Assembly: GCA_945874535.1 (NCBI GenBank) | Contig: CAMCGZ010000008.1 | Span: forward strand, 43,600 to 107,599 | Length of the DNA stretch: 64,000 nucleotides | Direction of reading: 5' to 3' | DNA from: Bdellovibrio sp. ZAP7 | GTDB lineage: Bacteria; Bdellovibrionota; UBA1018; CAIMNF01 | Shown: positions 1 to 64,000 of the stretch, one piece after another | Numbering within the stretch: position 1 is the first letter of the stretch | Layout: every line of letters begins with the position of its first letter | Position numbers and translations under genes: made by a program | Notes under the pieces: model-generated | The model's database searches: none | Seen by the model: only the letters and a program-made list of their open reading frames with translations | Told to the model about the DNA's origin: nothing

Positions 1-2
1 TT

Positions 3-47
3 GCCGCAGCTCGTGAGCTGGTGCTCCAAAAGCTGTCAAAAAACTGA
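3..47 (+). CDS. C-terminal end of a gene cut by the window start
   Basis: Frame 3 reads AAARELVLQKLSKN and then TGA. The helix-like, charged composition looks like a real protein C-terminus, and the next plus-strand gene begins about 130 bases later. Only 14 codons are visible, so the product cannot be named. It could also be chance, since frame 1 is open for 21 codons. Confidence 0.3.
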   Translation, partial: AAARELVLQKLSKN

Positions 48-179
48 CGCATCTTTCTACCGGTAGAACGATTTAAGACTCAAGCCGTGTCCTTCCGGAC
101 CCGATGAGTGAATGGGCACGGACGCCCGAAGTGTTGCCAGGGATGCGGCAGGAATCGTTACGCCTCATGGAGAGGAAAC

Positions 180-590
180 ATGAAGAGCAAATTTGGAATT
201 GCCGCACTGATCGGATTCGCATGCATCCTCGAGATGTTCATGCCTGCACGTGCCCTCGGCGCAGACTACAGTGTCTATGAGGTCTACCGTGCCATCGACC
301 TCGGGGAGTCGGACCGTCCACCCCCCAAAGAAATTTTTGTGAACATGGGAAGCAACCAGGGCGTGAAAAAAGGCTCGGTGCTCGATGTGTACCGCAAGGT
401 CGTGAGTTTTGACATCCTGTCGGAGAAGGTCGGGGGAGAGCACATGATTCCCGTTGGCCGGATCAAGGTCATACACGCCGACGAAAAAACCGCCATTGCG
501 CGAGTGGATCGCTATGTTTCGCTGGAGCAGGAGGTTTCCCTCCTGCCCCAAACGGTGATGATCGGTGATCTGGTCCGCCTAGCCCGCTGA
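180..590 (+). CDS. Exported protein with FlgT C-terminal-like domain
   Basis: The ATG at 180 follows GGAGAGGAAAC, a good ribosome-binding site. It is preferred over the upstream ORF start because it opens a signal peptide (MKSKFGIAALIGFACILEMFMPARALGA). The mature part of about 110 residues has the pattern 'VNMGSNQGVKKGSVLDVYRK...PVGRIKVIHADEKTAIARV'. That resembles the small beta-barrel (SH3-like) C-terminal domain of FlgT-type envelope proteins. The protein is therefore probably periplasmic. No flagellar genes are nearby, so a flagellar role is not supported. The gene converges with ssb and overlaps its 3' end by 12 bases. Family resemblance is inferred from pattern only. Confidence 0.6.
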   Translation: MKSKFGIAALIGFACILEMFMPARALGADYSVYEVYRAIDLGESDRPPPKEIFVNMGSNQGVKKGSVLDVYRKVVSFDILSEKVGGEHMIPVGRIKVIHADEKTAIARVDRYVSLEQEVSLLPQTVMIGDLVRLAR

Positions 591-959
591 AGCCCCCTCT
601 TCTGCAAGAGGGGTTTCCGGAGTCGCTTCGGATTTCGGTTTCGAGTGCAAAAAGTGAAGCTGGTCCGCGTGCACCTCGTGCAAGTAATGGACTTCGCCTT
701 CCTCGTCTTCGTACTTCCGGACACGGATTCCGCCCTCGACCAACAGGGGCATTCCTTTTTTGAGTTCCTGCTCGGCGAGTTCCGCGGGGCGCCCCCAGGC
801 GACGATCCGGTGCCAGGTGGTTTCTCCCTCGTTTTTAGTCCGGTTCCAGAATTCCGTCGCCAAGCTGAAGTTAGCCACGGGGATACCGGTCTTGGTCTGT
901 CTCACCACCGGATCATTGCCGATTCGTCCCAGTAACATGACGCGATTGATGTCTCTCAT
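579..959 (-). CDS. ssb: Single-stranded DNA-binding protein
   Basis: The protein binds single-stranded DNA during replication and repair. An OB fold occupies roughly residues 1-105, with the typical opening 'MRDINRVMLLGRIGNDPVVRQTKTGIPVANFSLAT' and 'TTWHRIVAWGRPAELAEQELKKGMPLLVEG'. The start is fixed by AAGGAGG just upstream of the ATG. At 126 residues it is short: the glycine/proline-rich linker is only about 20 residues. The tail ends LAEEGASAG and lacks the acidic DDIPF-like tip that recruits partner proteins in most bacterial SSBs. It may be a secondary SSB paralogue. The last codons overlap the convergent neighbour and its terminator. Confidence 0.9.
   Translation of the reverse strand: MRDINRVMLLGRIGNDPVVRQTKTGIPVANFSLATEFWNRTKNEGETTWHRIVAWGRPAELAEQELKKGMPLLVEGGIRVRKYEDEEGEVHYLHEVHADQLHFLHSKPKSEATPETPLAEEGASAG
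594..616 (+). terminator. Intrinsic terminator of the 180-590 gene, inside the ssb 3' end
   Basis: CCCCTCTT-CTGC-AAGAGGGG-TTT gives a perfect 8-bp stem with a 4-base loop and a short T run just after the plus-strand stop codon. The same bases encode the last residues of SSB on the other strand, so the terminator constrains the SSB tail. Confidence 0.6.
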
Positions 960-1007
960 GAATCCTCCTTTTTTAGGTTGTGTTGACCGGACAGGGTTGC
1001 GATTCTT

Positions 1008-2198
1008 GTGCCAATGCAGTGGAAGCCCTTACGCCCCGGATTCGGACTCGCAGGCAGGATCGACCGGACCCTGGTCGATCGGGTCGGGGTGAATGGTGTT
1101 GAGTCGCTGTTTCGAGCTGGAACCGACGATTACTGGATGGAGCAAGCCCTGATCGAGTCGATGAACTCGGTTGGCATCTCCGCACCGAATCCCGGAGTGG
1201 GGTGTGTGATCGTCAAGAATGGTCGTGAGCTGGCTCGAGGCCACACTCAAGCTTGGAAGCAGGCTCATGCGGAGCGCATGGCCTTCCATGCTTTGCCTCA
1301 GGATGCGGACCTGGAGGGAGCGGAGGTCTTCGTCACACTCGAGCCGTGTTCGCATACCGGATTCCAGCCCCCTTGTTCGGACCTTTTCCCGGGGCGAGGC
1401 ATTGCCCGAATCGTCGTGGCGACAGTGGATCCGGATCCGCGGGTGAGTGGAGAGGGGCTCCGTCGGCTGGCGACTTCAGGTGTTCGGGTCGAGACCGGAG
1501 TGCTGGAGCCCGAGGTTCGGGCCTCGCTGTTTCCGTTCACGAAGACCCGGGGGCCGAAGAAAACCGTTTGGGTGGCCAAGTGGGCCCGGATGCCATCGGG
1601 GCATTTGGCCGATGTCGACGGGAACTCGAAATGGATCACGAACGCCAAGTCTCGCGCTTACACCCACTGGCTCCGGCAGAAGTACGATGCGGTGGTGGTC
1701 GGTGCCCGCACCTTTCTGGTCGATCGACCCGCACTGACAGTTCGGGATTGTGCACTCCCCAGGCAACGACAACCCGAGCGCGTGGTGTTCGATCCGAGAG
1801 GTGAACTCCTGAGCCTGCCTGAATCGGAGCTCGAGTGTTTTCGGGTGTTGGTCTGCAATGATCTCCTTCCCGAGCCCAGGCGCGACGGGACCGTATTCGT
1901 CGGAATGGATGCGACACCGGAGTCTCCCGATCTCGGGCTGGTTTTCAAAAGCACGCTCGAATCGATGAACTTCGAGAAGCCGCTTCAGAGTGTGATGGTA
2001 GAAGGGGGGGCGCGCTTGCTCCGGACCTTGTTTGAATCCGGAGTTTTTGATGCAGCGCACACTTTCACTGGCGCTCAAAAATTCGATCGGCTCTCCGCTA
2101 GGGAGTGGCTCGAGTCTGGGCCGGGTGCCGGATTCAGTCCCTGCACCCATCATGTTTTTGACGAGGATGTCTTGCAGGAATGGGTGAAAGAGGATTAA
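1008..2198 (+). CDS. ribD: Bifunctional riboflavin biosynthesis deaminase/reductase RibD
   Basis: RibD deaminates and then reduces the GTP-derived pyrimidine intermediate of riboflavin synthesis. The N-terminal deaminase domain (about residues 38-185) holds the zinc site HAE (about 87-89) and PCSHTGFQPPC. The C-terminal reductase domain shows 'VVGARTFLVDRPALTVRD' and 'VMVEGGARLLRTLFESG'. The track start is GTG 1008; ATG 1014 and GTG 1089 are in frame. The true start must lie before the conserved DDYWMEQAL, which leaves a tail of up to about 38 residues of unclear value. ribF is in the window at 45.6 kb but not linked. I see no FMN riboswitch in the 48-base gap behind ssb. Confidence 0.9.
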   Translation: MPMQWKPLRPGFGLAGRIDRTLVDRVGVNGVESLFRAGTDDYWMEQALIESMNSVGISAPNPGVGCVIVKNGRELARGHTQAWKQAHAERMAFHALPQDADLEGAEVFVTLEPCSHTGFQPPCSDLFPGRGIARIVVATVDPDPRVSGEGLRRLATSGVRVETGVLEPEVRASLFPFTKTRGPKKTVWVAKWARMPSGHLADVDGNSKWITNAKSRAYTHWLRQKYDAVVVGARTFLVDRPALTVRDCALPRQRQPERVVFDPRGELLSLPESELECFRVLVCNDLLPEPRRDGTVFVGMDATPESPDLGLVFKSTLESMNFEKPLQSVMVEGGARLLRTLFESGVFDAAHTFTGAQKFDRLSAREWLESGPGAGFSPCTHHVFDEDVLQEWVKED

Positions 2199-2235
2199 AT
2201 GGTGCGAGCTAACCCAACCTTGAGGAGACAAAAAG

Positions 2236-2712
2236 ATGAATAAACTGGTCATGTTGCTGCTTGCCGCTACACTCGCGGCGCCTGCGTGTTCCAAAAAGCC
2301 GAAGCCCGACGAGTCCGGCCTGGCTTCCGCCGCGAATGCCGACGAGAACATCGGTGATTCCGACCATGGCAATGCCATGGGACTTCAGTCGATCCAATTC
2401 GGCTACGATGCTTACGTCCTCGACGGAAAAGCGAAAGAAATCCTGAAAGCCAACGCCCAGATCCTGAAAGACAAGACTTCGCTCAAGGTCCAGGTCGAAG
2501 GCCATTGCGATCAGCGCGGTGGAATTCAGTACAACGTCGCTCTGGGCGAAAAACGCGCCAACTCGGTGAAGAAATTCCTGGTTGAGCTTGGCGTTTCTGC
2601 TGATCACGTATCGGTGATCAGTTTCGGTAAGGAAAAACTCCTCGACCAAGGGACGACTGAAGAAGCGTATGCCCGCAATCGTCGCGCGAACTTCGTCGTA
2701 ACCGCACGGTGA
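2236..2712 (+). CDS. pal: Peptidoglycan-associated lipoprotein Pal (OmpA family)
   Basis: A lipoprotein signal (MNKLVMLLLAATLAAPAC) with its cysteine near residue 19 is followed by a linker and an OmpA-like domain (about residues 50-158). That domain carries 'FGYDAYVLDGKAKEILKANAQIL', 'VEGHCDQRGGIQYNVALGEKRANSVKKFL' and 'NRRANFVV'. It anchors the outer membrane to peptidoglycan. The start follows TTGAGGAGACAAAAAG. Downstream are two lipoproteins, the second a CpoB/YbgF-like TPR protein, as in Tol-Pal loci. No tolQRAB is present here; those genes may lie elsewhere. A strong terminator hairpin begins 21 bases after the stop. Confidence 0.93.
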   Translation: MNKLVMLLLAATLAAPACSKKPKPDESGLASAANADENIGDSDHGNAMGLQSIQFGYDAYVLDGKAKEILKANAQILKDKTSLKVQVEGHCDQRGGIQYNVALGEKRANSVKKFLVELGVSADHVSVISFGKEKLLDQGTTEEAYARNRRANFVVTAR

Positions 2713-2729
2713 ACGGAAGAAAGAAATCC

Positions 2730-3164
2730 ATGAAAAGGGGGCTCCTGGTAGCCCCCTTTTTTTTGGCATCTTGCTCGGTGACCGCAGTCCGCCCGGCACA
2801 AGAGATGTCCAACATGGAAGTGAGCATCCGAGCCGCAAAAGAAGTGAATGCGGATACTCTCGCCCCTGAACTGTACCGGATGTCGAACGAAGTGGGTTTG
2901 CAAGCGAGGCAGGCTTACCGGCTGAAGAACTTCAAAGCCGCGAAGAAGCTGTCGGACGAGGCGCGTGCTTATGCCGAACGGGCTGAATTCGAAGCGATCC
3001 GGAACGGTGCCAAACGCGATCTGGTTCCGGCCGATCCCCTGGCTGACCCGTCTTACGCGCCGGTTCCCCTGTCGACCCCGGTCGAAGGGAGCGCATTTGA
3101 TGCGCCCAAGCCCCCGGGTGGCGCGCCTCCTCCGCCTCCGGGCGGGGTTCCCAATCCTCCCTGA
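2730..3164 (+). CDS. DUF4398-like envelope lipoprotein
   Basis: ATG 2730 is chosen over the track start because it gives a short lipoprotein signal, MKRGLLVAPFFLASC, with lipobox LASC. The body (about residues 30-100) is a helical segment, 'MEVSIRAAKEVNADTLAPELYRMSNEVGLQARQAYRLKNFKAAKKLSDEARAYAERAE'. It matches the style of DUF4398 proteins, which often sit with Pal/OmpA genes. The tail is proline/glycine-rich and ends PPPPPGGVPNPP. The signal-peptide codons form an intrinsic terminator hairpin. It lies between pal and the YbgF-like gene, so a Tol-Pal-related envelope role is inferred. Confidence 0.75.
   Translation: MKRGLLVAPFFLASCSVTAVRPAQEMSNMEVSIRAAKEVNADTLAPELYRMSNEVGLQARQAYRLKNFKAAKKLSDEARAYAERAEFEAIRNGAKRDLVPADPLADPSYAPVPLSTPVEGSAFDAPKPPGGAPPPPPGGVPNPP
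2733..2764 (+). terminator. Strong intrinsic terminator embedded in the next gene's signal peptide codons
   Basis: AAAAGGGGGCT-CCTGGT-AGCCCCCTTTT is a perfect 11-bp stem with a 6-base loop, and the T tract runs to eight Ts (2757-2764). It follows the pal stop codon. Its bases are codons 2-12 of the 2730-3164 lipoprotein, so it sits inside a reading frame. It could end most pal transcripts and so set a high Pal to low downstream ratio. Confidence 0.8.
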
Positions 3165-3182
3165 AAGTGAGACATTCTTCAC

Positions 3183-4037
3183 ATGAGGTTTGATGGATCC
3201 CGTTTTCTGCTTGTTCTATTCTTATTTTCCGCTTCTTGTGTGACCACACGCGAACAATTGAACCAAATGCGGAAAGAGGGCCCTGAAGGCGCGCCTCCTG
3301 CCGAGGAGCCCGCTCGCCCGGTGAAGAGCGAGGAGCTCGCACCAGTGAAAACCGTTCCCGAAACCGCGCCGACCCCGGTAGCAACCCCGGAGCCCACTCC
3401 GGCTCAGGTGGCTCCGCCCTTCGCGCTTCCACCTTCGACTCCGTCGCCGACTCCGGTTCCGGTATTAAAGCCCGAAGTGACCGATTACGGTGTGGAAGAA
3501 CTCCGCGCCGAACTGGCCCGTGTGGCGGGTCTGGCCGAAGAATACCGACACGACAAAGAGAAGTCCGAGACGGCCTCCGCCGAGGCACTCAAGAAAGCTC
3601 AAGAGCGAATTGCCCAACTCGAAAAGCAGTTGAAGGACCTCACGCCTGAAGTCCCGACCCTGCCCGAAGGAAAGTCGAACTTCCAAGCCGGCAAAGACGC
3701 TTACCTTGCCGGGAACTTCGATGAGGCGGTTCACTTCTTCACTCAAGCACTCAGTGTATCCGAGTCCGGCAAAGAGGCCGAGGAGGCGACTTTCCTCCGT
3801 GCCGAGACTCAATTCAAAAAGAAGCAGTACAACAAGGCGATTTTGGACTATTCACGATTGGCCGAGAAGTTTCCGAAATCCGCTTATCATCCGAAAGCCA
3901 TTCTGAAAATCGCCGAAAGCTTCGAGGCGCTCGGCAACAAGGATGAGGCCAAGGGATTTTACTCGGAGTTGATCGACAAATTCCCGAAGACCGCCGAAGG
4001 CATGCTGGCCAAGAAGCGCCTGAAGGCCAAACCATGA
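3183..4037 (+). CDS. CpoB/YbgF-like TPR lipoprotein
   Basis: The signal peptide ends in lipobox SASC (about residue 19). A long proline-rich stretch follows (about residues 40-95), then a coiled coil ('EELRAELARVAGLAEEYRHDKEKSETASAEALKKAQERIAQLEKQLKDL'). The end is a set of tetratricopeptide repeats (about 170-284) with 'AYLAGNFDEAVHFFTQAL' and 'KKQYNKAILDYSRLAEKFPKSAYHPKAILKIAESFEALGNKDEAKGFYSELIDKFPKT'. The coiled coil plus TPR plan and the position behind pal fit CpoB/YbgF, which coordinates outer-membrane constriction with wall synthesis. It is a lipoprotein here rather than the soluble periplasmic form. Its stop overlaps tsaD by ATGA. Confidence 0.8.
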   Translation: MRFDGSRFLLVLFLFSASCVTTREQLNQMRKEGPEGAPPAEEPARPVKSEELAPVKTVPETAPTPVATPEPTPAQVAPPFALPPSTPSPTPVPVLKPEVTDYGVEELRAELARVAGLAEEYRHDKEKSETASAEALKKAQERIAQLEKQLKDLTPEVPTLPEGKSNFQAGKDAYLAGNFDEAVHFFTQALSVSESGKEAEEATFLRAETQFKKKQYNKAILDYSRLAEKFPKSAYHPKAILKIAESFEALGNKDEAKGFYSELIDKFPKTAEGMLAKKRLKAKP

Positions 4038-5092
4038 GTCTCATCCTCGGAATCGAAACCTCTTGCGACGAATGCAGCGCCTCGGTTCTTCATCATGAGG
4101 GGCAGCGGTTGAACCCCCTCTCGGTGGCGACTTTCTCGCAAATCGAGCTGCATCAGCCATTCGGCGGAGTGGTTCCGGAGGTCGCCTCGAGGAATCACCT
4201 CGAACAGATCGAGCCTGTGATCTTCGAGGCGCTCGATCGGGCCAAGGTCGAGATCGCCGATCTGGATGCGATTGCTGTCACCAATCGTCCGGGCCTGATC
4301 GGGGCCCTGTTGGTCGGGGTCACAGCCGCCAAGGCCATGGCCTACGCCAAGCAGAAACCGCTCGTGCCGGTTCATCATCTGGAAGGTCATCTCATGAGCG
4401 CCTTCCTGCATTCCGAAAAACACGATCCGAAACGGATCGAATTTCCAGCCGTATTCCTGATGGTCTCGGGTGGTCACACCCATTTGCATCACATTGAGTC
4501 CGCTCCGGATCAATGGAGCGCCACCCTGCTCCGGGATTCTTTGATCGGACGATCGATCGACGATGCGGCAGGAGAAGCGTTCGACAAAACGGCCAAGATC
4601 CTGGGCTACCCCTATCCGGGCGGTCGATGGATCGACGAGGCCTCGAAGGGCGGAGATCCGAAAGCCTTCGAGTTGCCCCGGGGGCTCAAACAAAAAGACA
4701 GTTTTGATTTCTCATTCAGCGGATTGAAGACAGCCGTCCTGCTGCTGGCAAAACGACTCGAACAGGAAAAAACCCTCGATGCGGCCATTCCTGATTTGTG
4801 TGCGAGCATCCAGGAAGCGATTCTCGATCCCCTGATCCAGAAGGCACTCTTGCTCGCGCGCCAGAAAAAAGCGAAGTCCATCGTGGTCGTGGGCGGGGTC
4901 GCGGCCAACTCAAGATTGCGTGCGCGACTTGCTGCTGAATCTCCTGTACCGGTGATGGTTCCCGATCTGCGGTACTGCACCGACAACGCCGCCATGATCG
5001 CTGCGGCCGGGGCCATTCGATTCGCTCAAGGGCAGGGGCTCGAGTCTTCCGCATTTCTCAAACTGAACGCCTTTGCAATCGCGGAGCACTGA
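4034..5092 (+). CDS. tsaD: tRNA N6-adenosine threonylcarbamoyltransferase TsaD
   Basis: TsaD transfers the threonylcarbamoyl group to A37 of ANN-decoding tRNAs, working with TsaB and TsaE. The length of 352 residues is normal. Family signatures are 'LGIETSCDECSASVL' at the N-terminus, the metal-binding 'HHLEGHLMSAF', 'VSGGHTHL', 'GRSIDDAAGEAFDKTAKILGYPYPGG' and 'VVVGGVAANSRLR' near the C-terminus. The ATG overlaps the upstream stop as ATGA, and rsmA starts two bases after its stop. It is therefore translationally coupled in a housekeeping operon. Confidence 0.95.
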   Translation: MSLILGIETSCDECSASVLHHEGQRLNPLSVATFSQIELHQPFGGVVPEVASRNHLEQIEPVIFEALDRAKVEIADLDAIAVTNRPGLIGALLVGVTAAKAMAYAKQKPLVPVHHLEGHLMSAFLHSEKHDPKRIEFPAVFLMVSGGHTHLHHIESAPDQWSATLLRDSLIGRSIDDAAGEAFDKTAKILGYPYPGGRWIDEASKGGDPKAFELPRGLKQKDSFDFSFSGLKTAVLLLAKRLEQEKTLDAAIPDLCASIQEAILDPLIQKALLLARQKKAKSIVVVGGVAANSRLRARLAAESPVPVMVPDLRYCTDNAAMIAAAGAIRFAQGQGLESSAFLKLNAFAIAEH

Positions 5093-5094
5093 AC

Positions 5095-5889
5095 ATGGCG
5101 ACCTTCGATAAACAGCGTGCATTCGGGCAGAATTTTTTGAAGGACGAAGGCGTCATCCGCTCCATTCGTGATGCGGCCCTTGAGGCAGTGAAACGACATG
5201 CTGGGCATGCTTTGCTCGAAATCGGACCCGGCAAGGGTGCGCTGACCCGGCCGCTCCTCGAGCACCTGCCGATCGAGGTTTCCTTTTACCTGGCTGAGCG
5301 TGACCGTGAGCTGATCGAGTACTGGGAGGGAGAATCCCGGGTGAAGAGTCTTTTAAAGGGAGATTTTCTGGACCATGAGGATTCGGTCCTCGATGCACTC
5401 GGACCCCTGGTGGTGGTTTCGAATCTGCCGTATTCCGCTGGTACGGCCATTGTGGTGAAGCTGGCCGAGCGTTCACAGCAGATTCCCGAGATGATCCTCA
5501 TGTTCCAAGCCGAGGTGGCCCGTCGCTTGCGTGCTGACCCCTCGACTCCGGACCGGGGCAGTTTGTCCCTCTACATTCAAAACGAATGGGATGTGGAGCG
5601 CTTGCTCCTCGTTCCACCCGAGGCCTTCCGTCCCGCCCCGAAAGTGATGTCCGAAGTGGTCCGGCTGACCCGGAGGAAAGAGCCCCGGATTGCGGTAGCG
5701 GACCCGGAGAATCGCGCTGCCTTCAATGCGCTCCTCAAGTGCGCCTTCGCCCACCGGCGCAAGATGCTCCGGGCCAACCTCAGCGGGACCCCTTGGCAAC
5801 AGGCGCTGGCAAAGTCAGGGGTGGATCCGACCAAAAGGGCGGAGGCACTCGAGTGGGACGAGTGGGTGGCCCTTTGGCAACATCGCTGA
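5095..5889 (+). CDS. rsmA: 16S rRNA dimethyladenosine transferase RsmA (KsgA)
   Basis: RsmA dimethylates two adjacent adenosines near the 3' end of 16S rRNA during 30S maturation. The protein opens with 'KQRAFGQNFLKDEGVIRSI', the family N-terminus. The SAM-binding 'LLEIGPGKGALTRPLLEHL' is at about residue 40, and the catalytic NLPY motif appears as 'VVSNLPYSAGTAIVVKL'. The C-terminal domain has 'FNALLKCAFAHRRKMLRANL'. The length of 264 residues is typical. It lies two bases behind tsaD, and the DUF502 gene follows. Confidence 0.95.
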   Translation: MATFDKQRAFGQNFLKDEGVIRSIRDAALEAVKRHAGHALLEIGPGKGALTRPLLEHLPIEVSFYLAERDRELIEYWEGESRVKSLLKGDFLDHEDSVLDALGPLVVVSNLPYSAGTAIVVKLAERSQQIPEMILMFQAEVARRLRADPSTPDRGSLSLYIQNEWDVERLLLVPPEAFRPAPKVMSEVVRLTRRKEPRIAVADPENRAAFNALLKCAFAHRRKMLRANLSGTPWQQALAKSGVDPTKRAEALEWDEWVALWQHR

Positions 5890-5924
5890 TTCCATGATAC
5901 TCAGATTTGAGGGAGATTTCGCAC

Positions 5925-6569
5925 GTGTCTGAATTCCGTAGCCGCATCAAACAGCCCCTCCTGATCGTGAAAGATCACTTTCTTTCGGGCTTGCTCGTGC
6001 TCGCGCCGATCTTGATCGTGGCGGTGGTGTTCCAGTGGATCTTCGGCGGCATCATGGCCTGGATGGAGCGGGGTCCGTTCCGGATCTTTTTCGACAATCC
6101 GGCAAGCGAGGTCGTGGGTGTGCTCCGCTTCCTGCTGATGATCGGCGTCCTGCTTTCGGGAGTGATGATCATTTCCGGAATCGGTTTTTTTTCGAGGCTC
6201 TATTTCGGCCAGAAGGTATTCGAGTGGCTCAAGGAGGGGATCGAGAAGATTCCATTCTTCGGAGCAATGTACTCCTCGCTCAATCAATTGTTTTCCGCGG
6301 TTTCTTCGAGCGGTGGAAAGCAGTTCAGCCGGGTGGTGTTTGTCGAATATCCTCGCAAGGAGTGTTGGGCGGTGGCCTTTGTGACCGGCCAGGCGGCTTT
6401 CAAGGGGCTTCCTCCCGGCTGCATCAGTGTGTTTGTTCCGACCGTACCGAATCCGACCGCCGGCTTCCACTTGATGGTCCGCGAGAGCGAAGTGATCGAG
6501 AGCGGTCTCAAGGTGGACGAGGCCTTCCGGCTCATCCTGAGTCTCGGAGTGGCGGTTCCCCATGAGTGA
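5925..6569 (+). CDS. DUF502 family inner-membrane protein
   Basis: The track begins at a TTG (5907), but the GTG at 5925 is better: GAGGGAG lies at the right distance before it. Two hydrophobic segments are clear, 'FLSGLLVLAPILIVAVVFQWIFGGIM' and 'VLRFLLMIGVLLSGVMIISGIGFFSRLYFG'. A soluble part follows with the DUF502 hallmarks 'KIPFFGAMYSSLNQLF', 'FSRVVFVEYPRKECWAVAFVTG' and 'VFVPTVPNPTAGFHLMV'. The molecular role of this family is not established. The gene overlaps smpB by eight bases and belongs to the same transcription unit. Confidence 0.85.
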   Translation: MSEFRSRIKQPLLIVKDHFLSGLLVLAPILIVAVVFQWIFGGIMAWMERGPFRIFFDNPASEVVGVLRFLLMIGVLLSGVMIISGIGFFSRLYFGQKVFEWLKEGIEKIPFFGAMYSSLNQLFSAVSSSGGKQFSRVVFVEYPRKECWAVAFVTGQAAFKGLPPGCISVFVPTVPNPTAGFHLMVRESEVIESGLKVDEAFRLILSLGVAVPHE

Positions 6570-7065
6570 GACGAAAGGCGGAGGCGAGAAGCTCATCGCC
6601 AGCAATCCCTCCGCGCGGGCGGATTTTTTTCTCGATGAGTTCGTCGAGGCCGGCATCGTCCTCCAAGGAACCGAGATCAAGAGTCTTCGGAACCAGAGTC
6701 CGAATCTGAAAGACTCTTTCGTGGAAGTGACCCATAAGAAGCGGGGAGAGAAGAACGCTCCCACTCTCGAGGCTTGGTTGGTCAACCTGCACATCGGGCC
6801 GTACTCGCACGGGAACATCTGGAACCACGAGCCGCGGAGGCGCCGGAAGCTCCTCTTGCACGCCCACCAGATCCGTAAGCTCTTCGGCGCCACGACTCAG
6901 GATGGCAAAACCATTGTTCCGACCCGGATGTACTTTTTGAAGGGGCGCGTCAAGGTGGAGATCGCGCTCGCCAAGGGCAAAAAGAAGGGCGACAAGCGGG
7001 AAGACCAGAAAAAGAGGAGTCAGAACCGCGAGATCGAACAGGCGATGAAGCGCAGCCGTCGTTGA
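6562..7065 (+). CDS. smpB: SsrA-binding protein SmpB
   Basis: SmpB carries tmRNA into stalled ribosomes for trans-translation. The beta-barrel core shows 'ASNPSARADFFLDEFVEAGIVLQGTEIKSLRNQSPNLKDSFVEV', 'NLHIGPYSHGNIWNHEPRRRRKLLLHAHQIRKL' and 'VPTRMYFLKGRVKVEIALAKGKK'. The basic C-terminal tail (KREDQKKRSQNREIEQAMKRSRR) is the part that probes the decoding centre. At 167 residues it is slightly longer than usual, with a charged N-terminal extension and a short insertion (KKRGEKNAP). The tmRNA gene was not found in this window. Confidence 0.95.
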   Translation: MSETKGGGEKLIASNPSARADFFLDEFVEAGIVLQGTEIKSLRNQSPNLKDSFVEVTHKKRGEKNAPTLEAWLVNLHIGPYSHGNIWNHEPRRRRKLLLHAHQIRKLFGATTQDGKTIVPTRMYFLKGRVKVEIALAKGKKKGDKREDQKKRSQNREIEQAMKRSRR

Positions 7066-7101
7066 TGGCATGAGCGAATGCAGGGGTGGGTGCGCCGCGT
7101 C

Positions 7102-7131
7102 TGGACAGGTTCAGGTCGCATCGTGTACAGT
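7102..7131 (+). promoter_or_regulatory. Candidate sigma-70 promoter of rpoZ
   Basis: TGGACA, 18 bases, then TACAGT, placed about 35 bases before the rpoZ start. This leaves a normal leader containing AAGGAG. It lies in the roughly 100-base gap behind smpB. Confidence 0.5.
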
Positions 7132-7165
7132 CTACGTTCTAGCAATCCCAAGGAGAAGAGTTGTC

Positions 7166-7387
7166 ATGGCAAGAGTTACGATTGAAGACTGTCTGGATCA
7201 CGTGGATAACATGTACGAGCTCATCCACTTGGCCACTCGCCGTTCGCGCCAGCTCTTCAAGGGCTCTGACTCACTCGTGAAGTGCAAAAACCGCACAATC
7301 GTCACCTCTCTTCGTGAGATCGCCGCAGGCAAAGTGAAGCCCCTCTACAAGGGCGAAGACGAAGCTCCACTCCCCGGCGAGCTGTGA
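7166..7387 (+). CDS. rpoZ: RNA polymerase omega subunit
   Basis: ATG 7166 is chosen because AAGGAG sits upstream and translation begins MARVTIEDCLDHVDNMYELIHLATRRSRQLFKG, the standard omega N-terminus. The longer track start is a shadow. The 73 residues include 'NRTIVTSLREIAAGKV', the second conserved helix of omega. It helps assemble and stabilise core RNA polymerase. The final bases GTGA overlap the start of the next gene, which is therefore coupled to rpoZ. Confidence 0.93.
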   Translation: MARVTIEDCLDHVDNMYELIHLATRRSRQLFKGSDSLVKCKNRTIVTSLREIAAGKVKPLYKGEDEAPLPGEL

Positions 7388-8628
7388 GATTTGCGATCCT
7401 GTCCCTGGGGCTGTTCCTGTCAGGAACAGCTTTCGCTTACATGGATTATGCTCCGAATGAGCAGCTCTTCCGTCAGGTCGAGAATGAATCATTCCGGATC
7501 CTTCCGCGCACCGAGAAGTGGGTGTTCGCCGTCGATGCCGACTTTTTCAAGCCGATGTTCCTCGGATCGAACGATGCGAATCTCTACAAGTTCGATTTTT
7601 ATCATGGCAATGGTTTCTGGCTGAACTTCCGTTCGGAATACCGCCCGGTCGATGACCTGAGCATCAACATCAAACTCGATCTGACTCAAGGAACCTCCAG
7701 TAACGGTCCCACCTTTCTGGCCTTTGTGATTCCGCATGTGGGGCTCACCTACCGTGTCCCCGGACTGCTGGGGCTCGATTGGGAATTCCGCCTGAGCGAC
7801 ATTGTCCGGCAAACGGTGGGGACCGGATTGTTTGTCGAAATGAAAGAGACCGTGGGCGGATCGATCACGGCCGCCAGCGATGGATTCCAGGCCAAGCTCA
7901 TGGTCGATGGTACGGGGAGTTTCCGGCTCGATGGCGGCCTGGCCGCCCTGGATGTTTCGTTCGCGCACGGCCTGATCGGGGGCACCCTGCTGGTGCAGGA
8001 AATCCAGACCGACTTCCGAGCACCCCGAATGACCGGAACCTTCTACAGCCGCGCCAATTACGATAACGGGTTTTCTTATGGGGTGGAAGCCGGAGCCAAT
8101 TCCAATGCCACAGCTTCGCTCGCTTATCTCGAACTGAAAGGGGATGCCGGGTTGCTCGGTTACCGGATCAAGCCCCAGTACCGGCACTATGGCAGCCGGA
8201 TTCTAGGGTTGCTCCCTGGTCGGATCATGCACAATTTTGTGGCCTATGATCAGAACGACAAGCCTTACACCTCGCTGATGAATATCATGGCTTTTGGCGA
8301 CGATGTCGACACCGTCACTCTGCAGACGGACGCTGAACTTCGCTTCAATGTCTTTTACAGGCTCTTTGCCGAGACCGAGTATGTGAGCTGGTTTTTCAAG
8401 GGACGCCCGGATCTCCGGACTCTGTTTTATCGCGCCGGAATCCGTTTCACTCCATTCAAGGACCGGGACGACGAATTCGCCTTTCTGGTCGGAAACCGTT
8501 ATCTGAACGCATCCACCCTCACTGCTTCGGGTAGAACGTACACCTCGCCGGTGTATCCGGATCTCGAGAACAAGCCGTTGTTCATCCGCCAGTTGTACCT
8601 GATGGTGAACTACTCGGTGAAGTTCTGA
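7384..8628 (+). CDS. Predicted outer-membrane beta-barrel protein
   Basis: A GTG start overlaps the rpoZ stop as GTGA. Residues 1-18 are a signal peptide (MRFAILSLGLFLSGTAFA). The 414-residue protein has no long hydrophobic helix. It shows repeated alternating aromatic/hydrophobic strands such as 'FKPMFLGSNDANLYKFDFYHGNGFWLNFRSEYRP', 'SINIKLDLTQG' and 'FYRLFAETEYVSWFF'. It ends in phenylalanine (LMVNYSVKF), the usual C-terminal signal of outer-membrane barrels. The substrate, if it is a channel, is unknown. Coupling to rpoZ probably reflects transcription rather than function. A small hairpin (TGAGGC-TCCG-GCCTCA) follows the stop. Confidence 0.65.
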   Translation: MRFAILSLGLFLSGTAFAYMDYAPNEQLFRQVENESFRILPRTEKWVFAVDADFFKPMFLGSNDANLYKFDFYHGNGFWLNFRSEYRPVDDLSINIKLDLTQGTSSNGPTFLAFVIPHVGLTYRVPGLLGLDWEFRLSDIVRQTVGTGLFVEMKETVGGSITAASDGFQAKLMVDGTGSFRLDGGLAALDVSFAHGLIGGTLLVQEIQTDFRAPRMTGTFYSRANYDNGFSYGVEAGANSNATASLAYLELKGDAGLLGYRIKPQYRHYGSRILGLLPGRIMHNFVAYDQNDKPYTSLMNIMAFGDDVDTVTLQTDAELRFNVFYRLFAETEYVSWFFKGRPDLRTLFYRAGIRFTPFKDRDDEFAFLVGNRYLNASTLTASGRTYTSPVYPDLENKPLFIRQLYLMVNYSVKF

Positions 8629-8643
8629 GGCTCCGGCCTCAAT

Positions 8644-9453
8644 TCATCCCCGCATGAGTTTCGAGCGTTTGGTCGCAGCCAGCACCGCCTTGATCAAGGT
8701 GACCCGGAGCTTGCCTTCCTCTAGAGCCATCAGACCGTCGATGGTGCATCCAGCGGGAGTCGTCACCTCGTCTTTGAGAGCGGCCGGATGTTCTTCGCGG
8801 TCGAGTACCATTTTTGCCGCGCCCATCATGGTCTGAGCTGCGAGGAGAGTGGCTTGCTTGCGGGAAATCCCCACTTTCACTCCGGCCTCGCTTAGTGACT
8901 CGATCATGAGATAAACATAGGCCGGGCCGCATCCCGAGAGGCCGGTGACGCCGTCGAAGAGGCTTTCTTCGAGCACACTGACCAAACCGAGCTCTCCGAA
9001 GATCTTTTCGGCCGTCTTGAGATGTGACTTCTCGCACCTCGGTCCCGAACAAATGGCCGTGACTCCGCTTTTAATGAGGCATGGCGTATTCGGCATGGCC
9101 CGGACAATGGCGGCCTTTCCGCCGCTCCATTCCGACAACTGTTCGGTACTGATGGCCGCACAAATCGAAATGAGGAGTTGTCGTTCATGGATTCTCGAAG
9201 CGTTGGCTCTCAGGATCTTCTCGACCTGGTGGGGCTTCACCGAGAGCAGGATGATGTCCGCTTCGTTGAAGGCTTCGGAATTGTCGGTCGTACAGTGGAT
9301 CTTGAGGCGGCTCTTCGCTTCTTTCGCGGACTCTTCGGTCCGTGTCGTACCGCTGATCTGGTAGTCGTCACTCAGGCTTCCACTCATCAGGCCCTGTGCG
9401 ATCGCTTCACCCATTTTCCCGAGTCCGACAATGGCAAGCTTCTGTTTTTTCAT
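8644..9453 (-). CDS. proC: Pyrroline-5-carboxylate reductase
   Basis: ProC performs the last step of proline synthesis, NAD(P)H-dependent reduction of pyrroline-5-carboxylate. The N-terminal Rossmann motif is 'LAIVGLGKMGEAIAQGL'. 'ILLSVKPHQVEKIL' and 'IVRAMPNTPCLIKSGVTAI' follow. The C-terminal catalytic helical region is 'FDGVTGLSGCGPAYVYLMIESLSEAGVKVGISRKQATLLAAQTMMGAAKMV'. The length of 269 residues is usual. CAAAAT lies eight bases before the ATG, but I see no convincing -35 box. It converges with the 7384-8628 gene. Confidence 0.95.
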   Translation of the reverse strand: MKKQKLAIVGLGKMGEAIAQGLMSGSLSDDYQISGTTRTEESAKEAKSRLKIHCTTDNSEAFNEADIILLSVKPHQVEKILRANASRIHERQLLISICAAISTEQLSEWSGGKAAIVRAMPNTPCLIKSGVTAICSGPRCEKSHLKTAEKIFGELGLVSVLEESLFDGVTGLSGCGPAYVYLMIESLSEAGVKVGISRKQATLLAAQTMMGAAKMVLDREEHPAALKDEVTTPAGCTIDGLMALEEGKLRVTLIKAVLAATKRSKLMRG

Positions 9454-9487
9454 GCTCTTCCATTTTGCAGGAAGGGCAGGCGCTCCG

Positions 9488-11947
<2,460 letters not shown>

Positions 11948-11978
11948 ATCCTCATCAATGGTGCCGATCCGGAAGAAA

Positions 11979-12473
11979 TCAAGGTTTCAGGTCGATAATC
12001 AGGCGGGCCGGAGAAGAGAGTTCAAAAACCTCCGTTTTCATGGGGTTTTTAGAATTGAGAGTGAACATCCACCGGTCGGACTCCACTTGGGGAAGAAACT
12101 CGACTGCGCTCAGAGTGCGGGTTTTCCGGGCGGCTTGGATGGCGGTCTGAGTGGAAAAGTCGGTCTTGATTCTGCCGTAGACGGTCACTGTGACGCGCTG
12201 GTTGGAGGGATCGTTTTCGACCAGGAAAAACGGGGGCCGATCGGATTTCGAAAAATCCACCACCACCCGGTCATATCCTGCGGGGTTTGCGGCAATCCGG
12301 ACTCCCGAAATTTTCACATCCGAGATCAAGCGATCGCCTCCGCTGAAAGCACCTTCAGGGAGGTAGACATTGCGCTTCACCTTCAACGCTTGGCGAAAGG
12401 CGGATTCATCGAATTGGGCCCGGGCGGTGGAGCCTGAAATCAGAAGAACGATCATGCCGGTCAGAAATTTCAT
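11979..12473 (-). CDS. Exported AMIN-like domain protein
   Basis: ATG 12473 is used because it opens a signal peptide (MKFLTGMIVLLISGSTARA) and lies nine bases after a good -10 box. The rest (about 145 residues) is beta-rich: 'ISDVKISGVRIAANPAGYDRVVVDFSKSDRPPFFLVENDPSNQRVTVTVYGRI' and 'MFTLNSKNPMKTEVFELSSPARLIIDLKP'. The 'ARLIIDL' ending and the 'YDRVVVDFS' strand are typical of AMIN domains, which place envelope proteins at peptidoglycan or in secretins. There is no enzymatic domain. The resemblance is by eye. Confidence 0.6.
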   Translation of the reverse strand: MKFLTGMIVLLISGSTARAQFDESAFRQALKVKRNVYLPEGAFSGGDRLISDVKISGVRIAANPAGYDRVVVDFSKSDRPPFFLVENDPSNQRVTVTVYGRIKTDFSTQTAIQAARKTRTLSAVEFLPQVESDRWMFTLNSKNPMKTEVFELSSPARLIIDLKP

Positions 12474-12482
12474 CTTGAATGC

Positions 12483-12511
12483 AGTGTAGCGCGAGCGTTC
12501 CACGATGACAA
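12483..12511 (-). promoter_or_regulatory. Sigma-70-like promoter giving a nearly leaderless transcript
   Basis: On the minus strand TTGTCA (12506-12511), 17 bases, TACACT (12483-12488). The start codon of the 11979-12473 gene begins nine bases after the -10 box. Initiation would leave a 5' leader of only a few bases. Confidence 0.6.
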
Positions 12512-12513
12512 CC

Positions 12514-13254
12514 TCAGTGCTTCTTGCGAATCCGGACGGCAATCCATCCGATTGCCAGGAGCAGGATCAGGCCGATCACAACCTTGAAGCCCCGGTTCGA
12601 GTCGGAGTCCGGTGCGGTGGTCGCCGGTTGCGACGGCGACTCCTCATTGCGGGATCCGGATGCCGAAGACGAAACCGTGGAAGCGCTGGAGCCTGCTGGA
12701 GCGGTCGAGGCCTGTCCTGCAGGCGTTGTCACGGTGGTCGCCCGGATGATGCCTTTCAGGGTCTCGAGGGTGACAGGCTTTGAGGATGGGACTCCGGTCT
12801 GGTGAAGGTACTGGAGCATCCCACCCGTCAGGACCTCGGAACCGTTCTCGGATCGAAGACCGAACTTGCCCATCTCCATGCTCTCGATCTCGTAGGAGCC
12901 GTCCTCTTGTTCACCGGTCAGGAAGAGAACCGTATCCTCGTTTTCTTTGAATTCGGGCGAACCCGGGACTTCGTGATGGTAGCCTTCTGTTTCTCCGCCG
13001 AGTCTCCGGACCCGGATCTCATCGCGAGTGATGCCTCCCTTCAGGGGCTCTTTCACTTCAATGAGTGCGTAGGTGTAAAGGATCACTGTTCCGTCGGCCG
13101 CGGTGGTTTTCTCGACCTGTTGACGTTTGACCGTCCCACGGACGATGTGCTTCGATTTTGCTGTGAAGCTTTCGATCGATTCGGCATGGAAACTGGTTGC
13201 CGAGGCAGCCGGTAGGTGAAGAGAAAGCAGCATGGAAATGAAGTGCAACTTCAT
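12514..13254 (-). CDS. Exported protein with C-terminal membrane anchor
   Basis: The start at ATG 13254 gives a signal peptide (MKLHFISMLLSLHLPAASA). The domain at about residues 20-150 reads 'KSKHIVRGTVKRQQ...VILYTYALIEVKEPLKG...IRVRRLGGETEG...VPGSPEFKENEDTVLFLTGEQEDGSYEIESMEMGKFGL'. This pattern recurs in exported proteins of deltaproteobacterial lineages, but I know no function for it. A low-complexity Ser/Ala/Thr/Pro stretch follows (about 180-215). The protein ends with one transmembrane helix and a basic tail, 'VVIGLILLLAIGWIAVRIRKKH', a plan like C-terminal sorting anchors. Its promoter region abuts the divergent ABC permease gene. Confidence 0.6.
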   Translation of the reverse strand: MKLHFISMLLSLHLPAASATSFHAESIESFTAKSKHIVRGTVKRQQVEKTTAADGTVILYTYALIEVKEPLKGGITRDEIRVRRLGGETEGYHHEVPGSPEFKENEDTVLFLTGEQEDGSYEIESMEMGKFGLRSENGSEVLTGGMLQYLHQTGVPSSKPVTLETLKGIIRATTVTTPAGQASTAPAGSSASTVSSSASGSRNEESPSQPATTAPDSDSNRGFKVVIGLILLLAIGWIAVRIRKKH

Positions 13255-13261
13255 ACCCTTT

Positions 13262-13290
13262 AGCGTATCAATAAAGGGTAACCATGGCAC
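13262..13290 (-). promoter_or_regulatory. Candidate promoter of the 12514-13254 gene
   Basis: On the minus strand GTGCCA (13285-13290), 17 bases, TACGCT (13262-13267), and seven bases to the ATG. The -35 box matches four of six consensus positions. The spacing fits the leaderless pattern seen elsewhere in the window. Confidence 0.4.
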
Positions 13291-15062
13291 TGCTTCCCCG
13301 CGCGATTCTGGAGAAAACCAAATCCAGCGTCATCTATTTGTTGCTCTTCGTCGGGTTGATCATCGCGATGATCGGGATCTACCGGGGTGGGGTGCGTCTT
13401 TCAGAGCTCCGCGCCGAGACGGTCTACCTTCCCGACTTGCCCGGGGCGTTGTTGCTGTCTTTCATGCGGATGGCGCTGGCCTATTGCGGCTCACTCGTCT
13501 TCGCGTTCGTCTTCGGGATCCTTGCCGCTCGCACCCGTTCGGGAAGCCGCTTCATTCTGCCCCTGATTGACATCCTTCAGTCGGTTCCGGTGGTCGGATT
13601 TTTTCCGGCAGCCATCAGCTTTTTCATCGGGATCACCCAGGGGCACCGCATCGGCGTCGAACTCTCTGCGATCTTCCTGATCTTCACTTCCCAGGCATGG
13701 AATCTGGCCTTTGCTGTCTATGAGTCTTTGAAGGCCATACCCGGAGAGAACGAAGAAGCGGTGCAGGCCTTCGGACTGAGTCAGAGCCAGCGTTTTTTCA
13801 GGCTGTATCTTCCGGCCGCGATTCCCCGCGTGGTCTACAATTCGATCCTCTCGTGGTCGAACGGGTGGTTCTTTCTGGTTGCGTGCGAGATCATTGCGAT
13901 CGGACCCGTGCATTACAATCTGCCCGGAATCGGGAGTTTTCTGGCCCGCGCAGCCGAAGAAGAGCGGATCGGGCTCGTCCTCTGGGGGCTCGCATCTCTG
14001 GCGACGATGATCCTGGTGCTCGATGTGATGATCTGGAAGCCCCTCATGATCTGGTCCGAGCGGTTCCGGCAGGACGCGACCGCCAACCAGGACGAGGAGG
14101 ATGTCGGTATTTTCTTGCGGCTTCCTAAAACCATCGCTTCACGCTTTGAGTTTTTGACCGAGCCCATGCTTCAGATCCTGAATACTTTCACACTGCCGGC
14201 ACGTTGGTTTTTCAGGGAGATCGTGTTTCCGCTCTTCTGGGATTTGCCGGCGTATCTTTTGTCGCGAGCCTTTCAGGGGATCACGAAACCGATCGAACCC
14301 GTGATCGAGCAGACCAAGAAGGCCCGGGTGGCGATCGGGTATTTTGCGCTCGGATTCCTCGTGGTCTTCGGATGCTTTTACATCTGGAACTGGTTCAGGG
14401 GTCCGCTTCCACCCGTGATCCGCGATCTCCCGCTCGGTCTCCTGTATTCGACCGGGAGGATCCTGCTTGCGCTCTTGATCTCGTTTTTGTGGATTTTGCC
14501 CTTGGTTTATTTCACCTGGAACAAGCCGAAGCTCCGTCATGCACTGACCACGGTGGCCCAGCTCGGGGCCTCGATTCCCGCGACCGCCCTCTTTCCGTTG
14601 ATCGTTCTGGTCGGGGTCCGGAAGTTCGGCGGCGGCATGGACCTGGCGACCCTGATTCTCCTCACCTTCGGCATTCAGTGGTACGTCTTGTTCAATGCCA
14701 TTGGCGGAGCCTCGACCATTCCTTCGGATCTGGTCGACGCGACCCGATCGTACGGATTGTCGCCCTTTGCGACATTCCGGAAACTCGTGTTTCCGGCAAT
14801 CCGGCCGGCACTGATCACCGGAGCCATCACGGCCTGGGGTGGCGGTTGGAACGCCTTGGTGGTGTCCGAGTACATGACCGTCAAGCACGAGGTCTTGAAG
14901 GTGAAGGGACTGGGTGCTCTGCTGTCGACCGCCGTTTACGAACTCGGCGACGGACGTGCGATCACCCTGTGCATTTTGGTCATGGTCGCGTGGATCCTGT
15001 TCGTCAATCTGTTGGTCTGGCAACCGCTTTATCAGCGCAATCTCGAGAGGTTCAGATTCTGA
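13284..15062 (+). CDS. Fused double ABC transporter permease (NitT/TauT type)
   Basis: The 592-residue inner-membrane protein carries two copies of the binding-protein-dependent permease domain. Each copy has its own coupling (EAA-type) loop: 'ENEEAVQAFGLSQSQRFFRLYLPAAIPRVVYNSI' in the first half and 'LVDATRSYGLSPFATFRKLVFPAIRPALITGAI' in the second. Together they would form the whole translocation pore, as in nitrate/sulfonate/taurine-type importers. A charged linker (residues about 255-350) joins the halves. The ATPase gene follows one base after the stop. No substrate-binding protein gene is adjacent, so the substrate is unknown. Confidence 0.85.
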   Translation: MALLPRAILEKTKSSVIYLLLFVGLIIAMIGIYRGGVRLSELRAETVYLPDLPGALLLSFMRMALAYCGSLVFAFVFGILAARTRSGSRFILPLIDILQSVPVVGFFPAAISFFIGITQGHRIGVELSAIFLIFTSQAWNLAFAVYESLKAIPGENEEAVQAFGLSQSQRFFRLYLPAAIPRVVYNSILSWSNGWFFLVACEIIAIGPVHYNLPGIGSFLARAAEEERIGLVLWGLASLATMILVLDVMIWKPLMIWSERFRQDATANQDEEDVGIFLRLPKTIASRFEFLTEPMLQILNTFTLPARWFFREIVFPLFWDLPAYLLSRAFQGITKPIEPVIEQTKKARVAIGYFALGFLVVFGCFYIWNWFRGPLPPVIRDLPLGLLYSTGRILLALLISFLWILPLVYFTWNKPKLRHALTTVAQLGASIPATALFPLIVLVGVRKFGGGMDLATLILLTFGIQWYVLFNAIGGASTIPSDLVDATRSYGLSPFATFRKLVFPAIRPALITGAITAWGGGWNALVVSEYMTVKHEVLKVKGLGALLSTAVYELGDGRAITLCILVMVAWILFVNLLVWQPLYQRNLERFRF

Positions 15063-15063
15063 C

Positions 15064-15816
15064 ATGAAACAGCTCATCGAATTCAAAAACGTCTCACGGC
15101 GCTTTCTTCTCCCCCAGGGGGAAGTGACCGTGCTCGAGGATATCTCTTTCCAGGCGATGGAGGGGGAGTTCATCTCCATCGTCGGTCCATCCGGTGCGGG
15201 GAAAAGCACTTTGCTCCGCATGATGAACGGCCTGCTTCAGCCCTCTTCGGGATCGATCCTGTATGAGGGGCAGGAACGTCGTGGCATCAACTACGAGACG
15301 GCGATGGTGTTCCAGAACTTCGGACTCCTTCCCTGGCTCACGGTGGCCCAGAACATCGAGCTCGGACTCGAGGCTCGCACCAAGGATCCCGAACTCAGGC
15401 GGGATCGCGTCCGCCATTATGTGATGAAGGTGGGTCTCGAAGGGTATGAGGAGGCCTATCCGAGAGAGCTTTCTGGGGGCATGAAGCAACGGGTAGGATT
15501 GGCGCGCGCTCTCGCGGTCGAACCGAGCCTCTTGTTGATGGACGAGCCCTTCTCTTCTCTCGACGTGCTGACCTCGATCAACCTCCGGAATGAATTACTC
15601 GACATCTGGAGTGATCGGGACAATGTCGTGAACACCATGATCATGGTGACCCACAATATCGAGGAGGCGATCGAGCTCTCGGACCGGATCCTGATCCTCT
15701 CCAACCGCCCCGGCCGGATCGCCGGGGAACTCAAGATTGACCTGCCGCGTCCACGCCGGAAACGGGATCCCCACTTCGTGGAGTATGTGGACCGGGTCTT
15801 CTCACTTCTTGCTTAA
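15064..15816 (+). CDS. ABC transporter ATP-binding protein (NitT/TauT type)
   Basis: The track start lies far inside the permease gene; ATG 15064, one base after the permease stop, gives a normal N-terminus (MKQLIEFKNVSRRF). Of 250 residues, Walker A is GPSGAGKST at 41-49, the Q-loop 'MVFQNFGLLPWLTVAQNI', the signature LSGGMKQR, Walker B 'LLLMDEPFSSLD' and the switch histidine 'MVTHNIEEA'. It energises import through the fused permease. The ATPase ends normally at '...VEYVDRVFSLLA'. The C-terminal accessory domain often fused to this family is encoded by the next gene. Confidence 0.92.
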   Translation: MKQLIEFKNVSRRFLLPQGEVTVLEDISFQAMEGEFISIVGPSGAGKSTLLRMMNGLLQPSSGSILYEGQERRGINYETAMVFQNFGLLPWLTVAQNIELGLEARTKDPELRRDRVRHYVMKVGLEGYEEAYPRELSGGMKQRVGLARALAVEPSLLLMDEPFSSLDVLTSINLRNELLDIWSDRDNVVNTMIMVTHNIEEAIELSDRILILSNRPGRIAGELKIDLPRPRRKRDPHFVEYVDRVFSLLA

Positions 15817-15855
15817 CAGAATCGGAACAAACAGCGTAAAAAGGAACCTGTATTC

Positions 15856-16332
15856 ATGAAACCCGCAGCCCTCCCAGAAATAGGAATCAGCCAGATCCTC
15901 GGACTTGTCGAATTGCTCGCCGGAAAAGGCGGACGTGAGGATATCTACAAACTCGCCGCCGAGCTTTCGATGGAGCTTGGAGAAACACTGACAGTCATCC
16001 GCGCAGCCGAGATGCTGGGCCTGGTGCACACCCCCGGTGGCGATGTCGTGGTCGAGCCCTTCGGCAACCAGGTGGTCGATGCTTCGATCACCGACCGAAA
16101 GGATCTGATCCGCGATAAATTGGCCGAGATCCCACTCTTCAAGATGGTGAAGGAGTATCTGTCCCGCGAAGAAGAGACCGAGGTGAGTCGCGAAGAGATG
16201 CTCGAGAAACTCGCCGAGCTGTTGCCGAACGAAGATGCCGAGTCGTCGTTCGGAACCGTGGTGAGCTGGGGCCGTTATGCCGAGATGTTCGGTTACAACG
16301 ACGACACCCAGACCTTCTACCTGAGTCCTTAA
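15856..16332 (+). CDS. Stand-alone AAA-associated C-terminal domain protein
   Basis: The 158 residues ('LPEIGISQILGLVELLAGKGGREDIYKLAAELSMELGETLTVIRAAEMLGLVHTPGGDVVVEPFGNQVV...RKDLIRDKLAEIPLFKMVKEYLSREEETEVSREEMLEKLAELLP') match my memory of the AAA-associated C-terminal domain usually fused to NitT/TauT-type ATPases. Helical and winged-helix-like pieces suggest a regulatory module. Here it is a separate gene 39 bases behind the ATPase with its own start. Either a fusion split or this is the unfused form. It has no signal peptide, so it is cytosolic and would act on the ATPase. Confidence 0.7.
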   Translation: MKPAALPEIGISQILGLVELLAGKGGREDIYKLAAELSMELGETLTVIRAAEMLGLVHTPGGDVVVEPFGNQVVDASITDRKDLIRDKLAEIPLFKMVKEYLSREEETEVSREEMLEKLAELLPNEDAESSFGTVVSWGRYAEMFGYNDDTQTFYLSP

Positions 16333-16336
16333 CGGA

Positions 16337-17518
16337 TCAGGCCCCGGTGTTCCCACTCAGGGTCAGTACGGTGATTTCAGCCCGTTTTCCGAAGCGGTTC
16401 GGGGGGCCCCAGAAACCCGTACCCCGATTCACGTAAAGCTGGGTCTTTTCGTTCACGCGGTACAAGCCTTCCGAGTACTTGAGGACGACCTTCACGATGA
16501 ACGAGTACGGATAGAATTGCCCCGCGTGGGTGTGCCCCGAAAGCTGGAGATCAAATCCCGATTTGCAGGCGCCATCGATGCTGAAAGGATTGTGGGCGAG
16601 CAGGATCTTGCAAGCGACTTCTTCGGAGCAAGTTGCGGCTTTTGAGGCGTCGGTGGCGTGCAGGGGTTCGAAGCGCGCCGCTTGATGATCGAACACGCCA
16701 GCCAGAAGAAGTCGTTCCTGGCCGCTTTTTCCGGCGCGCCTGAGGATCCGGTTCGAGTTTCCGAGCACCGTGATGCCCATCGAACTCAAGTGAGCGATCC
16801 AATCCTGGACTCCCGAATAGTACTCATGATTCCCCGTGCAGAAATACACGCCCTCCGGCGCCTGCAGTCGGGCCAGGGGGGCGATCTGCTCGCGGAGTTG
16901 GCTCACGCTGCCGTCCACGAGATCGCCGGTGATCGCGATCAGATCCGGCTTTTCAGCCAGGACTTGCTCCACCACGCGATCGAGATATCCCTTGTGAATG
17001 AGCGGACCCACATGGACGTCCGAGATCTGGACGATCCTGAGACCCTCGAACGAGGGTGGGAGTCGGTCCAAGGTCACCGGTACCCGGACGATTTCCGCTC
17101 CCGCGGTCGCCTCGAAAAACCCGGCCACCGAAGTCAGGGTGGTGCCGGCCAGCAGGGTGCGCCCCACTCCTTCAGTGAGGAAAATCCTTTTTTGCGGATC
17201 GAAGGTCTTCGAAGTGAGCTGGAAGAGCTCGGCGAAAAAGAAAACAATGAACACGGATCCGATCCAGCCGAGCAGGCTGAATTGGGTCCATTGGAGGATC
17301 AGATCCGGTACGGATCCGGCCGGCGCTTCGAGCCAGCGATATAAAAACGGGCCGAGGGTCATGAGGCCTGCTGAGGCCATGAAAAAGACCAGCATCTTGC
17401 GGTTTCCGGCTGGAGTGAGTCCGAGCCTCCTCCGTAGCAAACGGTAGGTGAGCCAGGAAACGAGGAAAGAGATCGTGGTGAAGAACAGCGCGAATCGGAT
17501 CAGGTTCGCGTGGTTCAT
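16337..17518 (-). CDS. Membrane-anchored metallophosphoesterase
   Basis: Four hydrophobic segments fill the first 140 residues ('LIRFALFFTTISFLVSWLTYRLL', 'MLVFFMASAGLMTLGPFLY' and others). A calcineurin-type phosphoesterase domain follows with all metal-binding blocks: 'IVQISDVHVGP', 'LIAITGDLVDG', 'YFCTGNHEYYSG', 'LLAHNP' and 'LQLSGHTHAGQFYP'. Relatives with this plan are YkuE/YaeI-like enzymes thought to act on phospholipid or cell-envelope phosphoesters; the substrate here is unknown. The gene lies seven bases behind the PfkB gene on the same strand with GAGGA before its ATG, so they are probably co-transcribed. Confidence 0.85.
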   Translation of the reverse strand: MNHANLIRFALFFTTISFLVSWLTYRLLRRRLGLTPAGNRKMLVFFMASAGLMTLGPFLYRWLEAPAGSVPDLILQWTQFSLLGWIGSVFIVFFFAELFQLTSKTFDPQKRIFLTEGVGRTLLAGTTLTSVAGFFEATAGAEIVRVPVTLDRLPPSFEGLRIVQISDVHVGPLIHKGYLDRVVEQVLAEKPDLIAITGDLVDGSVSQLREQIAPLARLQAPEGVYFCTGNHEYYSGVQDWIAHLSSMGITVLGNSNRILRRAGKSGQERLLLAGVFDHQAARFEPLHATDASKAATCSEEVACKILLAHNPFSIDGACKSGFDLQLSGHTHAGQFYPYSFIVKVVLKYSEGLYRVNEKTQLYVNRGTGFWGPPNRFGKRAEITVLTLSGNTGA

Positions 17519-17525
17519 TCCTCGA

Positions 17526-18476
17526 TTATCCGACGCTCATCATTCTCATGAACTTCTCTCTCCGGTGCATCAGGTCTTCGCGAGAGAGAGTTTTCAGACG
17601 ACCGATACTGAAGTCCTGGATCGTGAAGCTCGCCATGACGGTGCCGTAAACGACCGAACGGCGGAGCAGCTGATCCCAAGCTTGAGGATCGTTCTTCATC
17701 ATCGTGCGGTTGGCTCCGGCCTCGGCGAGGTAGCCCATGACCGCTCCGGCGAAGCTGTCGCCCGCGCCGGTCGGATCGATGACTTCGTCAACGAGAAAGG
17801 CCGGTGCGAGGAAGGTTCCGGTCGGGGTGAAGAGGGCCGAGCCGTATTCACCGCGCTTGATGATGATGTTCGACGGACCCATGGATTGGATCTTACGAGC
17901 GGCTTTTTCGAGGCTCTTTTCGTCGGACAGCAAGAAGGCTTCTTTTTCGTTGATGCACAGGAGATCCACTTGCTTCAGGGTCTCTTTGAGCTCGGCCGGC
18001 TTTCCGGTGATCCAGAAGTTCATCGAGTCGCAGGCCACGAACTCGTGACCGCGCACCTGGTTCAGGACCTGCAGCTGGAGCACAGGATCGATGTTGGCGA
18101 GGAACACCACCGGGCAGTCCGTGTGGGTTTCCGGAAGTTTCGGATCGAAATGTTCGAAAACATTCAGGGCAGTGGCAAGGGTCTTGGCTTCGTTCAGGTT
18201 GGTGTCGTATTCGCCCACCCAGTGAAAGGTCTTCCCTGCGGCAACTTGAACCCCGGTGACATCCACATTGCGCTCTTTCAGGAAGCCGAGGTGCTCTTTC
18301 GGGAAATCATCGCCGACCACCGCCACAATCTTGATCGGAGTGAACAGTGACGCGGCCAGGGAGAAGTAATTCACGGAGCCTCCGAGGACATGATCCGCTT
18401 TCCCGGCAGGGGTGCGGACGGAGTCGAAGGCCATGGAACCGACAGTCAGGATCGGACGGGTGGGGCGTGTGTGCAT
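17526..18476 (-). CDS. PfkB family carbohydrate/nucleoside kinase
   Basis: ATG 18476 (MHTRPTRPILTVGSMAFDSV) is chosen: it fits the family N-terminus and lies seven bases after a perfect promoter. The PfkB fold is shown by 'HVLGGSVNYFSLAASLFTPIKIVAVVGDDFPKEHLGFL' (substrate side) and 'VIDPTGAGDSFAGAVMGYLA' (ATP site with catalytic Asp). The middle has 'DLLCINEKEAFLLSDEKSLEKAARKIQSMGPSNIIIKRGEYGSAL'. The substrate cannot be told. Sister families include ribokinase, adenosine kinase and 2-keto-3-deoxygluconate kinase. Confidence 0.85.
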   Translation of the reverse strand: MHTRPTRPILTVGSMAFDSVRTPAGKADHVLGGSVNYFSLAASLFTPIKIVAVVGDDFPKEHLGFLKERNVDVTGVQVAAGKTFHWVGEYDTNLNEAKTLATALNVFEHFDPKLPETHTDCPVVFLANIDPVLQLQVLNQVRGHEFVACDSMNFWITGKPAELKETLKQVDLLCINEKEAFLLSDEKSLEKAARKIQSMGPSNIIIKRGEYGSALFTPTGTFLAPAFLVDEVIDPTGAGDSFAGAVMGYLAEAGANRTMMKNDPQAWDQLLRRSVVYGTVMASFTIQDFSIGRLKTLSREDLMHRREKFMRMMSVG

Positions 18477-18483
18477 GGCGGGG

Positions 18484-18512
18484 ATTCTAATAGCGGAACT
18501 CTTTCGGGTCAA
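18484..18512 (-). promoter_or_regulatory. Strong sigma-70 promoter of the PfkB gene, leaderless
   Basis: On the minus strand TTGACC (18507-18512), exactly 17 bases, TAGAAT (18484-18489), then seven bases to the ATG. The mRNA would start at or next to the start codon; there is no Shine-Dalgarno sequence. The promoter lies over the 3' end of the preceding pilin-cluster gene. Confidence 0.75.
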
Positions 18513-18918
18513 TCGAATTGCCCCGGGGCTTCATCGACCCGGTGGCGGCAATGGGGTTCCGGTCCAGAGTCCGGATCCAGGTCTCAAAACCGGCAATTCC
18601 GACGCTGAGCTCGATCCAATCCGGTTTCGGGTCGGGGACCCCCCGAACATGAACCCCGGCCGGAAGATCCGGAATCCCTCCGGGGAACTCGATGATCCGG
18701 GCATCTCGCGAAATGCGCACCCGACCGTCCCCCGGAGAGCTCCGGTTCAAGGGGAGGGGGCGGAACCCGCGGGTGGCCAGAACGGCACGCCAGGCCTCTC
18801 CGGGGAGGAGGTGTTCCTCGTGAAAGCGACGGGCCCCTGCCTCGGAGGATCCTTGATGGGCAAGGGCGATCAATAGAAGACCTGCAAGGAGCCCCAGGAG
18901 GGCCCGGACTTGCCTCAG
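18487..18918 (-). CDS. Small exported protein at the end of the prepilin cluster, CTG start
   Basis: The track ORF starts far upstream, out of context. The CTG at 18918 overlaps the stop of the previous gene as CTGA and opens (M)RQVRALLGLLAGLLLIALAHQGSSEAG, a clear signal peptide or membrane anchor. No ATG, GTG or TTG lies near. The remaining 115 residues include 'RFHEEHLLPGEAWRAVLATRGFRPLPL', 'GRVRISRDARIIEFPGGIPDLPAGVHVRG' and 'DWIELSVGIAGFETWIRTLD'. I do not recognise a family. Position and coupling tie it to the Flp/TadE-like genes. Use of CTG is inferred from the overlap and the signal peptide. Confidence 0.5.
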   Translation of the reverse strand: MRQVRALLGLLAGLLLIALAHQGSSEAGARRFHEEHLLPGEAWRAVLATRGFRPLPLNRSSPGDGRVRISRDARIIEFPGGIPDLPAGVHVRGVPDPKPDWIELSVGIAGFETWIRTLDRNPIAATGSMKPRGNSIDPKEFRY

Positions 18919-19094
18919 TAATGCAGGGTCGATCGCTGGTGGTCCAAGGCGCGATAGAATCCCCGGTAGGTTCGGGCGAAGCGTTTGCCACAAAGAACCA
19001 GGACGAACACGATCAGACCTGCCCATAGTGCCACCTCCAACAGTATCGAACCTCGCTTCCGTTCAAGGGCTCCACCTGACCTTCCATTTCTCAT
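18915..19094 (-). CDS. TadE/F-like minor prepilin
   Basis: ATG 19094 follows GGAGGTCTCCCG, a strong ribosome-binding site within the previous gene's end. The 59-residue product MRNGRSGGALERKRGSILLEVALWAGLIVFVLVLCGKRFARTY has a basic leader, a glycine, and then SILLEV with the conserved glutamate at +5, followed by a hydrophobic helix. That is a class III prepilin signature read by PilD/TadV-type peptidases. The C-terminal part after the helix is only about 20 residues. Its stop TGA overlaps a CTG start for the next gene. Confidence 0.6.
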   Translation of the reverse strand: MRNGRSGGALERKRGSILLEVALWAGLIVFVLVLCGKRFARTYRGFYRALDHQRSTLHY

Positions 19095-19695
19095 CGGGAG
19101 ACCTCCATGCCACCGCGGTCGACTGCTGATTCCGGGAAGCGATCCCGACGCGGTATTCTTTCCGGGCGGGCGGGGCGAGGGTTGGCGCTCCGGCCAATAC
19201 CGCCTCCGCATCGAGCTCCACCAAGGACAAGTCGTGCTCTGGAAAACTGCTCCGCTCCGGTCGCCTGCGGAGGCGGCAACCGATCCCCGTGAGCAGGTTC
19301 CAACGGAGGGCCTCTTTCATCCACTCCAGACGCAGTTTTTCCTGGTTCATGCGCTCAGCGAGCAAGAGGAGCCGGAAGGATTCGAGTGCGGTGGGGCCTG
19401 CAGGGGTCGGGAGCAGGCCCAATGTGATCCTTCGCGCCGACTCAATCCGTTTCCAGGACCTCTCGTGTGCGGTAACCCAGGAGCGAATGCGGAGAACTGC
19501 GATCCCCGTGCAGCGATCGAAATTCACCTGTCGCTCCGTGATTGCCCGGAGGTGCCGGGCGGCCATCCAGAGTCCGGTTCCCGAACTGAGAGCCAGGAGA
19601 AGGAGAACCCCTCCGAGGAGGGAGAACCCCGCCCGGTCCGATCGAGCTGTTCGAGAGGCAGGAGACGGATCCGCTCCTCCAGTCCCGCTCCGCAG
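19063..19695 (-). CDS. Pseudopilin-like protein, start uncertain
   Basis: The useful part begins 'ARSDRAGFSLLGGVLLLLALSSGTGLWMAARHLRAIT', a type IV prepilin-like N-terminus with glycine and phenylalanine at the cleavage site, but Gly instead of Glu at +5. About 170 residues follow, with a helical stretch ('ALESFRLLLLAERMNQEKLRLEWMKEALRWNLLTGIGCRLR'). There is no ATG/GTG/TTG between the TadE-like gene and this region. CTG 19695 is the nearest near-cognate and is used here, which makes a 172-base overlap with the TadE-like ORF. A frameshift joining or separating the two genes is the alternative. Confidence 0.4.
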   Translation of the reverse strand: MRSGTGGADPSPASRTARSDRAGFSLLGGVLLLLALSSGTGLWMAARHLRAITERQVNFDRCTGIAVLRIRSWVTAHERSWKRIESARRITLGLLPTPAGPTALESFRLLLLAERMNQEKLRLEWMKEALRWNLLTGIGCRLRRRPERSSFPEHDLSLVELDAEAVLAGAPTLAPPARKEYRVGIASRNQQSTAVAWRSPDEKWKVRWSP

Positions 19696-19886
19696 GGTTC
19701 CACCCGGATCACAGGGGCGGCGGTGAGCAGGAGCTCGTCCCGGGCAGACCGGAAGGCACGGATTCCGCAGCGAATCCGGGTGAATTCGATCCACCCCATC
19801 CGGATCGCCCCCCCTGCCAAGGGGAGCAGAATGAGCAACAGGGCCCATTGGAACTCGATCAGACTCTGTCCACTCCGGCGATTCAG
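19524..19886 (-). CDS. TadE-like prepilin, CTG start
   Basis: The track ORF has no usable start. CTG 19886 overlaps the flp stop as CTGA, and AGGAGA lies ten bases upstream. The product (M)NRRSGQSLIEFQWALLLILLPLAGGAIRMGWIEFTRIRCGIRAFRSARDELLLT is a canonical TadE N-terminus: glycine, QSLIEF with Glu at +5, then a hydrophobic helix. The last 40 residues (SPSSEGFSFSWLSVREPDSGWPPG...) look non-protein-like and overlap the next gene in another frame. A frameshift or natural early end is therefore possible. It would be a minor pilin of a Flp/Tad pilus. Confidence 0.55.
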   Translation of the reverse strand: MNRRSGQSLIEFQWALLLILLPLAGGAIRMGWIEFTRIRCGIRAFRSARDELLLTAAPVIRVEPCGAGLEERIRLLPLEQLDRTGRGSPSSEGFSFSWLSVREPDSGWPPGTSGQSRSDR

Positions 19887-20059
19887 GGGATGTGGATCTC
19901 CTGGAGTTTTTGGTTGATGGTGTCGAGCTTGGTCTTGATGGTGGATCCCACCATCCGGGATGCGGCGATGGAGCAGACCGCGATCAGCATGACTAAGATG
20001 ATGTACTCGCTCAAGCCTTGGCCGCTCCGGTCGGAGAGTTTCAAAGAGATTCGATTCAT
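19883..20059 (-). CDS. Flp-type pilin
   Basis: ATG 20059 (MNRISLKLSDRSGQGLSEYIILVMLIAVCSIAASRMVGSTIKTKLDTINQKLQEIHIP) gives a 58-residue protein. Its 'SGQGLSEYIILVMLIAV' is the diagnostic Flp motif: processed after Gly, Glu-Tyr at +5/+6, then the hydrophobic pilin helix. Flp pilins form Tad-type adhesive fibres. No Tad ATPase, secretin or TadB/C genes are in the window, so the assembly machine must be elsewhere or the type IV pilus apparatus at 46-64 kb is used. TTGGCCCGGTTTTTGTA upstream resembles a -24/-12 promoter with GT for GC, weakly. Confidence 0.75.
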   Translation of the reverse strand: MNRISLKLSDRSGQGLSEYIILVMLIAVCSIAASRMVGSTIKTKLDTINQKLQEIHIP

Positions 20060-20108
20060 GTCTCTTTGATCTACAAAAACCGGGCCAAGGGGGGTACGAT
20101 GGAACCTG

Positions 20109-20804
20109 ATGCAAAAGAGCGAGAAATTTTTCATTTTCAGCTGGAAGGAATTGTTTGTTCTCGGACTCCTCGTGGTGACCGCTTTGGGGTTCTGCTTCAC
20201 GCTCGGACTGCACTACGGAAAGCAGATCCGAGTGGATGAACAGGTGGTCGAGGCTCCCGCTCCGAAGGTCGAAGGGAGCCATGAGGCGACTCCCCCCCGT
20301 GCTGTACTGGATCAGGGTGCCCAGTATGTGGACCAGGCCACCAAGGAAGCGATCGAGGGTGCCACTGAGAAAGCGGCTGCCGAGTCCGGAATCAAATTGG
20401 ATCATCCGAAACCCGTTGAACTGCCGGCCGAGAAAACCGTTCATCCGCCCCTGGCTCTTCCGACAGCCGTGACCCATCCTCCGGTTGCCGAGGACGATGA
20501 AGAGGAAGAGGAAGAGGAAGTCGAAGAAAAAGCCGCAGAAAAAGAAAAGCCGCCTGCGGAGATTTATTCAGTGCAATTGGGATCCTATCCCAACATGGCG
20601 GCCGCACGGAAGAAGACGGGTGTGTTCACCAAGCGCGGACTGAAGACTGAAGTCCGGACTGCGAAAGTGAACGGGGAGACCCGTTACCGCGTCGTGCTTT
20701 CAGGATTCAAATCCCGCAAAGCCGCCGAGGCCAAGGGTAAAGAACTGGTTTCGAAGCGTAAAATCGAGAGCTTCGTCGTTATTTCTTCCGCTTCTCCTCA
20801 TTGA
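20109..20804 (+). CDS. SPOR domain inner-membrane protein
   Basis: A single N-terminal transmembrane helix (about residues 12-35, 'WKELFVLGLLVVTALGFCFTLGLHYG') precedes a long, charged periplasmic linker with an acidic run (EDDEEEEEEEVEEKAAEKEK, about 135-154). A SPOR domain ends the protein (about 155-231): 'IYSVQLGSYPNMAAARKKTGVFTKRGLKTEVRTAKVNGETRYRVVLSGFKSRKAAEAKGKEL'. SPOR domains bind denuded glycan strands at division sites, so a septal role like FtsN or DedD is likely. It diverges from flp and overlaps the convergent cyclic-nucleotide-binding gene by 26 bases. Confidence 0.88.
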   Translation: MQKSEKFFIFSWKELFVLGLLVVTALGFCFTLGLHYGKQIRVDEQVVEAPAPKVEGSHEATPPRAVLDQGAQYVDQATKEAIEGATEKAAAESGIKLDHPKPVELPAEKTVHPPLALPTAVTHPPVAEDDEEEEEEEVEEKAAEKEKPPAEIYSVQLGSYPNMAAARKKTGVFTKRGLKTEVRTAKVNGETRYRVVLSGFKSRKAAEAKGKELVSKRKIESFVVISSASPH

Positions 20805-21774
20805 GGCGTTCGATTTCGGTCAGAACCCAGAACACCCGGTAAAGGAATAGCAGATTGCTTCCCTCGTAATCGAGCAGAACTTCGCTCGCTGAAACCAGGG
20901 TGATGTTCTTGATGAAACCCTGGTCCTGCAGTTCCTGGATTTGACCCACAGGAACTCCGGCCTGCTGAATCGCCGGGCCGATGTTCAGGCGCTCGATCGA
21001 GTCCGCCAGCGGTTTGGCCTGAGTCCGGTTCTGGACCATGAGTCCGAGGATCTTGAAGCCGGACGGGGACAGGGTCTGCCGTTTCTCGTGGGGGGTCAGA
21101 TTCTGTTCATTTAGGTATTGTATGAATTGGTCGAGGAAACGGATATCCGTCAGCATGAGGTCGTCTTTCAGGATCTTGACCGTCTTCAGGAGCTCGATCA
21201 GGCTCAACACCTTGGCTGAGGGGACTTGGAGGATCTGGGTGGCGAAGCGTTCGAGCATGGCCGAAGTGAACTCGATCCCGTCCGGTTTCTCGTTCTTTCC
21301 GTAACGGGAGGCTACCGTCAGCAGAGCGGTGGAAAACTTCAGCAACTCGGGTGTGGTGACAAAACAGTATTCCTTAGAGCGGTTCCCGTGTTTGTCGACT
21401 TCGTATTCGGTCGAGAGGCTTTCGAGCATCCGGACCTTGTTGTTCGCAGCCCGGAGGCGCGAACTGATGGTCTTGATCAGGGTCACAAGCCACTCCGGAA
21501 TTTTCGAAAGGGCGTCGTCAAGCGACCCCTTCGAGATCTCGATCAGGTCGGTCGGCAGCAAAGCTTCGGCTGAGGCCGAGCGGGGTTGTCCGTCGAAAAA
21601 AGCAAGTTCTCCGAGTACCGAACCTGCGCGCACGGTATCGATTTCGATCTTGCCCTCACCCTTGCGGCGAAAGAGCCGGATCGCCCCTTTTTTGACAAAA
21701 TAGAGGGCATTGGAGGGATCCCCCTCTTCGAACAGAATGTCTTTTTGCTTCAGATTGACTTCTTTGGCACTCAT
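20779..21774 (-). CDS. Cyclic-nucleotide-binding effector protein
   Basis: Residues about 10-115 form a Crp-type cyclic-nucleotide-binding domain. The phosphate-binding cassette is 'VLGELAFFDGQPRSASAEAL', whose PRSA arginine contacts the cyclic phosphate. The remaining 210 residues are helical and lack an obvious helix-turn-helix, so this is probably not a Crp transcription factor. The sequence 'FLDQFIQYLNEQNLTPHEKRQTLSP' is unfamiliar. It lies one base behind the CHASE2 adenylate cyclase gene, which argues that it is the cAMP receiver for that enzyme. That pairing is inference from gene order. Confidence 0.75.
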   Translation of the reverse strand: MSAKEVNLKQKDILFEEGDPSNALYFVKKGAIRLFRRKGEGKIEIDTVRAGSVLGELAFFDGQPRSASAEALLPTDLIEISKGSLDDALSKIPEWLVTLIKTISSRLRAANNKVRMLESLSTEYEVDKHGNRSKEYCFVTTPELLKFSTALLTVASRYGKNEKPDGIEFTSAMLERFATQILQVPSAKVLSLIELLKTVKILKDDLMLTDIRFLDQFIQYLNEQNLTPHEKRQTLSPSGFKILGLMVQNRTQAKPLADSIERLNIGPAIQQAGVPVGQIQELQDQGFIKNITLVSASEVLLDYEGSNLLFLYRVFWVLTEIERLNEEKRKK

Positions 21775-21775
21775 A

Positions 21776-24133
21776 TCACTTCCTGCGCATTTCTATGGTT
21801 CCGTCCCAATCAGGTGGTGGGGGATTCTTCTCGAACTCATCGCAACGGGTGAGGTAAATCTCAGAAACCGGATCGCGCGTACCTGTGCGGGACAATTGAA
21901 CTTCACTGGCGAGTTTGAATTTTGTTCGAGCGGCTTCCCATTCGCGGTGCTTGAATGCCTCGCGAGCCTCGGTGAAGTTCCGGATCAGTTCAGGGGCGAA
22001 CTCCACCTCGGAGACCTGGATCAGGTCGACCGCCTTGGTCTTCCCTTTCACGATCACGGAATCGAGAATCCGGGTGTGGAAGCTATTCCGGATCTCTTCG
22101 GGTAGCTTTTCACGGGTGACTTCTGTGCTGAGAATGTCGCCTCCATACAGACGAGTCAGGCTCTCGAGTCGCGACGCCAGGTTCACATGGTCGCCAATGA
22201 CAGTGTATTCGAAAATCCGTTTCGATCCCATGTTTCCGACGCTGACCAGGCCTGAATTGATCCCGATCCCGGCACTGACCTTGATTCCGTAGCGTTTCTT
22301 GAAGTCAGGCGCGATTTCATCGAGACGCTTCTTCATGGCAACAGCGCACTTGAGTGCCCGTTCGACGTGGTCTTTCTGATCGATCGGAGCGCCCCAGAAA
22401 GCCATGATCGCGTCCCCGATGTATTTGTCGAGGGTTCCTTCGTGCTGAAAAATGATCTCGGTCATTTCTGAGAGGTATTCGTTCAGAAACTGAGTCAGGA
22501 CCTTCGGATCCATGTTCTCTGAGAAGTTGGTGAAACCCCGGAGATCGCTGAACAGAATGGTGACCTCTTTACGCTCGCCGCCGACCTGGAGCTTGCTCGG
22601 ATCCTCGAGAACCAGCTCCACCACCTGCGGTGCGAGGTATTTCGAGAAGGCCTCTTTGACGAATTTCTTTTTCTTCTCCTCAAGAATGTATCGGATCGAG
22701 AGCAGGGTGACGAAGATCAGAAAGGTTTCAATCAGCAGAAATACGGTGGAAAAGTTGATGTGGTTCTTGAAGAGGATTTGGACATCAATCCACCCCAGGA
22801 TTCCCAGGAATCCGATGAACACGAGAATGCTCGGGATGGCATCCAGGCTCGAGAACAGGAAAATGAAAATCAGACCGAAGGTGAAAATCAGGATCAGAGG
22901 CAACCAGCTCATGTGAATGGCGCTGGCCGACTTGAGAGGATGATTCGAGATCAAGTTGTCGAGAGCAGTGGCGTGCCCCTCGACCCCGGGGGTATTCGAG
23001 TCGAAGGGAAAGGCGCGCATGTCATAAACTCCGAGTGCGGTCGCACCGAAGAGCACGTGAGAGTCGCGGAGGATCTCTTGCAGCTCGGCTTCCTCGATCG
23101 GCTCCAGCTGCGTGAGCAATCGATGTACTGGGATGTAATGGTAGGGCTCATAGCCCGGAATGGGTTTGTCGAGGTGGAGTCCCGTCGGTCCTTTGAAGTT
23201 GATGTCCATGTATCCGAGCGGAGTCACTGGAATCGGGTTCGAGGGATCCTTCTTGAAGTAAGCCTTCTTGATGAGTCCCTCGGGACTGAACTCGATCTGG
23301 ATCTGGTCATTCCGGGCGAGCTCGGCCATCTTCACTGCCAGGGACGGAAGGATGAGCTTCTCAGAAAAGGAGAACAGACCGTAGCGACGGATGTATCCAT
23401 CCGGGTCGGGATCGGCATTGAAGCTACCCGCATAACGGGCGTTGTTCCGGTGCAGGTCGATATTCGGGATCAAATGGAAGAGGTTTTTCAGTGAAGTCTT
23501 CCAAAGGACCTCTTTCGGAAACGGATAAGGCTGATCGAGGGCGAACTTGCCCGTAGTGGAACGGATGTCCTCGGAAACTCCTTCGAAAGTGAGCGGACAG
23601 GATTCGCCTTTGTCGTATCGGGGCTGGCAGGCGCCGTCATAAGCATATCCGAGTACCAGACGATCTTTGGCCTGTGCGATCGCTTGGGCCAATTGCGGAT
23701 CGCTCTCGAGTTCGAGGAATTGTTTCAGGAGATTGGGTTTGTATTTGCGGATGAGTTCGTAAGCTTTTTCATGAATCCGTTCTTCGGGCTCCGAGAATAC
23801 GACATCGAAGCCGATCGTCTTGACCCGCATTTCCAAAAGCCGGTAGATGATCTCGGCATAGACCTCCCGATGCCACGGCCAACGCCCGATCTGGACCAGA
23901 GACTCCTCATCGGCTGCGAGGATGACGATTTTTTGATTGGCTGACTGCGGTCCGCGCAAGCGGAACTTGACGTTGGTCAGGGCCCCGGTCACCGAGCGGG
24001 CCACCGGATAGATGGTTTCGCGTAGAAACCGATTTTCCAGCCCCCCGCGTTCACCGAGATCCAATGTGATTTGAAAGAGTGCTGCAATCAGAACCAGGGG
24101 AAGCGCCGAGACCCAGAGAATGAAACGATTCAT
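21776..24133 (-). CDS. CHASE2-domain adenylate cyclase
   Basis: The 785-residue protein has an N-terminal helix and then a periplasmic CHASE2 sensor (about 40-390) with 'IVILAADEESLVQIGRWPWHREVYAEIIYRLLEMRVKTIGFDVVFSEPE' and 'FGATALGVYDMRAFPFDSNTPGVEGHATALDNLI'. Two or three transmembrane helices follow (about 405-485). The class III cyclase domain (about 515-700) has metal-binding Asp in 'VTILFSDLRGFTNFSE' and 'DKYIGDAIMAFWGAP'. The Lys of DKYIGD and Thr of 'EYTVIGDHVNLASRLE' specify ATP, and Asn/Arg of that motif stabilise the transition state. It should therefore be an active adenylate cyclase. It overlaps the DedA gene by four bases and precedes the cNMP-binding gene. Confidence 0.92.
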   Translation of the reverse strand: MNRFILWVSALPLVLIAALFQITLDLGERGGLENRFLRETIYPVARSVTGALTNVKFRLRGPQSANQKIVILAADEESLVQIGRWPWHREVYAEIIYRLLEMRVKTIGFDVVFSEPEERIHEKAYELIRKYKPNLLKQFLELESDPQLAQAIAQAKDRLVLGYAYDGACQPRYDKGESCPLTFEGVSEDIRSTTGKFALDQPYPFPKEVLWKTSLKNLFHLIPNIDLHRNNARYAGSFNADPDPDGYIRRYGLFSFSEKLILPSLAVKMAELARNDQIQIEFSPEGLIKKAYFKKDPSNPIPVTPLGYMDINFKGPTGLHLDKPIPGYEPYHYIPVHRLLTQLEPIEEAELQEILRDSHVLFGATALGVYDMRAFPFDSNTPGVEGHATALDNLISNHPLKSASAIHMSWLPLILIFTFGLIFIFLFSSLDAIPSILVFIGFLGILGWIDVQILFKNHINFSTVFLLIETFLIFVTLLSIRYILEEKKKKFVKEAFSKYLAPQVVELVLEDPSKLQVGGERKEVTILFSDLRGFTNFSENMDPKVLTQFLNEYLSEMTEIIFQHEGTLDKYIGDAIMAFWGAPIDQKDHVERALKCAVAMKKRLDEIAPDFKKRYGIKVSAGIGINSGLVSVGNMGSKRIFEYTVIGDHVNLASRLESLTRLYGGDILSTEVTREKLPEEIRNSFHTRILDSVIVKGKTKAVDLIQVSEVEFAPELIRNFTEAREAFKHREWEAARTKFKLASEVQLSRTGTRDPVSEIYLTRCDEFEKNPPPPDWDGTIEMRRK

Positions 24134-24741
24134 GAGGCAAGCGTCCTTTTGGCCCGGCGACTCCGGTAGAGAATGATCAGGGTTCCGGTGATCAAGAAGC
24201 CGAGCAGTCCGAATTGAAAGCGTTTGAACCCCTCAATCAAGGGGTCGATATTCTCACCGGCGTAGTAGGCCAGATTCATGAGCCCGAGCAGATAAATCAC
24301 GGTCGAAGCCGCATCGAGCAAGAAGAAGGTCCTGGCGCGTACCTGCAGGGAGCCTGCGGTAAAATAAAGGGCGGTCCGGATGAGTGGAAGAAACCGGACC
24401 AGGAAGAGAAACCGCGTGCCGCGTTTTTCGAGGTAGCGTTCAGCAGCGGCGACTTTTCCCGGGGTCAGGATCCATCGGAACGGTGCCTTTTTCAAAATCT
24501 TCGGGCCGAACTTCCGTGCGACAAGATAATTGATGGTGTCCCCACTTAAAAGTCCGAGGAAGGCGACCGGAATCAGGATCGGGAGCTTGAAGAATCCCAG
24601 AGCAGCGAGAACCGAGGCTGCGATCAAGGTGAGGTCGGAATTGATCGGCATGCCGATCCCGCAACCGATCAGAGTGAAATAAAAAACCAGATAGGCCTGG
24701 ATCCCCTGATACTGGGAGAGGAATTCCTTCGCTTGATCCAT
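24130..24741 (-). CDS. DedA family membrane protein
   Basis: The 203-residue polytopic protein shows DedA blocks: 'FLSQYQGIQAYLVFYFTLIGCGIGMPINSDLTLIAASVLAALGFF', 'GLLSGDTINYLVARKFGPKIL' and 'RGTRFLFLVRFLPLIRTALYFTAGSLQVRARTFFLLDAASTVIYLLGL'. DedA-type proteins are undecaprenyl-phosphate or lipid flippases/transporters in other bacteria. It heads the operon that continues with the CHASE2 cyclase (4-base overlap) and the cNMP-binding protein. TAACCT lies six bases before the ATG, overlapping the region just after the upstream terminator. Confidence 0.85.
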   Translation of the reverse strand: MDQAKEFLSQYQGIQAYLVFYFTLIGCGIGMPINSDLTLIAASVLAALGFFKLPILIPVAFLGLLSGDTINYLVARKFGPKILKKAPFRWILTPGKVAAAERYLEKRGTRFLFLVRFLPLIRTALYFTAGSLQVRARTFFLLDAASTVIYLLGLMNLAYYAGENIDPLIEGFKRFQFGLLGFLITGTLIILYRSRRAKRTLAS

Positions 24742-24764
24742 GATTCAAGGTTAAAGGGTCGGCC

Positions 24765-24801
24765 AAAAAAAAGCACCTGAAACACAGGGCGTTTCAGGTG
24801 C
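24765..24801 (-). terminator. Intrinsic terminator of the 24826-25590 lipoprotein gene
   Basis: On the minus strand GCACCTGAAA-CGCCCTGTG-TTTCAGGTGC is followed by eight Ts. The 10-bp stem is perfect and can extend by one pair. It separates the lipoprotein gene from the DedA operon. Confidence 0.85.
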
Positions 24802-24825
24802 CAATTGTTTGTGATGTCAAAAGGT

Positions 24826-25590
24826 TCACTTCGCTCCGAGTCGGGCCAGCTCCTCGCGGTACCATTCGCTCAAGATCTGTTTTGAGGTTTCGGGATTCGT
24901 GCCCCAGTGAGCAGCCACATCGATGTTCACTTCGGTGAGCGCTTGACGGTTGCCGCCGGCGGCTTCCTTCACTGCACGGGTGGCGCGGGACAGGTCCACA
25001 CCGTAGAGGCGCTTGCTGAAGTCTTCGACGTCAGCCTGGGTTCTGGCCCGGTCGCGCCCGAGAACAGCCCAGTCCTGGAGGGTCTTTGCGATGCTCACGC
25101 CGGCTGATTCCGCCAATGCGTATTTTTGCGAAAGGGTGCGTCCTGCGGCACGCGAGCTGGCTTCTTCCTGCTCGGCTGCCGCGGTGATGATGTCCGCGGA
25201 TTGCGATGCGCCGTCTTCCATTTCGTTCAATGCGTTTCCGTACGAATCATAAAGAATGCCGGTGCTGCTCAGCCAGGCATAGCCCATGTAGTCCCTGCGG
25301 AAACCGTAAGAATCGGTGTAGGTCCAGTAATCGAAGTAGAGGGTGCGGCTGCTGGAATAGGGGTCCTGGTTGGCCGTGATCTTCGATCCATCCGCATAGA
25401 AGTTACAGCCCGCCATGGGGTAACCATAAGAGGTACACTGGTTTCCATAAACGTCGAACCAGGCGCGACGGTAGGGATCGACATAACCTCCTCCGCCCCC
25501 TTGAACGATCACGGTTTCGCAGGCGGTGAGAGAGAAGAGAGTCAGGATGAGAAGTCCGGTATTGCAGATGAGATTGGAGATCGTTTTCAT
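24826..25590 (-). CDS. Tyrosine-rich lipoprotein of unknown function, sigma-54 promoter
   Basis: The lipoprotein signal (MKTISNLICNTGLLILTLFSLTAC, lipobox LTAC) gives a mature 230-residue protein. The first half is rich in Tyr, Gly and Ser ('GGGGGYVDPYRRAWFDVYGNQCTSYGYPMAGCNFYADGSKI', 'LYFDYWTYTDSYGFRRDYMGYAWLSSTGILYDSYGNAL'). The second half is helical ('QSADIITAAAEQEEASSRAAGRTLSQKYALAESAGVSIAKTLQDWAVLGRDRARTQADVEDFSKRLYG'). I do not recognise a family. AAGGGGGGG precedes the ATG. A near-perfect -24/-12 promoter lies 50 bases upstream, and the gene is monocistronic, closed by a strong terminator. Confidence 0.8.
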   Translation of the reverse strand: MKTISNLICNTGLLILTLFSLTACETVIVQGGGGGYVDPYRRAWFDVYGNQCTSYGYPMAGCNFYADGSKITANQDPYSSSRTLYFDYWTYTDSYGFRRDYMGYAWLSSTGILYDSYGNALNEMEDGASQSADIITAAAEQEEASSRAAGRTLSQKYALAESAGVSIAKTLQDWAVLGRDRARTQADVEDFSKRLYGVDLSRATRAVKEAAGGNRQALTEVNIDVAAHWGTNPETSKQILSEWYREELARLGAK

Positions 25591-25639
25591 AGTGATGCCC
25601 CCCCTTGTGTCGGCATCGTGTGGTTCACGTCAGGCAAAC

Positions 25640-25656
25640 AGCAAGGGGCGTGCCAA
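25640..25656 (-). promoter_or_regulatory. Sigma-54 (-24/-12) promoter
   Basis: The minus strand reads TTGGCACGCCCCTTGCT, which matches the consensus TTGGCACG-N4-TTGCT at every fixed base. The transcript would start near 25629, leaving a 39-base leader with a good ribosome-binding site before the 25590 ATG. Confidence 0.88.
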
Positions 25657-25776
25657 AATTACGTCAATAGAATGATCAATGATTTCAGGGGCTCATCTTC
25701 ATGCTGCTGGGGGTTGAGTCGGCCGGTGACCCTTTGGCCCCGATCTTTTCCAGTGCGGATTGGCACCAGAGGGGCG

Positions 25777-27030
25777 TTAGATCAGCGCCCGACGGAGTGA
25801 GTCAAGGGCGTAGGCGGCAGCCCGCTCCTGGGCGCGGTCGCGGTGGTTTTCGAAGTGGAACTCACGAGCCAGGGTCCGACCCTCTTTTGCCACGGCAATC
25901 CAAACGGTCCCTCCCGGGGCGAAAGCGTCGCCCTCGGGCCCGAGGTAGCCGGTGATACCGAGTCCCCAGGTGGTTCCCCACTTCGTGCGAATCTTCTCGG
26001 CCATGGCCTTCGCACTGGCTTCGGACACCACACCGGATTGCTCGAAGAGGGTTTTCGGAATCCCGAGCTCCAGGGTTTTGAGTTCAGTTTGATACGGGAC
26101 CAGCGAACCTCTCAAAATCTTCGAGGCTCCAGCGATCCGGGTGAGGCGCTGAGAAACGAGTCCGCCTGTACAACTCTCTGCCACAGCAAGAGTCTCTCCG
26201 CGATCCCTCAACAACTGATGGACCGACTCTTCAATGGTCCCGGGTTCGATGCCGTAGGCGTCTGTTCCACAGGCTTCTCGTAGTGCCGCGAACTCACTCC
26301 GGAAAGAAGCCTCCCCTTCAGGTGCGGACACCGCCATTTGCAGACGGAGGCGGACACCGACATTGGACGGCAGAAAGGCCAGACTCATGCCGGGGATGCT
26401 TCGGATCCGTTCCACTTCGGAATGAATCCTTTGCGCAAGTGCGCTTTCACCGATGCCGGAGGTGAGGAGGGTTTCCTTCAGGATCCGGCTCGAGCCGAGA
26501 GCGGGATCGCTCAGAAGCTTCGGCAGGATCACCCGCTCCATCATGCTCTTCATTTCGTGAGGCACTCCGGGCACGATAAAAATCCGTGTCCTGCCTTCCA
26601 TTAAGAACTGCCCGGGAGCGGTTCCGCAGTCATTGTCGATCCGCTCGGCGTCCCGGAGCAGGTAGCCTTGCTTCTTGTTATTCTCGGTCATCGGTCGGCC
26701 GCGGGAGCGGAAAAACTCCTCGATCTTGCCCACCCATTCCTCGTCGTAACGGAGCGGGATCTTGAAGTATCGGGAGAGTGCCTCGACCGTGAGATCATCG
26801 TGAGTGGGGCCGAGCCCCCCGCCGATGATCAGAATATCGCTGCTACTTTGAAGAAAACGGAGCGCACCCGTGATTTCGTTCATTTCATCCCCGACACTCA
26901 GGTGCCGGGTGACAGAAATTCCGATCGCGGTCAGGCGCTCACTGATCCATTGAACGTTCGAGTTCAGGACCTGCCCGATCAGGAGCTCATCGCCGATGGT
27001 GAGGATGGAAGCTTTCATGGCCCCGCTCAT
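25777..27030 (-). CDS. cinA: CinA-like nicotinamide-nucleotide amidohydrolase
   Basis: The 417 residues carry both CinA domains. The N-terminal MoCF-like domain has '[37 protein letters not shown]' and '[23 protein letters not shown]'. The C-terminal deamidase domain has '[46 protein letters not shown]' with the nucleophilic Ser. The enzyme recycles nicotinamide mononucleotide in the pyridine nucleotide cycle; the older name refers to competence/damage induction. Its ATG overlaps the acs stop by four bases, so it is co-transcribed with acs. Confidence 0.92.
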
Positions 27031-28991
27031 TCCTCGTCGTGAAGTCTGAGTTTCTCAAGCACGGAAAAGTCCTCGAGCGTGGATGTGTCCCCGGAGGTCT
27101 TACCGGTGGTCACCATTTCGCGGAGGAGTCGGCGCATGATCTTGCCCGAGCGGGTCTTGGGGAGCGCGTCGGCAAAACGGATCTCGTCCGGTTTGGCGAT
27201 GGGACCGATCTCCCGTGCGACCCAGTTTTTCAGCTCGACCTCGATGGCCTTCAAATCGGGTGAGCTTCCACTGACTTGGGCCTTGAGCGACACAAAGGCC
27301 ACCAGAGCGCTCCCTTTCAATTCATCCGGTCGTGCGACCACAGCAGCCTCAGCCACCTTCGGATTGGCCACGAGAGCGCTTTCGACCTCCGCCGTCCCGA
27401 GCCTATGCCCGCTCACGTTCACCACATCGTCTACACGTCCCATGATCCAAAAGTAGCCGTCGCGATCCTTGCGCGCCCCATCGCCTGTGAAGTACCACTT
27501 CTGTTTCTTGAAGTCGCCCCAGTAGCCGGTCACGTAGCGTTCGGTGTTTCCGAACACGGTCCGGAGCATCGAGGGCCAGGGGTGTTTCACTACCAGGAGT
27601 CCGCCCTCATTGGCCTTGCAGGGTTTTCCATCTTTGTTGACGACATCTGCGAGAATTCCCGGGAGTGGAAGGGTGGCCGAGCCGGGCTTGGTCGGAACCG
27701 CGCCGGGCATCGGAGAAATAAGAATGGCACCCGTTTCGGTCTGCCACCAGGTATCCACGATCGGGCATTGCTTCCGACCGATGTTCGAGTGGTACCACAT
27801 CCAGGCTTCAGGGTTGATGGGCTCGCCCACCGATCCAAGCAACCGAAGCGAGGAGAGATCGTGCTTCTTGGGATGATCGTCTCCGAGTCGCATGAAAGAA
27901 CGGATCGCGGTCGGCGCGGTGTAGAAAATCGTGGCGCGGTGGCGCGCGATCATCGACCAGAGTCGGTCGGGACCGGGGTAGGTGGGAACGCCCTCGTACA
28001 TCAGAACGGTGGCTCCATTCATGAGCGGGCCATACACAATATAAGAGTGTCCCGTGATCCAGCCGACGTCGGCCGTGCAAAAGTAAAGGTCCTCATCCTT
28101 CAGGTCGAAGACGTGCTTCGTGGTGTACTTCACCTGGGTCAGGTAACCGCCCGTGCTGTGCAGGATGCCCTTCGGTTTCCCGGTCGATCCGCTCGTGTAC
28201 AAAATAAAGAGCGGATGCTCGCTGTCTAGGGCTTCGGCTTTGCAAACGGGAGATTCACCCGGAACGGCCTCGTGCCACCAGTGATCGCGGCCCGCTTTCA
28301 TCGGGGTTTCCTGACCCGTGCGCCTGAGCACCAGGACATGATTCAGAGTCGGGACTTCATCGAGTGCGGTATGGACAGCGCCCTTGAGCGCGCTCGGAGA
28401 TCCTCTGCGGAAGGCTCCGTCCTGGGTGAGGAGTGCCTTGGCCTTCGAGTCATTCAGTCGGTCGCGGAGGGCTTCAGCCGAGAAACCGCCGAACACCACA
28501 TTGTGGGTGGCCCCGATGCGGGCGCAAGCCAGCATGGCCATGGCGGCCTCCGGAACCATTCCCATGTAGATTCCGACGACATCGCCCTTTTTGATGCCGA
28601 GTTTCTTCAAGGCATTGGCAAGACGGTTCACTTCGTTCGAGAGTTGCAGGTAAGTGAGGGTGCGCACTTCGCCCGGTTCACCTTCCCAGATCAGTGCCGC
28701 TTTGTTTTTGCGGGATGTGCCCAGATGCACATCGAGAGTATTTTCTGCCGCATTCAGTTTTCCGCCGATGAACCACTTGGCGAAGGGATGCTTCCACTCG
28801 AGAGTCTTCTTGAATGGCTTCTGCCAGTGAAGTTCTTTGGCACGGGCCGCCCAGAAGGCCTTCGGGTTCCGGTTGGCTTCATCGCGGAGCTTCCGGTACG
28901 CGGCAGAAGAAGGAAGGTGGGCCGATTTGGCGAAGGATTTCGACGGCGCGAATTTGCGCTTTTCTTTGAGAACGGACGAGATTTCAGACAT
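27027..28991 (-). CDS. acs: Acetyl-CoA synthetase
   Basis: Acs activates acetate to acetyl-CoA through acetyl-AMP. ATG 28991 ([14 protein letters not shown]) is chosen: it lies six bases after a strong promoter and gives 654 residues, the family length. Motifs are the N-terminal '[44 protein letters not shown]', the P-loop '[22 protein letters not shown]', '[18 protein letters not shown]', '[41 protein letters not shown]' and the acetylatable-lysine motif '[12 protein letters not shown]'. Transcription is probably leaderless. Confidence 0.95.
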
Positions 28992-28997
28992 GGTTTC

Positions 28998-29026
28998 AGG
29001 GTACGGTCGGTGACCGGAGCGGGCAA
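28998..29026 (-). promoter_or_regulatory. Sigma-70 promoter of acs, leaderless
   Basis: On the minus strand TTGCCC (29021-29026), 17 bases, TACCCT (28998-29003), then six bases to the acs ATG. There is no ribosome-binding site in the gap. Confidence 0.65.
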
Positions 29027-29069
29027 GAAGGAAGTGCACCGACGCGGGGGACTGTGGTACCTTCAAACC

Positions 29070-30221
29070 ATGAAGAAGATCCGTCTTTTGACGCCCGGAC
29101 CGACCGCCATCCCCGAGTCGGTGCTTTCCAAGTTCGCGCAGCCCGTGATCCATCACCGCACCTCGTTATTCGAGGCGCGATTCAAACAACTTCAAGACCA
29201 TTTGGGTTGGTTGTTCCAGACGCGTGAGCCCGTGCTGACCCTGACCGCGACCGGTTCCGGTGCCATGGAGGCTGCCGTGGCCAATCTGTTCTCGCCAGGT
29301 GAAGAGGTGATCGTTCTCAATCTTGGAAAGTTCGGAGAACGTTGGACCAAGCTCTCGAAGACCTACGGACTCACGGTTCATGAGTGTTTAGTGGAGCGTG
29401 GCTCGGCAGCTGACCCTGCAGAAGTGAAGCGATTGTTAGTGAATCATCCATCCGTGAAAGCGGTCTTGTTCCAGGCCTCAGAAACCTCTACCGGGGCGCT
29501 GAATCCTGTAAAAACGATTGTCGACCTTTGCAAGGAGCATGGAGTACTCAGTGTTTGTGACGGAATCACCGCAGTCGGGATTTTCGATCTGCCGATGGAT
29601 GCCTGGGGAATCGATGTCCTGATCACCGGGTCCCAAAAGGCGCTCATGCTGCCTCCCGGGCTCGCCTTCATCGCTCTGAGTGCCCGGGCCTGGCAGGCGG
29701 TGGCGGTGTCCAAAAGCCCGCGGTTTTATTTTGATCTCACTCGCGAACGGAAGATGCAGGAAAAACAGCAGACGGCTTGGACCCCTGCGATTTCGTTGAT
29801 TGAAGGCGGGGTCGAGTCGCTCGGACTTTTACGTGAAGAGGGTTTGCCGGGCCTGTTTGCGCGCCATGAGGTCCTGGCCAAGTGCACCCGCGAAGCCGCC
29901 AAGGCTCTCGGTCTCGAGTTGTTCTCGAAGGCCCCATCCCCCGTTCTCACCACGGTGAGGGTTCCGGCCGCATTCACGGTCGATCAGGGGAAGGCCATCC
30001 AGAAAGTCATGCAAGAAAAATACGGCGTCATCATCATGGGTGGCCAGGACGAGCTTCAAGGGAAGATTTTGCGACTCTCCCATTTCGGTTACTGCGATGT
30101 GTTCGATGTCGCCACCGGGATCGGAGCGCTGGAGCTCACACTTCAGGAACTCGGCCATCCGGTCGAGTTCGGCAAAGGGGTCGGTGCTGTTCTCAAGGTG
30201 TTTCGCGAAGATTCCCGTTGA
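29070..30221 (+). CDS. Class V PLP-dependent aminotransferase
   Basis: The track start is inside acs on the other strand; ATG 29070 ([41 protein letters not shown]) fits the family. The 383 residues match the alanine-glyoxylate / serine-pyruvate aminotransferase group: '[39 protein letters not shown]', '[38 protein letters not shown]' with the PLP lysine in GSQK, and '[26 protein letters not shown]'. In other bacteria such proteins feed serine synthesis or glyoxylate use. TACCTT lies six bases before the ATG, diverging from the acs promoter; the -35 box is weak. Confidence 0.85.
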
Positions 30222-32028
30222 GGGAGCATTCCGGCCACTCGAAATCCTTCTCGCATCCGAGGACCCGACGGAGCGGAGCCGAAAAAGATTCCTTGCGTCG
30301 ATCCTGACCGTCCGTATGGGCGTTCAACAGATAGCGGCGCAGGACCGAGCTTTCTTTGGGAAAAGCCTGCGAGAGAGAAGGGCCCGGGCACTGCCACGAG
30401 CTTCCGGCCAGGAAGGTCATCCTTCGGTCCCAAAGGGAGGGGGAGTCCTCGAGTTGAGAGGCGATCAATCGACTTCCGAAAAAATCCGCGAAACGTTCCG
30501 AGGGTGAAGAACTGTATCCTTCTGCGATCATCGCCTTTCTGTCGGAGAACTCCCCTTCTGAGCGAATCATCCCATCGAGAACACCCTCGAAAAGAGCCTG
30601 GGTGCTGCGAATCGATTTTTCCAGGCGGACTCCGGGATCGGGCTCGGTGTTGCAGCGGTATTCTGCCGCGAATGCGGTCAGGAGCGAGAGTTCGCTGTCG
30701 AGAGTCTCGTCGTTCCATTGAGTCTGGAGAAAGTGACAGGGGTTCATGTAGGAGGGGTTCTCGACCCGCTTCCCGTTGTTGAGGGGTAGCTTTTCCTGCG
30801 TGATCCGGATGAAGGCGTCTTCGCCGGCAAGTTCGCGGATGGTTTCGCGGACGGTGGTCGTTGCGATCCTGCGGATCGCTTCCGTTCCGGGGGGCTCGGT
30901 ATCGCGATCCTTCTTGAGGCATCGCTGGAGTGAGGCCAGTTTCGGACGGTAAGAGCCGAGCTCCGAGAGCAGATCCGGGATCTCCGCCTTGAATTCGCGC
31001 CAACGTTCGCAAGACCAGTTTGAGGGCCGGGCGGTGCAGAGGCTCCGGTTGAACCCCTCGAGGGACCTGCTGATTCCGCTATTCTTGAAAAAGAGGTGCA
31101 AGCTCCGATCGTTGTCGAGCGCATGAGAAAGCTCGTGCGCCAGAGTGGGGAGAATCTCCTCGCTGTTGAAATCCCCCGCGCACACAGTGATGACATTCAA
31201 GGGGGTGTAGTAGTAGGCGTTCATCATCGTGGTCGAGCAGTCGCGGTCGACAATTTCGGGAAGGCTTCCGGGTAGGACGAGTCTGACTGTGCCGATCCGG
31301 TCCTTCCACTCCCGCCGGAGTTCCGCCTCGACCGGCAAGGAGTCGATCAAGGTCAGGGTTTTTTTCCGGAGAGTCTCGAAGGTCGTCTGGACCTTCTTCC
31401 AGTTCGGATGGTCTTTCCAGATCGCGGACGAGATCTGGGCCAGGAGGACTTTCCGCTCCACTCCTTCGGCGTGAATCACCTCGGGGGGCTGAAGATCCGA
31501 CGGGGTCCGGGCATAGTCTTTGAACCTCCTGCTCATCCGGATGATGAGCGTGTCCCGGATCGCCAGATCCCAGGTGTGAGAGGTGCCAGATTCTTCCTCG
31601 TGGGCCTCCACCCGATCCATCAGAGTCATGCGTTCGAAAGGGGTCCGGTTCAGGAGTTGTTCGAGCCGTTCGAAGTACTGGTGGGCGTTCAGGATGAGTT
31701 GCAGGTCGGGAGGCAGGTGGCGACGGTTCCGGAGCTTGCTCCGGGCGAACTCCACGAATACCTGTCTGAAGCCGTTGACGGTCTTCCCCTGAAGCACCCG
31801 GAGCGGGCCGCCCTTTTTCTTCTGGATGATGAGGTTCCCTTCAACTCCCGGTTGGTACAGGGAATCGCAGTATTCGTTCAGCATGGAGAGGCAGCCCGGT
31901 GAGGCCTCACCGCCACCGGGGGCGGATTCCGGAGTCTCGGGAGAGATCCGGGCGATGGCGGGTTCCTTGAAACGGAATGAGTCGAGGCTGCAGGCGCTAA
32001 GCAGAGCCAGGGACCCGATCAGACTCAT
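30193..32028 (-). CDS. Lipoprotein with zinc-metallopeptidase (HELSH) motif
   Basis: ATG 32028 gives a lipoprotein signal, MSLIGSLALLSAC. In the 611-residue product 'LPTLAHELSHALDNDRS' (about residue 297) is an HExxH zinc motif. About 205 residues later 'SERFADFFGSRLIASQL' could supply a third Glu/Asp ligand, as in gluzincins. Other parts, such as the cysteine-containing 'GFNRSLCTARPSNWSCERWREFKAEIPDLL' and 'YMNPCHFLQTQWNDETL', are unfamiliar. It would be an envelope-attached peptidase, but activity is not shown. It converges with the aminotransferase gene and overlaps it by 29 bases. Confidence 0.6.
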   Translation of the reverse strand: MSLIGSLALLSACSLDSFRFKEPAIARISPETPESAPGGGEASPGCLSMLNEYCDSLYQPGVEGNLIIQKKKGGPLRVLQGKTVNGFRQVFVEFARSKLRNRRHLPPDLQLILNAHQYFERLEQLLNRTPFERMTLMDRVEAHEEESGTSHTWDLAIRDTLIIRMSRRFKDYARTPSDLQPPEVIHAEGVERKVLLAQISSAIWKDHPNWKKVQTTFETLRKKTLTLIDSLPVEAELRREWKDRIGTVRLVLPGSLPEIVDRDCSTTMMNAYYYTPLNVITVCAGDFNSEEILPTLAHELSHALDNDRSLHLFFKNSGISRSLEGFNRSLCTARPSNWSCERWREFKAEIPDLLSELGSYRPKLASLQRCLKKDRDTEPPGTEAIRRIATTTVRETIRELAGEDAFIRITQEKLPLNNGKRVENPSYMNPCHFLQTQWNDETLDSELSLLTAFAAEYRCNTEPDPGVRLEKSIRSTQALFEGVLDGMIRSEGEFSDRKAMIAEGYSSSPSERFADFFGSRLIASQLEDSPSLWDRRMTFLAGSSWQCPGPSLSQAFPKESSVLRRYLLNAHTDGQDRRKESFSAPLRRVLGCEKDFEWPECSLNGNLRETP

Positions 32029-32084
32029 CGTAAGACCACGAAAACCCACCCTTATAGGATAACCCATTTTTGATGAAAAATCCC

Positions 32085-32113
32085 TTGATCGGATTTCCCC
32101 CTTCTGCTATTCC
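32085..32113 (+). promoter_or_regulatory. Promoter of tRNA-Lys
   Basis: TTGATC (32085-32090), 17 bases, TATTCC (32108-32113), followed 25 bases later by the tRNA 5' end, as expected for a short processed leader. Confidence 0.55.
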
Positions 32114-32137
32114 TGAGGCTCCTTTCACACTGTAGAT

Positions 32138-32213
32138 GAGTCCATAGCTCAGTTGGTAGAGCATTTCACTTTTAATGAAAGGGTCGAAGGTTCGAATCCT
32201 TCTGGACTCACCA
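32138..32213 (+). tRNA. tRNA-Lys (anticodon TTT)
   Basis: The acceptor arm GAGTCCA pairs with TGGACTC. The D-arm is GCTCAGTTGGTAGAGC. The anticodon loop CTTTTAA holds TTT, and the T-arm is GAAGGTTCGAATCCTTC. The discriminator base A is followed by an encoded CCA (32211-32213). All arms are complete over 76 bases. Confidence 0.97.
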
Positions 32214-32251
32214 CTTTCAAAACGATTTCAGATACTTCCCAAAATTGAACC

Positions 32252-32824
32252 GTGGAACCCTCCCTGATCCAAACCGGCCTCACCATCCTCTCCCTGGCCC
32301 TTCTGGAGGCGCTACTTTCGATCGACAATGCAGTCATTCTGGCTTTGATGGCCCGTGAGCTGAAGCCTGAGCTGCAGAAGCGGGCCCTACGTTATGGATT
32401 GATCGGCGCGGTGGTGTTGAGGTTGATGGCAGTGGCGCTGGCCACGGAAGTGGTGAAGTACCCGTGGTTGCGTGCTGTCGGAGGAGCCTACCTGCTTTGG
32501 CTCGCCATCAAGTACTTTCTCAGGAAAAGCGGGGATGAGGAATCGAAGTCCCGCAAGACCTCAGCCAATTTCTGGGTGGTGGTGTTCTGGATCGAAATCA
32601 CCGATCTGATTTTTGCAGTGGATTCCATCCTGGCCGCAGTCGCTGTGACGACCGACTACTGGAGTATTGTCGTGGGCGGGATTCTCGGCGTGATCCTGAT
32701 CCGTTTCGCGGCTGAGAAAATGATCTCACTCCTGAATCGGTTCCCGAGGATCGAGACCTTTGCCTACCTATTGGTGGGCGGTGTGGGTCTCAAAGTCCTC
32801 TATCAGGTCGCTCATTCTTTCTGA
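32252..32824 (+). CDS. TerC family integral membrane protein
   Basis: The 190-residue protein starts at a GTG. It has six or so hydrophobic segments with TerC hallmarks: 'LLEALLSIDNAVILALMARELKPELQKRALRYGLIGAVVLRL', 'VVVFWIEITDLIFAVDSILAAVAVTTDYWSIVVGGILGVILIRFAAEKMISLL' and 'ETFAYLLVGGVGLKVLYQ'. The acidic residues in 'SIDNAV' and 'EITDLIFAVDS' form the conserved membrane metal site. Relatives export manganese or metallate other membrane proteins. It follows tRNA-Lys closely and converges with the M16 gene. Confidence 0.88.
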   Translation: MEPSLIQTGLTILSLALLEALLSIDNAVILALMARELKPELQKRALRYGLIGAVVLRLMAVALATEVVKYPWLRAVGGAYLLWLAIKYFLRKSGDEESKSRKTSANFWVVVFWIEITDLIFAVDSILAAVAVTTDYWSIVVGGILGVILIRFAAEKMISLLNRFPRIETFAYLLVGGVGLKVLYQVAHSF

Positions 32825-34152
32825 TAGTTCTGGACCTCGATTCGTGACTCCGGAATCTCGAGCGCCTTCGCAATGGCTGCCTTTGAGATCTTCGCGGTGC
32901 CCACCAATCCCACCATCAGGCGGTCGGGGCGGACAAATGCTGCAAGAGCCGAGTTCACCTGTTCGCGAGTGATCCCTGAGAGGCGATTCGCAAAATCGCG
33001 GAAGTATCCATCCGGGAGTCCGAACAGGATCTCGGTCAGGCGATTCTCCATCCTCTTGGCAGGGGTGTTGAAATTGAATCCGGCTCCGTTCAGGAGACTC
33101 TTTTTCGAGTTTTCGAACTCCTGTTCGGTCAGACCTTTCTTGCCGAGGTCCTCGATCATCCGGAGGGCCTCGCGGATGGCAGCAGGAGTGTCGGCGTTCT
33201 TCGGAAAGAACGAAACCTTCCACGAGTGTGGGGTGGTACCGAGCCTGAAAGCGCTTCCGGCTCCGTAGGTCCATCCCCGCTTCACACGGAGTTCGACCAT
33301 GAGGCGGGCTTGGAATCCTCCGGCACCGAATGCGTGGTTGGCCAATTGAAGGGCGTCGAGATCAGGGTGGCGGATCGAAACCCCCTTTTGTCCGATCACC
33401 ACCTGGGTCTGGGTCCGGTCGGGCTTGTCAAAAATCATCACGCGGAGTTTCCCCGGTTCAGCGGCAAATTCCGGAACACTTTGGGTCTTGGCAGCACCGG
33501 GACGTTTTTGTCGGATCGATTGCAGGAGGGTTTGAAAGGAGTTTTCCTCCGCACTTCCAGTGGCCAGCACAATCATGGACTCGTCATGGATGAGCTTTTG
33601 AAACTGGGACTGGATATCCGCGATCGAAAGATCTTTCAGATCCTTGAGTTTGCCGTTCGAGGGCTTGGAGAAGGGGTGGCCCTTGAAAAAGGTCTCATCG
33701 AATCGGAGTCTTGCGAGGTTCCGGTCATTCGAAAGTTCGTTCAGCAGCGAGGAGATCTCCTCTTTTTTGAGACGCTCGAGCTCCTGGGACCGGAACGAGG
33801 GTGAGGTCAGGATCTCTGCCAAAAGGGACAGGAAATTCGGCAATTGGTCCGCCAGAACCATTCCCCGGAAAGCGATGAACTCGGCCCGGGTCTCGAAATC
33901 GAGCGAGCCACCCATGGCGTCGAGTGCGAGATCGATCTGCTGTTTGGTCTTGTTCTTGGTTCCCCGGAGCATCATTTTTCCCATGAGGCTCGAGACTCCG
34001 GTCTTGCCTTCCGGATCCTGTGTGGCACCGCCCTTGAAGGCGGCCGTAATGTATACCAGCGGCAAAGAAGCATCTTTCTCAAAGTAGAACTGGGCCGCTT
34101 CCGAGCGTGAGGTGAAAGCAAAAAGGACGAGAAGGGTGGTGAAGGTTTTCAT
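32812..34152 (-). CDS. M16 family peptidase-like protein, non-catalytic partner
   Basis: ATG 34152 gives a signal peptide (MKTFTTLLVLFAFTSRSEA). The 446-residue body has the M16 fold pattern ('LPLVYITAAFKGGATQDPEGKTGVSSLMGKMMLRGTKNKTKQQIDLALDAMGGSLDFETRAEFIAFRG'), but the zinc motif HxxEH is replaced by SSLMGKM. It should therefore lack peptidase activity. The C-terminal half has 'NHAFGAGGFQARLMVELRVKRGWTYGAGSAF'. Such proteins pair with an active subunit, as in mitochondrial processing peptidase and many bacterial M16 pairs. The active partner is the gene immediately upstream. Confidence 0.85.
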   Translation of the reverse strand: MKTFTTLLVLFAFTSRSEAAQFYFEKDASLPLVYITAAFKGGATQDPEGKTGVSSLMGKMMLRGTKNKTKQQIDLALDAMGGSLDFETRAEFIAFRGMVLADQLPNFLSLLAEILTSPSFRSQELERLKKEEISSLLNELSNDRNLARLRFDETFFKGHPFSKPSNGKLKDLKDLSIADIQSQFQKLIHDESMIVLATGSAEENSFQTLLQSIRQKRPGAAKTQSVPEFAAEPGKLRVMIFDKPDRTQTQVVIGQKGVSIRHPDLDALQLANHAFGAGGFQARLMVELRVKRGWTYGAGSAFRLGTTPHSWKVSFFPKNADTPAAIREALRMIEDLGKKGLTEQEFENSKKSLLNGAGFNFNTPAKRMENRLTEILFGLPDGYFRDFANRLSGITREQVNSALAAFVRPDRLMVGLVGTAKISKAAIAKALEIPESRIEVQNYQKE

Positions 34153-34172
34153 GGTGGGTCTCGTGAGTGATC

Positions 34173-35567
34173 TCATTGCTGATCCTTTCCTGTGGCGGCG
34201 GACTTCGGTACGCCGGTGATCACGGTGAGTTTCGCGGTCTGGAACACGCGTTTCGAAGTCTCTTGGATTTGCTCGGGGGTTACCGAGTAAACCTGTTCCT
34301 GTTGAGCAAGTCCGGCTTCGACGCTGCCGTTCTCGGTCTCGAACTGGCCGAGGACATGGGCCCTGCCGTGTGAGGTGAGCAGGCGGCTCATGAAGCGGAA
34401 GCGCATGACGTTCGTCGCGCGTTTCAGTTCGTCTGCCTTCACGGGGGTGTTCTTGAGACGCTCGAGCTCCCGGAGGATGACGGATTCAGCGAGGAGGGCG
34501 GTTTTCCCCTTTTGCAGGTCGGCTTCGATCAGGAATAAGCTCGGATCACGCAAGGCTATGGATCCCGAGCCCACAGCAGTGGCGATGCCAGCATCGACCA
34601 ACGCGCGATTGAGTCGGCCATTCCGCCCTTCGGTGAGGAGCCCTTGGATGGCCTCGAATGCCGGAGTGTCGCTCGAATTCAGTCCCTGGATCTTGAATGC
34701 GAGCCAGACCTTTTCCACTTCGATATTGAGTTCCAGACGTTTGCGGCGCTGGGCAGACTGTTCCGGCTCCGCCTGGTAAGGGGGATTCTCCGTCTTTCGT
34801 GCAGAGAGATCTCCGTAGAGTCGCTCCACCCGTTTCAACACCCGGTTTTCGTCCACATCCCCCACAACGACGATCACGGCGCGATCCGGACTGTAAAAGC
34901 GGGTGTAGAAATCCCGGCCGTCCTGGGCGCTCATGGAAGTGAGATCCTGTTCGTAGCCAATCACCGGCCAGCGGTAGGGGTGGGTTGTGAAGGCGGTCTC
35001 AAACAGGGTCTGGTACATCGTCCCTTCGGGTGAGTTTTCTTTACGGAAGCGCCGTTCGTTCTGGACGACCTCCCGCTCGGTCTTGAAAGAAGCATCATTC
35101 ACGATGAGGTTCACCATCCGGTCCGATTCGAGCTCGGAGATCAGATCGAATCCTTCCTTCGGCATTTCCTGGATGTAAACGGTGTGATCATTCGAGGTGA
35201 AGGCATTTTCTCCTTCGGCTCCCGCTTGCTCCAACAGGGCATCAAAGCGGCCATCCGGATATTTCGAAGTCCCCTTGAACATCATGTGTTCGAACAGGTG
35301 GGCCAATCCGGTCTTACCGGGAACCTCGTTCCTCGATCCGACGTTGAACCAGGTCTGATATGCGAAGGTCGGGGAGGACGTGTCCTTCTGAATGATGATT
35401 CGCAAGCCGTTTGGAAGAGTGGCTCGCTTCACTTCGAAGTTTCCGACAAAGGGGAGGGTTTCAAAGTTCCCGTCACGGACCTCTTTCTTGGAGGCGGATC
35501 CGGTGTGGGAGCAGGACGAAAGGAGCGGAAGGACTCCGCAGATCATAAGGAGCAGATGAGTGCGCAT
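34173..35567 (-). CDS. M16 family zinc peptidase lipoprotein, catalytic partner
   Basis: ATG 35567 opens a lipoprotein signal (MRTHLLLMICGVLPLLSSC). The M16 active site is intact: 'KTGLAHLFEHMMFKGTSKYPDGRFDALLEQAGAEGENAFTSNDHTVYIQ' has HLFEH near residue 90, and the downstream Glu is in 'FKTEREVVQNERRFRKEN'. The C-terminal domain has 'AFEAIQGLLTEGRNGRLNRALVDAGIATAVG'. It is a periplasm-facing, outer-membrane-attached zinc peptidase of 464 residues. The inactive M16 partner follows 20 bases downstream on the same strand. Confidence 0.9.
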   Translation of the reverse strand: MRTHLLLMICGVLPLLSSCSHTGSASKKEVRDGNFETLPFVGNFEVKRATLPNGLRIIIQKDTSSPTFAYQTWFNVGSRNEVPGKTGLAHLFEHMMFKGTSKYPDGRFDALLEQAGAEGENAFTSNDHTVYIQEMPKEGFDLISELESDRMVNLIVNDASFKTEREVVQNERRFRKENSPEGTMYQTLFETAFTTHPYRWPVIGYEQDLTSMSAQDGRDFYTRFYSPDRAVIVVVGDVDENRVLKRVERLYGDLSARKTENPPYQAEPEQSAQRRKRLELNIEVEKVWLAFKIQGLNSSDTPAFEAIQGLLTEGRNGRLNRALVDAGIATAVGSGSIALRDPSLFLIEADLQKGKTALLAESVILRELERLKNTPVKADELKRATNVMRFRFMSRLLTSHGRAHVLGQFETENGSVEAGLAQQEQVYSVTPEQIQETSKRVFQTAKLTVITGVPKSAATGKDQQ

Positions 35568-35613
35568 GGGAGGATTATCCTTCAAATGTTTCGGGATTGT
35601 CAGTGTTGATGTG

Positions 35614-35642
35614 TTGACTCGGTCCTCGGGCCGGCCTAAATT
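35614..35642 (+). promoter_or_regulatory. Promoter of ftsQ-ftsA-ftsZ
   Basis: TTGACT (35614-35619), 17 bases, TAAATT (35637-35642). The first possible ftsQ ATG (35648) is five bases after the -10 box; the second (35663) is preceded by GGGGG. It lies in the gap divergent from the M16 pair. Confidence 0.65.
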
Positions 35643-35662
35643 CGGGGATGGGGGGATCGAAC

Positions 35663-36472
35663 ATGTCCGTGGCGGCATTTCAGAAGAAGAACTTCCGTTA
35701 TGTTTCTGACGGAAAGTCTTACCGGAACCTGCTTCATGCGGGAGTGGCCGGGTTGGTGCTTCTGGCTATGGGCTTCGGAGTCCTTCAGGCCTCCCGTTCC
35801 TCTATATTCTTGTTGAAGGCGGTCAGGGTGGAGTCCCTTTCTCCCGGATACCCCTTGAGTCGCGATGCCGTCCTCGAGATGGCCAAGGCCCCGGTCGGAC
35901 GGGTTTCTTTGTTCCATCTCGACATGGAGCCGATGGAATCCCGCCTGATTCGCAATCCTTGGGTCAAGGGTGTGGTGATCGGAAAGCAGTTCCCCGGAAC
36001 CCTCTCCCTGAAGATCATAGAACGGACCCCGGTCGCCCTCCTGAGCGAAGGCTCCGGCAGGATTCTGTATTTAGAGGACGATGGTTCGACTTTCGAGGAC
36101 CGGGCGATGGTTTACCCGGCCGATCTTCCGATTCTGACCGGCTTCCCGGCGGGGGATCTTCCAACCCTGAAAGCCCTGAATCAATTCATCGAAACCTGGT
36201 TTTCGAGCGATCGCCTCCCGGGTCTGAGGTTGTCTTCGCTCAGTTACGATGAAAAATCGGGTCTGAAAGCCATGGTCCTTTACCCGATGAAGAACCAAAA
36301 GCTCATGAGAACCGTGATTGAACTCGGTCTCAATATCGAAGAAGCCAACGGGGTCTCCTCGGCACATCTCAGGCAGGTCTTCGACTACCTCTCCACCCGG
36401 TCCCAGCCGGCGTCAAAAATATGGCTGGGGGACGGAAAGAAAATCGTTGTCAAATTTTCAATGGGTCCATAG
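35663..36472 (+). CDS. ftsQ: Cell division protein FtsQ
   Basis: A cytoplasmic tail and one transmembrane helix ('LLHAGVAGLVLLAMGFGVLQA') precede the POTRA domain ('IFLLKAVRVESLSPGYPLSRDAVLEMAKAPVGRVSLFHLDMEPMESRLIRNPWVKGVVIGKQFPGTLSLKIIERTPVALL') and the FtsQ domain ('GRILYLEDDGSTFE...LPILTGF'). FtsQ bridges early and late divisome proteins in the periplasm. ATG 35663 has a Shine-Dalgarno-like GGGGG; ATG 35648 (five residues longer) would be leaderless. ftsA follows at about 80 bases, then ftsZ, the standard order. Confidence 0.88.
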   Translation: MSVAAFQKKNFRYVSDGKSYRNLLHAGVAGLVLLAMGFGVLQASRSSIFLLKAVRVESLSPGYPLSRDAVLEMAKAPVGRVSLFHLDMEPMESRLIRNPWVKGVVIGKQFPGTLSLKIIERTPVALLSEGSGRILYLEDDGSTFEDRAMVYPADLPILTGFPAGDLPTLKALNQFIETWFSSDRLPGLRLSSLSYDEKSGLKAMVLYPMKNQKLMRTVIELGLNIEEANGVSSAHLRQVFDYLSTRSQPASKIWLGDGKKIVVKFSMGP

Positions 36473-36550
36473 ACTTTCAGCTAAGTTGCGTCAGTTGGAA
36501 TTTTGTCGCAACTGGAACGGTACCCGGGCTCATGGGAGGAGGAGGGTTAA

Positions 36551-37819
36551 GTGTCTAAAAAAGATTTAGTCATCGGTCTCGATATCGGGACAACCAAGGT
36601 GTGTTGCATTGTCGGAGAAGTCCATCCGGCGACTCCGACCCAAGCTACCTCTATTGATATTATCGGTTTTGGCCAAGCGCCCTCGGCCGGACTCCGGAAG
36701 GGCGTTGTCATCAATATCGACTCCACGGTCGAAGCCATCCGCAAGGCGGTCAAAGAAGCCGAGAACATGGCCGGAATCAAAATCAATTCCGCCTATGTCG
36801 GCATTGCGGGCACTCATATCAAGTCTTTCAACTCCTCGGGCGTGGTCGCGGTCAAAGATAAAGAAATCACCGAGCAGGATGTCCAGCGGGTGATCGAGGC
36901 CGCAAAAGCCATCATGATTCCGCAGGATCGCGAGGTTCTCCACGTGATTCCCCAGGAGTTCATCATTGACGATCAGGACGGCATCCGTGATCCGATCGGA
37001 ATGAATGGCGTCCGGCTCGAAGCCAAGGTTCACATTGTGACCGGTGCGATCAGCGCCGCACAGAATCTGGTCAAGTGCGTAAATCGCGCAGGAATCACCG
37101 TCACGGAGCTCTGTTTGCAGCCCATCGCTTCGAGCTCTGCCGTGTTGACTCACGACGAGAAAGAACTCGGAGTGGCACTGGTCGACATCGGTGGCGGAAC
37201 CACTGACATCGCTATCTTTCGCGAAGGGGCTCTTCTTTATACAGCTGTTCTGCCCGTCGGCGGAATGCATATCACGAACGACATTTCTGTCGGCGTCCGC
37301 GCTTCTTTGGATGCTGCCGAGAAAATCAAAATCGCACACGGTTGTGCCATGTCGTCCCTGGTGAAGGAAGACGAGACCATCGAAGTCCCTTCAGTGGGTG
37401 AAGGCAAACCGCGTGTGGTATCCCGTAAGATTCTGGCCGAAATCATCGAGCCGCGGATCGAGGAGATATTTTCCCTGATTCAGCAAGAGATCAATCGTTC
37501 GGGCTATGCCGATCTCCTGGCTGCGGGGATCGTGATGACCGGCGGGACCACCTTGCTTCAGGGAATGGTCGAGTACGGCGACTTCCTGTTCGAAGTGCCT
37601 CTCAAGCGCGGGTCTCCGATCCGCCTCGGAGGGCTCAAGGAAGTGGTCAATTCTCCCAAATACTCAACCGCTGTCGGTCTGCTCAAGTTCGGAGCCGATA
37701 AGTTGAACCGCGTCCATCAAGGGGGTCCGTCTCTGTTAGCAGACGGTCTGCTCGGCAATGACGGGGTCTTCAGTAAGATCGGTGGACAGATGAAAAACTG
37801 GATGAAGGATTTGTTCTGA
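36551..37819 (+). CDS. ftsA: Cell division protein FtsA
   Basis: FtsA is an actin-like ATPase that tethers FtsZ to the membrane. The GTG start follows GGAGGAGGG. Motifs are phosphate 1 '[19 protein letters not shown]', '[16 protein letters not shown]', the 1C subdomain '[19 protein letters not shown]', phosphate 2 '[19 protein letters not shown]' and the adenosine motif '[16 protein letters not shown]'. The C-terminal amphipathic membrane anchor is visible as '[12 protein letters not shown]'. The length of 422 residues is normal. ftsZ follows about 40 bases later. Confidence 0.96.
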
Positions 37820-37859
37820 AACTTTTCGAAAACAACTGACACAAGGAGGCGTGGTACAT

Positions 37860-39173
37860 ATGTTCGAAATTCAAGAAAACAAGGTTCTAGGTGCTAAAAT
37901 CAAGGTTGTCGGAGTGGGCGGTGGCGGATGCAATGCCGTGAACACCATGATCCGTGCCGGTCTGACCGGCGTGGAATTCATCGCTGCAAACACCGACAAG
38001 CAGGTGCTTGAGAGCGTTCTCGCTCCGAGCAAGATCGCCATCGGCCAAGAGCTGACCCGCGGTCTCGGCGCCGGCGCCAACCCTGATACCGGTCGCAAAG
38101 CCGCCCTCGAAGACTACGCACAAATTTCTGAAATGCTCTCCGGATCCGACATGGTGTTCATCACCGCGGGCATGGGTGGCGGAACCGGAACCGGTGCTGC
38201 TCCCGTGTTTGCCAAGATCGCCAAGGAAGTGGGCGCACTCACCGTCGGTGTGGTGACCAAGCCGTTCCTGTTCGAAGGCAAGAAGCGCATGAAGCAGGCC
38301 CTCGAAGGCATCAATCAGCTGCGTGAGAGCGTGGACTCCCTGATCATCATTCCGAACAATCGCCTGCTCAATATCTCGGGAGCTTCGCTTTCGATGATGC
38401 AAGCATTCGGTAAGGCCGACGAAGTTCTCCTGAACGCGGTTCAGGGTATTTCCGACCTGATCAATCACACCGGCTACATCAACAGCGACTTCGCCGACGT
38501 CCGCACGATCATGGAAAATAAGGGCCTGGCCCTCATGGGGATCGGTTTCGGTCAGGGCGATCACCGCGCGGTGGAAGCTGCGACTTCGGCTATTTCCTCT
38601 CCGCTGCTCGAGGACATCTCGATCAACGGTGCGACCGGGATCATCATCAATATCACCGGAGGCTCGAACCTGACCCTTCACGAAGTGAACGAAGCCACCT
38701 CGATCATCCAGGAAGCTGCTGATGAAGACGCTCAGATCATCTTCGGTACCGTGATCGATGAGTCTTTGAATGACAAGGTAAAGGTCACCGTGATTGCGAC
38801 CGGTCTCGGTTGCGATGCCTCCGCTCTGATCACTGAGATGAAGAATGCCAACCCGGCAATTCGGAATAACAACACGAATCCAGTGTCCCAGAACCCGGTC
38901 GCAAACAATCCGGCTAACAACAACCCTCCAGCAATGAATCTCAATCCAGCCCCGGTTGCTGCAGCTCCAGCAACCAATGGTTTGGGAGCGGTTTCGGAGA
39001 ATTTCAATGCCCAGACGGTTCAGAATCTTTCTGCTGCCAGCAATGAAAATTCGGAACTGGCTCGCGCCCGTGAAATTGCCAAGCGTCTCGGCATGGTGAG
39101 CTCCGAAGGGCAGGACTACGATGTTCCGGCTTTCATGCGCCGCTCGAACGAGTCGAACAACAATAACGGCTGA
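37860..39173 (+). CDS. ftsZ: Cell division GTPase FtsZ
   Basis: ATG 37860 is chosen because AAGGAGG lies 11 bases upstream; the GTG at 37851 is too close to that site. FtsZ forms the division ring. Tubulin signatures are '[18 protein letters not shown]' and the GTP-binding '[24 protein letters not shown]'. The T7 synergy loop region is '[18 protein letters not shown]'. After the GTPase core (about residue 320) comes an Asn/Pro/Ala-rich linker and the C-terminal tail '[11 protein letters not shown]' that binds FtsA. The length is 437 residues. A GC-rich terminator follows. Confidence 0.97.
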
Positions 39174-39195
39174 TCGGTCGATTTGATTTGCAGAA

Positions 39196-39227
39196 GGGTC
39201 TCCGGGCGATGCCCGGGGGCCCTTTTT
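39196..39227 (+). terminator. Intrinsic terminator of the fts operon
   Basis: GGGTCTCCGGGC-GAT-GCCCGGGGGCCC-TTTTT is a 12-bp stem with two G-T wobbles and a T5 tail, 23 bases after the ftsZ stop. Confidence 0.85.
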
Positions 39228-39230
39228 CGT

Positions 39231-39258
39231 TTGGATTCAAAGGGATTTTGACTATAGT
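39231..39258 (+). promoter_or_regulatory. Promoter of the purine nucleoside phosphorylase gene, leaderless
   Basis: TTGGAT (39231-39236), 16 bases, TATAGT (39253-39258), and seven bases to ATG 39266. It starts directly after the fts terminator tail, so the two transcription units are packed head to tail. Confidence 0.55.
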
Positions 39259-39265
39259 GGGGGGC

Positions 39266-40153
39266 ATGACCCCAGTTTTGTCCGAAGGAGCCCGTGCGAT
39301 CCAGTCCTTGTTGAACAGTCAGGGACTCCCGGCTCCCTCGTTCCAGGTGGTGCTCGGTTCCGGATTCAAGGATGCTCTCGAGCAGGGAGTCCCTCCGGGG
39401 TTCGTTATTGCCGGCGAAGTGCCTTTTTCATCGATTCCCGGGATCCATCCCTCAACCGCCCCCGGACATTTAGGGAAGTATGTTTTCGTCAGGCATCGCA
39501 CTCAGAAGCTTTGTGGAATCATCCAGGTCGGGCGCCTGCACGGTTACGAGGGTCTCGAGCCCCGGGAGGTGGTCCGGACGGTGCTGTTTCCGCGTGAACT
39601 CGGTGTGGAGCATTTTTTTCTGACCAATGCGGCTGGTGGAATGGATCCGGCACATTCAACCGGGGATGTGATGCTGATCCGCGATCAAATCAATCTTTCG
39701 GGGAAGAATCCTCTGAGTGGGACCAATCCCTCGCGTCCGGATGGGAACCCGTGGGGACCGAGATTCCAAGACTTGACCCGGCTTTTTGACCGGGAATGGA
39801 CTCGGGAGTTGTCCGTCTCCCTTCTGTCCGAAGGGCTCAAGGTCCATGAAGGTGTTTATGTCGGTGTGGCCGGTCCGGCGTTCGAGACCCCTGCCGAGAT
39901 CCGATTTTTTCAGGGAATCGGCGCCCATGCGGTGGGCATGTCGACCGTTTGGGAGACTGTCGCACTCAAGCACAGCGGGGCGCGTGTGTGTGGAATCTCG
40001 CTCATCAGCAATATCGCCGCCGGGCTCTCGGACGGCGCAGATGGCGAGCCAGAGGAACTCGATCACTTCGCCATTCTCGATGCATGCAAAACCTCGTCCA
40101 CCGGGATCCTGAGAGCGATTCTGACGTCGGTCGAAAAGAATTGCGGGGCATGA
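39266..40153 (+). CDS. Trimeric purine nucleoside phosphorylase
   Basis: ATG 39266 (MTPVLSEGARAIQSLL) is used; the longer track ORF runs through the fts terminator. The 295-residue enzyme cleaves purine nucleosides with phosphate. Family motifs are 'FQVVLGSGFKDAL', 'GRLHGYEGLEPREVVR', 'FFLTNAAGGMD', 'GVYVGVAGPAFETPAEIRFFQGIGAHAVGMSTVWETVALKHSGARVCGISLISNIAAG'. The Glu of FETPAE and the Asn of SLISN favour inosine/guanosine-type PNP over methylthioadenosine phosphorylase, which has Asp there. The neighbouring MTA/SAH-type deaminase gene starts one base after its stop. Confidence 0.88.
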   Translation: MTPVLSEGARAIQSLLNSQGLPAPSFQVVLGSGFKDALEQGVPPGFVIAGEVPFSSIPGIHPSTAPGHLGKYVFVRHRTQKLCGIIQVGRLHGYEGLEPREVVRTVLFPRELGVEHFFLTNAAGGMDPAHSTGDVMLIRDQINLSGKNPLSGTNPSRPDGNPWGPRFQDLTRLFDREWTRELSVSLLSEGLKVHEGVYVGVAGPAFETPAEIRFFQGIGAHAVGMSTVWETVALKHSGARVCGISLISNIAAGLSDGADGEPEELDHFAILDACKTSSTGILRAILTSVEKNCGA

Positions 40154-40154
40154 G

Positions 40155-41498
40155 ATGACCTTCGATCTCGGTATCCGATGCAGGACCATGCTCCCGATGA
40201 CCGCAGGGGAGGGAAAAGTATTACAGGACTATTTCCTCGCCGTTAAGGACGGTCTCATCGTTGAATCGAGTCCGTGGAAAGAGGGTCGGGAGAAGGAATG
40301 TGCCCGTTTCATCGACGGCGGGAGCCGGATCGTCATGCCAGGGCTCGTGAATGGCCACACCCACCTGGCGATGAGTCTCCTGCGAGGGTACGAGGACGAT
40401 CTCCCCTTTCATAAGTGGCTGTTCGAGCGAGTCTTTCCGGTCGAGGCGAAGTGGGTCGATGCCGAATTCGTCGAAGTCGGAGTGTCTCTCTCAGCCTTGG
40501 AGTGCATCCGCTTCGGGACGACCACGGTCAATGACATGTACTTTTTCACCGAGACCTCTGCCAAAGTGCTCGATGGCGCGGGCCTTCGTGCCACACTGGC
40601 CTGGCCGTTCATGGACTTTCCGGTTCCGGATGAAAAGCACCTCGGAGATCAGGCCGTATCAGGCAGACCGGCCAGGTTCCAAGCATTCTATGAGCGCTAC
40701 CGGAATCATCCGCGCATCCGTCCCGCCCTGGGGCCTCATGCGCCCTATACCTGCAGTGACAGTTTGATTCGGGAAGTGACCGATTTGTCGAACCGGTTCC
40801 AGGTTCCCGTCCACATGCACGTTTCAGAGACCGAGAAGGAGGTCCGTGAATCGCTTGCAAAATATGGCAAGACTCCGGGCCAGCGTCTGTACGATCTCGG
40901 CGCGCTTCATTCCCGCTTTTTTGCGGCTCATGGTGTTCATCTGACAGATGAGGAGATCCGTCTCTTCCGCGAAACCGGTGCCAGTGTGATTTATAATCCC
41001 GATTCCAACTTCAAGCTGGGCTCCGGGATCGCGCCCATCACCCAGTTTCGGAGAGCGGGTGTCGAGTGTGCTTTGGGAACGGATGGATCCGCGTCGAATA
41101 ACGATTTGTCACTTTTTGGAGCCATGGATCTGGGAACCAAAGCCCAGAAAGTCGCGCACCACGACAGTACAGCCATGGTCGCGCTCGATGCGCTCAATCT
41201 TGCCACCTACGAGGGTGCGCGCGCCCTGGGGCTCGGAGATCTGATCGGATCACTCGAGCCGGGCAAGCGGGCCGATCTGATTCTGATCCGGACGGACTAT
41301 CCCCATCTGATGCCCATGCACTCGGTGCTGAGTCAATTGGTCTATGCTTGTCAGGGGCTCGAGGTGGATACGGTCATTTGCGATGGGCGAGTCCTCATGG
41401 ATCAGGGTCGCTTCGAGACGCTCGATCCTCAGACCATCTACGCTGGGGTGGAACGGATCCGTCAAAAGTTATCTCAAGAGCTCGATCTGCACCTGTAA
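40155..41498 (+). CDS. Amidohydrolase, 5-methylthioadenosine/S-adenosylhomocysteine deaminase type
   Basis: The 447 residues form a metal-dependent amidohydrolase of the MTA/SAH deaminase group. Motifs are 'VMPGLVNGHTHLAMSLLRGYEDDLPFHKWL' with HTH, 'FGTTTVNDMYFF', 'ALGPHAPYTCSD', 'VPVHMHVSETEKEVRESLAKYG', 'FFAAHGVHLTDEEI' and 'ECALGTDGSASNNDLSLFGAMDLG'. It would convert the adenosine part of MTA, SAH or adenosine to inosine. Its partner PNP could then release hypoxanthine. Exact substrate preference cannot be read from the sequence. It is co-transcribed with the PNP gene. Confidence 0.88.
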   Translation: MTFDLGIRCRTMLPMTAGEGKVLQDYFLAVKDGLIVESSPWKEGREKECARFIDGGSRIVMPGLVNGHTHLAMSLLRGYEDDLPFHKWLFERVFPVEAKWVDAEFVEVGVSLSALECIRFGTTTVNDMYFFTETSAKVLDGAGLRATLAWPFMDFPVPDEKHLGDQAVSGRPARFQAFYERYRNHPRIRPALGPHAPYTCSDSLIREVTDLSNRFQVPVHMHVSETEKEVRESLAKYGKTPGQRLYDLGALHSRFFAAHGVHLTDEEIRLFRETGASVIYNPDSNFKLGSGIAPITQFRRAGVECALGTDGSASNNDLSLFGAMDLGTKAQKVAHHDSTAMVALDALNLATYEGARALGLGDLIGSLEPGKRADLILIRTDYPHLMPMHSVLSQLVYACQGLEVDTVICDGRVLMDQGRFETLDPQTIYAGVERIRQKLSQELDLHL

Positions 41499-41610
41499 AC
41501 GGATCCGGTTGATGTACGGAGTCTGCGCGGGTGTTCCGGATTTGGACACTACCCAATGGGTATTTTTAGGCTGAAAACGGCTCTTCTCGAACTCATCGCC
41601 CGATCGTGGG

Positions 41611-41627
41611 CTGGCATTGTCTTTGCT
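41611..41627 (+). promoter_or_regulatory. Sigma-54 (-24/-12) promoter
   Basis: CTGGCATTGTCTTTGCT has the invariant GG and GC spaced by ten bases, with TGGCA and TTGCT both matching consensus. The start would be near 41638, leaving about 13 bases including CGGAG before ATG 41651. Confidence 0.8.
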
Positions 41628-41650
41628 TTATTCCGCTATGCACGGAGACG

Positions 41651-42112
41651 ATGATGAAAATGAAATTCGAGATCCCGACCTTCCTGAAACCCTTCTTGTT
41701 CCTGTTCCTGATTTCGGGCATCGGCTGTGGGATGCAGAACTCTAACGTCTACAATCTGACTCAGAGCGGAGCCCAATTCACCAGTGCCCAGTGCTCGACC
41801 GTTCGCCTGACGGTCAGCGAATCCAATAGCCAAATCAGCGGGTCAGGTTCCAATCCTTGTTTCAATCAGACCTTGTCCGGAACCAAGGCCGCCAACGGAC
41901 AAATGAATGTGACCCTTTCTCTCATTCCAGTGACCTCCGCCACCAGTTCTTACGGTTACGGAGGGGGAATGTACGGAGCCTCGTCGACGAACTGCACCTA
42001 CCAGGGAGTTCTGATGATTTCCGGCAGCTCCATTCAAGGAGTGCTCAACCCGGTTTCCTCCTATGGCTACGGATGTCTCGGTAGCATCACCATCAACGGA
42101 ACCCGTAACTGA
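41651..42112 (+). CDS. Small lipoprotein of unknown function, sigma-54 promoter
   Basis: ATG 41651 gives a signal peptide with a lipobox (MMKMKFEIPTFLKPFLFLFLISGIGC). The mature part of about 128 residues is rich in Ser, Thr, Asn and Gly and looks beta-stranded. The pattern 'TSAQCSTVRLTVSESNSQISGSGSNPCFNQTLSGTKAANGQMNVTLSLIPV...NCTYQGVLMISGSSIQGVLNP' resembles small lipocalin-like or META-type envelope domains, without clear assignment. Four cysteines in the mature part could form disulfides. It stands alone between its own -24/-12 promoter and a terminator. Confidence 0.7.
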   Translation: MMKMKFEIPTFLKPFLFLFLISGIGCGMQNSNVYNLTQSGAQFTSAQCSTVRLTVSESNSQISGSGSNPCFNQTLSGTKAANGQMNVTLSLIPVTSATSSYGYGGGMYGASSTNCTYQGVLMISGSSIQGVLNPVSSYGYGCLGSITINGTRN

Positions 42113-42155
42113 TTTCTGCAACTGTCCCCCTCAACCCTCATCTCTCTCTCAATGA

Positions 42156-42188
42156 GCCCCGGTCGAAGGATGGTCCTTTGACCGGGGC
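42156..42188 (+). terminator. Terminator hairpin of the lipoprotein gene
   Basis: GCCCCGGTCGAAGGA-TGG-TCCTTTGACCGGGGC is a 15-bp stem with one wobble. The following CTCGTTCTCGTT is only moderately T-rich. The right arm contains TTGACC, which doubles as the -35 box of lysA. Confidence 0.65.
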
Positions 42189-42206
42189 CTCGTTCTCGTT
42201 CATACT
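42178..42206 (+). promoter_or_regulatory. Promoter of lysA overlapping a terminator, leaderless
   Basis: TTGACC (42178-42183), exactly 17 bases, CATACT (42201-42206), then six bases to the lysA ATG. The -35 box lies in the right arm of the upstream hairpin. Confidence 0.65.
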
Positions 42207-42212
42207 CAGGGC

Positions 42213-43502
42213 ATGAAATCCGCGCTGAATGCTTTGCCCGGCCCCCGGGACCATTTCGAATACAAAAAAGGCAAACTATCTGTGGAGGGCATCCCCCTCC
42301 AGGACCTTTTGGAACGTTACGGATCTCCCCTGTACGTGTATTCGGGAGGAGCGATCCGGCAGTCTTATTCGGCATTGAAGAAGGCGTTTCGAAAGTCACC
42401 TGTTCAAATTTGCTTTGCGGTGAAAGCCAATTCCAATCTGTCGATACTCCGCCTGCTTTCTTCGCTCGGTGCCGGATGCGATCTGGTGTCCTACGGCGAG
42501 TGGGATCGGGCCGAGCGTGCTGGAATTCCACGTGAGAAGCGGGTTCTTTCCGGAGTGGCCAAAACTGCGAGGGAGCTCGAGAGTCTGTTCAGGCTTCCTG
42601 AGGGTGGCGTGGGATCCATTCATGTCGAGTCGGTGATGGAGTTCGAAATGATCCTCCTGATCGCGAACTCCATGAGGCGACCCGTTTCGGTCGCTTTCCG
42701 TTACAATCCGGATGTCGATGCTGGAACCCTCGATAAAATCTCCACCGGTCGGAAGCACGACAAGTTCGGCCTCACACGAGAGGAGATCCTCGATCTTGCG
42801 GTCACCTACGGAGACGATGATTTTGTCCGGATTGCGGGACTTTCCATTCACATCGGAAGTCAGATCACGTCGATCCGTCCCTTCGATCGGGCTTTTCAGC
42901 GTTTGGCCGAACTCAAGCTCGAGGTGGAGGAGCATCTCGGTCGGGATCTCGAATATGTGGATCTCGGAGGCGGGATGGGAGTCCGCTACCAACAGGAAAA
43001 GGTGATCGATCTCGGTGAATACGCCGGCCTCATCCAGAAGCACTTCAAGGGAGTCCCCAAGATCTTGATCGAACCGGGCCGCAGTCTCATCGCCAACGCC
43101 GGTGCGCTCGTGAGTCAGGTGGTTTATTCAAAAGAAAGAGGTAAAGATAGGACCCTGATCCTCGACGCGGGAATGAACGATCTGGTCCGGCCGGCTCTCT
43201 ACGAGGCCTACCACGAGATTCTGCCTCTTGCGCAAAATGCCTCTCCTCCGGTGAGCTGGGATGTGGTCGGGGGCATTTGCGAAAGCACGGATTACTTCGC
43301 CAAGTCACGGAAACTTCCCTTGGAGGGTTTGCCGGGTGAGACTCTCGCGATTCTTTCGGCAGGAGCGTACGGGTTTTCCATGAGTAGCACTTACAATTCC
43401 CGCCCCAGGGTGGCCGAAGTTCTGGTCGATCGAGGGCAGGTTCAATTGATCCGGAAGCGTGAAACTTTCAACGATCTCATCCGGCACGAGACCGGTCTCT
43501 AA
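42213..43502 (+). CDS. lysA: Diaminopimelate decarboxylase
   Basis: LysA makes lysine from meso-diaminopimelate with PLP. The 429-residue alanine-racemase-type fold shows 'YGSPLYVYSGGAIRQSYSALKKAF', the PLP lysine in 'ICFAVKANSNLSIL', 'GAGCDLVSYGEWDRAERAGIP', 'FGLTREEILDLA', 'SIHIGSQITSI', 'DLGGGMGVRY', 'IEPGRSLIANAGALVSQVVYSKE' and the C-terminal 'VVGGICESTDYFAK...AGAYGFSMSSTYNSRPRVAEVLV'. Its ATG lies six bases after a -10 box, so the mRNA is probably leaderless. Confidence 0.95.
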   Translation: MKSALNALPGPRDHFEYKKGKLSVEGIPLQDLLERYGSPLYVYSGGAIRQSYSALKKAFRKSPVQICFAVKANSNLSILRLLSSLGAGCDLVSYGEWDRAERAGIPREKRVLSGVAKTARELESLFRLPEGGVGSIHVESVMEFEMILLIANSMRRPVSVAFRYNPDVDAGTLDKISTGRKHDKFGLTREEILDLAVTYGDDDFVRIAGLSIHIGSQITSIRPFDRAFQRLAELKLEVEEHLGRDLEYVDLGGGMGVRYQQEKVIDLGEYAGLIQKHFKGVPKILIEPGRSLIANAGALVSQVVYSKERGKDRTLILDAGMNDLVRPALYEAYHEILPLAQNASPPVSWDVVGGICESTDYFAKSRKLPLEGLPGETLAILSAGAYGFSMSSTYNSRPRVAEVLVDRGQVQLIRKRETFNDLIRHETGL

Positions 43503-43506
43503 AGAT

Positions 43507-44394
43507 TCAATTGTAGTCGGCTTCGGTGGGCATTTTGTTTTGTAAGAAAGTATTATTAAAATCGCATTTTCTGGTCGCGATCCCCCCGACCGCTTTTTGG
43601 GTGAAGTTGTAATAAGCCAATCGCTTCGTGCCGAAATAGATCACGTCCGGGTTCACGCTCCGGATCGGAGCGGCAAAATGGTGCAAGGAATCGCATGAGA
43701 ATGATCCGTAAAGTTCCGGGTGACTCTTCCTCATGTTCTCTTTGATCATCTTCAGGCCCGGCCGGTTTTTCCGGTACCAATCATAATCGGTATGCCCGTT
43801 TTTGAGCAGGCGCGGAGGCCCGAAATCCGGTCCACCTCCATCGCGCGAGTGGCCGATGTAAAAGACCGCCTCGTTGTTCTTCAAGGCATTTTTGAATTTC
43901 TCATTGAGTTTCGAGGTGCGCACCGCCTGATCCGGGTTCTTTCGATTCAGGTCATCCCGGTCGGTGAGGGCACTGCTGTGAAGATTGACTTGGATTCTTT
44001 TACCATCGGCCAGGGTCTTGCTGAGCTTGTCGGCATTCTTGGCATCCGCTTTGAATCCGCAAGGTTCGGCACCGCAGGTCATGTAGAGTTTTTGCACCAG
44101 ATAAGCACGTTGAACCGCATCAGCAGTGACCGGTGGTTCTCCGCCCGAGTCGAGATAACCTAAAAACAAGTCGATATGGGCAGTGTTGTCCTGGTAAAGC
44201 CGGCGCATTTTTTCCTGACACTTTTCCAGGTTGGATTCGGATACTGAAGGATCGCAAACCGGAGGACGGTTGACCTTCGAGAAATTCACCAGGGTCTGAT
44301 TCACTTTCTGGGTCGAGTTGAATTCTTCCGCCTGTGTCGGAGTTGCCATCAGAGTACTTTGAATCAGCATCAGGAGCCGACAGAAGCGGATCAT
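43507..44394 (-). CDS. Exported protein with possible clan CD cysteine-peptidase pattern
   Basis: ATG 44394 overlaps the upstream stop as ATGA and opens a signal peptide (MIRFCRLLMLIQSTLMATPTQA). The 295-residue protein has cysteine pairs in the first half ('VCDPSVSESNLEKCQEKM', 'YMTCGAEPCGF'). The second half reads 'NNEAVFYIGHSRDGGGPDFGPPRLLKNG' (His about 178) and then 'ELYGSFSCDSLHHFAAPIRSVNPDVIYFGTKRLAYYN' (Cys about 230). A buried strand ending in His, and a later strand ending in Ser-Cys, is the layout of caspase/CHAT-like peptidases. This is inference by pattern; I do not recognise the family. It is co-translated with a HEAT-like exported protein. Confidence 0.45.
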   Translation of the reverse strand: MIRFCRLLMLIQSTLMATPTQAEEFNSTQKVNQTLVNFSKVNRPPVCDPSVSESNLEKCQEKMRRLYQDNTAHIDLFLGYLDSGGEPPVTADAVQRAYLVQKLYMTCGAEPCGFKADAKNADKLSKTLADGKRIQVNLHSSALTDRDDLNRKNPDQAVRTSKLNEKFKNALKNNEAVFYIGHSRDGGGPDFGPPRLLKNGHTDYDWYRKNRPGLKMIKENMRKSHPELYGSFSCDSLHHFAAPIRSVNPDVIYFGTKRLAYYNFTQKAVGGIATRKCDFNNTFLQNKMPTEADYN

Positions 44395-45095
44395 GGGCAC
44401 ACCTCTCTGACTTCCGGGGCTTCATCCTTGCGGCAATCTTTCAGGTCGATTTTCAAGCTCTTCCTCTGGGCTTCGGTCAGACTTTTGTAGGTTCTGATTG
44501 CGGCCACGCGGACCTGAAGCGGATCTTTCTTCAGGGCTTCTTTCATGAGGTCAGCCTGATCGTTCGTGCTCATGCGGTCGAAGCGGTGAAAAAGAAACTC
44601 ATGCCCTCCGACCCTCACTTCGGGAATTGTGGAATTGAGGAGACCTCTCAAGGCCTTCGGGTTTGGTTGCCAGTTCAGGTCCCCCAGTACCTGGAGGGCC
44701 CCGAGGGTCCTCAGAATCGAATCCTCCCGATCCGCTTGTCCCAGCCAGGCGATCATTCCTTCTTGGATCCTTTTTTCGTTTTGTGAGGTCCGGATCCTGA
44801 CCAGGGCTTGAAACACCTCTGGGACGAGCCGGTCGTTTTGAATCTCCAACAAGGTGTCGAGGAGCTTTTCACGCTTGGCATTCGCCACCACGCAGGCGGC
44901 GTCGCGGACCTGTTCCGGATCTTTCAATGCGGCTTCGAGCTCCCGGTCCAACTGCGGATCGTTCAGGCTCTTCTTGAAGGATTTCGGAATCGGACTCCCC
45001 GAACGCAACTCGATACAGAGACCGTGAAGGTTCACCTGAGCCGCCGGGGCGGATTCCATGAGAGTGAATTGAAGGATGAGCTGAATCCAGAGCAT
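44391..45095 (-). CDS. Exported HEAT-repeat-like protein
   Basis: A signal peptide (MLWIQLILQFTLMESAPAAQ) is followed by about 210 residues of alpha-helical repeats: 'DPQLDRELEAALKDPEQVRDAACVVANAKREKLLDTLLEIQNDRLVPEVFQALVRIRTSQNEKRIQEGMIAWLGQADREDSILRTLGALQVLGDLNWQPNPKALRGLL'. The spacing and 'VRVAAIRTYKSL' suggest HEAT-type solenoids that bind other proteins. It is the first gene of a two-gene unit whose second member has the His/Cys pattern described above. The two may act together in the periplasm. Assignment to HEAT is by eye. Confidence 0.5.
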   Translation of the reverse strand: MLWIQLILQFTLMESAPAAQVNLHGLCIELRSGSPIPKSFKKSLNDPQLDRELEAALKDPEQVRDAACVVANAKREKLLDTLLEIQNDRLVPEVFQALVRIRTSQNEKRIQEGMIAWLGQADREDSILRTLGALQVLGDLNWQPNPKALRGLLNSTIPEVRVGGHEFLFHRFDRMSTNDQADLMKEALKKDPLQVRVAAIRTYKSLTEAQRKSLKIDLKDCRKDEAPEVREVCP

Positions 45096-45139
45096 CGACT
45101 TCTGATCGGCGTCATCCCCGTGATTCTAAAGGACGAGGA

Positions 45140-45430
45140 AAGATGGTGCGCGCGGAGGGACTTGCCCTCCGATTCCCTCGCCTCCCGCTCGGTCGCCTCC
45201 GGGCCAGGTCGATTCCTCAGTCATGCATCCTGCATGACTGACCCCGTCCGAAGCGGTGCTTCGTCCGTGGCCGGAATCTTCCGTTCAAGTCCCTCCTTGC
45301 ACCCATGATTCTTCCTTCCTAATTCTAAAAATGGCTAAATTGAGCGAAATAAACGAAGGAGGCGTACGGATAGTACGTCGTACTGAGTGAGTTGAGCGAG
45401 ATGACGCCATTTTTTGAAGTCGGAAGGAAG
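45140..45430. repeat. Gene-free region with partial and inverted copies of the tRNA-Leu 3' end
   Basis: The 336 bases between the HEAT-like gene and tRNA-Leu contain no plausible gene. A 25-base direct copy of the tRNA-Leu 3' end and flank (45140-45164) equals 45428-45452. An inverted partial copy, GTTCAAGTCCCTCCTTGCACC (45283-45303), lies between. Nested palindromes include CAGTCATGCA-TCC-TGCATGACTG (45218-45240) and CGAAGC-GGT-GCTTCG (45249-45263). Matching arms CTTCCTTCC/GGAAGGAAG (45311-45319, 45422-45430) and AAAAATGGC/GCCATTTTT (45327-45335, 45406-45414) make the block next to the tRNA a large imperfect inverted repeat. Confidence 0.7.
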
Positions 45431-45431
45431 A

Positions 45432-45516
45432 TGGTGCGCGCGGAGGGACTTGAACCCCCACACCTTACGGCACCAGATCCTAAGTCTGGCGTGTCTGCCA
45501 ATTTCACCACGCGCGC
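45432..45516 (-). tRNA. tRNA-Leu (anticodon TAG)
   Basis: On the minus strand the acceptor GCGCGCG pairs with CGCGCGC. The anticodon stem-loop is CCAGACTTAGGATCTGG with TAG, and a variable arm TGCCGTAAGGTGT is present as in class II tRNAs. The T-arm is GGGGGTTCAAGTCCCTC. Discriminator A and CCA are encoded. It is 85 bases long. The track ORF MVKLADTPDLGSG on the same strand is its usual spurious translation. Confidence 0.95.
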
Positions 45517-45573
45517 GTCGAGAGATGAGGCCTCACTTTATCCTGTTGCAGGGGGCAAATCCAGTGTAAAGCT

Positions 45574-46524
45574 ATGACCTTAACCCCCATGAAGACTTAC
45601 TTCGGTTCGCAATTCCTGGATGCCGATTTTCCACCACAGACCGTGGTGGCGCTCGGGAATTTTGACGGTGTCCACCTGGGGCATCAGGCCATTTTGGGTA
45701 GGGCCTTGGAAGATTCCAGGACCCTGGGGCACCCGGTGGTGGCCTTCACCTTCAAGCCGCATCCGACGATCGAGTTGAAGCCTGAGTCTGACCTGAGATT
45801 GCTAATGACCTACGACGAAAAGCGGATCAGGCTCCAGGGGCTCGGGGTGGACTATTGCATCGAGGAACCCTTCAATTCGACCTTCGCGTCGCTGTCCGCC
45901 AAAGAATTTTTTGACCGGATTCTGCTGGGGCGGGCTCGTGCACGGGTGATTGTGGTGGGGGAGAGTTTCACTTTCGGTCGGAATAGGGAGGGTACCATCC
46001 CTGTTTTGAAAGAATTTTGCGATGCGGCAGGCGTGACCTTGCGGGCGCTGCCCCCGGTCGAAGTCGAAGGACTTCCGGTTTCGAGCTCGCGAATCCGCTC
46101 GGCCCTGTCGGAGGGTCAGGTGCGTGTAGCCAGTGAGCTGCTTGGACGTCCGTTTTTTTACAAGGCGGAGGTGGTTCATGGAGACAAGAGGGGGCGGACC
46201 ATCGGATTCCCGACCGCGAACATGAAGTGCGACACCAAATTCCCGTTACGGTCCGGGGTCTACGCAACGACGGTTTTTTGGCAGGGGAAGATCTACCCTT
46301 CCGTCACCAATCTCGGTACCCGACCCACGTTCGACTCTTCGGAGCTCCGCATGGAGACTCATCTCCTCCACGAGGATCTCGAACTCTACGGCGAGATCCT
46401 CGAAGTCTCTTTTCATGAGCGGATCCGTGACGAGCGGAAGTTCGGCTCCCTGGAGGAGCTGAAACACCAGATCCGGGCCGACACGGAATTGGCGGGGCAT
46501 CTCTTAAGTTCACGAAATTCTTAA
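45574..46524 (+). CDS. ribF: Bifunctional riboflavin kinase / FAD synthetase
   Basis: RibF converts riboflavin to FMN and then FAD. The N-terminal FAD synthetase domain has 'TVVALGNFDGVHLGHQAILGRAL', 'PVVAFTFKPHPTIEL' and 'VVGESFTFGRNREGTIPVL'. The C-terminal kinase domain has 'HGDKRGRTIGFPTANMKCDTKFPLRSGVYATTV' and 'VTNLGTRPTFDSSELRMETHLL'. The length of 316 residues is normal. ATG 45574 and the in-frame ATG 45589 are both possible starts; neither has a clear ribosome-binding site. It is not linked to ribD in the window. Confidence 0.95.
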   Translation: MTLTPMKTYFGSQFLDADFPPQTVVALGNFDGVHLGHQAILGRALEDSRTLGHPVVAFTFKPHPTIELKPESDLRLLMTYDEKRIRLQGLGVDYCIEEPFNSTFASLSAKEFFDRILLGRARARVIVVGESFTFGRNREGTIPVLKEFCDAAGVTLRALPPVEVEGLPVSSSRIRSALSEGQVRVASELLGRPFFYKAEVVHGDKRGRTIGFPTANMKCDTKFPLRSGVYATTVFWQGKIYPSVTNLGTRPTFDSSELRMETHLLHEDLELYGEILEVSFHERIRDERKFGSLEELKHQIRADTELAGHLLSSRNS

Positions 46525-46530
46525 ATAGAA

Positions 46531-46560
46531 TTGCGATAAGCCTTCCTTCGGCCCTAAAAT
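46531..46560 (+). promoter_or_regulatory. Promoter of the pilB-pilT-pilC operon, leaderless
   Basis: TTGCGA (46531-46536), 18 bases, TAAAAT (46555-46560), and seven bases (AAAGGGG) to the pilB ATG. The purine run abuts the ATG too closely to serve as a Shine-Dalgarno site. Confidence 0.6.
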
Positions 46561-46567
46561 AAAGGGG

Positions 46568-48280
46568 ATGTCCAGGAAACTCGTCGAGCTCCTCTACAAG
46601 GAAAAGCTCCTCACACAATCCCAGTACCAGGATGCCGAGGCCATCTTCAAAAGCAACGGAGATGCCATCCGTCAGTTCATTGAGAAAAAAGTCCTCTCCG
46701 AGCAGAAGTTGCTCCTTTTCCTCAATCAGAAATTCTCACTCCAGAGTATCAACCTGGCCAAGTTCGAGGTGAAACCGGAAGTGGTGGTGACCATCAGTGC
46801 CGATCTTGCGCGGAAGGCTCAAGCGATTCCGATTCAGATGAGTCGGGGAATCCTTGTGGTTGCCATTCCGGATCCGACCCAGATCGCTTTTTTGGATGAC
46901 ATCCGGTTCGCCACCAAAATGAATGTGGAGGCGGTGTTGACCACATTCACCGCTTTCGATGCAGCCTTCCTGAAGTATTATTCGGGGACCCAGAACCTGG
47001 GTCGGGCTCTCGAGCAATTCAAGAAAGACTCCCAGACCCCCAAGGGAGGCAAGGAAGAGCAGATCCAGCAGATCGAGCAATTCCAGGTTCATGATGTGAA
47101 CAATGCCGCCGGCGATGACGCTCCGGTGATTTCAGTGGTGAACAGTGTGCTCACAGAAGCCATTCGCCGCGGGGCTTCGGATATCCATGTCGAACCTTAC
47201 GAGCGCGATTTCCGTGTCCGGATCCGGGTAGACGGGACACTCATCGATGTCACGCATATCCCTATGGAGATGAAGCGTGCGGTGGTCGCGCGGTTCAAGA
47301 TCATGGGGCGGATGGACATCGCCGAATCGAGAGTGCCTCAGGACGGTCGGATCAAGATCAAACTTGGAAACAAGGAAGTCGACTTCCGGGTGAACACGCT
47401 CCCAACCCTTTTCGGGGAGAAGGTCGTTCTCCGTATCCTTTCCAAAGGGAATCTCCAACTGGACCTCAGAACACTCGGATTCGAGGACCGTCAATTGGAG
47501 ATCTTCCGGAATGGGATCGCCCAACCGAACGGAATGGTCCTGGTAACGGGACCCACCGGTAGCGGGAAGACCACCACGCTCTATTCGGCTCTTATGGAGC
47601 TCAACCAGGTTTCCGACAATCTTTCCACTGTCGAAGACCCTGTGGAATACAATCTCGAAGGGATCAACCAGGTCCAGGTGAACAAAGATGTCGGCTTGAC
47701 CTTCGCGGCAGTCTTGAGAGCACTGCTTCGTCAGGATCCGGATACGGTCCTGGTGGGGGAGATCCGGGACTTTGAAACGGGTGAAGTCGCGGTCCAGGCG
47801 GCTCTGACCGGGCACTTGGTGCTCTCTACGCTTCACACCAATGACACGGTTTCCACCATCACCCGGATGGTGAACATGGGAATTGAGCCGTTCCTTGTCA
47901 CGGCTTCCGTCAATACCATTGTGGCCCAGCGATTGCTCCGGACGCTCTGTCAGCATTGCAAGCAGCCGACCAAGATACCAGCCGACAAGATGGAGTCTCT
48001 GGGTATCAACAAGTTCGCCGCCAATGCAAAATTCTACGGTCCCAAGGGCTGTAAGGAGTGCAACAATACCGGCTATAAAGGTCGGGTCGCTATTTACGAG
48101 GTTCTGGAATACTTCTCCGAGTTGAAGGAAATGACTCTCGCCGGGCGTACTGCGATTGAAATCAAGAGGACTGCGGTCGAGCAGTACGGTCTCCAGACTC
48201 TCAGGGTTTCGGCGCTCAAAAAGGCCGTCGAGGGTAGAACATCGGTCGATGAGGCGGTCTCCATGACCGCGGAACAGTGA
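46568..48280 (+). CDS. pilB: Type IV pilus assembly ATPase PilB
   Basis: PilB is the cytosolic motor that extends type IV pili. An N-terminal MshE-type domain (about residues 1-150) is followed by the secretion ATPase core. The core has 'DIHVEPYERDFRVRIRVDGTLI', Walker A GPTGSGKTTTLYSAL (about 327), Asp box 'NLSTVEDPVEYNLEGINQVQVN', Walker B 'QDPDTVLVGEIRDFETGEVAVQAALTGHLVLSTLHTNDT' and the zinc-binding tetracysteine 'CQHC...CKECNNTGYKGRVAIYE'. Its 570 residues are typical. It is the first gene of the pilus cluster, followed by pilT after 24 bases. Confidence 0.96.
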   Translation: MSRKLVELLYKEKLLTQSQYQDAEAIFKSNGDAIRQFIEKKVLSEQKLLLFLNQKFSLQSINLAKFEVKPEVVVTISADLARKAQAIPIQMSRGILVVAIPDPTQIAFLDDIRFATKMNVEAVLTTFTAFDAAFLKYYSGTQNLGRALEQFKKDSQTPKGGKEEQIQQIEQFQVHDVNNAAGDDAPVISVVNSVLTEAIRRGASDIHVEPYERDFRVRIRVDGTLIDVTHIPMEMKRAVVARFKIMGRMDIAESRVPQDGRIKIKLGNKEVDFRVNTLPTLFGEKVVLRILSKGNLQLDLRTLGFEDRQLEIFRNGIAQPNGMVLVTGPTGSGKTTTLYSALMELNQVSDNLSTVEDPVEYNLEGINQVQVNKDVGLTFAAVLRALLRQDPDTVLVGEIRDFETGEVAVQAALTGHLVLSTLHTNDTVSTITRMVNMGIEPFLVTASVNTIVAQRLLRTLCQHCKQPTKIPADKMESLGINKFAANAKFYGPKGCKECNNTGYKGRVAIYEVLEYFSELKEMTLAGRTAIEIKRTAVEQYGLQTLRVSALKKAVEGRTSVDEAVSMTAEQ

Positions 48281-48304
48281 GGCATTCATGAATAGGACGG
48301 TAAA

Positions 48305-49366
48305 ATGGGAAAGCTGACACTCACAGCATTGCTCCGGGCGATGGTGGATCAGGATGCATCCGACTTGCACATCACTTGCAATACCCCCCCCCAGTTCCGG
48401 ATTCATGGCAAACTCATGAAAGCCAAGACCGACCCGCTCACACCCGAATCGATCAAAGAGTTGGTCTATGAAATCCTGACGGAGCAGCAGAAGAAAACCT
48501 TCGAAACCTCGAACGAACTCGACTTTTCTTTTGGTGTGAAGGATGTCGCCCGTTTCCGGGGAAACCTGTTTTTCCAGCGAGGCTCCATGGGTGCGGTGTT
48601 CCGGAAAATCCCGGTGAACATCCCCGAGTTCGATAAGCTGAGCCTCCCCGAAGCCATCCGTAAGATCGTCAAGCAACCGAATGGTTTGTTCCTGGTCACC
48701 GGGCCGACCGGTTCGGGTAAGTCCACCTCACTTGCAGCGATCATCGACCTTTTGAATCGTGAAGACAACGGGCACATCCTCACTTTCGAGGATCCGATCG
48801 AATTTGTTCATCAACATAAGAACTGTATTGTGAACCAGCGGGAAATCGGTGCGGACTCGCACACGTTTCATGATGCGCTCAAACATGCCCTCCGGCAGGA
48901 TCCGGATTTCATCCTGGTGGGGGAATTGCGGGATCTCGAAACGATCGAAATGGCCCTGACTGCGGCCGAAACCGGCCATATGGTCTTCGGAACCATGCAT
49001 ACGAACAGCGCGGTTCAAACCATTGCCCGGGTGGTGAACGTCTTTCCTCCGCACCAGCAACCCCAAATTCGACAATTACTCGCGGCAACACTCATCGGGG
49101 TCCTGACCCAACAGCTGGTGCCGAATTCGGGAAGATCCGGCCGATCGGCCGCATTCGAGCTCCTGGCTCCCAATACTGCGATCAAGAACCTCATCCGGGA
49201 AGACAAGACGCACCAGATTTACGGTGCGATGCAAGCGGGACAGGCCGGAACCGGGATGCAAACCATGAATCAATCGCTGGCCGAGCTGGTCCGTAAAGGG
49301 AACCTGACCAAGGCCGATGCGATGGCTTACAGTCTCGCACCCGAAGAGCTCGGGAAGATGGTCTGA
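48305..49366 (+). CDS. pilT: Type IV pilus retraction ATPase PilT
   Basis: PilT powers pilus retraction and twitching. The 353 residues begin with the PilT-type PAS-like domain ('LTLTALLRAMVDQDASDLHITCNTPPQFRIHGKLM'). The ATPase core has Walker A GPTGSGKSTSLAAI (about residue 132), 'HILTFEDPIEFVHQHKNCIVNQREIG', Walker B 'ALRQDPDFILVGELRDLETIEMALTAAETGHMVFGTMHTNSA' and a final 'GMQTMNQSLAELVRKGNLTKADAMAYS'. The tetracysteine motif of PilB is absent, as expected. pilC follows 12 bases later. Confidence 0.96.
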   Translation: MGKLTLTALLRAMVDQDASDLHITCNTPPQFRIHGKLMKAKTDPLTPESIKELVYEILTEQQKKTFETSNELDFSFGVKDVARFRGNLFFQRGSMGAVFRKIPVNIPEFDKLSLPEAIRKIVKQPNGLFLVTGPTGSGKSTSLAAIIDLLNREDNGHILTFEDPIEFVHQHKNCIVNQREIGADSHTFHDALKHALRQDPDFILVGELRDLETIEMALTAAETGHMVFGTMHTNSAVQTIARVVNVFPPHQQPQIRQLLAATLIGVLTQQLVPNSGRSGRSAAFELLAPNTAIKNLIREDKTHQIYGAMQAGQAGTGMQTMNQSLAELVRKGNLTKADAMAYSLAPEELGKMV

Positions 49367-49378
49367 GAGGAACGATGA

Positions 49379-50620
49379 ATGCCTGAATTTGTCTACGTCG
49401 CCTCGGACAAAGCGGGGAAAAAAGTAGAAGGGAAGATGGAGGCGTCGAACGAGGGCGAAGTCCGGATGGCCCTTCGGGGTCAGGGTTTGCGTCCGAACAA
49501 AATCGCAAAGGCCTCGTTGACCCAAATCAACGTCGGGACCGCCATCAAGGGGCTTGCCGGGGGTTCGGACACGGTCAATGTCGAGCGTCTGATGAACTTC
49601 ATCCGGCAGCTCCAGACCATGATCACTTCCGGTGTGCCGCTCATTCAAGCCATCGAGCTCTTCCATGAGCAGGAAACCGATCCGACCTTGCGGCGGATTC
49701 TCGGTGCCTGCAAAGAACGGATCAACGGCGGGAGTTTCCTTTGGGAGTGCTTCGCCATGTATCCCAATACCTTCGAACGGGTATTCGTAGCTCTGGTCCG
49801 GGCGGGGGAGTCCTCCGGTACACTCGATATCATGCTGAAGCGGGTCGGAAAGTACCTCGAGAACTCCTATCGGCTCAAAAAGCTCATTAAAAGCTCGATG
49901 ACTTACCCGATTTCAGTCACGGTGATCGCAGTCGGGGTGATCACCCTGATGCTCACGGTGGTCATTCCCAAGTTCGAGTCGATGATCATGAGCAGCGGTG
50001 GCGAAATGCCGGCCCCGACCAAGTTCGTTCTCTGGCTGTCGCACTCCCTGATGGATAATTTTGTTACGGTATTGGGTATTCTCGGACTCGGGTTTTATAT
50101 GCTCAGATCCTACCTCCGCACGAACGAAGGGCGGATCGTGATGCAAAATATGGCGCTCGGTTTGCCGCTCAGCGGACCGTTGATTGTCAAAAGCGGGGTC
50201 GCCCGTTTCACCCGCACTTTGGCGACCCTTCTGGCATCGGGTGTTCCGATTGTGGACTCTCTTGAAATTTGCAAGGCAGCAGCAACGCATGTTGCCTATG
50301 AAGATGCGATCACAGAGATGAAAAAGGATGTGGAGCTTGGTGCAAGCTTTACCGCAGCAATGTCTAAATTCCCGAAGCTGTTTCCGAGAATGTGCATTCA
50401 AATGAGTTCAGTTGGGGAGAATACCGGTAACCTCGACAAAATGCTCGAGAAGATAGCTGAATTCTATGAAGAAGAGGTCGAAAACGCCATTCAGGGCATG
50501 CTGAAACTGATCGAGCCGGTCATGTTGGTGGTCATGGGTGGCATCGTGGGTGGTCTGATGATTTCAATGTATCTACCGATATTCCAGATGGCAGGCAGTG
50601 CCGGTGGAGGAGGGGAATAA
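49379..50620 (+). CDS. pilC: Type IV pilus inner-membrane platform protein PilC
   Basis: PilC (GspF family) is the platform on which PilB and PilT act. The 413-residue protein has the soluble N-terminus 'PEFVYVASDKAGKKVEGKMEASNEGEVRMALRGQGLRP'. Two GspF domains follow, 'FIRQLQTMITSGVPLIQAIELFHEQETDPTLRRIL' and 'FTRTLATLLASGVPIVDSLEICKAAATHVAYEDAI'. Three membrane segments include 'PISVTVIAVGVITLMLTVVIPKF' and the C-terminal 'LIEPVMLVVMGGIVGGLMISMYLPIFQMAGSAGG'. The next gene, a sigma-54 activator fragment, begins two bases after its stop. Confidence 0.95.
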   Translation: MPEFVYVASDKAGKKVEGKMEASNEGEVRMALRGQGLRPNKIAKASLTQINVGTAIKGLAGGSDTVNVERLMNFIRQLQTMITSGVPLIQAIELFHEQETDPTLRRILGACKERINGGSFLWECFAMYPNTFERVFVALVRAGESSGTLDIMLKRVGKYLENSYRLKKLIKSSMTYPISVTVIAVGVITLMLTVVIPKFESMIMSSGGEMPAPTKFVLWLSHSLMDNFVTVLGILGLGFYMLRSYLRTNEGRIVMQNMALGLPLSGPLIVKSGVARFTRTLATLLASGVPIVDSLEICKAAATHVAYEDAITEMKKDVELGASFTAAMSKFPKLFPRMCIQMSSVGENTGNLDKMLEKIAEFYEEEVENAIQGMLKLIEPVMLVVMGGIVGGLMISMYLPIFQMAGSAGGGGE

Positions 50621-50622
50621 TC

Positions 50623-51567
50623 ATGGCAGCGATCGACGAAATCAAAAGACCTTTGTTGGGGAAATCCCCTCAAGTGGCGGCACTGAAGAAAATGATCGAG
50701 CGAGTGGCGCCATCGAAGACCAATGTTCTGATCATTGGCGAGAGCGGTACCGGAAAGGAACTGGTGGCCAGGGCACTTCATGAATTGAGCCCGGTAAAGA
50801 CCGGTCCTTTTGTGGCAGTCAATTGCGGAGCGATTCCTGAGACTTTGATCGAGAGTGAGCTGTTCGGACACAAGAAAGGCAGCTTTACCGGAGCGGTAGC
50901 GGATAAAGAGGGTCTCTTCCAGGTGGCAGACGGGGGAACCCTGTTCCTGGATGAGGTCGGTGAGCTCCCACTCACCATGCAGGTCAAGCTATTGCGTGCT
51001 CTTCAGGATCGCGCCATCCGTCGGGTGGGTGGAAATGAAAACATCAAAATCGATGTGAGGATTGTTGCCGCTACGAATCGGAATCTCGAAGAGGCCGTTA
51101 AAAAAGGTACTTTCCGCGAGGATTTGTACTACAGGCTGAATGTGATCCTTCTCGAGACCCCTCCTCTTCGGACTCGAGCCGGTGATGTTGAGGAATTAGC
51201 TGTGTTTTTCCTGAAGCGTTACAATGATAAGTACAATCGGAGTCTCGGGGGGTTCACTCCCGAGGCACTTGAGATCATCCTGTCCCATCGCTGGCCCGGG
51301 AATATCCGGGAACTTGAAAACGTGATGGAAAGGGTGTGTACTCTCGAGTCGGGCGGAGTGATCGAGATCACGACTTTACCCCCTGAGATGGTACTCGCAG
51401 CCCGAAAAGAACTCGGGAAACCGAGGGAATTGATCTTGAGGGCGGATTTCAGCCTGGGGCCGATCGAATTGGATCCCATCCTCGAGCAGGTCAGAATGTT
51501 TTATAAGAATGAAGCTTCCGTATTTGCCAAAGGAAATCAGGAAATCATCGGAAAAATTTTGACTTAA
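50623..51567 (+). CDS. Sigma-54 activator AAA domain protein, PilR-like but reduced
   Basis: The 314 residues are almost only the AAA+ domain of a sigma-54 activator: Walker A GESGTGKE (about 40-47), the sigma-54 contact loop as GSFTGA (about 86-91, Ala to Ser), Walker B '[12 protein letters not shown]', '[31 protein letters not shown]' and '[17 protein letters not shown]'. There is no receiver domain before it. After '[32 protein letters not shown]' it stops without the Fis-type helix-turn-helix. In Myxococcus-type clusters pilS-pilR occupy this spot. It may work from solution without DNA binding, or be a decaying pilR next to the lower-GC insertion. Confidence 0.85.
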
Positions 51568-53744
51568 ACCTCCGCTGACTTTCTCCTTCGGCGGGAATAT
51601 GTGGCCCATATGCCTATAAAGAACAGTCCTAAAATGACTTGTGCTCCAAGTTGTTTCGAGTTCAGGAAAATCCTGGGTCGTAAAACAACAGATTTAATAC
51701 CTGGTTTGAGCTCGATTCCCGTGAGGGTCTGATTCGACTTCAGTGTTCTTAGGGATTGAGTGGCCCCACTATCTGTGTTTCCGGTGACCTCGATCAGTTG
51801 TGATGGATTGATCGGCAAGACCGCGAAACATCCCTCAGTGTTCCCTTCCAGGCCAAAACGGATCTCCTCCAGATCCGCTCTTTCAATGCGATACTTGAGA
51901 CTCTTGCAATTATCTGGAAGATGCTGTGGTGCTTCCGGGGAGTCGAGGACGTTGAGGATGTAGTCCATCCCTCGAGTTCGGTCTTGTGCCAGGGCGGCTA
52001 CTTCTGAGGAGTTCATTCTGGCGGTTTTAATTGGAATCCTTACGGGGTGGGAGTCCCGAACTCTTTTGCTCACCAGTTTCTGATCTTCCATTCTGATTTC
52101 ATGAACAGAATTGAAAAGGGCTTTGAAGAAACTCGGTGCATTGGGGCTAGAAAAATCTGCGGTCATCCGGTAGGTTTCGTTGACCCCGGTAAATGCTCCG
52201 AGTAATTCAGAAAAGCTTTTCTGTGAATTCAGGTAAAAAGAAAGGCTGTATGCACCAGTGAACATTCCCACATTGGTCGGGGTGCCTGGGATAAAATACT
52301 CACTGCGCTCGAGAACAGATTTGGATCCGTCTTTGATCTCTGATTTGACCTTCGGATCGAAGTTGTAACTGATGAAGTCGCCTTTTCTTTCGATAGCCCC
52401 GAAGATCGATCCACCGACGAGCATCCCCATGGCCAGATGCTGGACTCGGATTTTCTTGATACCCAGAATGAGTAGGCCTGCACTACACAGCTCGAATGCT
52501 ACAGAGACATTCGAATTCATGAGGCTTCCCACACAGGTGAGGATTGCGCCACCGGTAAACAGGATGAATTCCCGTGGCGAAACCTTTTCCTTGCTCCGGT
52601 AGACCACCAGGACCAGGCAACCCAACAATGTCAAAAGCGGAATCATAAATCGGGTGATGACCCGAAATGCACCCAGGCCTGGAATCAGCTTGAGTAGCAA
52701 AGGGGCGAAGCCCGGAGGGTTGAATGAAAAGATGAACAGGATGAGCGCGGGGATGAGTAAGCCGAGCAGGATTTTCTTTCGAGCCGTATTTCTCCAATAT
52801 AGGATTCCGAACGCTGAGAGAAGTCCAAAGGCGGGGAAAGCGATTTCGTGATGGAGTGCTGCTGATACCGCATCAGGAATGGTTTCTGTTGATTCAAATA
52901 CGCTTCCAGACCAAGTTGTCCAGTCGGGCAGTAGATACTGGAATACCGCATGGGTATCCTTCACATTCCTGGCCAATTCCCCGCTCGAGAAAAAATCCAG
53001 GATCGACCTCACCTCGCACCAACAGAAGGCTAAGGTGGCTGTGGCGAGGCAGCCCACGAATACGACCAGCTCCCACCGCCTGGATGGGTCCCGGAGGCTG
53101 GATAAAACCACTGGAATTCCCAATGGTAGAAGCAGGAGTAGAGAATAAAACAGGGTTTGGTATCCGACATAGGAAAGGGCCTGGGCGAATCCAAAGGCCA
53201 GCAAGCCGAAGTTGAGGGTTCCTATCCTTTTCTTCCGCCACAAAGAGCTCAAAATAAACAACAGAGCAGGGCAGGCCATATAGGAAAGAATGAAATTGAC
53301 GTGACCGGCCGAAAAGCGGGTCATCAAAGCCGGAGAAAAGCCGATCAAAAGGGGTGCTATCAGGTAATCGCTCCAGAACCACCGTCTCCAAGTCCCGACA
53401 AATGCCAAAGCGAAGTAGGTCGCTAGCATCTGGGAGATCATCAAGGTGTAATTGATCGCACCTTGTAGCCCCATTCCCAGTCCGAGCAATAATCGTTCGA
53501 GTGGAATGGATCCTATGGCAGGATGCATGGGGGCACCACCACCCTGCCCGAAATGAAATGCCAGGACTCCATTCGGACCCAGACTGTCCTTGAGCAACGG
53601 GTAGTGGTGAAAAGCACCATCAGGTCCGACCAGGAGCATCCGTCCATTCCATGAGAAGAGAATCTTCCAAAAAGCAACTGTGGCAACCAGAGACCAAATC
53701 AGGTTGAATAAAGGGTGAATTTTTGACTTGCTCGATGGATTCAT
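51564..53744 (-). CDS. Polytopic membrane protein, YfhO/GT-C glycosyltransferase-like
   Basis: The 726-residue protein has about 12 membrane helices, such as 'SLVATVAFWKILFSW', 'FGLLAFGFAQALSYVGYQTLFYSLLLLLPLGIPVVL' and 'LGAQVILGLFFIGIWATYSRRRRK' at the end. An early loop reads 'LLVGPDGAFHHYPLLKDSLGPNGVLAFHFGQGGGAPMHPAIGSIPLERLLLGL', the place where GT-C enzymes carry acidic catalytic residues. A large C-terminal soluble domain (about 450-690) follows. The layout resembles YfhO-like lipid-linked glycosyltransferases; the acceptor is unknown. Base composition is visibly lower in GC than the flanking pil genes. It converges with the activator gene by a 4-base overlap. Confidence 0.6.
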   Translation of the reverse strand: MNPSSKSKIHPLFNLIWSLVATVAFWKILFSWNGRMLLVGPDGAFHHYPLLKDSLGPNGVLAFHFGQGGGAPMHPAIGSIPLERLLLGLGMGLQGAINYTLMISQMLATYFALAFVGTWRRWFWSDYLIAPLLIGFSPALMTRFSAGHVNFILSYMACPALLFILSSLWRKKRIGTLNFGLLAFGFAQALSYVGYQTLFYSLLLLLPLGIPVVLSSLRDPSRRWELVVFVGCLATATLAFCWCEVRSILDFFSSGELARNVKDTHAVFQYLLPDWTTWSGSVFESTETIPDAVSAALHHEIAFPAFGLLSAFGILYWRNTARKKILLGLLIPALILFIFSFNPPGFAPLLLKLIPGLGAFRVITRFMIPLLTLLGCLVLVVYRSKEKVSPREFILFTGGAILTCVGSLMNSNVSVAFELCSAGLLILGIKKIRVQHLAMGMLVGGSIFGAIERKGDFISYNFDPKVKSEIKDGSKSVLERSEYFIPGTPTNVGMFTGAYSLSFYLNSQKSFSELLGAFTGVNETYRMTADFSSPNAPSFFKALFNSVHEIRMEDQKLVSKRVRDSHPVRIPIKTARMNSSEVAALAQDRTRGMDYILNVLDSPEAPQHLPDNCKSLKYRIERADLEEIRFGLEGNTEGCFAVLPINPSQLIEVTGNTDSGATQSLRTLKSNQTLTGIELKPGIKSVVLRPRIFLNSKQLGAQVILGLFFIGIWATYSRRRRKSAEV

Positions 53745-53752
53745 TCTTTTGG

Positions 53753-53781
53753 ATGATAGTCGACGGATAGGTCTCCATCAA
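53753..53781 (-). promoter_or_regulatory. Promoter of the 51564-53744 gene, leaderless
   Basis: On the minus strand TTGATG (53776-53781), 17 bases, TATCAT (53753-53758), eight bases to the ATG. Confidence 0.6.
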
Positions 53782-53810
53782 ATGGATTCACCGGAAGGAG
53801 TGTCGAGTTG

Positions 53811-55439
53811 ATGTTCAGGGGCATAAAAAGTATTGCGGTAATGGCAAGCTTGGGTATCGGGCTTTTCTTGATTTACGGGCAGCATTTCTATTTAGATCAA
53901 CTGATCAAGTATGACGATCCGTTCGTGGTGGTCCCGATTCAAAAAATCGACTCTTTCAGCCAATATGTCAGCGCAGTACAGAAGGGTGTCGTTCCTGATC
54001 TTCAGCCGGTCCGTGACCTCAGCATCAAGATCAACTACCTTCTGGAGGAATGGTGCGGAAGACCTTACTTCCACCAGACCAACGTTCTATTGTTCCTGAT
54101 CGCTCTGTTGGGTATTTATTTTATGTTGTCCGAGTGGTTTCCGAGATCTCCACTCGGCAATGTCATGGTGCTCCATCTCATCGCCTTCTCGCCCCTGTAT
54201 GTCAGTTCGGTTGCATGGATCACGGCACGCAAGCATCTCTTGGCATTGATGTTCATTGTTTGGGCTACTTGGTTTTTGCTGAGGTATCTAAAGGGAGAGA
54301 AGAGGGCGATCTGGGGTGTATCCTTGATGTATGCTTTTTCTCTACTGTCTCATCCGATGAACATCATGTGGCCCGTAGTCTCGGCTATTGCGTTATTGTT
54401 TTTTGGAAGTGGTCGAAAAATAAAGGTTCTATTTCCTTCTTTTTTAATCGCTCTCGTCTTGGGATTACTGAACCTAAAGTACTATAGCAGTAGTTATGAG
54501 TTCATGAGCGGTGGCCATGCCAAATTTGCGGATGTCGAGATCCACGGAATCGACTCATCGCTGTTGATGCTCGGGCGTTATGTGTTCCAGACCTTTATTC
54601 CTTATTGGACTTCTGTCGGCGACTACGGCTTTGATTCCTGGCAGAATCTCGTCGGGCTTGGTATGATTCCAGTTTTTTTCGGTTTGATCGGGAAGGCGGG
54701 CGGCAGGAGGATGTTGGTGCTGTCACTTTCAGGGTTTATTCTTCTTCTGTTTCCCGTGGTAGCCCGGATCACCCAGCATAGTGGAAATGACACTTACTTG
54801 TTGACTGGAAGCATTTTTCTGGTGTTCTGTGCGTATCATCTTTTTCAAGAGCGCATGAAACAGGTGAAATTAGGTAAAGGGATCAGCCCAGCCGTGATGG
54901 CGCTACTTGTGATTTTTCTACCTTTTGAAGTGGCCTACTCGAGAAGTAAGGCATGGGCTTGGTCGGATAGCCTTTTGATTTTCAAGCAGGCATACGAAGT
55001 GGAGCCGAGCTATCCCAATCAATTCTCTTATGCTGAAACACTGTTTTTCAGGGGGCAATACGACAAAGCCTTTCTGATCATCAAGGACCTTCATGACTCC
55101 TACGGGATGAGTCCGCACTTGGACGGTTTGATTGCCCGTCTGATCATTGAATCGCCGGATTTCTCAGATCAACAACGTCTCGGATATTTTGATGAGTACA
55201 AGCTAAAGAGCAGGGTGGCTAGGATCCTGCGGGCTTCGATAGAGAGTCGCGTCGGCGAATATCAGATTGCTTTCCGCAGAATGAGTGAGGCGATCGAAGA
55301 GCCTTTTTCATTGAATGTGGAAATGCTACGGTGTGATTGGATTGAGCAGCAGTGGATCTTTGCATGTCAGAAGGCCGGTGTTACTAGCTGCGAACAGCTG
55401 AAGATTCGGTTTCAAGGTAAGTGTGCGCACCATCCATGA
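53811..55439 (+). CDS. Polytopic membrane protein with C-terminal helical repeats (TMTC/PMT-like)
   Basis: ATG 53811 has GGAAGGAG upstream; the track start is the adjacent TTG. About 10 membrane helices fill residues 1-390, with the early loop 'YLDQLIKYDDPFVVVPIQKIDSFSQYVS' followed by 'DLQPVRDLSIKINYLL'. The helices are followed by a soluble TPR-like part ('SLLIFKQAYEVEPSYPNQFSYAETLFFRGQYDKAFLIIKDLHDSYGMSPHLDGLIARLI'). A GT-C-like membrane domain plus TPR tail is the plan of TMTC-type O-mannosyltransferases, so protein glycosylation, perhaps of pilin, is a reasonable guess. GC is lower than in the pil genes. It diverges from the other polytopic protein. Confidence 0.6.
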   Translation: MFRGIKSIAVMASLGIGLFLIYGQHFYLDQLIKYDDPFVVVPIQKIDSFSQYVSAVQKGVVPDLQPVRDLSIKINYLLEEWCGRPYFHQTNVLLFLIALLGIYFMLSEWFPRSPLGNVMVLHLIAFSPLYVSSVAWITARKHLLALMFIVWATWFLLRYLKGEKRAIWGVSLMYAFSLLSHPMNIMWPVVSAIALLFFGSGRKIKVLFPSFLIALVLGLLNLKYYSSSYEFMSGGHAKFADVEIHGIDSSLLMLGRYVFQTFIPYWTSVGDYGFDSWQNLVGLGMIPVFFGLIGKAGGRRMLVLSLSGFILLLFPVVARITQHSGNDTYLLTGSIFLVFCAYHLFQERMKQVKLGKGISPAVMALLVIFLPFEVAYSRSKAWAWSDSLLIFKQAYEVEPSYPNQFSYAETLFFRGQYDKAFLIIKDLHDSYGMSPHLDGLIARLIIESPDFSDQQRLGYFDEYKLKSRVARILRASIESRVGEYQIAFRRMSEAIEEPFSLNVEMLRCDWIEQQWIFACQKAGVTSCEQLKIRFQGKCAHHP

Positions 55440-55475
55440 TGTCGACTGCTTCTCGGGTTCGCTCCGTCCAAAAAG

Positions 55476-55508
55476 AAAAGGGGAGAAGGTGTTCCCTTCT
55501 CCCCTTTT
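55476..55508. terminator. Bidirectional intrinsic terminator
   Basis: AAAAGGGGAGAAGG-TGTTC-CCTTCTCCCCTTTT is a perfect 14-bp stem between convergent genes. In the minus direction it is followed by CTTTTT, so it fits best as the pilA terminator. Confidence 0.85.
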
Positions 55509-55545
55509 GGCGCCCGGTTAGGCTCCGGATATTTTCCTTCTCTAC

Positions 55546-56214
55546 TCAGTACAGCCCGCTTTGGGAGTTCTTCAGCTGCTTGTTTTGATCGATAGTCCAG
55601 CCATCATAGCCATTGGTTAAGGCCAAGCCGGCACCGGCGGTCAGGATGCTTCCAGCCGCCCCGATGGTAAAGGTCTGCTGGGCAATGGCAGAGGTCGCCC
55701 TACCGCCTGCAGTACCCGTACTTTCTAACATTCCTCTGGCCGCTGCGGCTGTGGTAGGAACGAGTGCCGCATTTTCTCCGGCAGTTGCGAGAAATATTCC
55801 CATGTTCGCGGATTGATCGTCACAGCTGGCGTTACCATCCGCAGTGTAGATCTGGGAAGCCGGATTGTAAGACCATTGGGTGAAGGCACAGCCTAGAGCA
55901 CCGCTTGGACCGCAACTGCTCACGTTGCCGCTTCCAGTTCTGAATCCAACCGAATAGTAGAATCGAACTCCATCCCGGTTGTAACCTGCTTGTCCCAAGC
56001 AGGTCGTGTAAGAGGAGTTCTCAGCGGCGAAGCTCTGCTCGATGGTATATGCACCACCCAGCGAGAGTCGCGCTTCGCTCTGTCGGCTTTTGGCCTGAAA
56101 CTTCTTGTACTGGGGTACGGCGAGTGTTGCCAGGATCCCAATGATTGCCACGACCACCATGAGTTCCACCAAGGTGAAACCCGCATTGTTCCTTGCGTTC
56201 ATCTTACGTTCCAT
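55546..56214 (-). CDS. pilA: Type IV major prepilin PilA
   Basis: ATG 56214 is chosen because AAGGAGGGG lies at the right distance; the track start overlaps that site. The leader MERKMNARNNAG is cut before 'FTLVELMVVVAIIGILATLAVPQYKKFQAKSRQSEARLSL', the canonical N-methylated Phe, Glu at +5 and hydrophobic helix. The mature pilin has 210 residues, with cysteines in 'TTCLGQAGYN', 'SSCGPSGALGCAF' and 'NASCDDQSANMG' and an Ala/Gly/Thr-rich stretch. It is transcribed opposite to all other pil genes here. No convincing sigma-54 promoter is seen before it. Confidence 0.95.
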   Translation of the reverse strand: MERKMNARNNAGFTLVELMVVVAIIGILATLAVPQYKKFQAKSRQSEARLSLGGAYTIEQSFAAENSSYTTCLGQAGYNRDGVRFYYSVGFRTGSGNVSSCGPSGALGCAFTQWSYNPASQIYTADGNASCDDQSANMGIFLATAGENAALVPTTAAAARGMLESTGTAGGRATSAIAQQTFTIGAAGSILTAGAGLALTNGYDGWTIDQNKQLKNSQSGLY

Positions 56215-56240
56215 ATGCATCCCCTCCTTAAAAGGGTATT

Positions 56241-56269
56241 TTGGGCTTCCCTACGTCCGCCCATACCAT
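56241..56269 (+). promoter_or_regulatory. Promoter of the pilG-pilH-pilI-pilD operon, leaderless
   Basis: TTGGGC (56241-56246), 17 bases, TACCAT (56264-56269), six bases to ATG 56276. It lies in the 61-base gap divergent from pilA. Confidence 0.6.
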
Positions 56270-56275
56270 TATTCT

Positions 56276-56968
56276 ATGGACAAGTTTATGAAATGGCGAG
56301 GTGTTTTTCACCGTCAGGCGCTTGTCGCCCTCGTTTTTTGCTTGCCTCTCTATTTATCAATCAAAGAAGTTGATTCTGGTCGTCCCCATTTGATGAAGGC
56401 GGGCGATTATCAGCTTTCGCCTCAGTTCTTCAGATTGATTTCGGGAGGATTTTGGCCGGCCGCTCACGATTACCTGTGGATTCGAACGTTACAGCTGATC
56501 GGTTCGGGGAGTTACAGCGCTGATGCGCTTCAGGAGAGTGTCGGGTTTTACCGGCTTTCCACCGGTCTGGATCCTTATTTTTACGAGATTTACGATCAGG
56601 CTGCGGTCAATTTTTCTTGTTTGTTTGATGCGCCATTTGCGGCACTCGAGTTCATCGATAAAGGGATTCGGGTCTACGAGAGGGCAAGCCCTCCCAAGCG
56701 TTTCTGGACCCATCCGTACAGTCTGTATCTTTACAGAGCATATGTGAATGCCTTCATGAGGAATGATTGGGCCCAGGCCCGGAACGACTACTTGAAAGCC
56801 GCGTATTCCCCCGGGTCACCTGGGTATCTCCAGAGTATGAAGAAATGGCTCCAGGATGGGGATGGTGATCGGAAGCTGGCAGTGAAGGTACTCAAGTGGA
56901 TGATTTCGACGACCGAGCCCGGACCGATCCGGAAAAAGTACGAGGAGAAACTCAAGCTCTATGAATGA
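56276..56968 (+). CDS. pilG: PilG-like membrane-anchored TPR protein
   Basis: ATG 56276 (MDKFMKWRGVFHRQALVALVFCLPLYLSIKEVD) gives an N-terminal membrane anchor and 230 residues. The rest is helical and TPR-like ('HDYLWIRTLQLIGSGSYSADALQESVGFYRLSTGLDPYFYEIYDQAAVNFSCLFDAPFAALEFIDKGIRVYERASPPKRF', 'AYVNAFMRNDWAQARNDYLKAAYSPGSPGYLQSMKKWL'). Position is the main evidence for the name: in Myxococcus xanthus pilG precedes pilH and pilI and is needed for pilus assembly. It overlaps pilH by eight bases. Confidence 0.6.
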   Translation: MDKFMKWRGVFHRQALVALVFCLPLYLSIKEVDSGRPHLMKAGDYQLSPQFFRLISGGFWPAAHDYLWIRTLQLIGSGSYSADALQESVGFYRLSTGLDPYFYEIYDQAAVNFSCLFDAPFAALEFIDKGIRVYERASPPKRFWTHPYSLYLYRAYVNAFMRNDWAQARNDYLKAAYSPGSPGYLQSMKKWLQDGDGDRKLAVKVLKWMISTTEPGPIRKKYEEKLKLYE

Positions 56969-57635
56969 AGCAATAGCGATTGAGGTAGTGGGTCTCGAGT
57001 TCAATATTGGGAAAAAGCGGATTTTAAAGGGTCTCAACTTCGGAATTCCTCGAGGCAAAGTCTTCGCAGTGCTGGGACACAATGGTGCTGGCAAGACCAC
57101 CTTTTTCCATATTCTGCTCGGGCTCAAGTTCCAGACCGCAGGTGAAATCAGGACTCTGGGGAAGTCGAATGAGGATTGGAGATCCCGGTCGGCGATCGGC
57201 TATGTGGTCGAGCGCCCCTACCTCAATCTGGATCATGAGTTCGGCGCTCTGCTGACTTATCATGCCCGCTTGGCTGGAATTCCACGAGACCGTGCCCTGT
57301 TTGAGAAGATCGCCGAAGAGGTGGGGTTGAAGGGGCATCTCGATGATTTGTTGAGCACCTTTTCGAAGGGAATGTTGCAAAAGGCCGTGCTGGCCCAGGC
57401 GGCTCTCGGGAATCCCGAGATCAAAATTCTGGACGAGCCGATGAGTGGGCTCGATCCCGAATCCCGTGATTCGGTCAAAGCCCAGATCCAGAAGTGGAGT
57501 GCCGCGGGTAAGACCATTATTTTTTCCTCTCATGTGATGGAGGATGTCGAGCAGCTGGCCGACGAGGTGCTGATCCTGGAAGACGGAGAGATCCGGTTCA
57601 GGGGCACGGTGGATGAATGGAGAATGCGCAAATGA
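56961..57635 (+). CDS. pilH: ABC transporter ATPase PilH
   Basis: The 224 residues are an ABC ATPase: Walker A 'VLGHNGAGKTTFFHILLGL' (about residue 37), signature 'LSTFSKGMLQKAVLAQAALGNPE' (LSTFSKGM, a variant of LSGGQ), Walker B 'IKILDEPMSGLDPESRD' and the switch His in 'FSSHVMEDVEQLADEVLILEDG'. The next gene is its permease (ATGA overlap) and the upstream gene its PilG-like partner, the pilGHI arrangement known from Myxococcus. In that organism this ABC system is required for pilus biogenesis by an unknown mechanism. Confidence 0.85.
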   Translation: MNEAIAIEVVGLEFNIGKKRILKGLNFGIPRGKVFAVLGHNGAGKTTFFHILLGLKFQTAGEIRTLGKSNEDWRSRSAIGYVVERPYLNLDHEFGALLTYHARLAGIPRDRALFEKIAEEVGLKGHLDDLLSTFSKGMLQKAVLAQAALGNPEIKILDEPMSGLDPESRDSVKAQIQKWSAAGKTIIFSSHVMEDVEQLADEVLILEDGEIRFRGTVDEWRMRK

Positions 57636-58411
57636 ATTCTTACGCGGCCTACCCGGCTCAGACTGCATTCGTGGCGGTACAGGCATTCCAGGATCTGCTT
57701 CGCGAGCGGATCTTGTACAATATCTTCTTCGTTTCTTTGTTCTTGCTCTTTTTCGGATATCTTGCCGCACTTCTAGTTTACGGACATCAGGACAGGGTCA
57801 TGCTTCATTTCGGAATCATGATCAATGCCCTTTCGGTTTACTTGGTGGCGGGGGGGGCGGGTGCCAGGCTGCTCAGGTCCGAAGTGGAGCAGCGGGTGGC
57901 TTACTTGCCGCTTTCGCGCCCGGTTTCGCGAGTGAGTTACTTCTTCGGGAAGTGGTTGGGAATCGCTTGGTTTTGTGCTCTGAATCTGCTCCTTTTGACT
58001 GCAGTCCTTTGGATCGCCCTCAGGGTCACCGGTGGCGGCGTGAATGAGGCGCTGATTCAGGCCACGCTTCTGATCTGGTTTGAATCCTTGTTGGTTTCCG
58101 CTACCGCGATGTTGGTGTCGTTGTTTTTCCGGCAGGGGCTTTCGGTCATGGTGTGCATGGCTTACTTGTTTCTGAGCCACAATCACGATCAGCTGGAGTT
58201 TTTGAAGAAACAAGCCGGTGATGGATCCGCCGTTTTCTCGATCCTCAAGCAGTTGACCCCCAATGCACAGGTGTTGTTGATGGATACCCGTGTCTATTAT
58301 GATGTCGCACTCAGCGATTTTGAGATGATTCAACGGATGGGTTATGGTCTGGCTTGGGCCATGCTGTTCATGCTGATTGGAAACGCAGTCTTTTACAGGA
58401 AGAATCTGTGA
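57632..58411 (+). CDS. pilI: ABC transporter permease PilI
   Basis: ATG 57632 overlaps the pilH stop as ATGA. The 259-residue protein has six membrane segments, including 'ILYNIFFVSLFLLFFGYLAALLVYG', 'IMINALSVYLVAGGAGARLL', 'GKWLGIAWFCALNLLLLTAVLWIALRV' and 'MGYGLAWAMLFMLIGNAVFYR'. 'RSEVEQRVAYLPLSRPVSRVSYFFGKW' is the coupling-type region of ABC-2 permeases. It forms the transporter with PilH. pilD starts at the last base of its stop codon. Confidence 0.75.
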   Translation: MNSYAAYPAQTAFVAVQAFQDLLRERILYNIFFVSLFLLFFGYLAALLVYGHQDRVMLHFGIMINALSVYLVAGGAGARLLRSEVEQRVAYLPLSRPVSRVSYFFGKWLGIAWFCALNLLLLTAVLWIALRVTGGGVNEALIQATLLIWFESLLVSATAMLVSLFFRQGLSVMVCMAYLFLSHNHDQLEFLKKQAGDGSAVFSILKQLTPNAQVLLMDTRVYYDVALSDFEMIQRMGYGLAWAMLFMLIGNAVFYRKNL

Positions 58412-59205
58412 TGCTGATCGAATCGATCGGAGTGATTCTACTTGGACTGGTATTGGGAAGTTTTTTGAATGTGGTGATTCATCGCTTACCCCTGGACGAA
58501 TCGATCCTTTATCCGGGGAGTCGGTGCCCGGCCTGTCGCAAATCCATCAGGTGGTTTCACAATGTGCCCGTAATCGGGTACTTGGTACTCCGGGGGAAGT
58601 GTGTGGCCTGTGGGGCCAAAATCTCCGCTCGTTATCCATTTGTGGAGCTCCTGACCGCCTTCTTGTTTTGGGGAGCGTATTTGGGTCTGCCAGGAGACGG
58701 GATCCAGGCTGTGAATCAATTCAGGATCTGGATTTTTATCCTGATTGGAATCGCGGTTACCTTTATCGATCTTGATCACAGGATCATCCCGCACACGCTC
58801 AGCTTTGGCGGGTGGGCGGTGGGGCTACTGACCTGTATGGCGGACTACCGGCACGGGGCTTGGGAGTTGGTGGGGGCTTCGGTCGCTGGATTCGGGTTTT
58901 TCTTTTTGTTCGGTCTTCTGTATGAAAAAGTCACTGGTCGCGTCGGCTTGGGCGGGGGGGATGTGAACTTCATGGGGACGATCGGAGCTTTTCTCGGGTT
59001 CGGGGGCATTTGGTCTTCGATTCTAATTAGTTCAATTTCGGGGAGCGTGGTGGGGCTCCTCATGGCCACCTGGTCCAAGCGGCGTGGGGAGGTCGACGGG
59101 GGACAGGACGGGGTGCTCCGGACCCAGATTCCTTATGGGCCTTTCCTCGTCTTCGGGGCTCTGGTAGAACTGTTTTTCGGGGTGTCAGCATGGATCGGCC
59201 TTTAG
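58411..59205 (+). CDS. pilD: Prepilin leader peptidase / N-methyltransferase PilD
   Basis: ATG 58411 shares its first base with the pilI stop (TGATG); a GTG three bases earlier is an alternative. The 264-residue enzyme has the N-terminal methyltransferase part with two CxxC pairs (CPACRKS, CVACGAK) and 'GSFLNVVIHRLP'. The aspartic protease part has 'VTFIDLDHRIIPHTLSFGG' and the GxGD motif 'GLGGGDVNFMGTIGAFLGF'. Eight membrane segments are evident. It cuts PilA, and as the only such peptidase in the window it may also process the Flp/TadE-like prepilins. Confidence 0.94.
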   Translation: MLIESIGVILLGLVLGSFLNVVIHRLPLDESILYPGSRCPACRKSIRWFHNVPVIGYLVLRGKCVACGAKISARYPFVELLTAFLFWGAYLGLPGDGIQAVNQFRIWIFILIGIAVTFIDLDHRIIPHTLSFGGWAVGLLTCMADYRHGAWELVGASVAGFGFFFLFGLLYEKVTGRVGLGGGDVNFMGTIGAFLGFGGIWSSILISSISGSVVGLLMATWSKRRGEVDGGQDGVLRTQIPYGPFLVFGALVELFFGVSAWIGL

Positions 59206-59762
59206 AAGAAGTACAGTGGCGGGATTTTGAACTTTATGAACAGGTCCGGATCCGCCAGAACCGGAAGCGGTTTTTTATCCTGGGTTCGGCGCTCATCCTG
59301 TTTCTCTCTCTATGTGCCGTACCGGTGGTGAAGGAGCGCCTGCCGAAGTGGAGATCATTGCGGGCGGCTCGAGAAATATCCACAGAGCTGGAACGGATCA
59401 AAACCCTGTCTATTCAGGAAAAGCGGCCCGTCCGATTGAAGTTCATCGAGGGCGGGCAATACCGGGTGGAGGTCCTCGACCGCTGCAACGGGGGTTCGGT
59501 CGTGCGGGAGCTCGATCCGGGGACCTGGACTCTCAGGCCCGGGGAACTGGCCATCATTTCGCGTTCCGAGTCGGCAAAGTTCTCTCTTGGATTGGCTACG
59601 GATGAGGTCTGTTTTGACCCGGTATTTGGACTCGAGGTGAGTCAGGCGGTCAGGACCGTGGTGGTGGTGGTGGTCCCAGTCAATGACTTGACTATCGGCC
59701 GACTGGATCGAGCTTCTTACGTGATTCTCGACGGCGAGTCGGCAAAAATTTCCATAAACTAG
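59190..59762 (+). CDS. GspH/FimT-like protein without a prepilin leader
   Basis: The 190-residue protein overlaps pilD by 16 bases. A cytosolic N-terminus (MDRPLEEVQWRDFELYEQVRIRQNRKR) leads into one transmembrane helix ('FFILGSALILFLSLCAVPVV'). The rest, 'SLRAAREISTELERIKTLSIQEKRPVRLKFIEGGQYRVEVLDRCNGGSVVRELDPGTWTL', follows the layout of GspH/FimT minor pseudopilins. The glycine-aromatic cleavage site and Glu +5 of prepilins are missing, so it would remain a fixed bitopic membrane protein. A GTG repeat encodes VVVVVV (59658-59673). Function is unknown. Confidence 0.6.
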   Translation: MDRPLEEVQWRDFELYEQVRIRQNRKRFFILGSALILFLSLCAVPVVKERLPKWRSLRAAREISTELERIKTLSIQEKRPVRLKFIEGGQYRVEVLDRCNGGSVVRELDPGTWTLRPGELAIISRSESAKFSLGLATDEVCFDPVFGLEVSQAVRTVVVVVVPVNDLTIGRLDRASYVILDGESAKISIN

Positions 59763-59772
59763 TGTCAATGAA

Positions 59773-59799
59773 TTGTAATTGTTACTCGCACCCTATACT
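59773..59799 (+). promoter_or_regulatory. Candidate promoter of pilM-N-O-P-Q
   Basis: TTGTAA, 15 bases, TATACT (59794-59799), nine bases to ATG 59809. The spacing is short. The absence of a ribosome-binding site and the AT-rich gap favour a promoter here. Confidence 0.4.
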
Positions 59800-59808
59800 C
59801 TGGTATTC

Positions 59809-60918
59809 ATGGCATCCGCTCAGGGAAGGGCAGGAAGTAGTCTACTCGCGCGTTTGAAGGGGGGCATTGACCTCTCTTTCATGCTTGGTCGTTCCTATGT
59901 GGGACTGAGTATCGGTGCGTCGAGCGTCAAACTGGTCGAACTGCGCAAAAAATCGAACTCCTGGATGATGACGGCGTACGCCAACATTCCAGTCGAGGAA
60001 GTTATTTCGGATCAGCGCGAAGTGGTGAATGCCGCCAACATCGCTTACGCCATTCAAGAAGCCTTGACCGCGACCAAGGTCAAATCAAAAGAGGTGTGTT
60101 CCTCCCTGGTGGGGAGCGGGGTGATCATCAAAAACATCACCATCAGTGTGAACAATAAGAAAGAGCTCGAAGACCAGGTTTACTGGGAGGCCGAGCAGTA
60201 CATTCCCTTCGATATCAATGATGTCGTGATCGACTACCAGACCATCCGGGAGATCAAGAAAAACGAGTTTGAGGTGGTGGTGGTGGCGGTGAAGAACGAC
60301 TACATCGATCAGTACCTCGGAGTCATCGAGGAAGCCGGCCTGCAGACCCGGGTGATGGATGTTGAAGTGTTCGCGCTCCAGAATTGCTTTGAATCGAATT
60401 ACACTGTTCCTTCGAATGAGGCCGTTTTGATTGCCGACATCGGGGCGATGAGCACCAAGGTGACCATTTGTGCGGATGGATCCCCGCTCTTCACCAAAGA
60501 TGCGCCTTATGGTGGAATCAATGTGACCAACGAGATCCAGAGAGAGTTGAAACTCCCGACTTTTGTCGATGCGGAGACCCTGAAGATTTCCGAAACACTT
60601 CCGCAAGAAGTGTCCGAAATCGTTTCGAGGATGTGCCATGTGCTCGGAACCGAGTTGAAGCGATCCATCGACTTCTACAATGCTTCGAACCTCGGGCCGC
60701 CGGTATCGACGGTCTACCTTTCAGGCGGCGGATCGCGAGCCCAAGGCATGCTTCCGATCGTTCAAGAATATGTCGGAGTCCCCGTGCAGGTGGTGAATCC
60801 CTTTGAGCGCATCCAAGGGGATCCTAAAAAGATGAGTCAGGAATACCTCGATAGCATCGCGCCAGAAGCGGTGATTCCGATCGGCCTGGCGATCCGTGCG
60901 AGGGACAAGACCACATGA
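59809..60918 (+). CDS. pilM: Type IV pilus assembly protein PilM
   Basis: ATG 59809 is used (MASAQGRAGSSLLARLKGG); the track start is ten codons earlier. The 369-residue protein is actin-like, related to FtsA: 'SYVGLSIGASSVKLVELRKKS', 'VYWEAEQYIPFDINDVVIDYQ', 'AVLIADIGAMSTKVTICADGSPLFTKDAPYGG' and 'VYLSGGGSRAQGMLPIVQEYVGVPVQVVNPF'. It sits in the cytosol and binds the PilN N-terminus, linking motor and alignment subcomplexes. pilN overlaps it by four bases (ATGA). Confidence 0.95.
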   Translation: MASAQGRAGSSLLARLKGGIDLSFMLGRSYVGLSIGASSVKLVELRKKSNSWMMTAYANIPVEEVISDQREVVNAANIAYAIQEALTATKVKSKEVCSSLVGSGVIIKNITISVNNKKELEDQVYWEAEQYIPFDINDVVIDYQTIREIKKNEFEVVVVAVKNDYIDQYLGVIEEAGLQTRVMDVEVFALQNCFESNYTVPSNEAVLIADIGAMSTKVTICADGSPLFTKDAPYGGINVTNEIQRELKLPTFVDAETLKISETLPQEVSEIVSRMCHVLGTELKRSIDFYNASNLGPPVSTVYLSGGGSRAQGMLPIVQEYVGVPVQVVNPFERIQGDPKKMSQEYLDSIAPEAVIPIGLAIRARDKTT

Positions 60919-61544
60919 TCAAGGTCAATTTGGTCAAAAAGCGCGTCGCATCTACCTCGGGTGCCGGGGGCAAGATCGATGACCTCAAATCCAAGATCAA
61001 TCTGGATGCATTGAGGAATGTCGGCCAGGGGAGCGGTAAGACTCTTGCTCCGTTGTTCTACAAGATCGGCATTCCAGCGATTTTCGCACTATCGGCAAAT
61101 TACTTTTACGACGAGACCATTCAGGGAATCCGTGACGAGCAGGCCAAAGAACTGGCTGCCGTGGGCGAAGCCAAAGACAAGATCAACAAGCAGCTCCAGA
61201 AAATCAAGGGATTCGAGGCCATCAAGATGGAGCTCGAGCGGAATTCAATGGTGATCCGGGCCAAGATGGACACCATTGAAAATTTGATCCGTGGCCGGGA
61301 TTTCACCGGCAAGTCGATGATGAGTCTGGTTCAGGCTTTACCGAAGGACTCTTGGATTGTCGAATACAGCCAGGTAGAGAAGAGCTACACGATTCGTGGC
61401 GGGGCCATCGAATACACCATGGTGAGTGACTTCATGTCACGATTGGGCCGGACGATCTATTACAAGGAAGTCTCTCTCCGCAATTCATCGAGTGATCCGA
61501 CGCAAAAAAGAATCAGCTTCGAACTGACTGCGAGGAGAGACTGA
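60915..61544 (+). CDS. pilN: Type IV pilus alignment protein PilN
   Basis: PilN begins MIKVNLVKKRVA, the INLL-like segment that docks into PilM. A membrane segment ('LFYKIGIPAIFALSANYFY') and a coiled coil ('IRDEQAKELAAVGEAKDKINKQLQKIKGFEAIKMELERNSMVIRAKMDTIENL') follow, then a ferredoxin-like periplasmic domain ('DSWIVEYSQVEKSYTIRGGAIEYTMVSDFMSRLG'). It pairs with PilO. The N-terminal cytosolic part is longer than usual. Its stop shares a base with the pilO start. Confidence 0.88.
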   Translation: MIKVNLVKKRVASTSGAGGKIDDLKSKINLDALRNVGQGSGKTLAPLFYKIGIPAIFALSANYFYDETIQGIRDEQAKELAAVGEAKDKINKQLQKIKGFEAIKMELERNSMVIRAKMDTIENLIRGRDFTGKSMMSLVQALPKDSWIVEYSQVEKSYTIRGGAIEYTMVSDFMSRLGRTIYYKEVSLRNSSSDPTQKRISFELTARRD

Positions 61545-62290
61545 TGGGGGGCTTGAAGTCCACACCATTCTATCTGATGCTGTTCGGATTCTTGGGGTAC
61601 TTGGGGTTCCAGTATTACACCTTCAGCTATTCTCCGGAGGGTGAAGTGGAACTCCATCGCGCCGCCTTGGCCAGCGCAAATTCCGAATTAGAGGGATTGA
61701 AGAAAAAGCTCTCTGACGGGAATAAATTCATGAAGTCGTTGGATCAGAAGCGTGAGGAAATCCGTGCTCAGATCGTGAAGCTCGGCGAGTATCAGGGTGC
61801 TCTGTCAGAGGCTCCGGATGTGCCGGTTTTACTTCGCTTGCTCGATACCGAGGCGAAGCGGGCAGAATTGAAGGTGGACCGGATCGAGCCCGGCAAGAAG
61901 GACCAACGGGAGTATTACCTCGAACAGGAGTTCAAGCTCGATGTCCGGGGGAGTTTTCAAAATCTGCTCCTCTTCATTCATCGGGTTTCACAGCTCCAGA
62001 GGATTCTGAGAATCGAAGGTGTCACTCTTCGCATCGCCTCAACCAGCTTGAGTGCCAAGGCGATCACCCTTTCCGCCAGTTTGTCGGTTCGAGCTTACCA
62101 GTATTCGCTGAGCAAAGAAGACAAGCTCCAGATCGCTGAAATCCCCAAAGACATGATCGGCTCCGAGAGCGGCCCGAAGAAAGAATCGGAAAAGCCAAAG
62201 GCTGAAGAGAAACCGAAAGCGAATGAAAAAGCAGGTGAAAAGGCCGCAACTGCGCCGGCAGAGCGTCCGAAAGGGGCGGGAGGACCATGA
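61544..62290 (+). CDS. pilO: Type IV pilus alignment protein PilO
   Basis: An N-terminal helix ('FYLMLFGFLGYLGFQYYTF') leads to a coiled coil ('ELHRAALASANSELEGLKKKLSDGNKFMKSLDQKREEIRAQIVKLGEYQGAL'). A ferredoxin-like domain follows ('VPVLLRLLDTEAKRAELKVDRIEPGKKDQREYYLEQEFKLDVRGSFQNLLLFIHRVSQLQRILRIEGVTL'). The final 45 residues are Lys/Glu/Ala-rich. It forms heterodimers with PilN in the periplasm. The start shares one base with the pilN stop (TGATGG), and pilP overlaps by four bases. Confidence 0.9.
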   Translation: MGGLKSTPFYLMLFGFLGYLGFQYYTFSYSPEGEVELHRAALASANSELEGLKKKLSDGNKFMKSLDQKREEIRAQIVKLGEYQGALSEAPDVPVLLRLLDTEAKRAELKVDRIEPGKKDQREYYLEQEFKLDVRGSFQNLLLFIHRVSQLQRILRIEGVTLRIASTSLSAKAITLSASLSVRAYQYSLSKEDKLQIAEIPKDMIGSESGPKKESEKPKAEEKPKANEKAGEKAATAPAERPKGAGGP

Positions 62291-62772
62291 AATCCATGAT
62301 TCTTTCCACTCTTCTCATGATACCGTTCGCCGTGTTTGCGGCACCGGCTGCCCCTGTAGCACCCCTGGCTTCCTCTGAGCCAGAGCTCCCCATGGACTCG
62401 CTCCTGAACGAAGATCTGATCCGTTCTTTGCGTGATCCCTTCCAGCTGCCGACCAGTGCAATAATCAAAAAAGAAATCCCGAAATCGGAACTCGAGACAT
62501 TGGCATTGAAGGATTTCAAGCTTCAAGGTGTGATTTCCGGCCCGCGTAAAGTCCGTGCCATGTTGGCCGGTGGAGGCGGGAAAACCTACTTTGTGAAGGT
62601 CGGAGACCGGATCGGAGTCCGGGGCGGCAAGATCACCCAGATCACCTCCGATGCCGTGCGGGTCACCGAGTTTTACCAGGACGAAAAAGGACGCAATGTT
62701 CCTGATATCTACGAATTGAGGTTGGCGGGAGAGCTGGTCTCTCTCACCAAGAAAGACGAGGACAAACAATGA
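62287..62772 (+). CDS. pilP: Type IV pilus protein PilP
   Basis: A signal peptide (MKSMILSTLLMIPFAVFA) without a lipobox cysteine is followed by an unstructured N-terminal part ('LLNEDLIRSLRDPFQLPTS'). The beta-domain follows: 'LKDFKLQGVISGPRKVRAMLAGGGGKTYFVKVGDRIGVRGGKITQITSDAVRVTEFYQDEKGRNVPDIYELRL', typical of PilP/GspC homology regions. It links PilN/PilO to the PilQ secretin. PilP is a lipoprotein in many bacteria; here the lipobox seems absent. It overlaps pilQ by ATGA. Confidence 0.9.
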   Translation: MKSMILSTLLMIPFAVFAAPAAPVAPLASSEPELPMDSLLNEDLIRSLRDPFQLPTSAIIKKEIPKSELETLALKDFKLQGVISGPRKVRAMLAGGGGKTYFVKVGDRIGVRGGKITQITSDAVRVTEFYQDEKGRNVPDIYELRLAGELVSLTKKDEDKQ

Positions 62773-64000
62773 GGTCATTCATGCTGGCGCTCCTGATGAT
62801 GGCAGTCGGTGTTTCTGCAGAAGCCGGACAGATCCAGTCGATGCAGGTCAAGAATGTCGGAAACGAGAGTGTGATCGAGATCATCGGAAACGGTATCGGA
62901 GACTATGTCAAAGAAGAAAAGACTTCGCCCCCCCAGCTGGTCCTGACCTTCAAGGACTCCACCATCGCCGATATCGCACGCCAGACTTTCGATCCCTCCA
63001 CGGAATTGCCCAACTCGCCGCTGGTTCAGATTTCCAGCTACCCCTTCACCGATCTGGACGCCCGGGTGGTGCTCGATTTCAAGTCGAAACTCCAGTACAA
63101 GATCGATGCGAACGACCGGAAAATCACGATTCGTATTCCACTCTCTTCTGATAAGCCGGCTGTGGCAGTCCAGCGGGAACGCGCACCGGACCTGAAGCCC
63201 TCCGATCTTGATCCTTTGACCACCATCATGAGTGCCGAGACCGAACAGAAATTCACGGGTTCGCCCATCACCTTGAAGCTGAAGGACGCGGACGTGCACG
63301 AGGTGCTCCGGTTGATTTCGGATGCCAGCGGGTTCAATATTGTGATTCACCCTCAGGTGAACGGCCGTCTCACGCTGTCGCTCGAACAGGTACCTTGGGA
63401 TCAGGCGCTGGATGTGGTTCTGACCACACTCAGGCTCGCGGCCGAGAGAAGGGACAGTGTCCTGCGAGTGGTACCCCGGGATCAGCTCATCAATGAGAAG
63501 CAAGCCGAGATCGATGCCAAGCGAGTAGTGGCTCAGGCGGCACCGCGGATCACCCGGATATTCCCGGTGAGTTATGCGGAGCTGGGAACGCTTCAGTCAC
63601 TCTTGACGACCTTTGTAAATTCCCAGAACACAGCGGGTGGAGCCCCGGCCACAATCCTCATCAATGCCAACACCCAATCCTTGATTGTCCGGGATACCGC
63701 CGAGGGTGTGGATCGGATCAAGAAAATGATCCAGCTGCTCGATGTTCAGACGCCTCAGGTGATCATCGAAGCGAAAGTGATCGATGCCTTGGAGTCTTTT
63801 TCCAAGACCATCGGCGGTCGTTTGAGTATGTCTTTGACATCGAACGGACGGAATCGGATGGATTTCAATGGTGGTGTTCCAGCAGCCGGCGGTGGGTCTT
63901 CGAGTTCGACCGGGAACAGCAATAGTTTCCGTTTCGGGATCGGCAACACAGCCACACTCGATGCCTTGTTGGCTTTTTCTGAGACCCAAAATACAGCGAA
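62769..64000 (+). CDS. pilQ: Type IV pilus secretin PilQ, cut by the window end
   Basis: This gene is not in the ORF track because it runs off the end. ATG 62769 overlaps the pilP stop as ATGA. Translation gives a signal peptide (MRSFMLALLMMAVGVSAEAG) and an AMIN domain (about residues 20-120, 'DARVVLDFKSKLQYKIDANDRKITIRI'). A secretin/TonB short N-terminal domain follows ('GSPITLKLKDADVHEVLRLISDASGFNIVIHPQVNGRLTLSLEQVPWDQALDVVL'), and then the N1 domain ('NANTQSLIVRDTAEGVDRIKKMIQLLDVQTPQVIIEAKVIDA'). The secretin channel starts but is truncated at residue 410. PilQ is the outer-membrane pore for the pilus. Confidence 0.93.
   Translation, partial: MRSFMLALLMMAVGVSAEAGQIQSMQVKNVGNESVIEIIGNGIGDYVKEEKTSPPQLVLTFKDSTIADIARQTFDPSTELPNSPLVQISSYPFTDLDARVVLDFKSKLQYKIDANDRKITIRIPLSSDKPAVAVQRERAPDLKPSDLDPLTTIMSAETEQKFTGSPITLKLKDADVHEVLRLISDASGFNIVIHPQVNGRLTLSLEQVPWDQALDVVLTTLRLAAERRDSVLRVVPRDQLINEKQAEIDAKRVVAQAAPRITRIFPVSYAELGTLQSLLTTFVNSQNTAGGAPATILINANTQSLIVRDTAEGVDRIKKMIQLLDVQTPQVIIEAKVIDALESFSKTIGGRLSMSLTSNGRNRMDFNGGVPAAGGGSSSSTGNSNSFRFGIGNTATLDALLAFSETQNTA

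Follow-up and report, generated by a model that had tools for sequence, protein, structure and literature searches.

The minus strand of the window, the 64,000-nt stretch of DNA analysed here and part of contig C8 of a 2.4-Mb genome in 39 contigs, carries five overlapping genes between positions 20059 and 18487, in the order flp, tadE, g3, g4 and g5, followed by a gene for a pfkB-family kinase (Table 1). Aligned with its counterparts in two related species (L042 and L032), the cluster showed 73-79% identity across 1570 nt with zero net indels. Third-codon-position substitutions among the three species tracked flp to 19883, tadE from 19880 to ~19640, g3 to 19063, and then g4 and g5, and switches in substitution phase coincided with the changes of frame. 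Because selection passes from frame to frame in this three-species comparison, and because the block is conserved upstream of pfkB, the substitution pattern indicates that all five minus-strand genes are real coding frames. The original prediction of five overlapping frames at 18487-20059 was thus borne out: their stop positions are present in the sequence, their coding nature is supported by the third-position substitutions, and the comparison of homologous loci that it had proposed found all five conserved among relatives. Both CTGA strings to which it had drawn attention also exist (19886-19883 and 18918-18915). Its remark that the region held only long out-of-context open reading frames needs correcting, as the frame at 18487-19026 is the real last gene and that at 19063-19848 is close to the real third gene.

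Table 1. Positions in the window of the five cluster genes, their signals and associated genes
Feature	Position	Strand	Description
flp, Flp-type pilin	19883..20059	-	58 aa, ATG start, leader ...DRSG^QGLSEY
tadE-like minor prepilin	19524..19886	-	120 aa, CTG 19886 start (well supported), leader LNRRSG^QSLIEF
g3, pseudopilin-like	19063..19770	-	most likely extent; internal prepilin motif G^FSLLGG at 19629
g4, short type IV prepilin-like	18915..19094	-	59 aa, ATG start, leader RKRG^SILLEVALW
g5, bitopic membrane protein	18487..19026	-	179 aa, ATG 19026 start, C-terminal motif (I/V)DPKE(I/F)RY
putative tadE ribosome-binding site AGGAG	19898..19902	-	GGAG kept in L042 and L032
g5 ribosome-binding site GGAGG	19034..19038	-	
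pfkB-family kinase	17526..18476	-	directly downstream of cluster, syntenic anchor in order
A24 prepilin peptidase domain	58729..59058	+	same window (G000:C8:102328-102657)

The identities proposed for the first three products, an Flp pilin, a TadE-like protein and a pseudopilin-like protein, were supported by family matches of Flp and of a TadE homologue and by the prepilin leaders. Flp matched PF04964 weakly (E 0.0014; 18.8 bits, below the curated cut-off of 32.2) and combines a G-xxxx-EY class III leader with a hydrophobic stretch, DRSGQGLSEYIILVML. The window's own TadE-like protein gave no match to PF07811 (TadE-like), the syntenic homologue L045 scored 23.7 bits against a cut-off of 22.9, and L060 matched weakly; the passing score of L045, together with the GQxxxEF leader of the protein, supports its identity. 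In g3 and g4, a prepilin leader of the form G^[F/S] precedes a hydrophobic helix, and GFSLLGG and GSILLEVALW are conserved; neither protein matched a Pfam or NCBIfam family. The predicted structure of g3 (pLDDT 88.8) contains two helices, of which the N-terminal one is long, and a small sheet; a structure search returned no PDB fold match for it.

The reading frame of g3 extends far back into tadE. No ATG, GTG, TTG or CTG lies within 20 codons upstream of its GFSLLGG motif (19629), and the same holds in most congeners; the original prediction had overlooked that g3, too, is without a start codon near its leader. In all 12 genomes the g3 frame is open from the GF of the motif back 47-57 codons into tadE, with 0 stops against 31 expected (a total from synonymous shuffles of tadE; the 12 genomes are related, so the joint probability is inexact), and the third frame over the same stretch of tadE contains 30 stops in the 12 genomes. 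In every genome the open stretch reaches back to the NTG that arises at the first conserved Cys codon of tadE (xxN TGC); this NTG is ATG in nine of the 12, GTG in one and CTG in two (the window and L034). Although the Cys codon dictates where this NTG lies, it does not dictate the ribosome-binding sites that precede it in L033, L036, L038 and L040 and, at long spacing, in L035. In the window clade no good ribosome-binding site was found at the g3 NTG. A stop stands directly ahead of the NTG in L033 and L037, and the 33 codons upstream of it hold 5 stops where 12 would be expected. Because the frame runs stop-free into tadE in 12 of 12 genomes, a g3 start far inside tadE, with an overlap of ~250 nt, is strongly supported at the level of sequence. 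In the window the start is most likely CTG 19770, which gives a 247-nt overlap with tadE; ATG 19848 (325 nt) could be used instead. Elsewhere in the order, g3 begins close to the tadE stop with an ATG of its own; initiation deep within tadE thus seems confined to this family (g1, and g2 by way of L043).

Initiation at the prepilin motif itself with a non-standard codon was rejected, as the open stretch upstream would then be needless; an ATG at -4 occurs there in L035 and L041 only. The -1 frame that g3 always occupies relative to tadE, always free of stops, would also suit a TadE-g3 fusion made by programmed -1 ribosomal frameshifting within tadE rather than by internal initiation, and A_AAA_AAG, the type of slippery heptamer behind -1 frameshifting in dnaX, is found in the tadE frame of L033 (L033:4784-4790) and L034. 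However, no slippery heptamer is common to the genomes, most of the twelve have none in the interval, g3 is a separate gene with its own ATG in other families, and it bears a prepilin motif of its own, all of which makes frameshifting unlikely.

The start of tadE lies within a 4-nt overlap with flp, and no ATG, GTG or TTG was found near its N-terminus in the window. At the flp stop, the window, L042 and L032, the three closest species and each a separate MAG, read CCC TGA, which gives CTGA, and the congeners L034, L035 and L041 read CCA TGA, which gives ATGA at the homologous position; in the remaining congeners tadE starts with ATG, GTG or TTG. The start codon takes its first base from the third, silent position of the final Pro codon of Flp, so that one silent change swaps CTG and ATG. 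The leaders that follow from CTG and from ATG align, LNRRSGQSLIEF with MNRKGQILIEH, and AGGAG or GGAG lies ~11 nt before the CTG in the window, L042 and L032. Initiation of tadE at CTG 19886 is therefore well supported by comparison among genomes, as the original prediction had it, with ATG in relatives and the CTG kept in three MAGs. The geometry is that of the familiar ATGA-type stop-start overlaps, with CTG in place of ATG in the window clade. Because roughly one in two third positions of flp is identical in these three species, the CTG need not be adaptive, and its conservation may reflect drift rather than selection.

Farther upstream, in flp, the window clade shares just one other NTG in the tadE frame, at codon 29 (TTG in L042, CTG in the other two species). 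A tadE start there is improbable: the frame is indeed open from this codon in all three genomes, but this is to be expected by chance (P about 0.5), the leader matches that of ATG-started relatives residue for residue (MNRKGQ vs LNRRSGQ), and the AGGAG or GGAG is placed for the CTG at the stop codon. That an assembly or sequencing error conceals ordinary ATG starts was rejected as barely conceivable: every genome involved is a MAG, but three separately assembled species agree in the CTGA, the 4-nt overlap geometry and the open frames, their alignment over 1570 nt has no net indel, and three congeners show ATGA at the homologous position.

The last gene, g5, had been predicted to start at CTG 18918, to have no ATG near its N-terminus and to encode a small exported protein with a signal peptide, and none of this held. 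An in-frame ATG at 19026, 36 codons upstream of the CTG and inside g4, lies shortly behind a GGAGG and recurs at this position in all 12 congeners as well as in other families. This ATG overlaps a conserved Trp codon of g4, and the codon before the Trp ends in A in all 12 congeners (CTA, TTA, ATA or GTA), a base kept against codon usage (P about 5e-14, the product of codon-usage probabilities over the 12). Furthermore, the N-terminal residues of g5, including a (D/S/N)P-x-x-L(K/R) motif, are conserved across CTG 18918 in most congeners; the CTGA at 18918 is itself not conserved among congeners, and no ribosome-binding site was found ahead of it. These comparisons indicate that g5 starts at ATG 19026, and its product is a bitopic membrane protein whose N-terminal ~35 residues are cytoplasmic. 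Its predicted structure (pLDDT 80.6) comprises a membrane helix (about 34-71) and a small alpha/beta domain, with no match in Pfam, NCBIfam or, by structure search, the PDB. Use of both CTG codons as starts, with g5 beginning at 18918, has in its favour the CTGA string and the signal-peptide-like look of LRQVRALLGLLAGLLLIALAHQ, and can be dismissed with near certainty in view of the conserved ATG behind GGAGG, the A kept against codon usage and the conserved residues that precede the CTG. The expectation that gene callers would miss or mis-start both CTG genes consequently applies to tadE and not to g5, whose ATG 19026 they would find.

The remaining starts are nested as well. The ATG of g4, kept in all congeners and preceded by a GGAGG ribosome-binding site, sits 32 nt inside g3, and the ATG of g5 lies 112 nt inside g4; the congeners share this g4/g5 overlap (109-112 nt), and a g5 start within g4 is seen in other families, too. 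If g3 starts at CTG 19770, ~395 of the 1573 nt are double-read, and about a quarter of the cluster DNA is probably read in two frames. Clear selection in the tadE/g3 and g4/g5 overlaps was seen in one frame only: the tadE tail past ~19640 is nearly free, with no clear selection in the tadE frame, and the g5 leader within g4 is likewise nearly free of selection. On the other side of flp, a SPOR-domain gene (20109-20804, plus strand) and a Crp-like gene (20779-21774, minus strand) overlap tail to tail by 26 nt (20779-20804).

Among the relatives, which are MAGs named Bdellovibrionales or Oligoflexia, flp was found in 55 of 58. The complete flp-tadE-g3-g4-g5-pfkB block occurs in congeners and in other families of this uncultured Bdellovibrionota order. 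Family f3 (L203, L204 and L208) keeps flp before pfkB and has a different TadE-like frame of ~280-320 aa, with no recognisable g3-g5. A second orphan Flp-like pilin lies just after the flagellar flh/fli cluster (L099:14226-14381; G000:C6:76225-76380).

As the original prediction had stated, Tad assembly genes are absent from beside the cluster and from the whole 64-kb window; a search of the genome located a TadA ATPase, TadB/C and an RcpA secretin in an operon on contig C5 and a module on contig C3. The C5 locus is a canonical Tad operon with two Flp-like frames, TadE/F-type proteins, RcpC, a secretin, a TadZ-TadA fusion, a T2SSF protein and an RHS protein. The C3 locus (L160:5349-8905, G000:C3), a pilin-less Tad-like module, comprises a secretin, a CpaF ATPase and, on the opposite strand, a 338-aa T2SSF-like protein. 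Most of the order has kept this module. Of the 58 relatives, 47 have the C3-type T2SSF protein, which is absent from family f3 and the class-level outgroups. Because it is missing in f3, which is also without g3-g5, this co-distribution links the C3 module to the pilin set, on few independent events. The search for a second prepilin peptidase, also proposed originally, yielded a single A24 enzyme in the genome, the one encoded in the window at about 58.7 kb; Bdellovibrio has no TadV, according to Avidan et al. 2017 (PMC5430801). The window also encodes PilB- and PilT-type ATPases of type IVa pili (47111-48256 and 48320-49291), and a 695-aa protein judged TadG-like from its N-terminus only is encoded away from the Tad loci (L159:958-3045; G000:C7:6957-9044).

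In Bdellovibrio bacteriovorus, the Tad/Flp operon bd0109-bd0119 combines Flp pilins with TadA, TadB, RcpA and RcpC (PMC5430801), a layout that resembles C5, including the RHS protein. The window cluster, in contrast, has no assembly genes, stands before pfkB and includes g3-g4-g5, which match no family. B. bacteriovorus also has two Flp genes outside the Tad operon, flp3 and flp4, of which flp3 is silent and the unannotated flp4 is required for predation (PMC5430801). The neighbours of flp4, bd2719, an RHS element (PMC3818213), and bd2720, differ from those of the window flp. Orthology of the two was dropped as an explanation, since Bdellovibrio-like genomes have rlmN, not flp, before pfkB and flp4 stands beside an RHS gene. 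The g3-g4 set also recalls the GspI-J-K minor pseudopilins of type II secretion, which are small overlapping prepilin genes. Like GspK, g3 has no Glu at +5 and is the largest of its set; it gave no sequence or fold match, and the host genome has a separate gsp cluster on C6.

Altogether, we read the locus, with a probability of roughly 0.7, as an orphan Tad-type pilin operon (flp, tadE, g3-g4-g5) with nested starts: a 4-nt CTGA junction for tadE, a start ~250 nt inside tadE for g3, and ATG codons for g4 and g5 that lie 32 nt inside g3 and 112 nt inside g4, respectively. It is an unusual operon architecture in a known kind of system. Translation would be coupled, ribosomes already on the mRNA beginning the next gene locally, and tadE could tolerate its weak CTG start because of this coupling; in E. 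coli, CUG initiation complexes are less stable (PMC11497404). The one prepilin peptidase (PilD), whose gene also lies in the window, would process Flp, TadE, g3 and g4, and its cleavage of g3 would take off a long basic leader. Assembly of the subunits into a pilus or pseudopilus would depend on proteins from another locus, for which the pilin-less CpaF/TadB-C/secretin module of contig C3 is the most likely candidate. To a more ambitious version we give somewhat less than even odds: that in this one family the start of the pseudopilin gene shifted upstream by ~250 nt into tadE, leaving two thirds of tadE double-read, that a basic leader of 47-57 residues without conserved sequence is removed by the prepilin peptidase, and that the operon supplies the filament, and the separate pilin-less locus the machine, of a split Tad system.

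The locus offers a natural test of the limits of gene nesting in bacteria, in which selection reveals the load-bearing frame wherever two genes share DNA, and one silent change in flp converts the ATG of the next gene to CTG. Annotation would miss or mis-start tadE and g3 across the whole lineage. Should the C3 module and the pilin set prove to be parts of one system, the lineage has a second, split Tad system, a point of interest given that predation by Bdellovibrio requires Flp pilins (PMC5430801); by analogy with those flp genes, the window cluster may have a role in predation as well.
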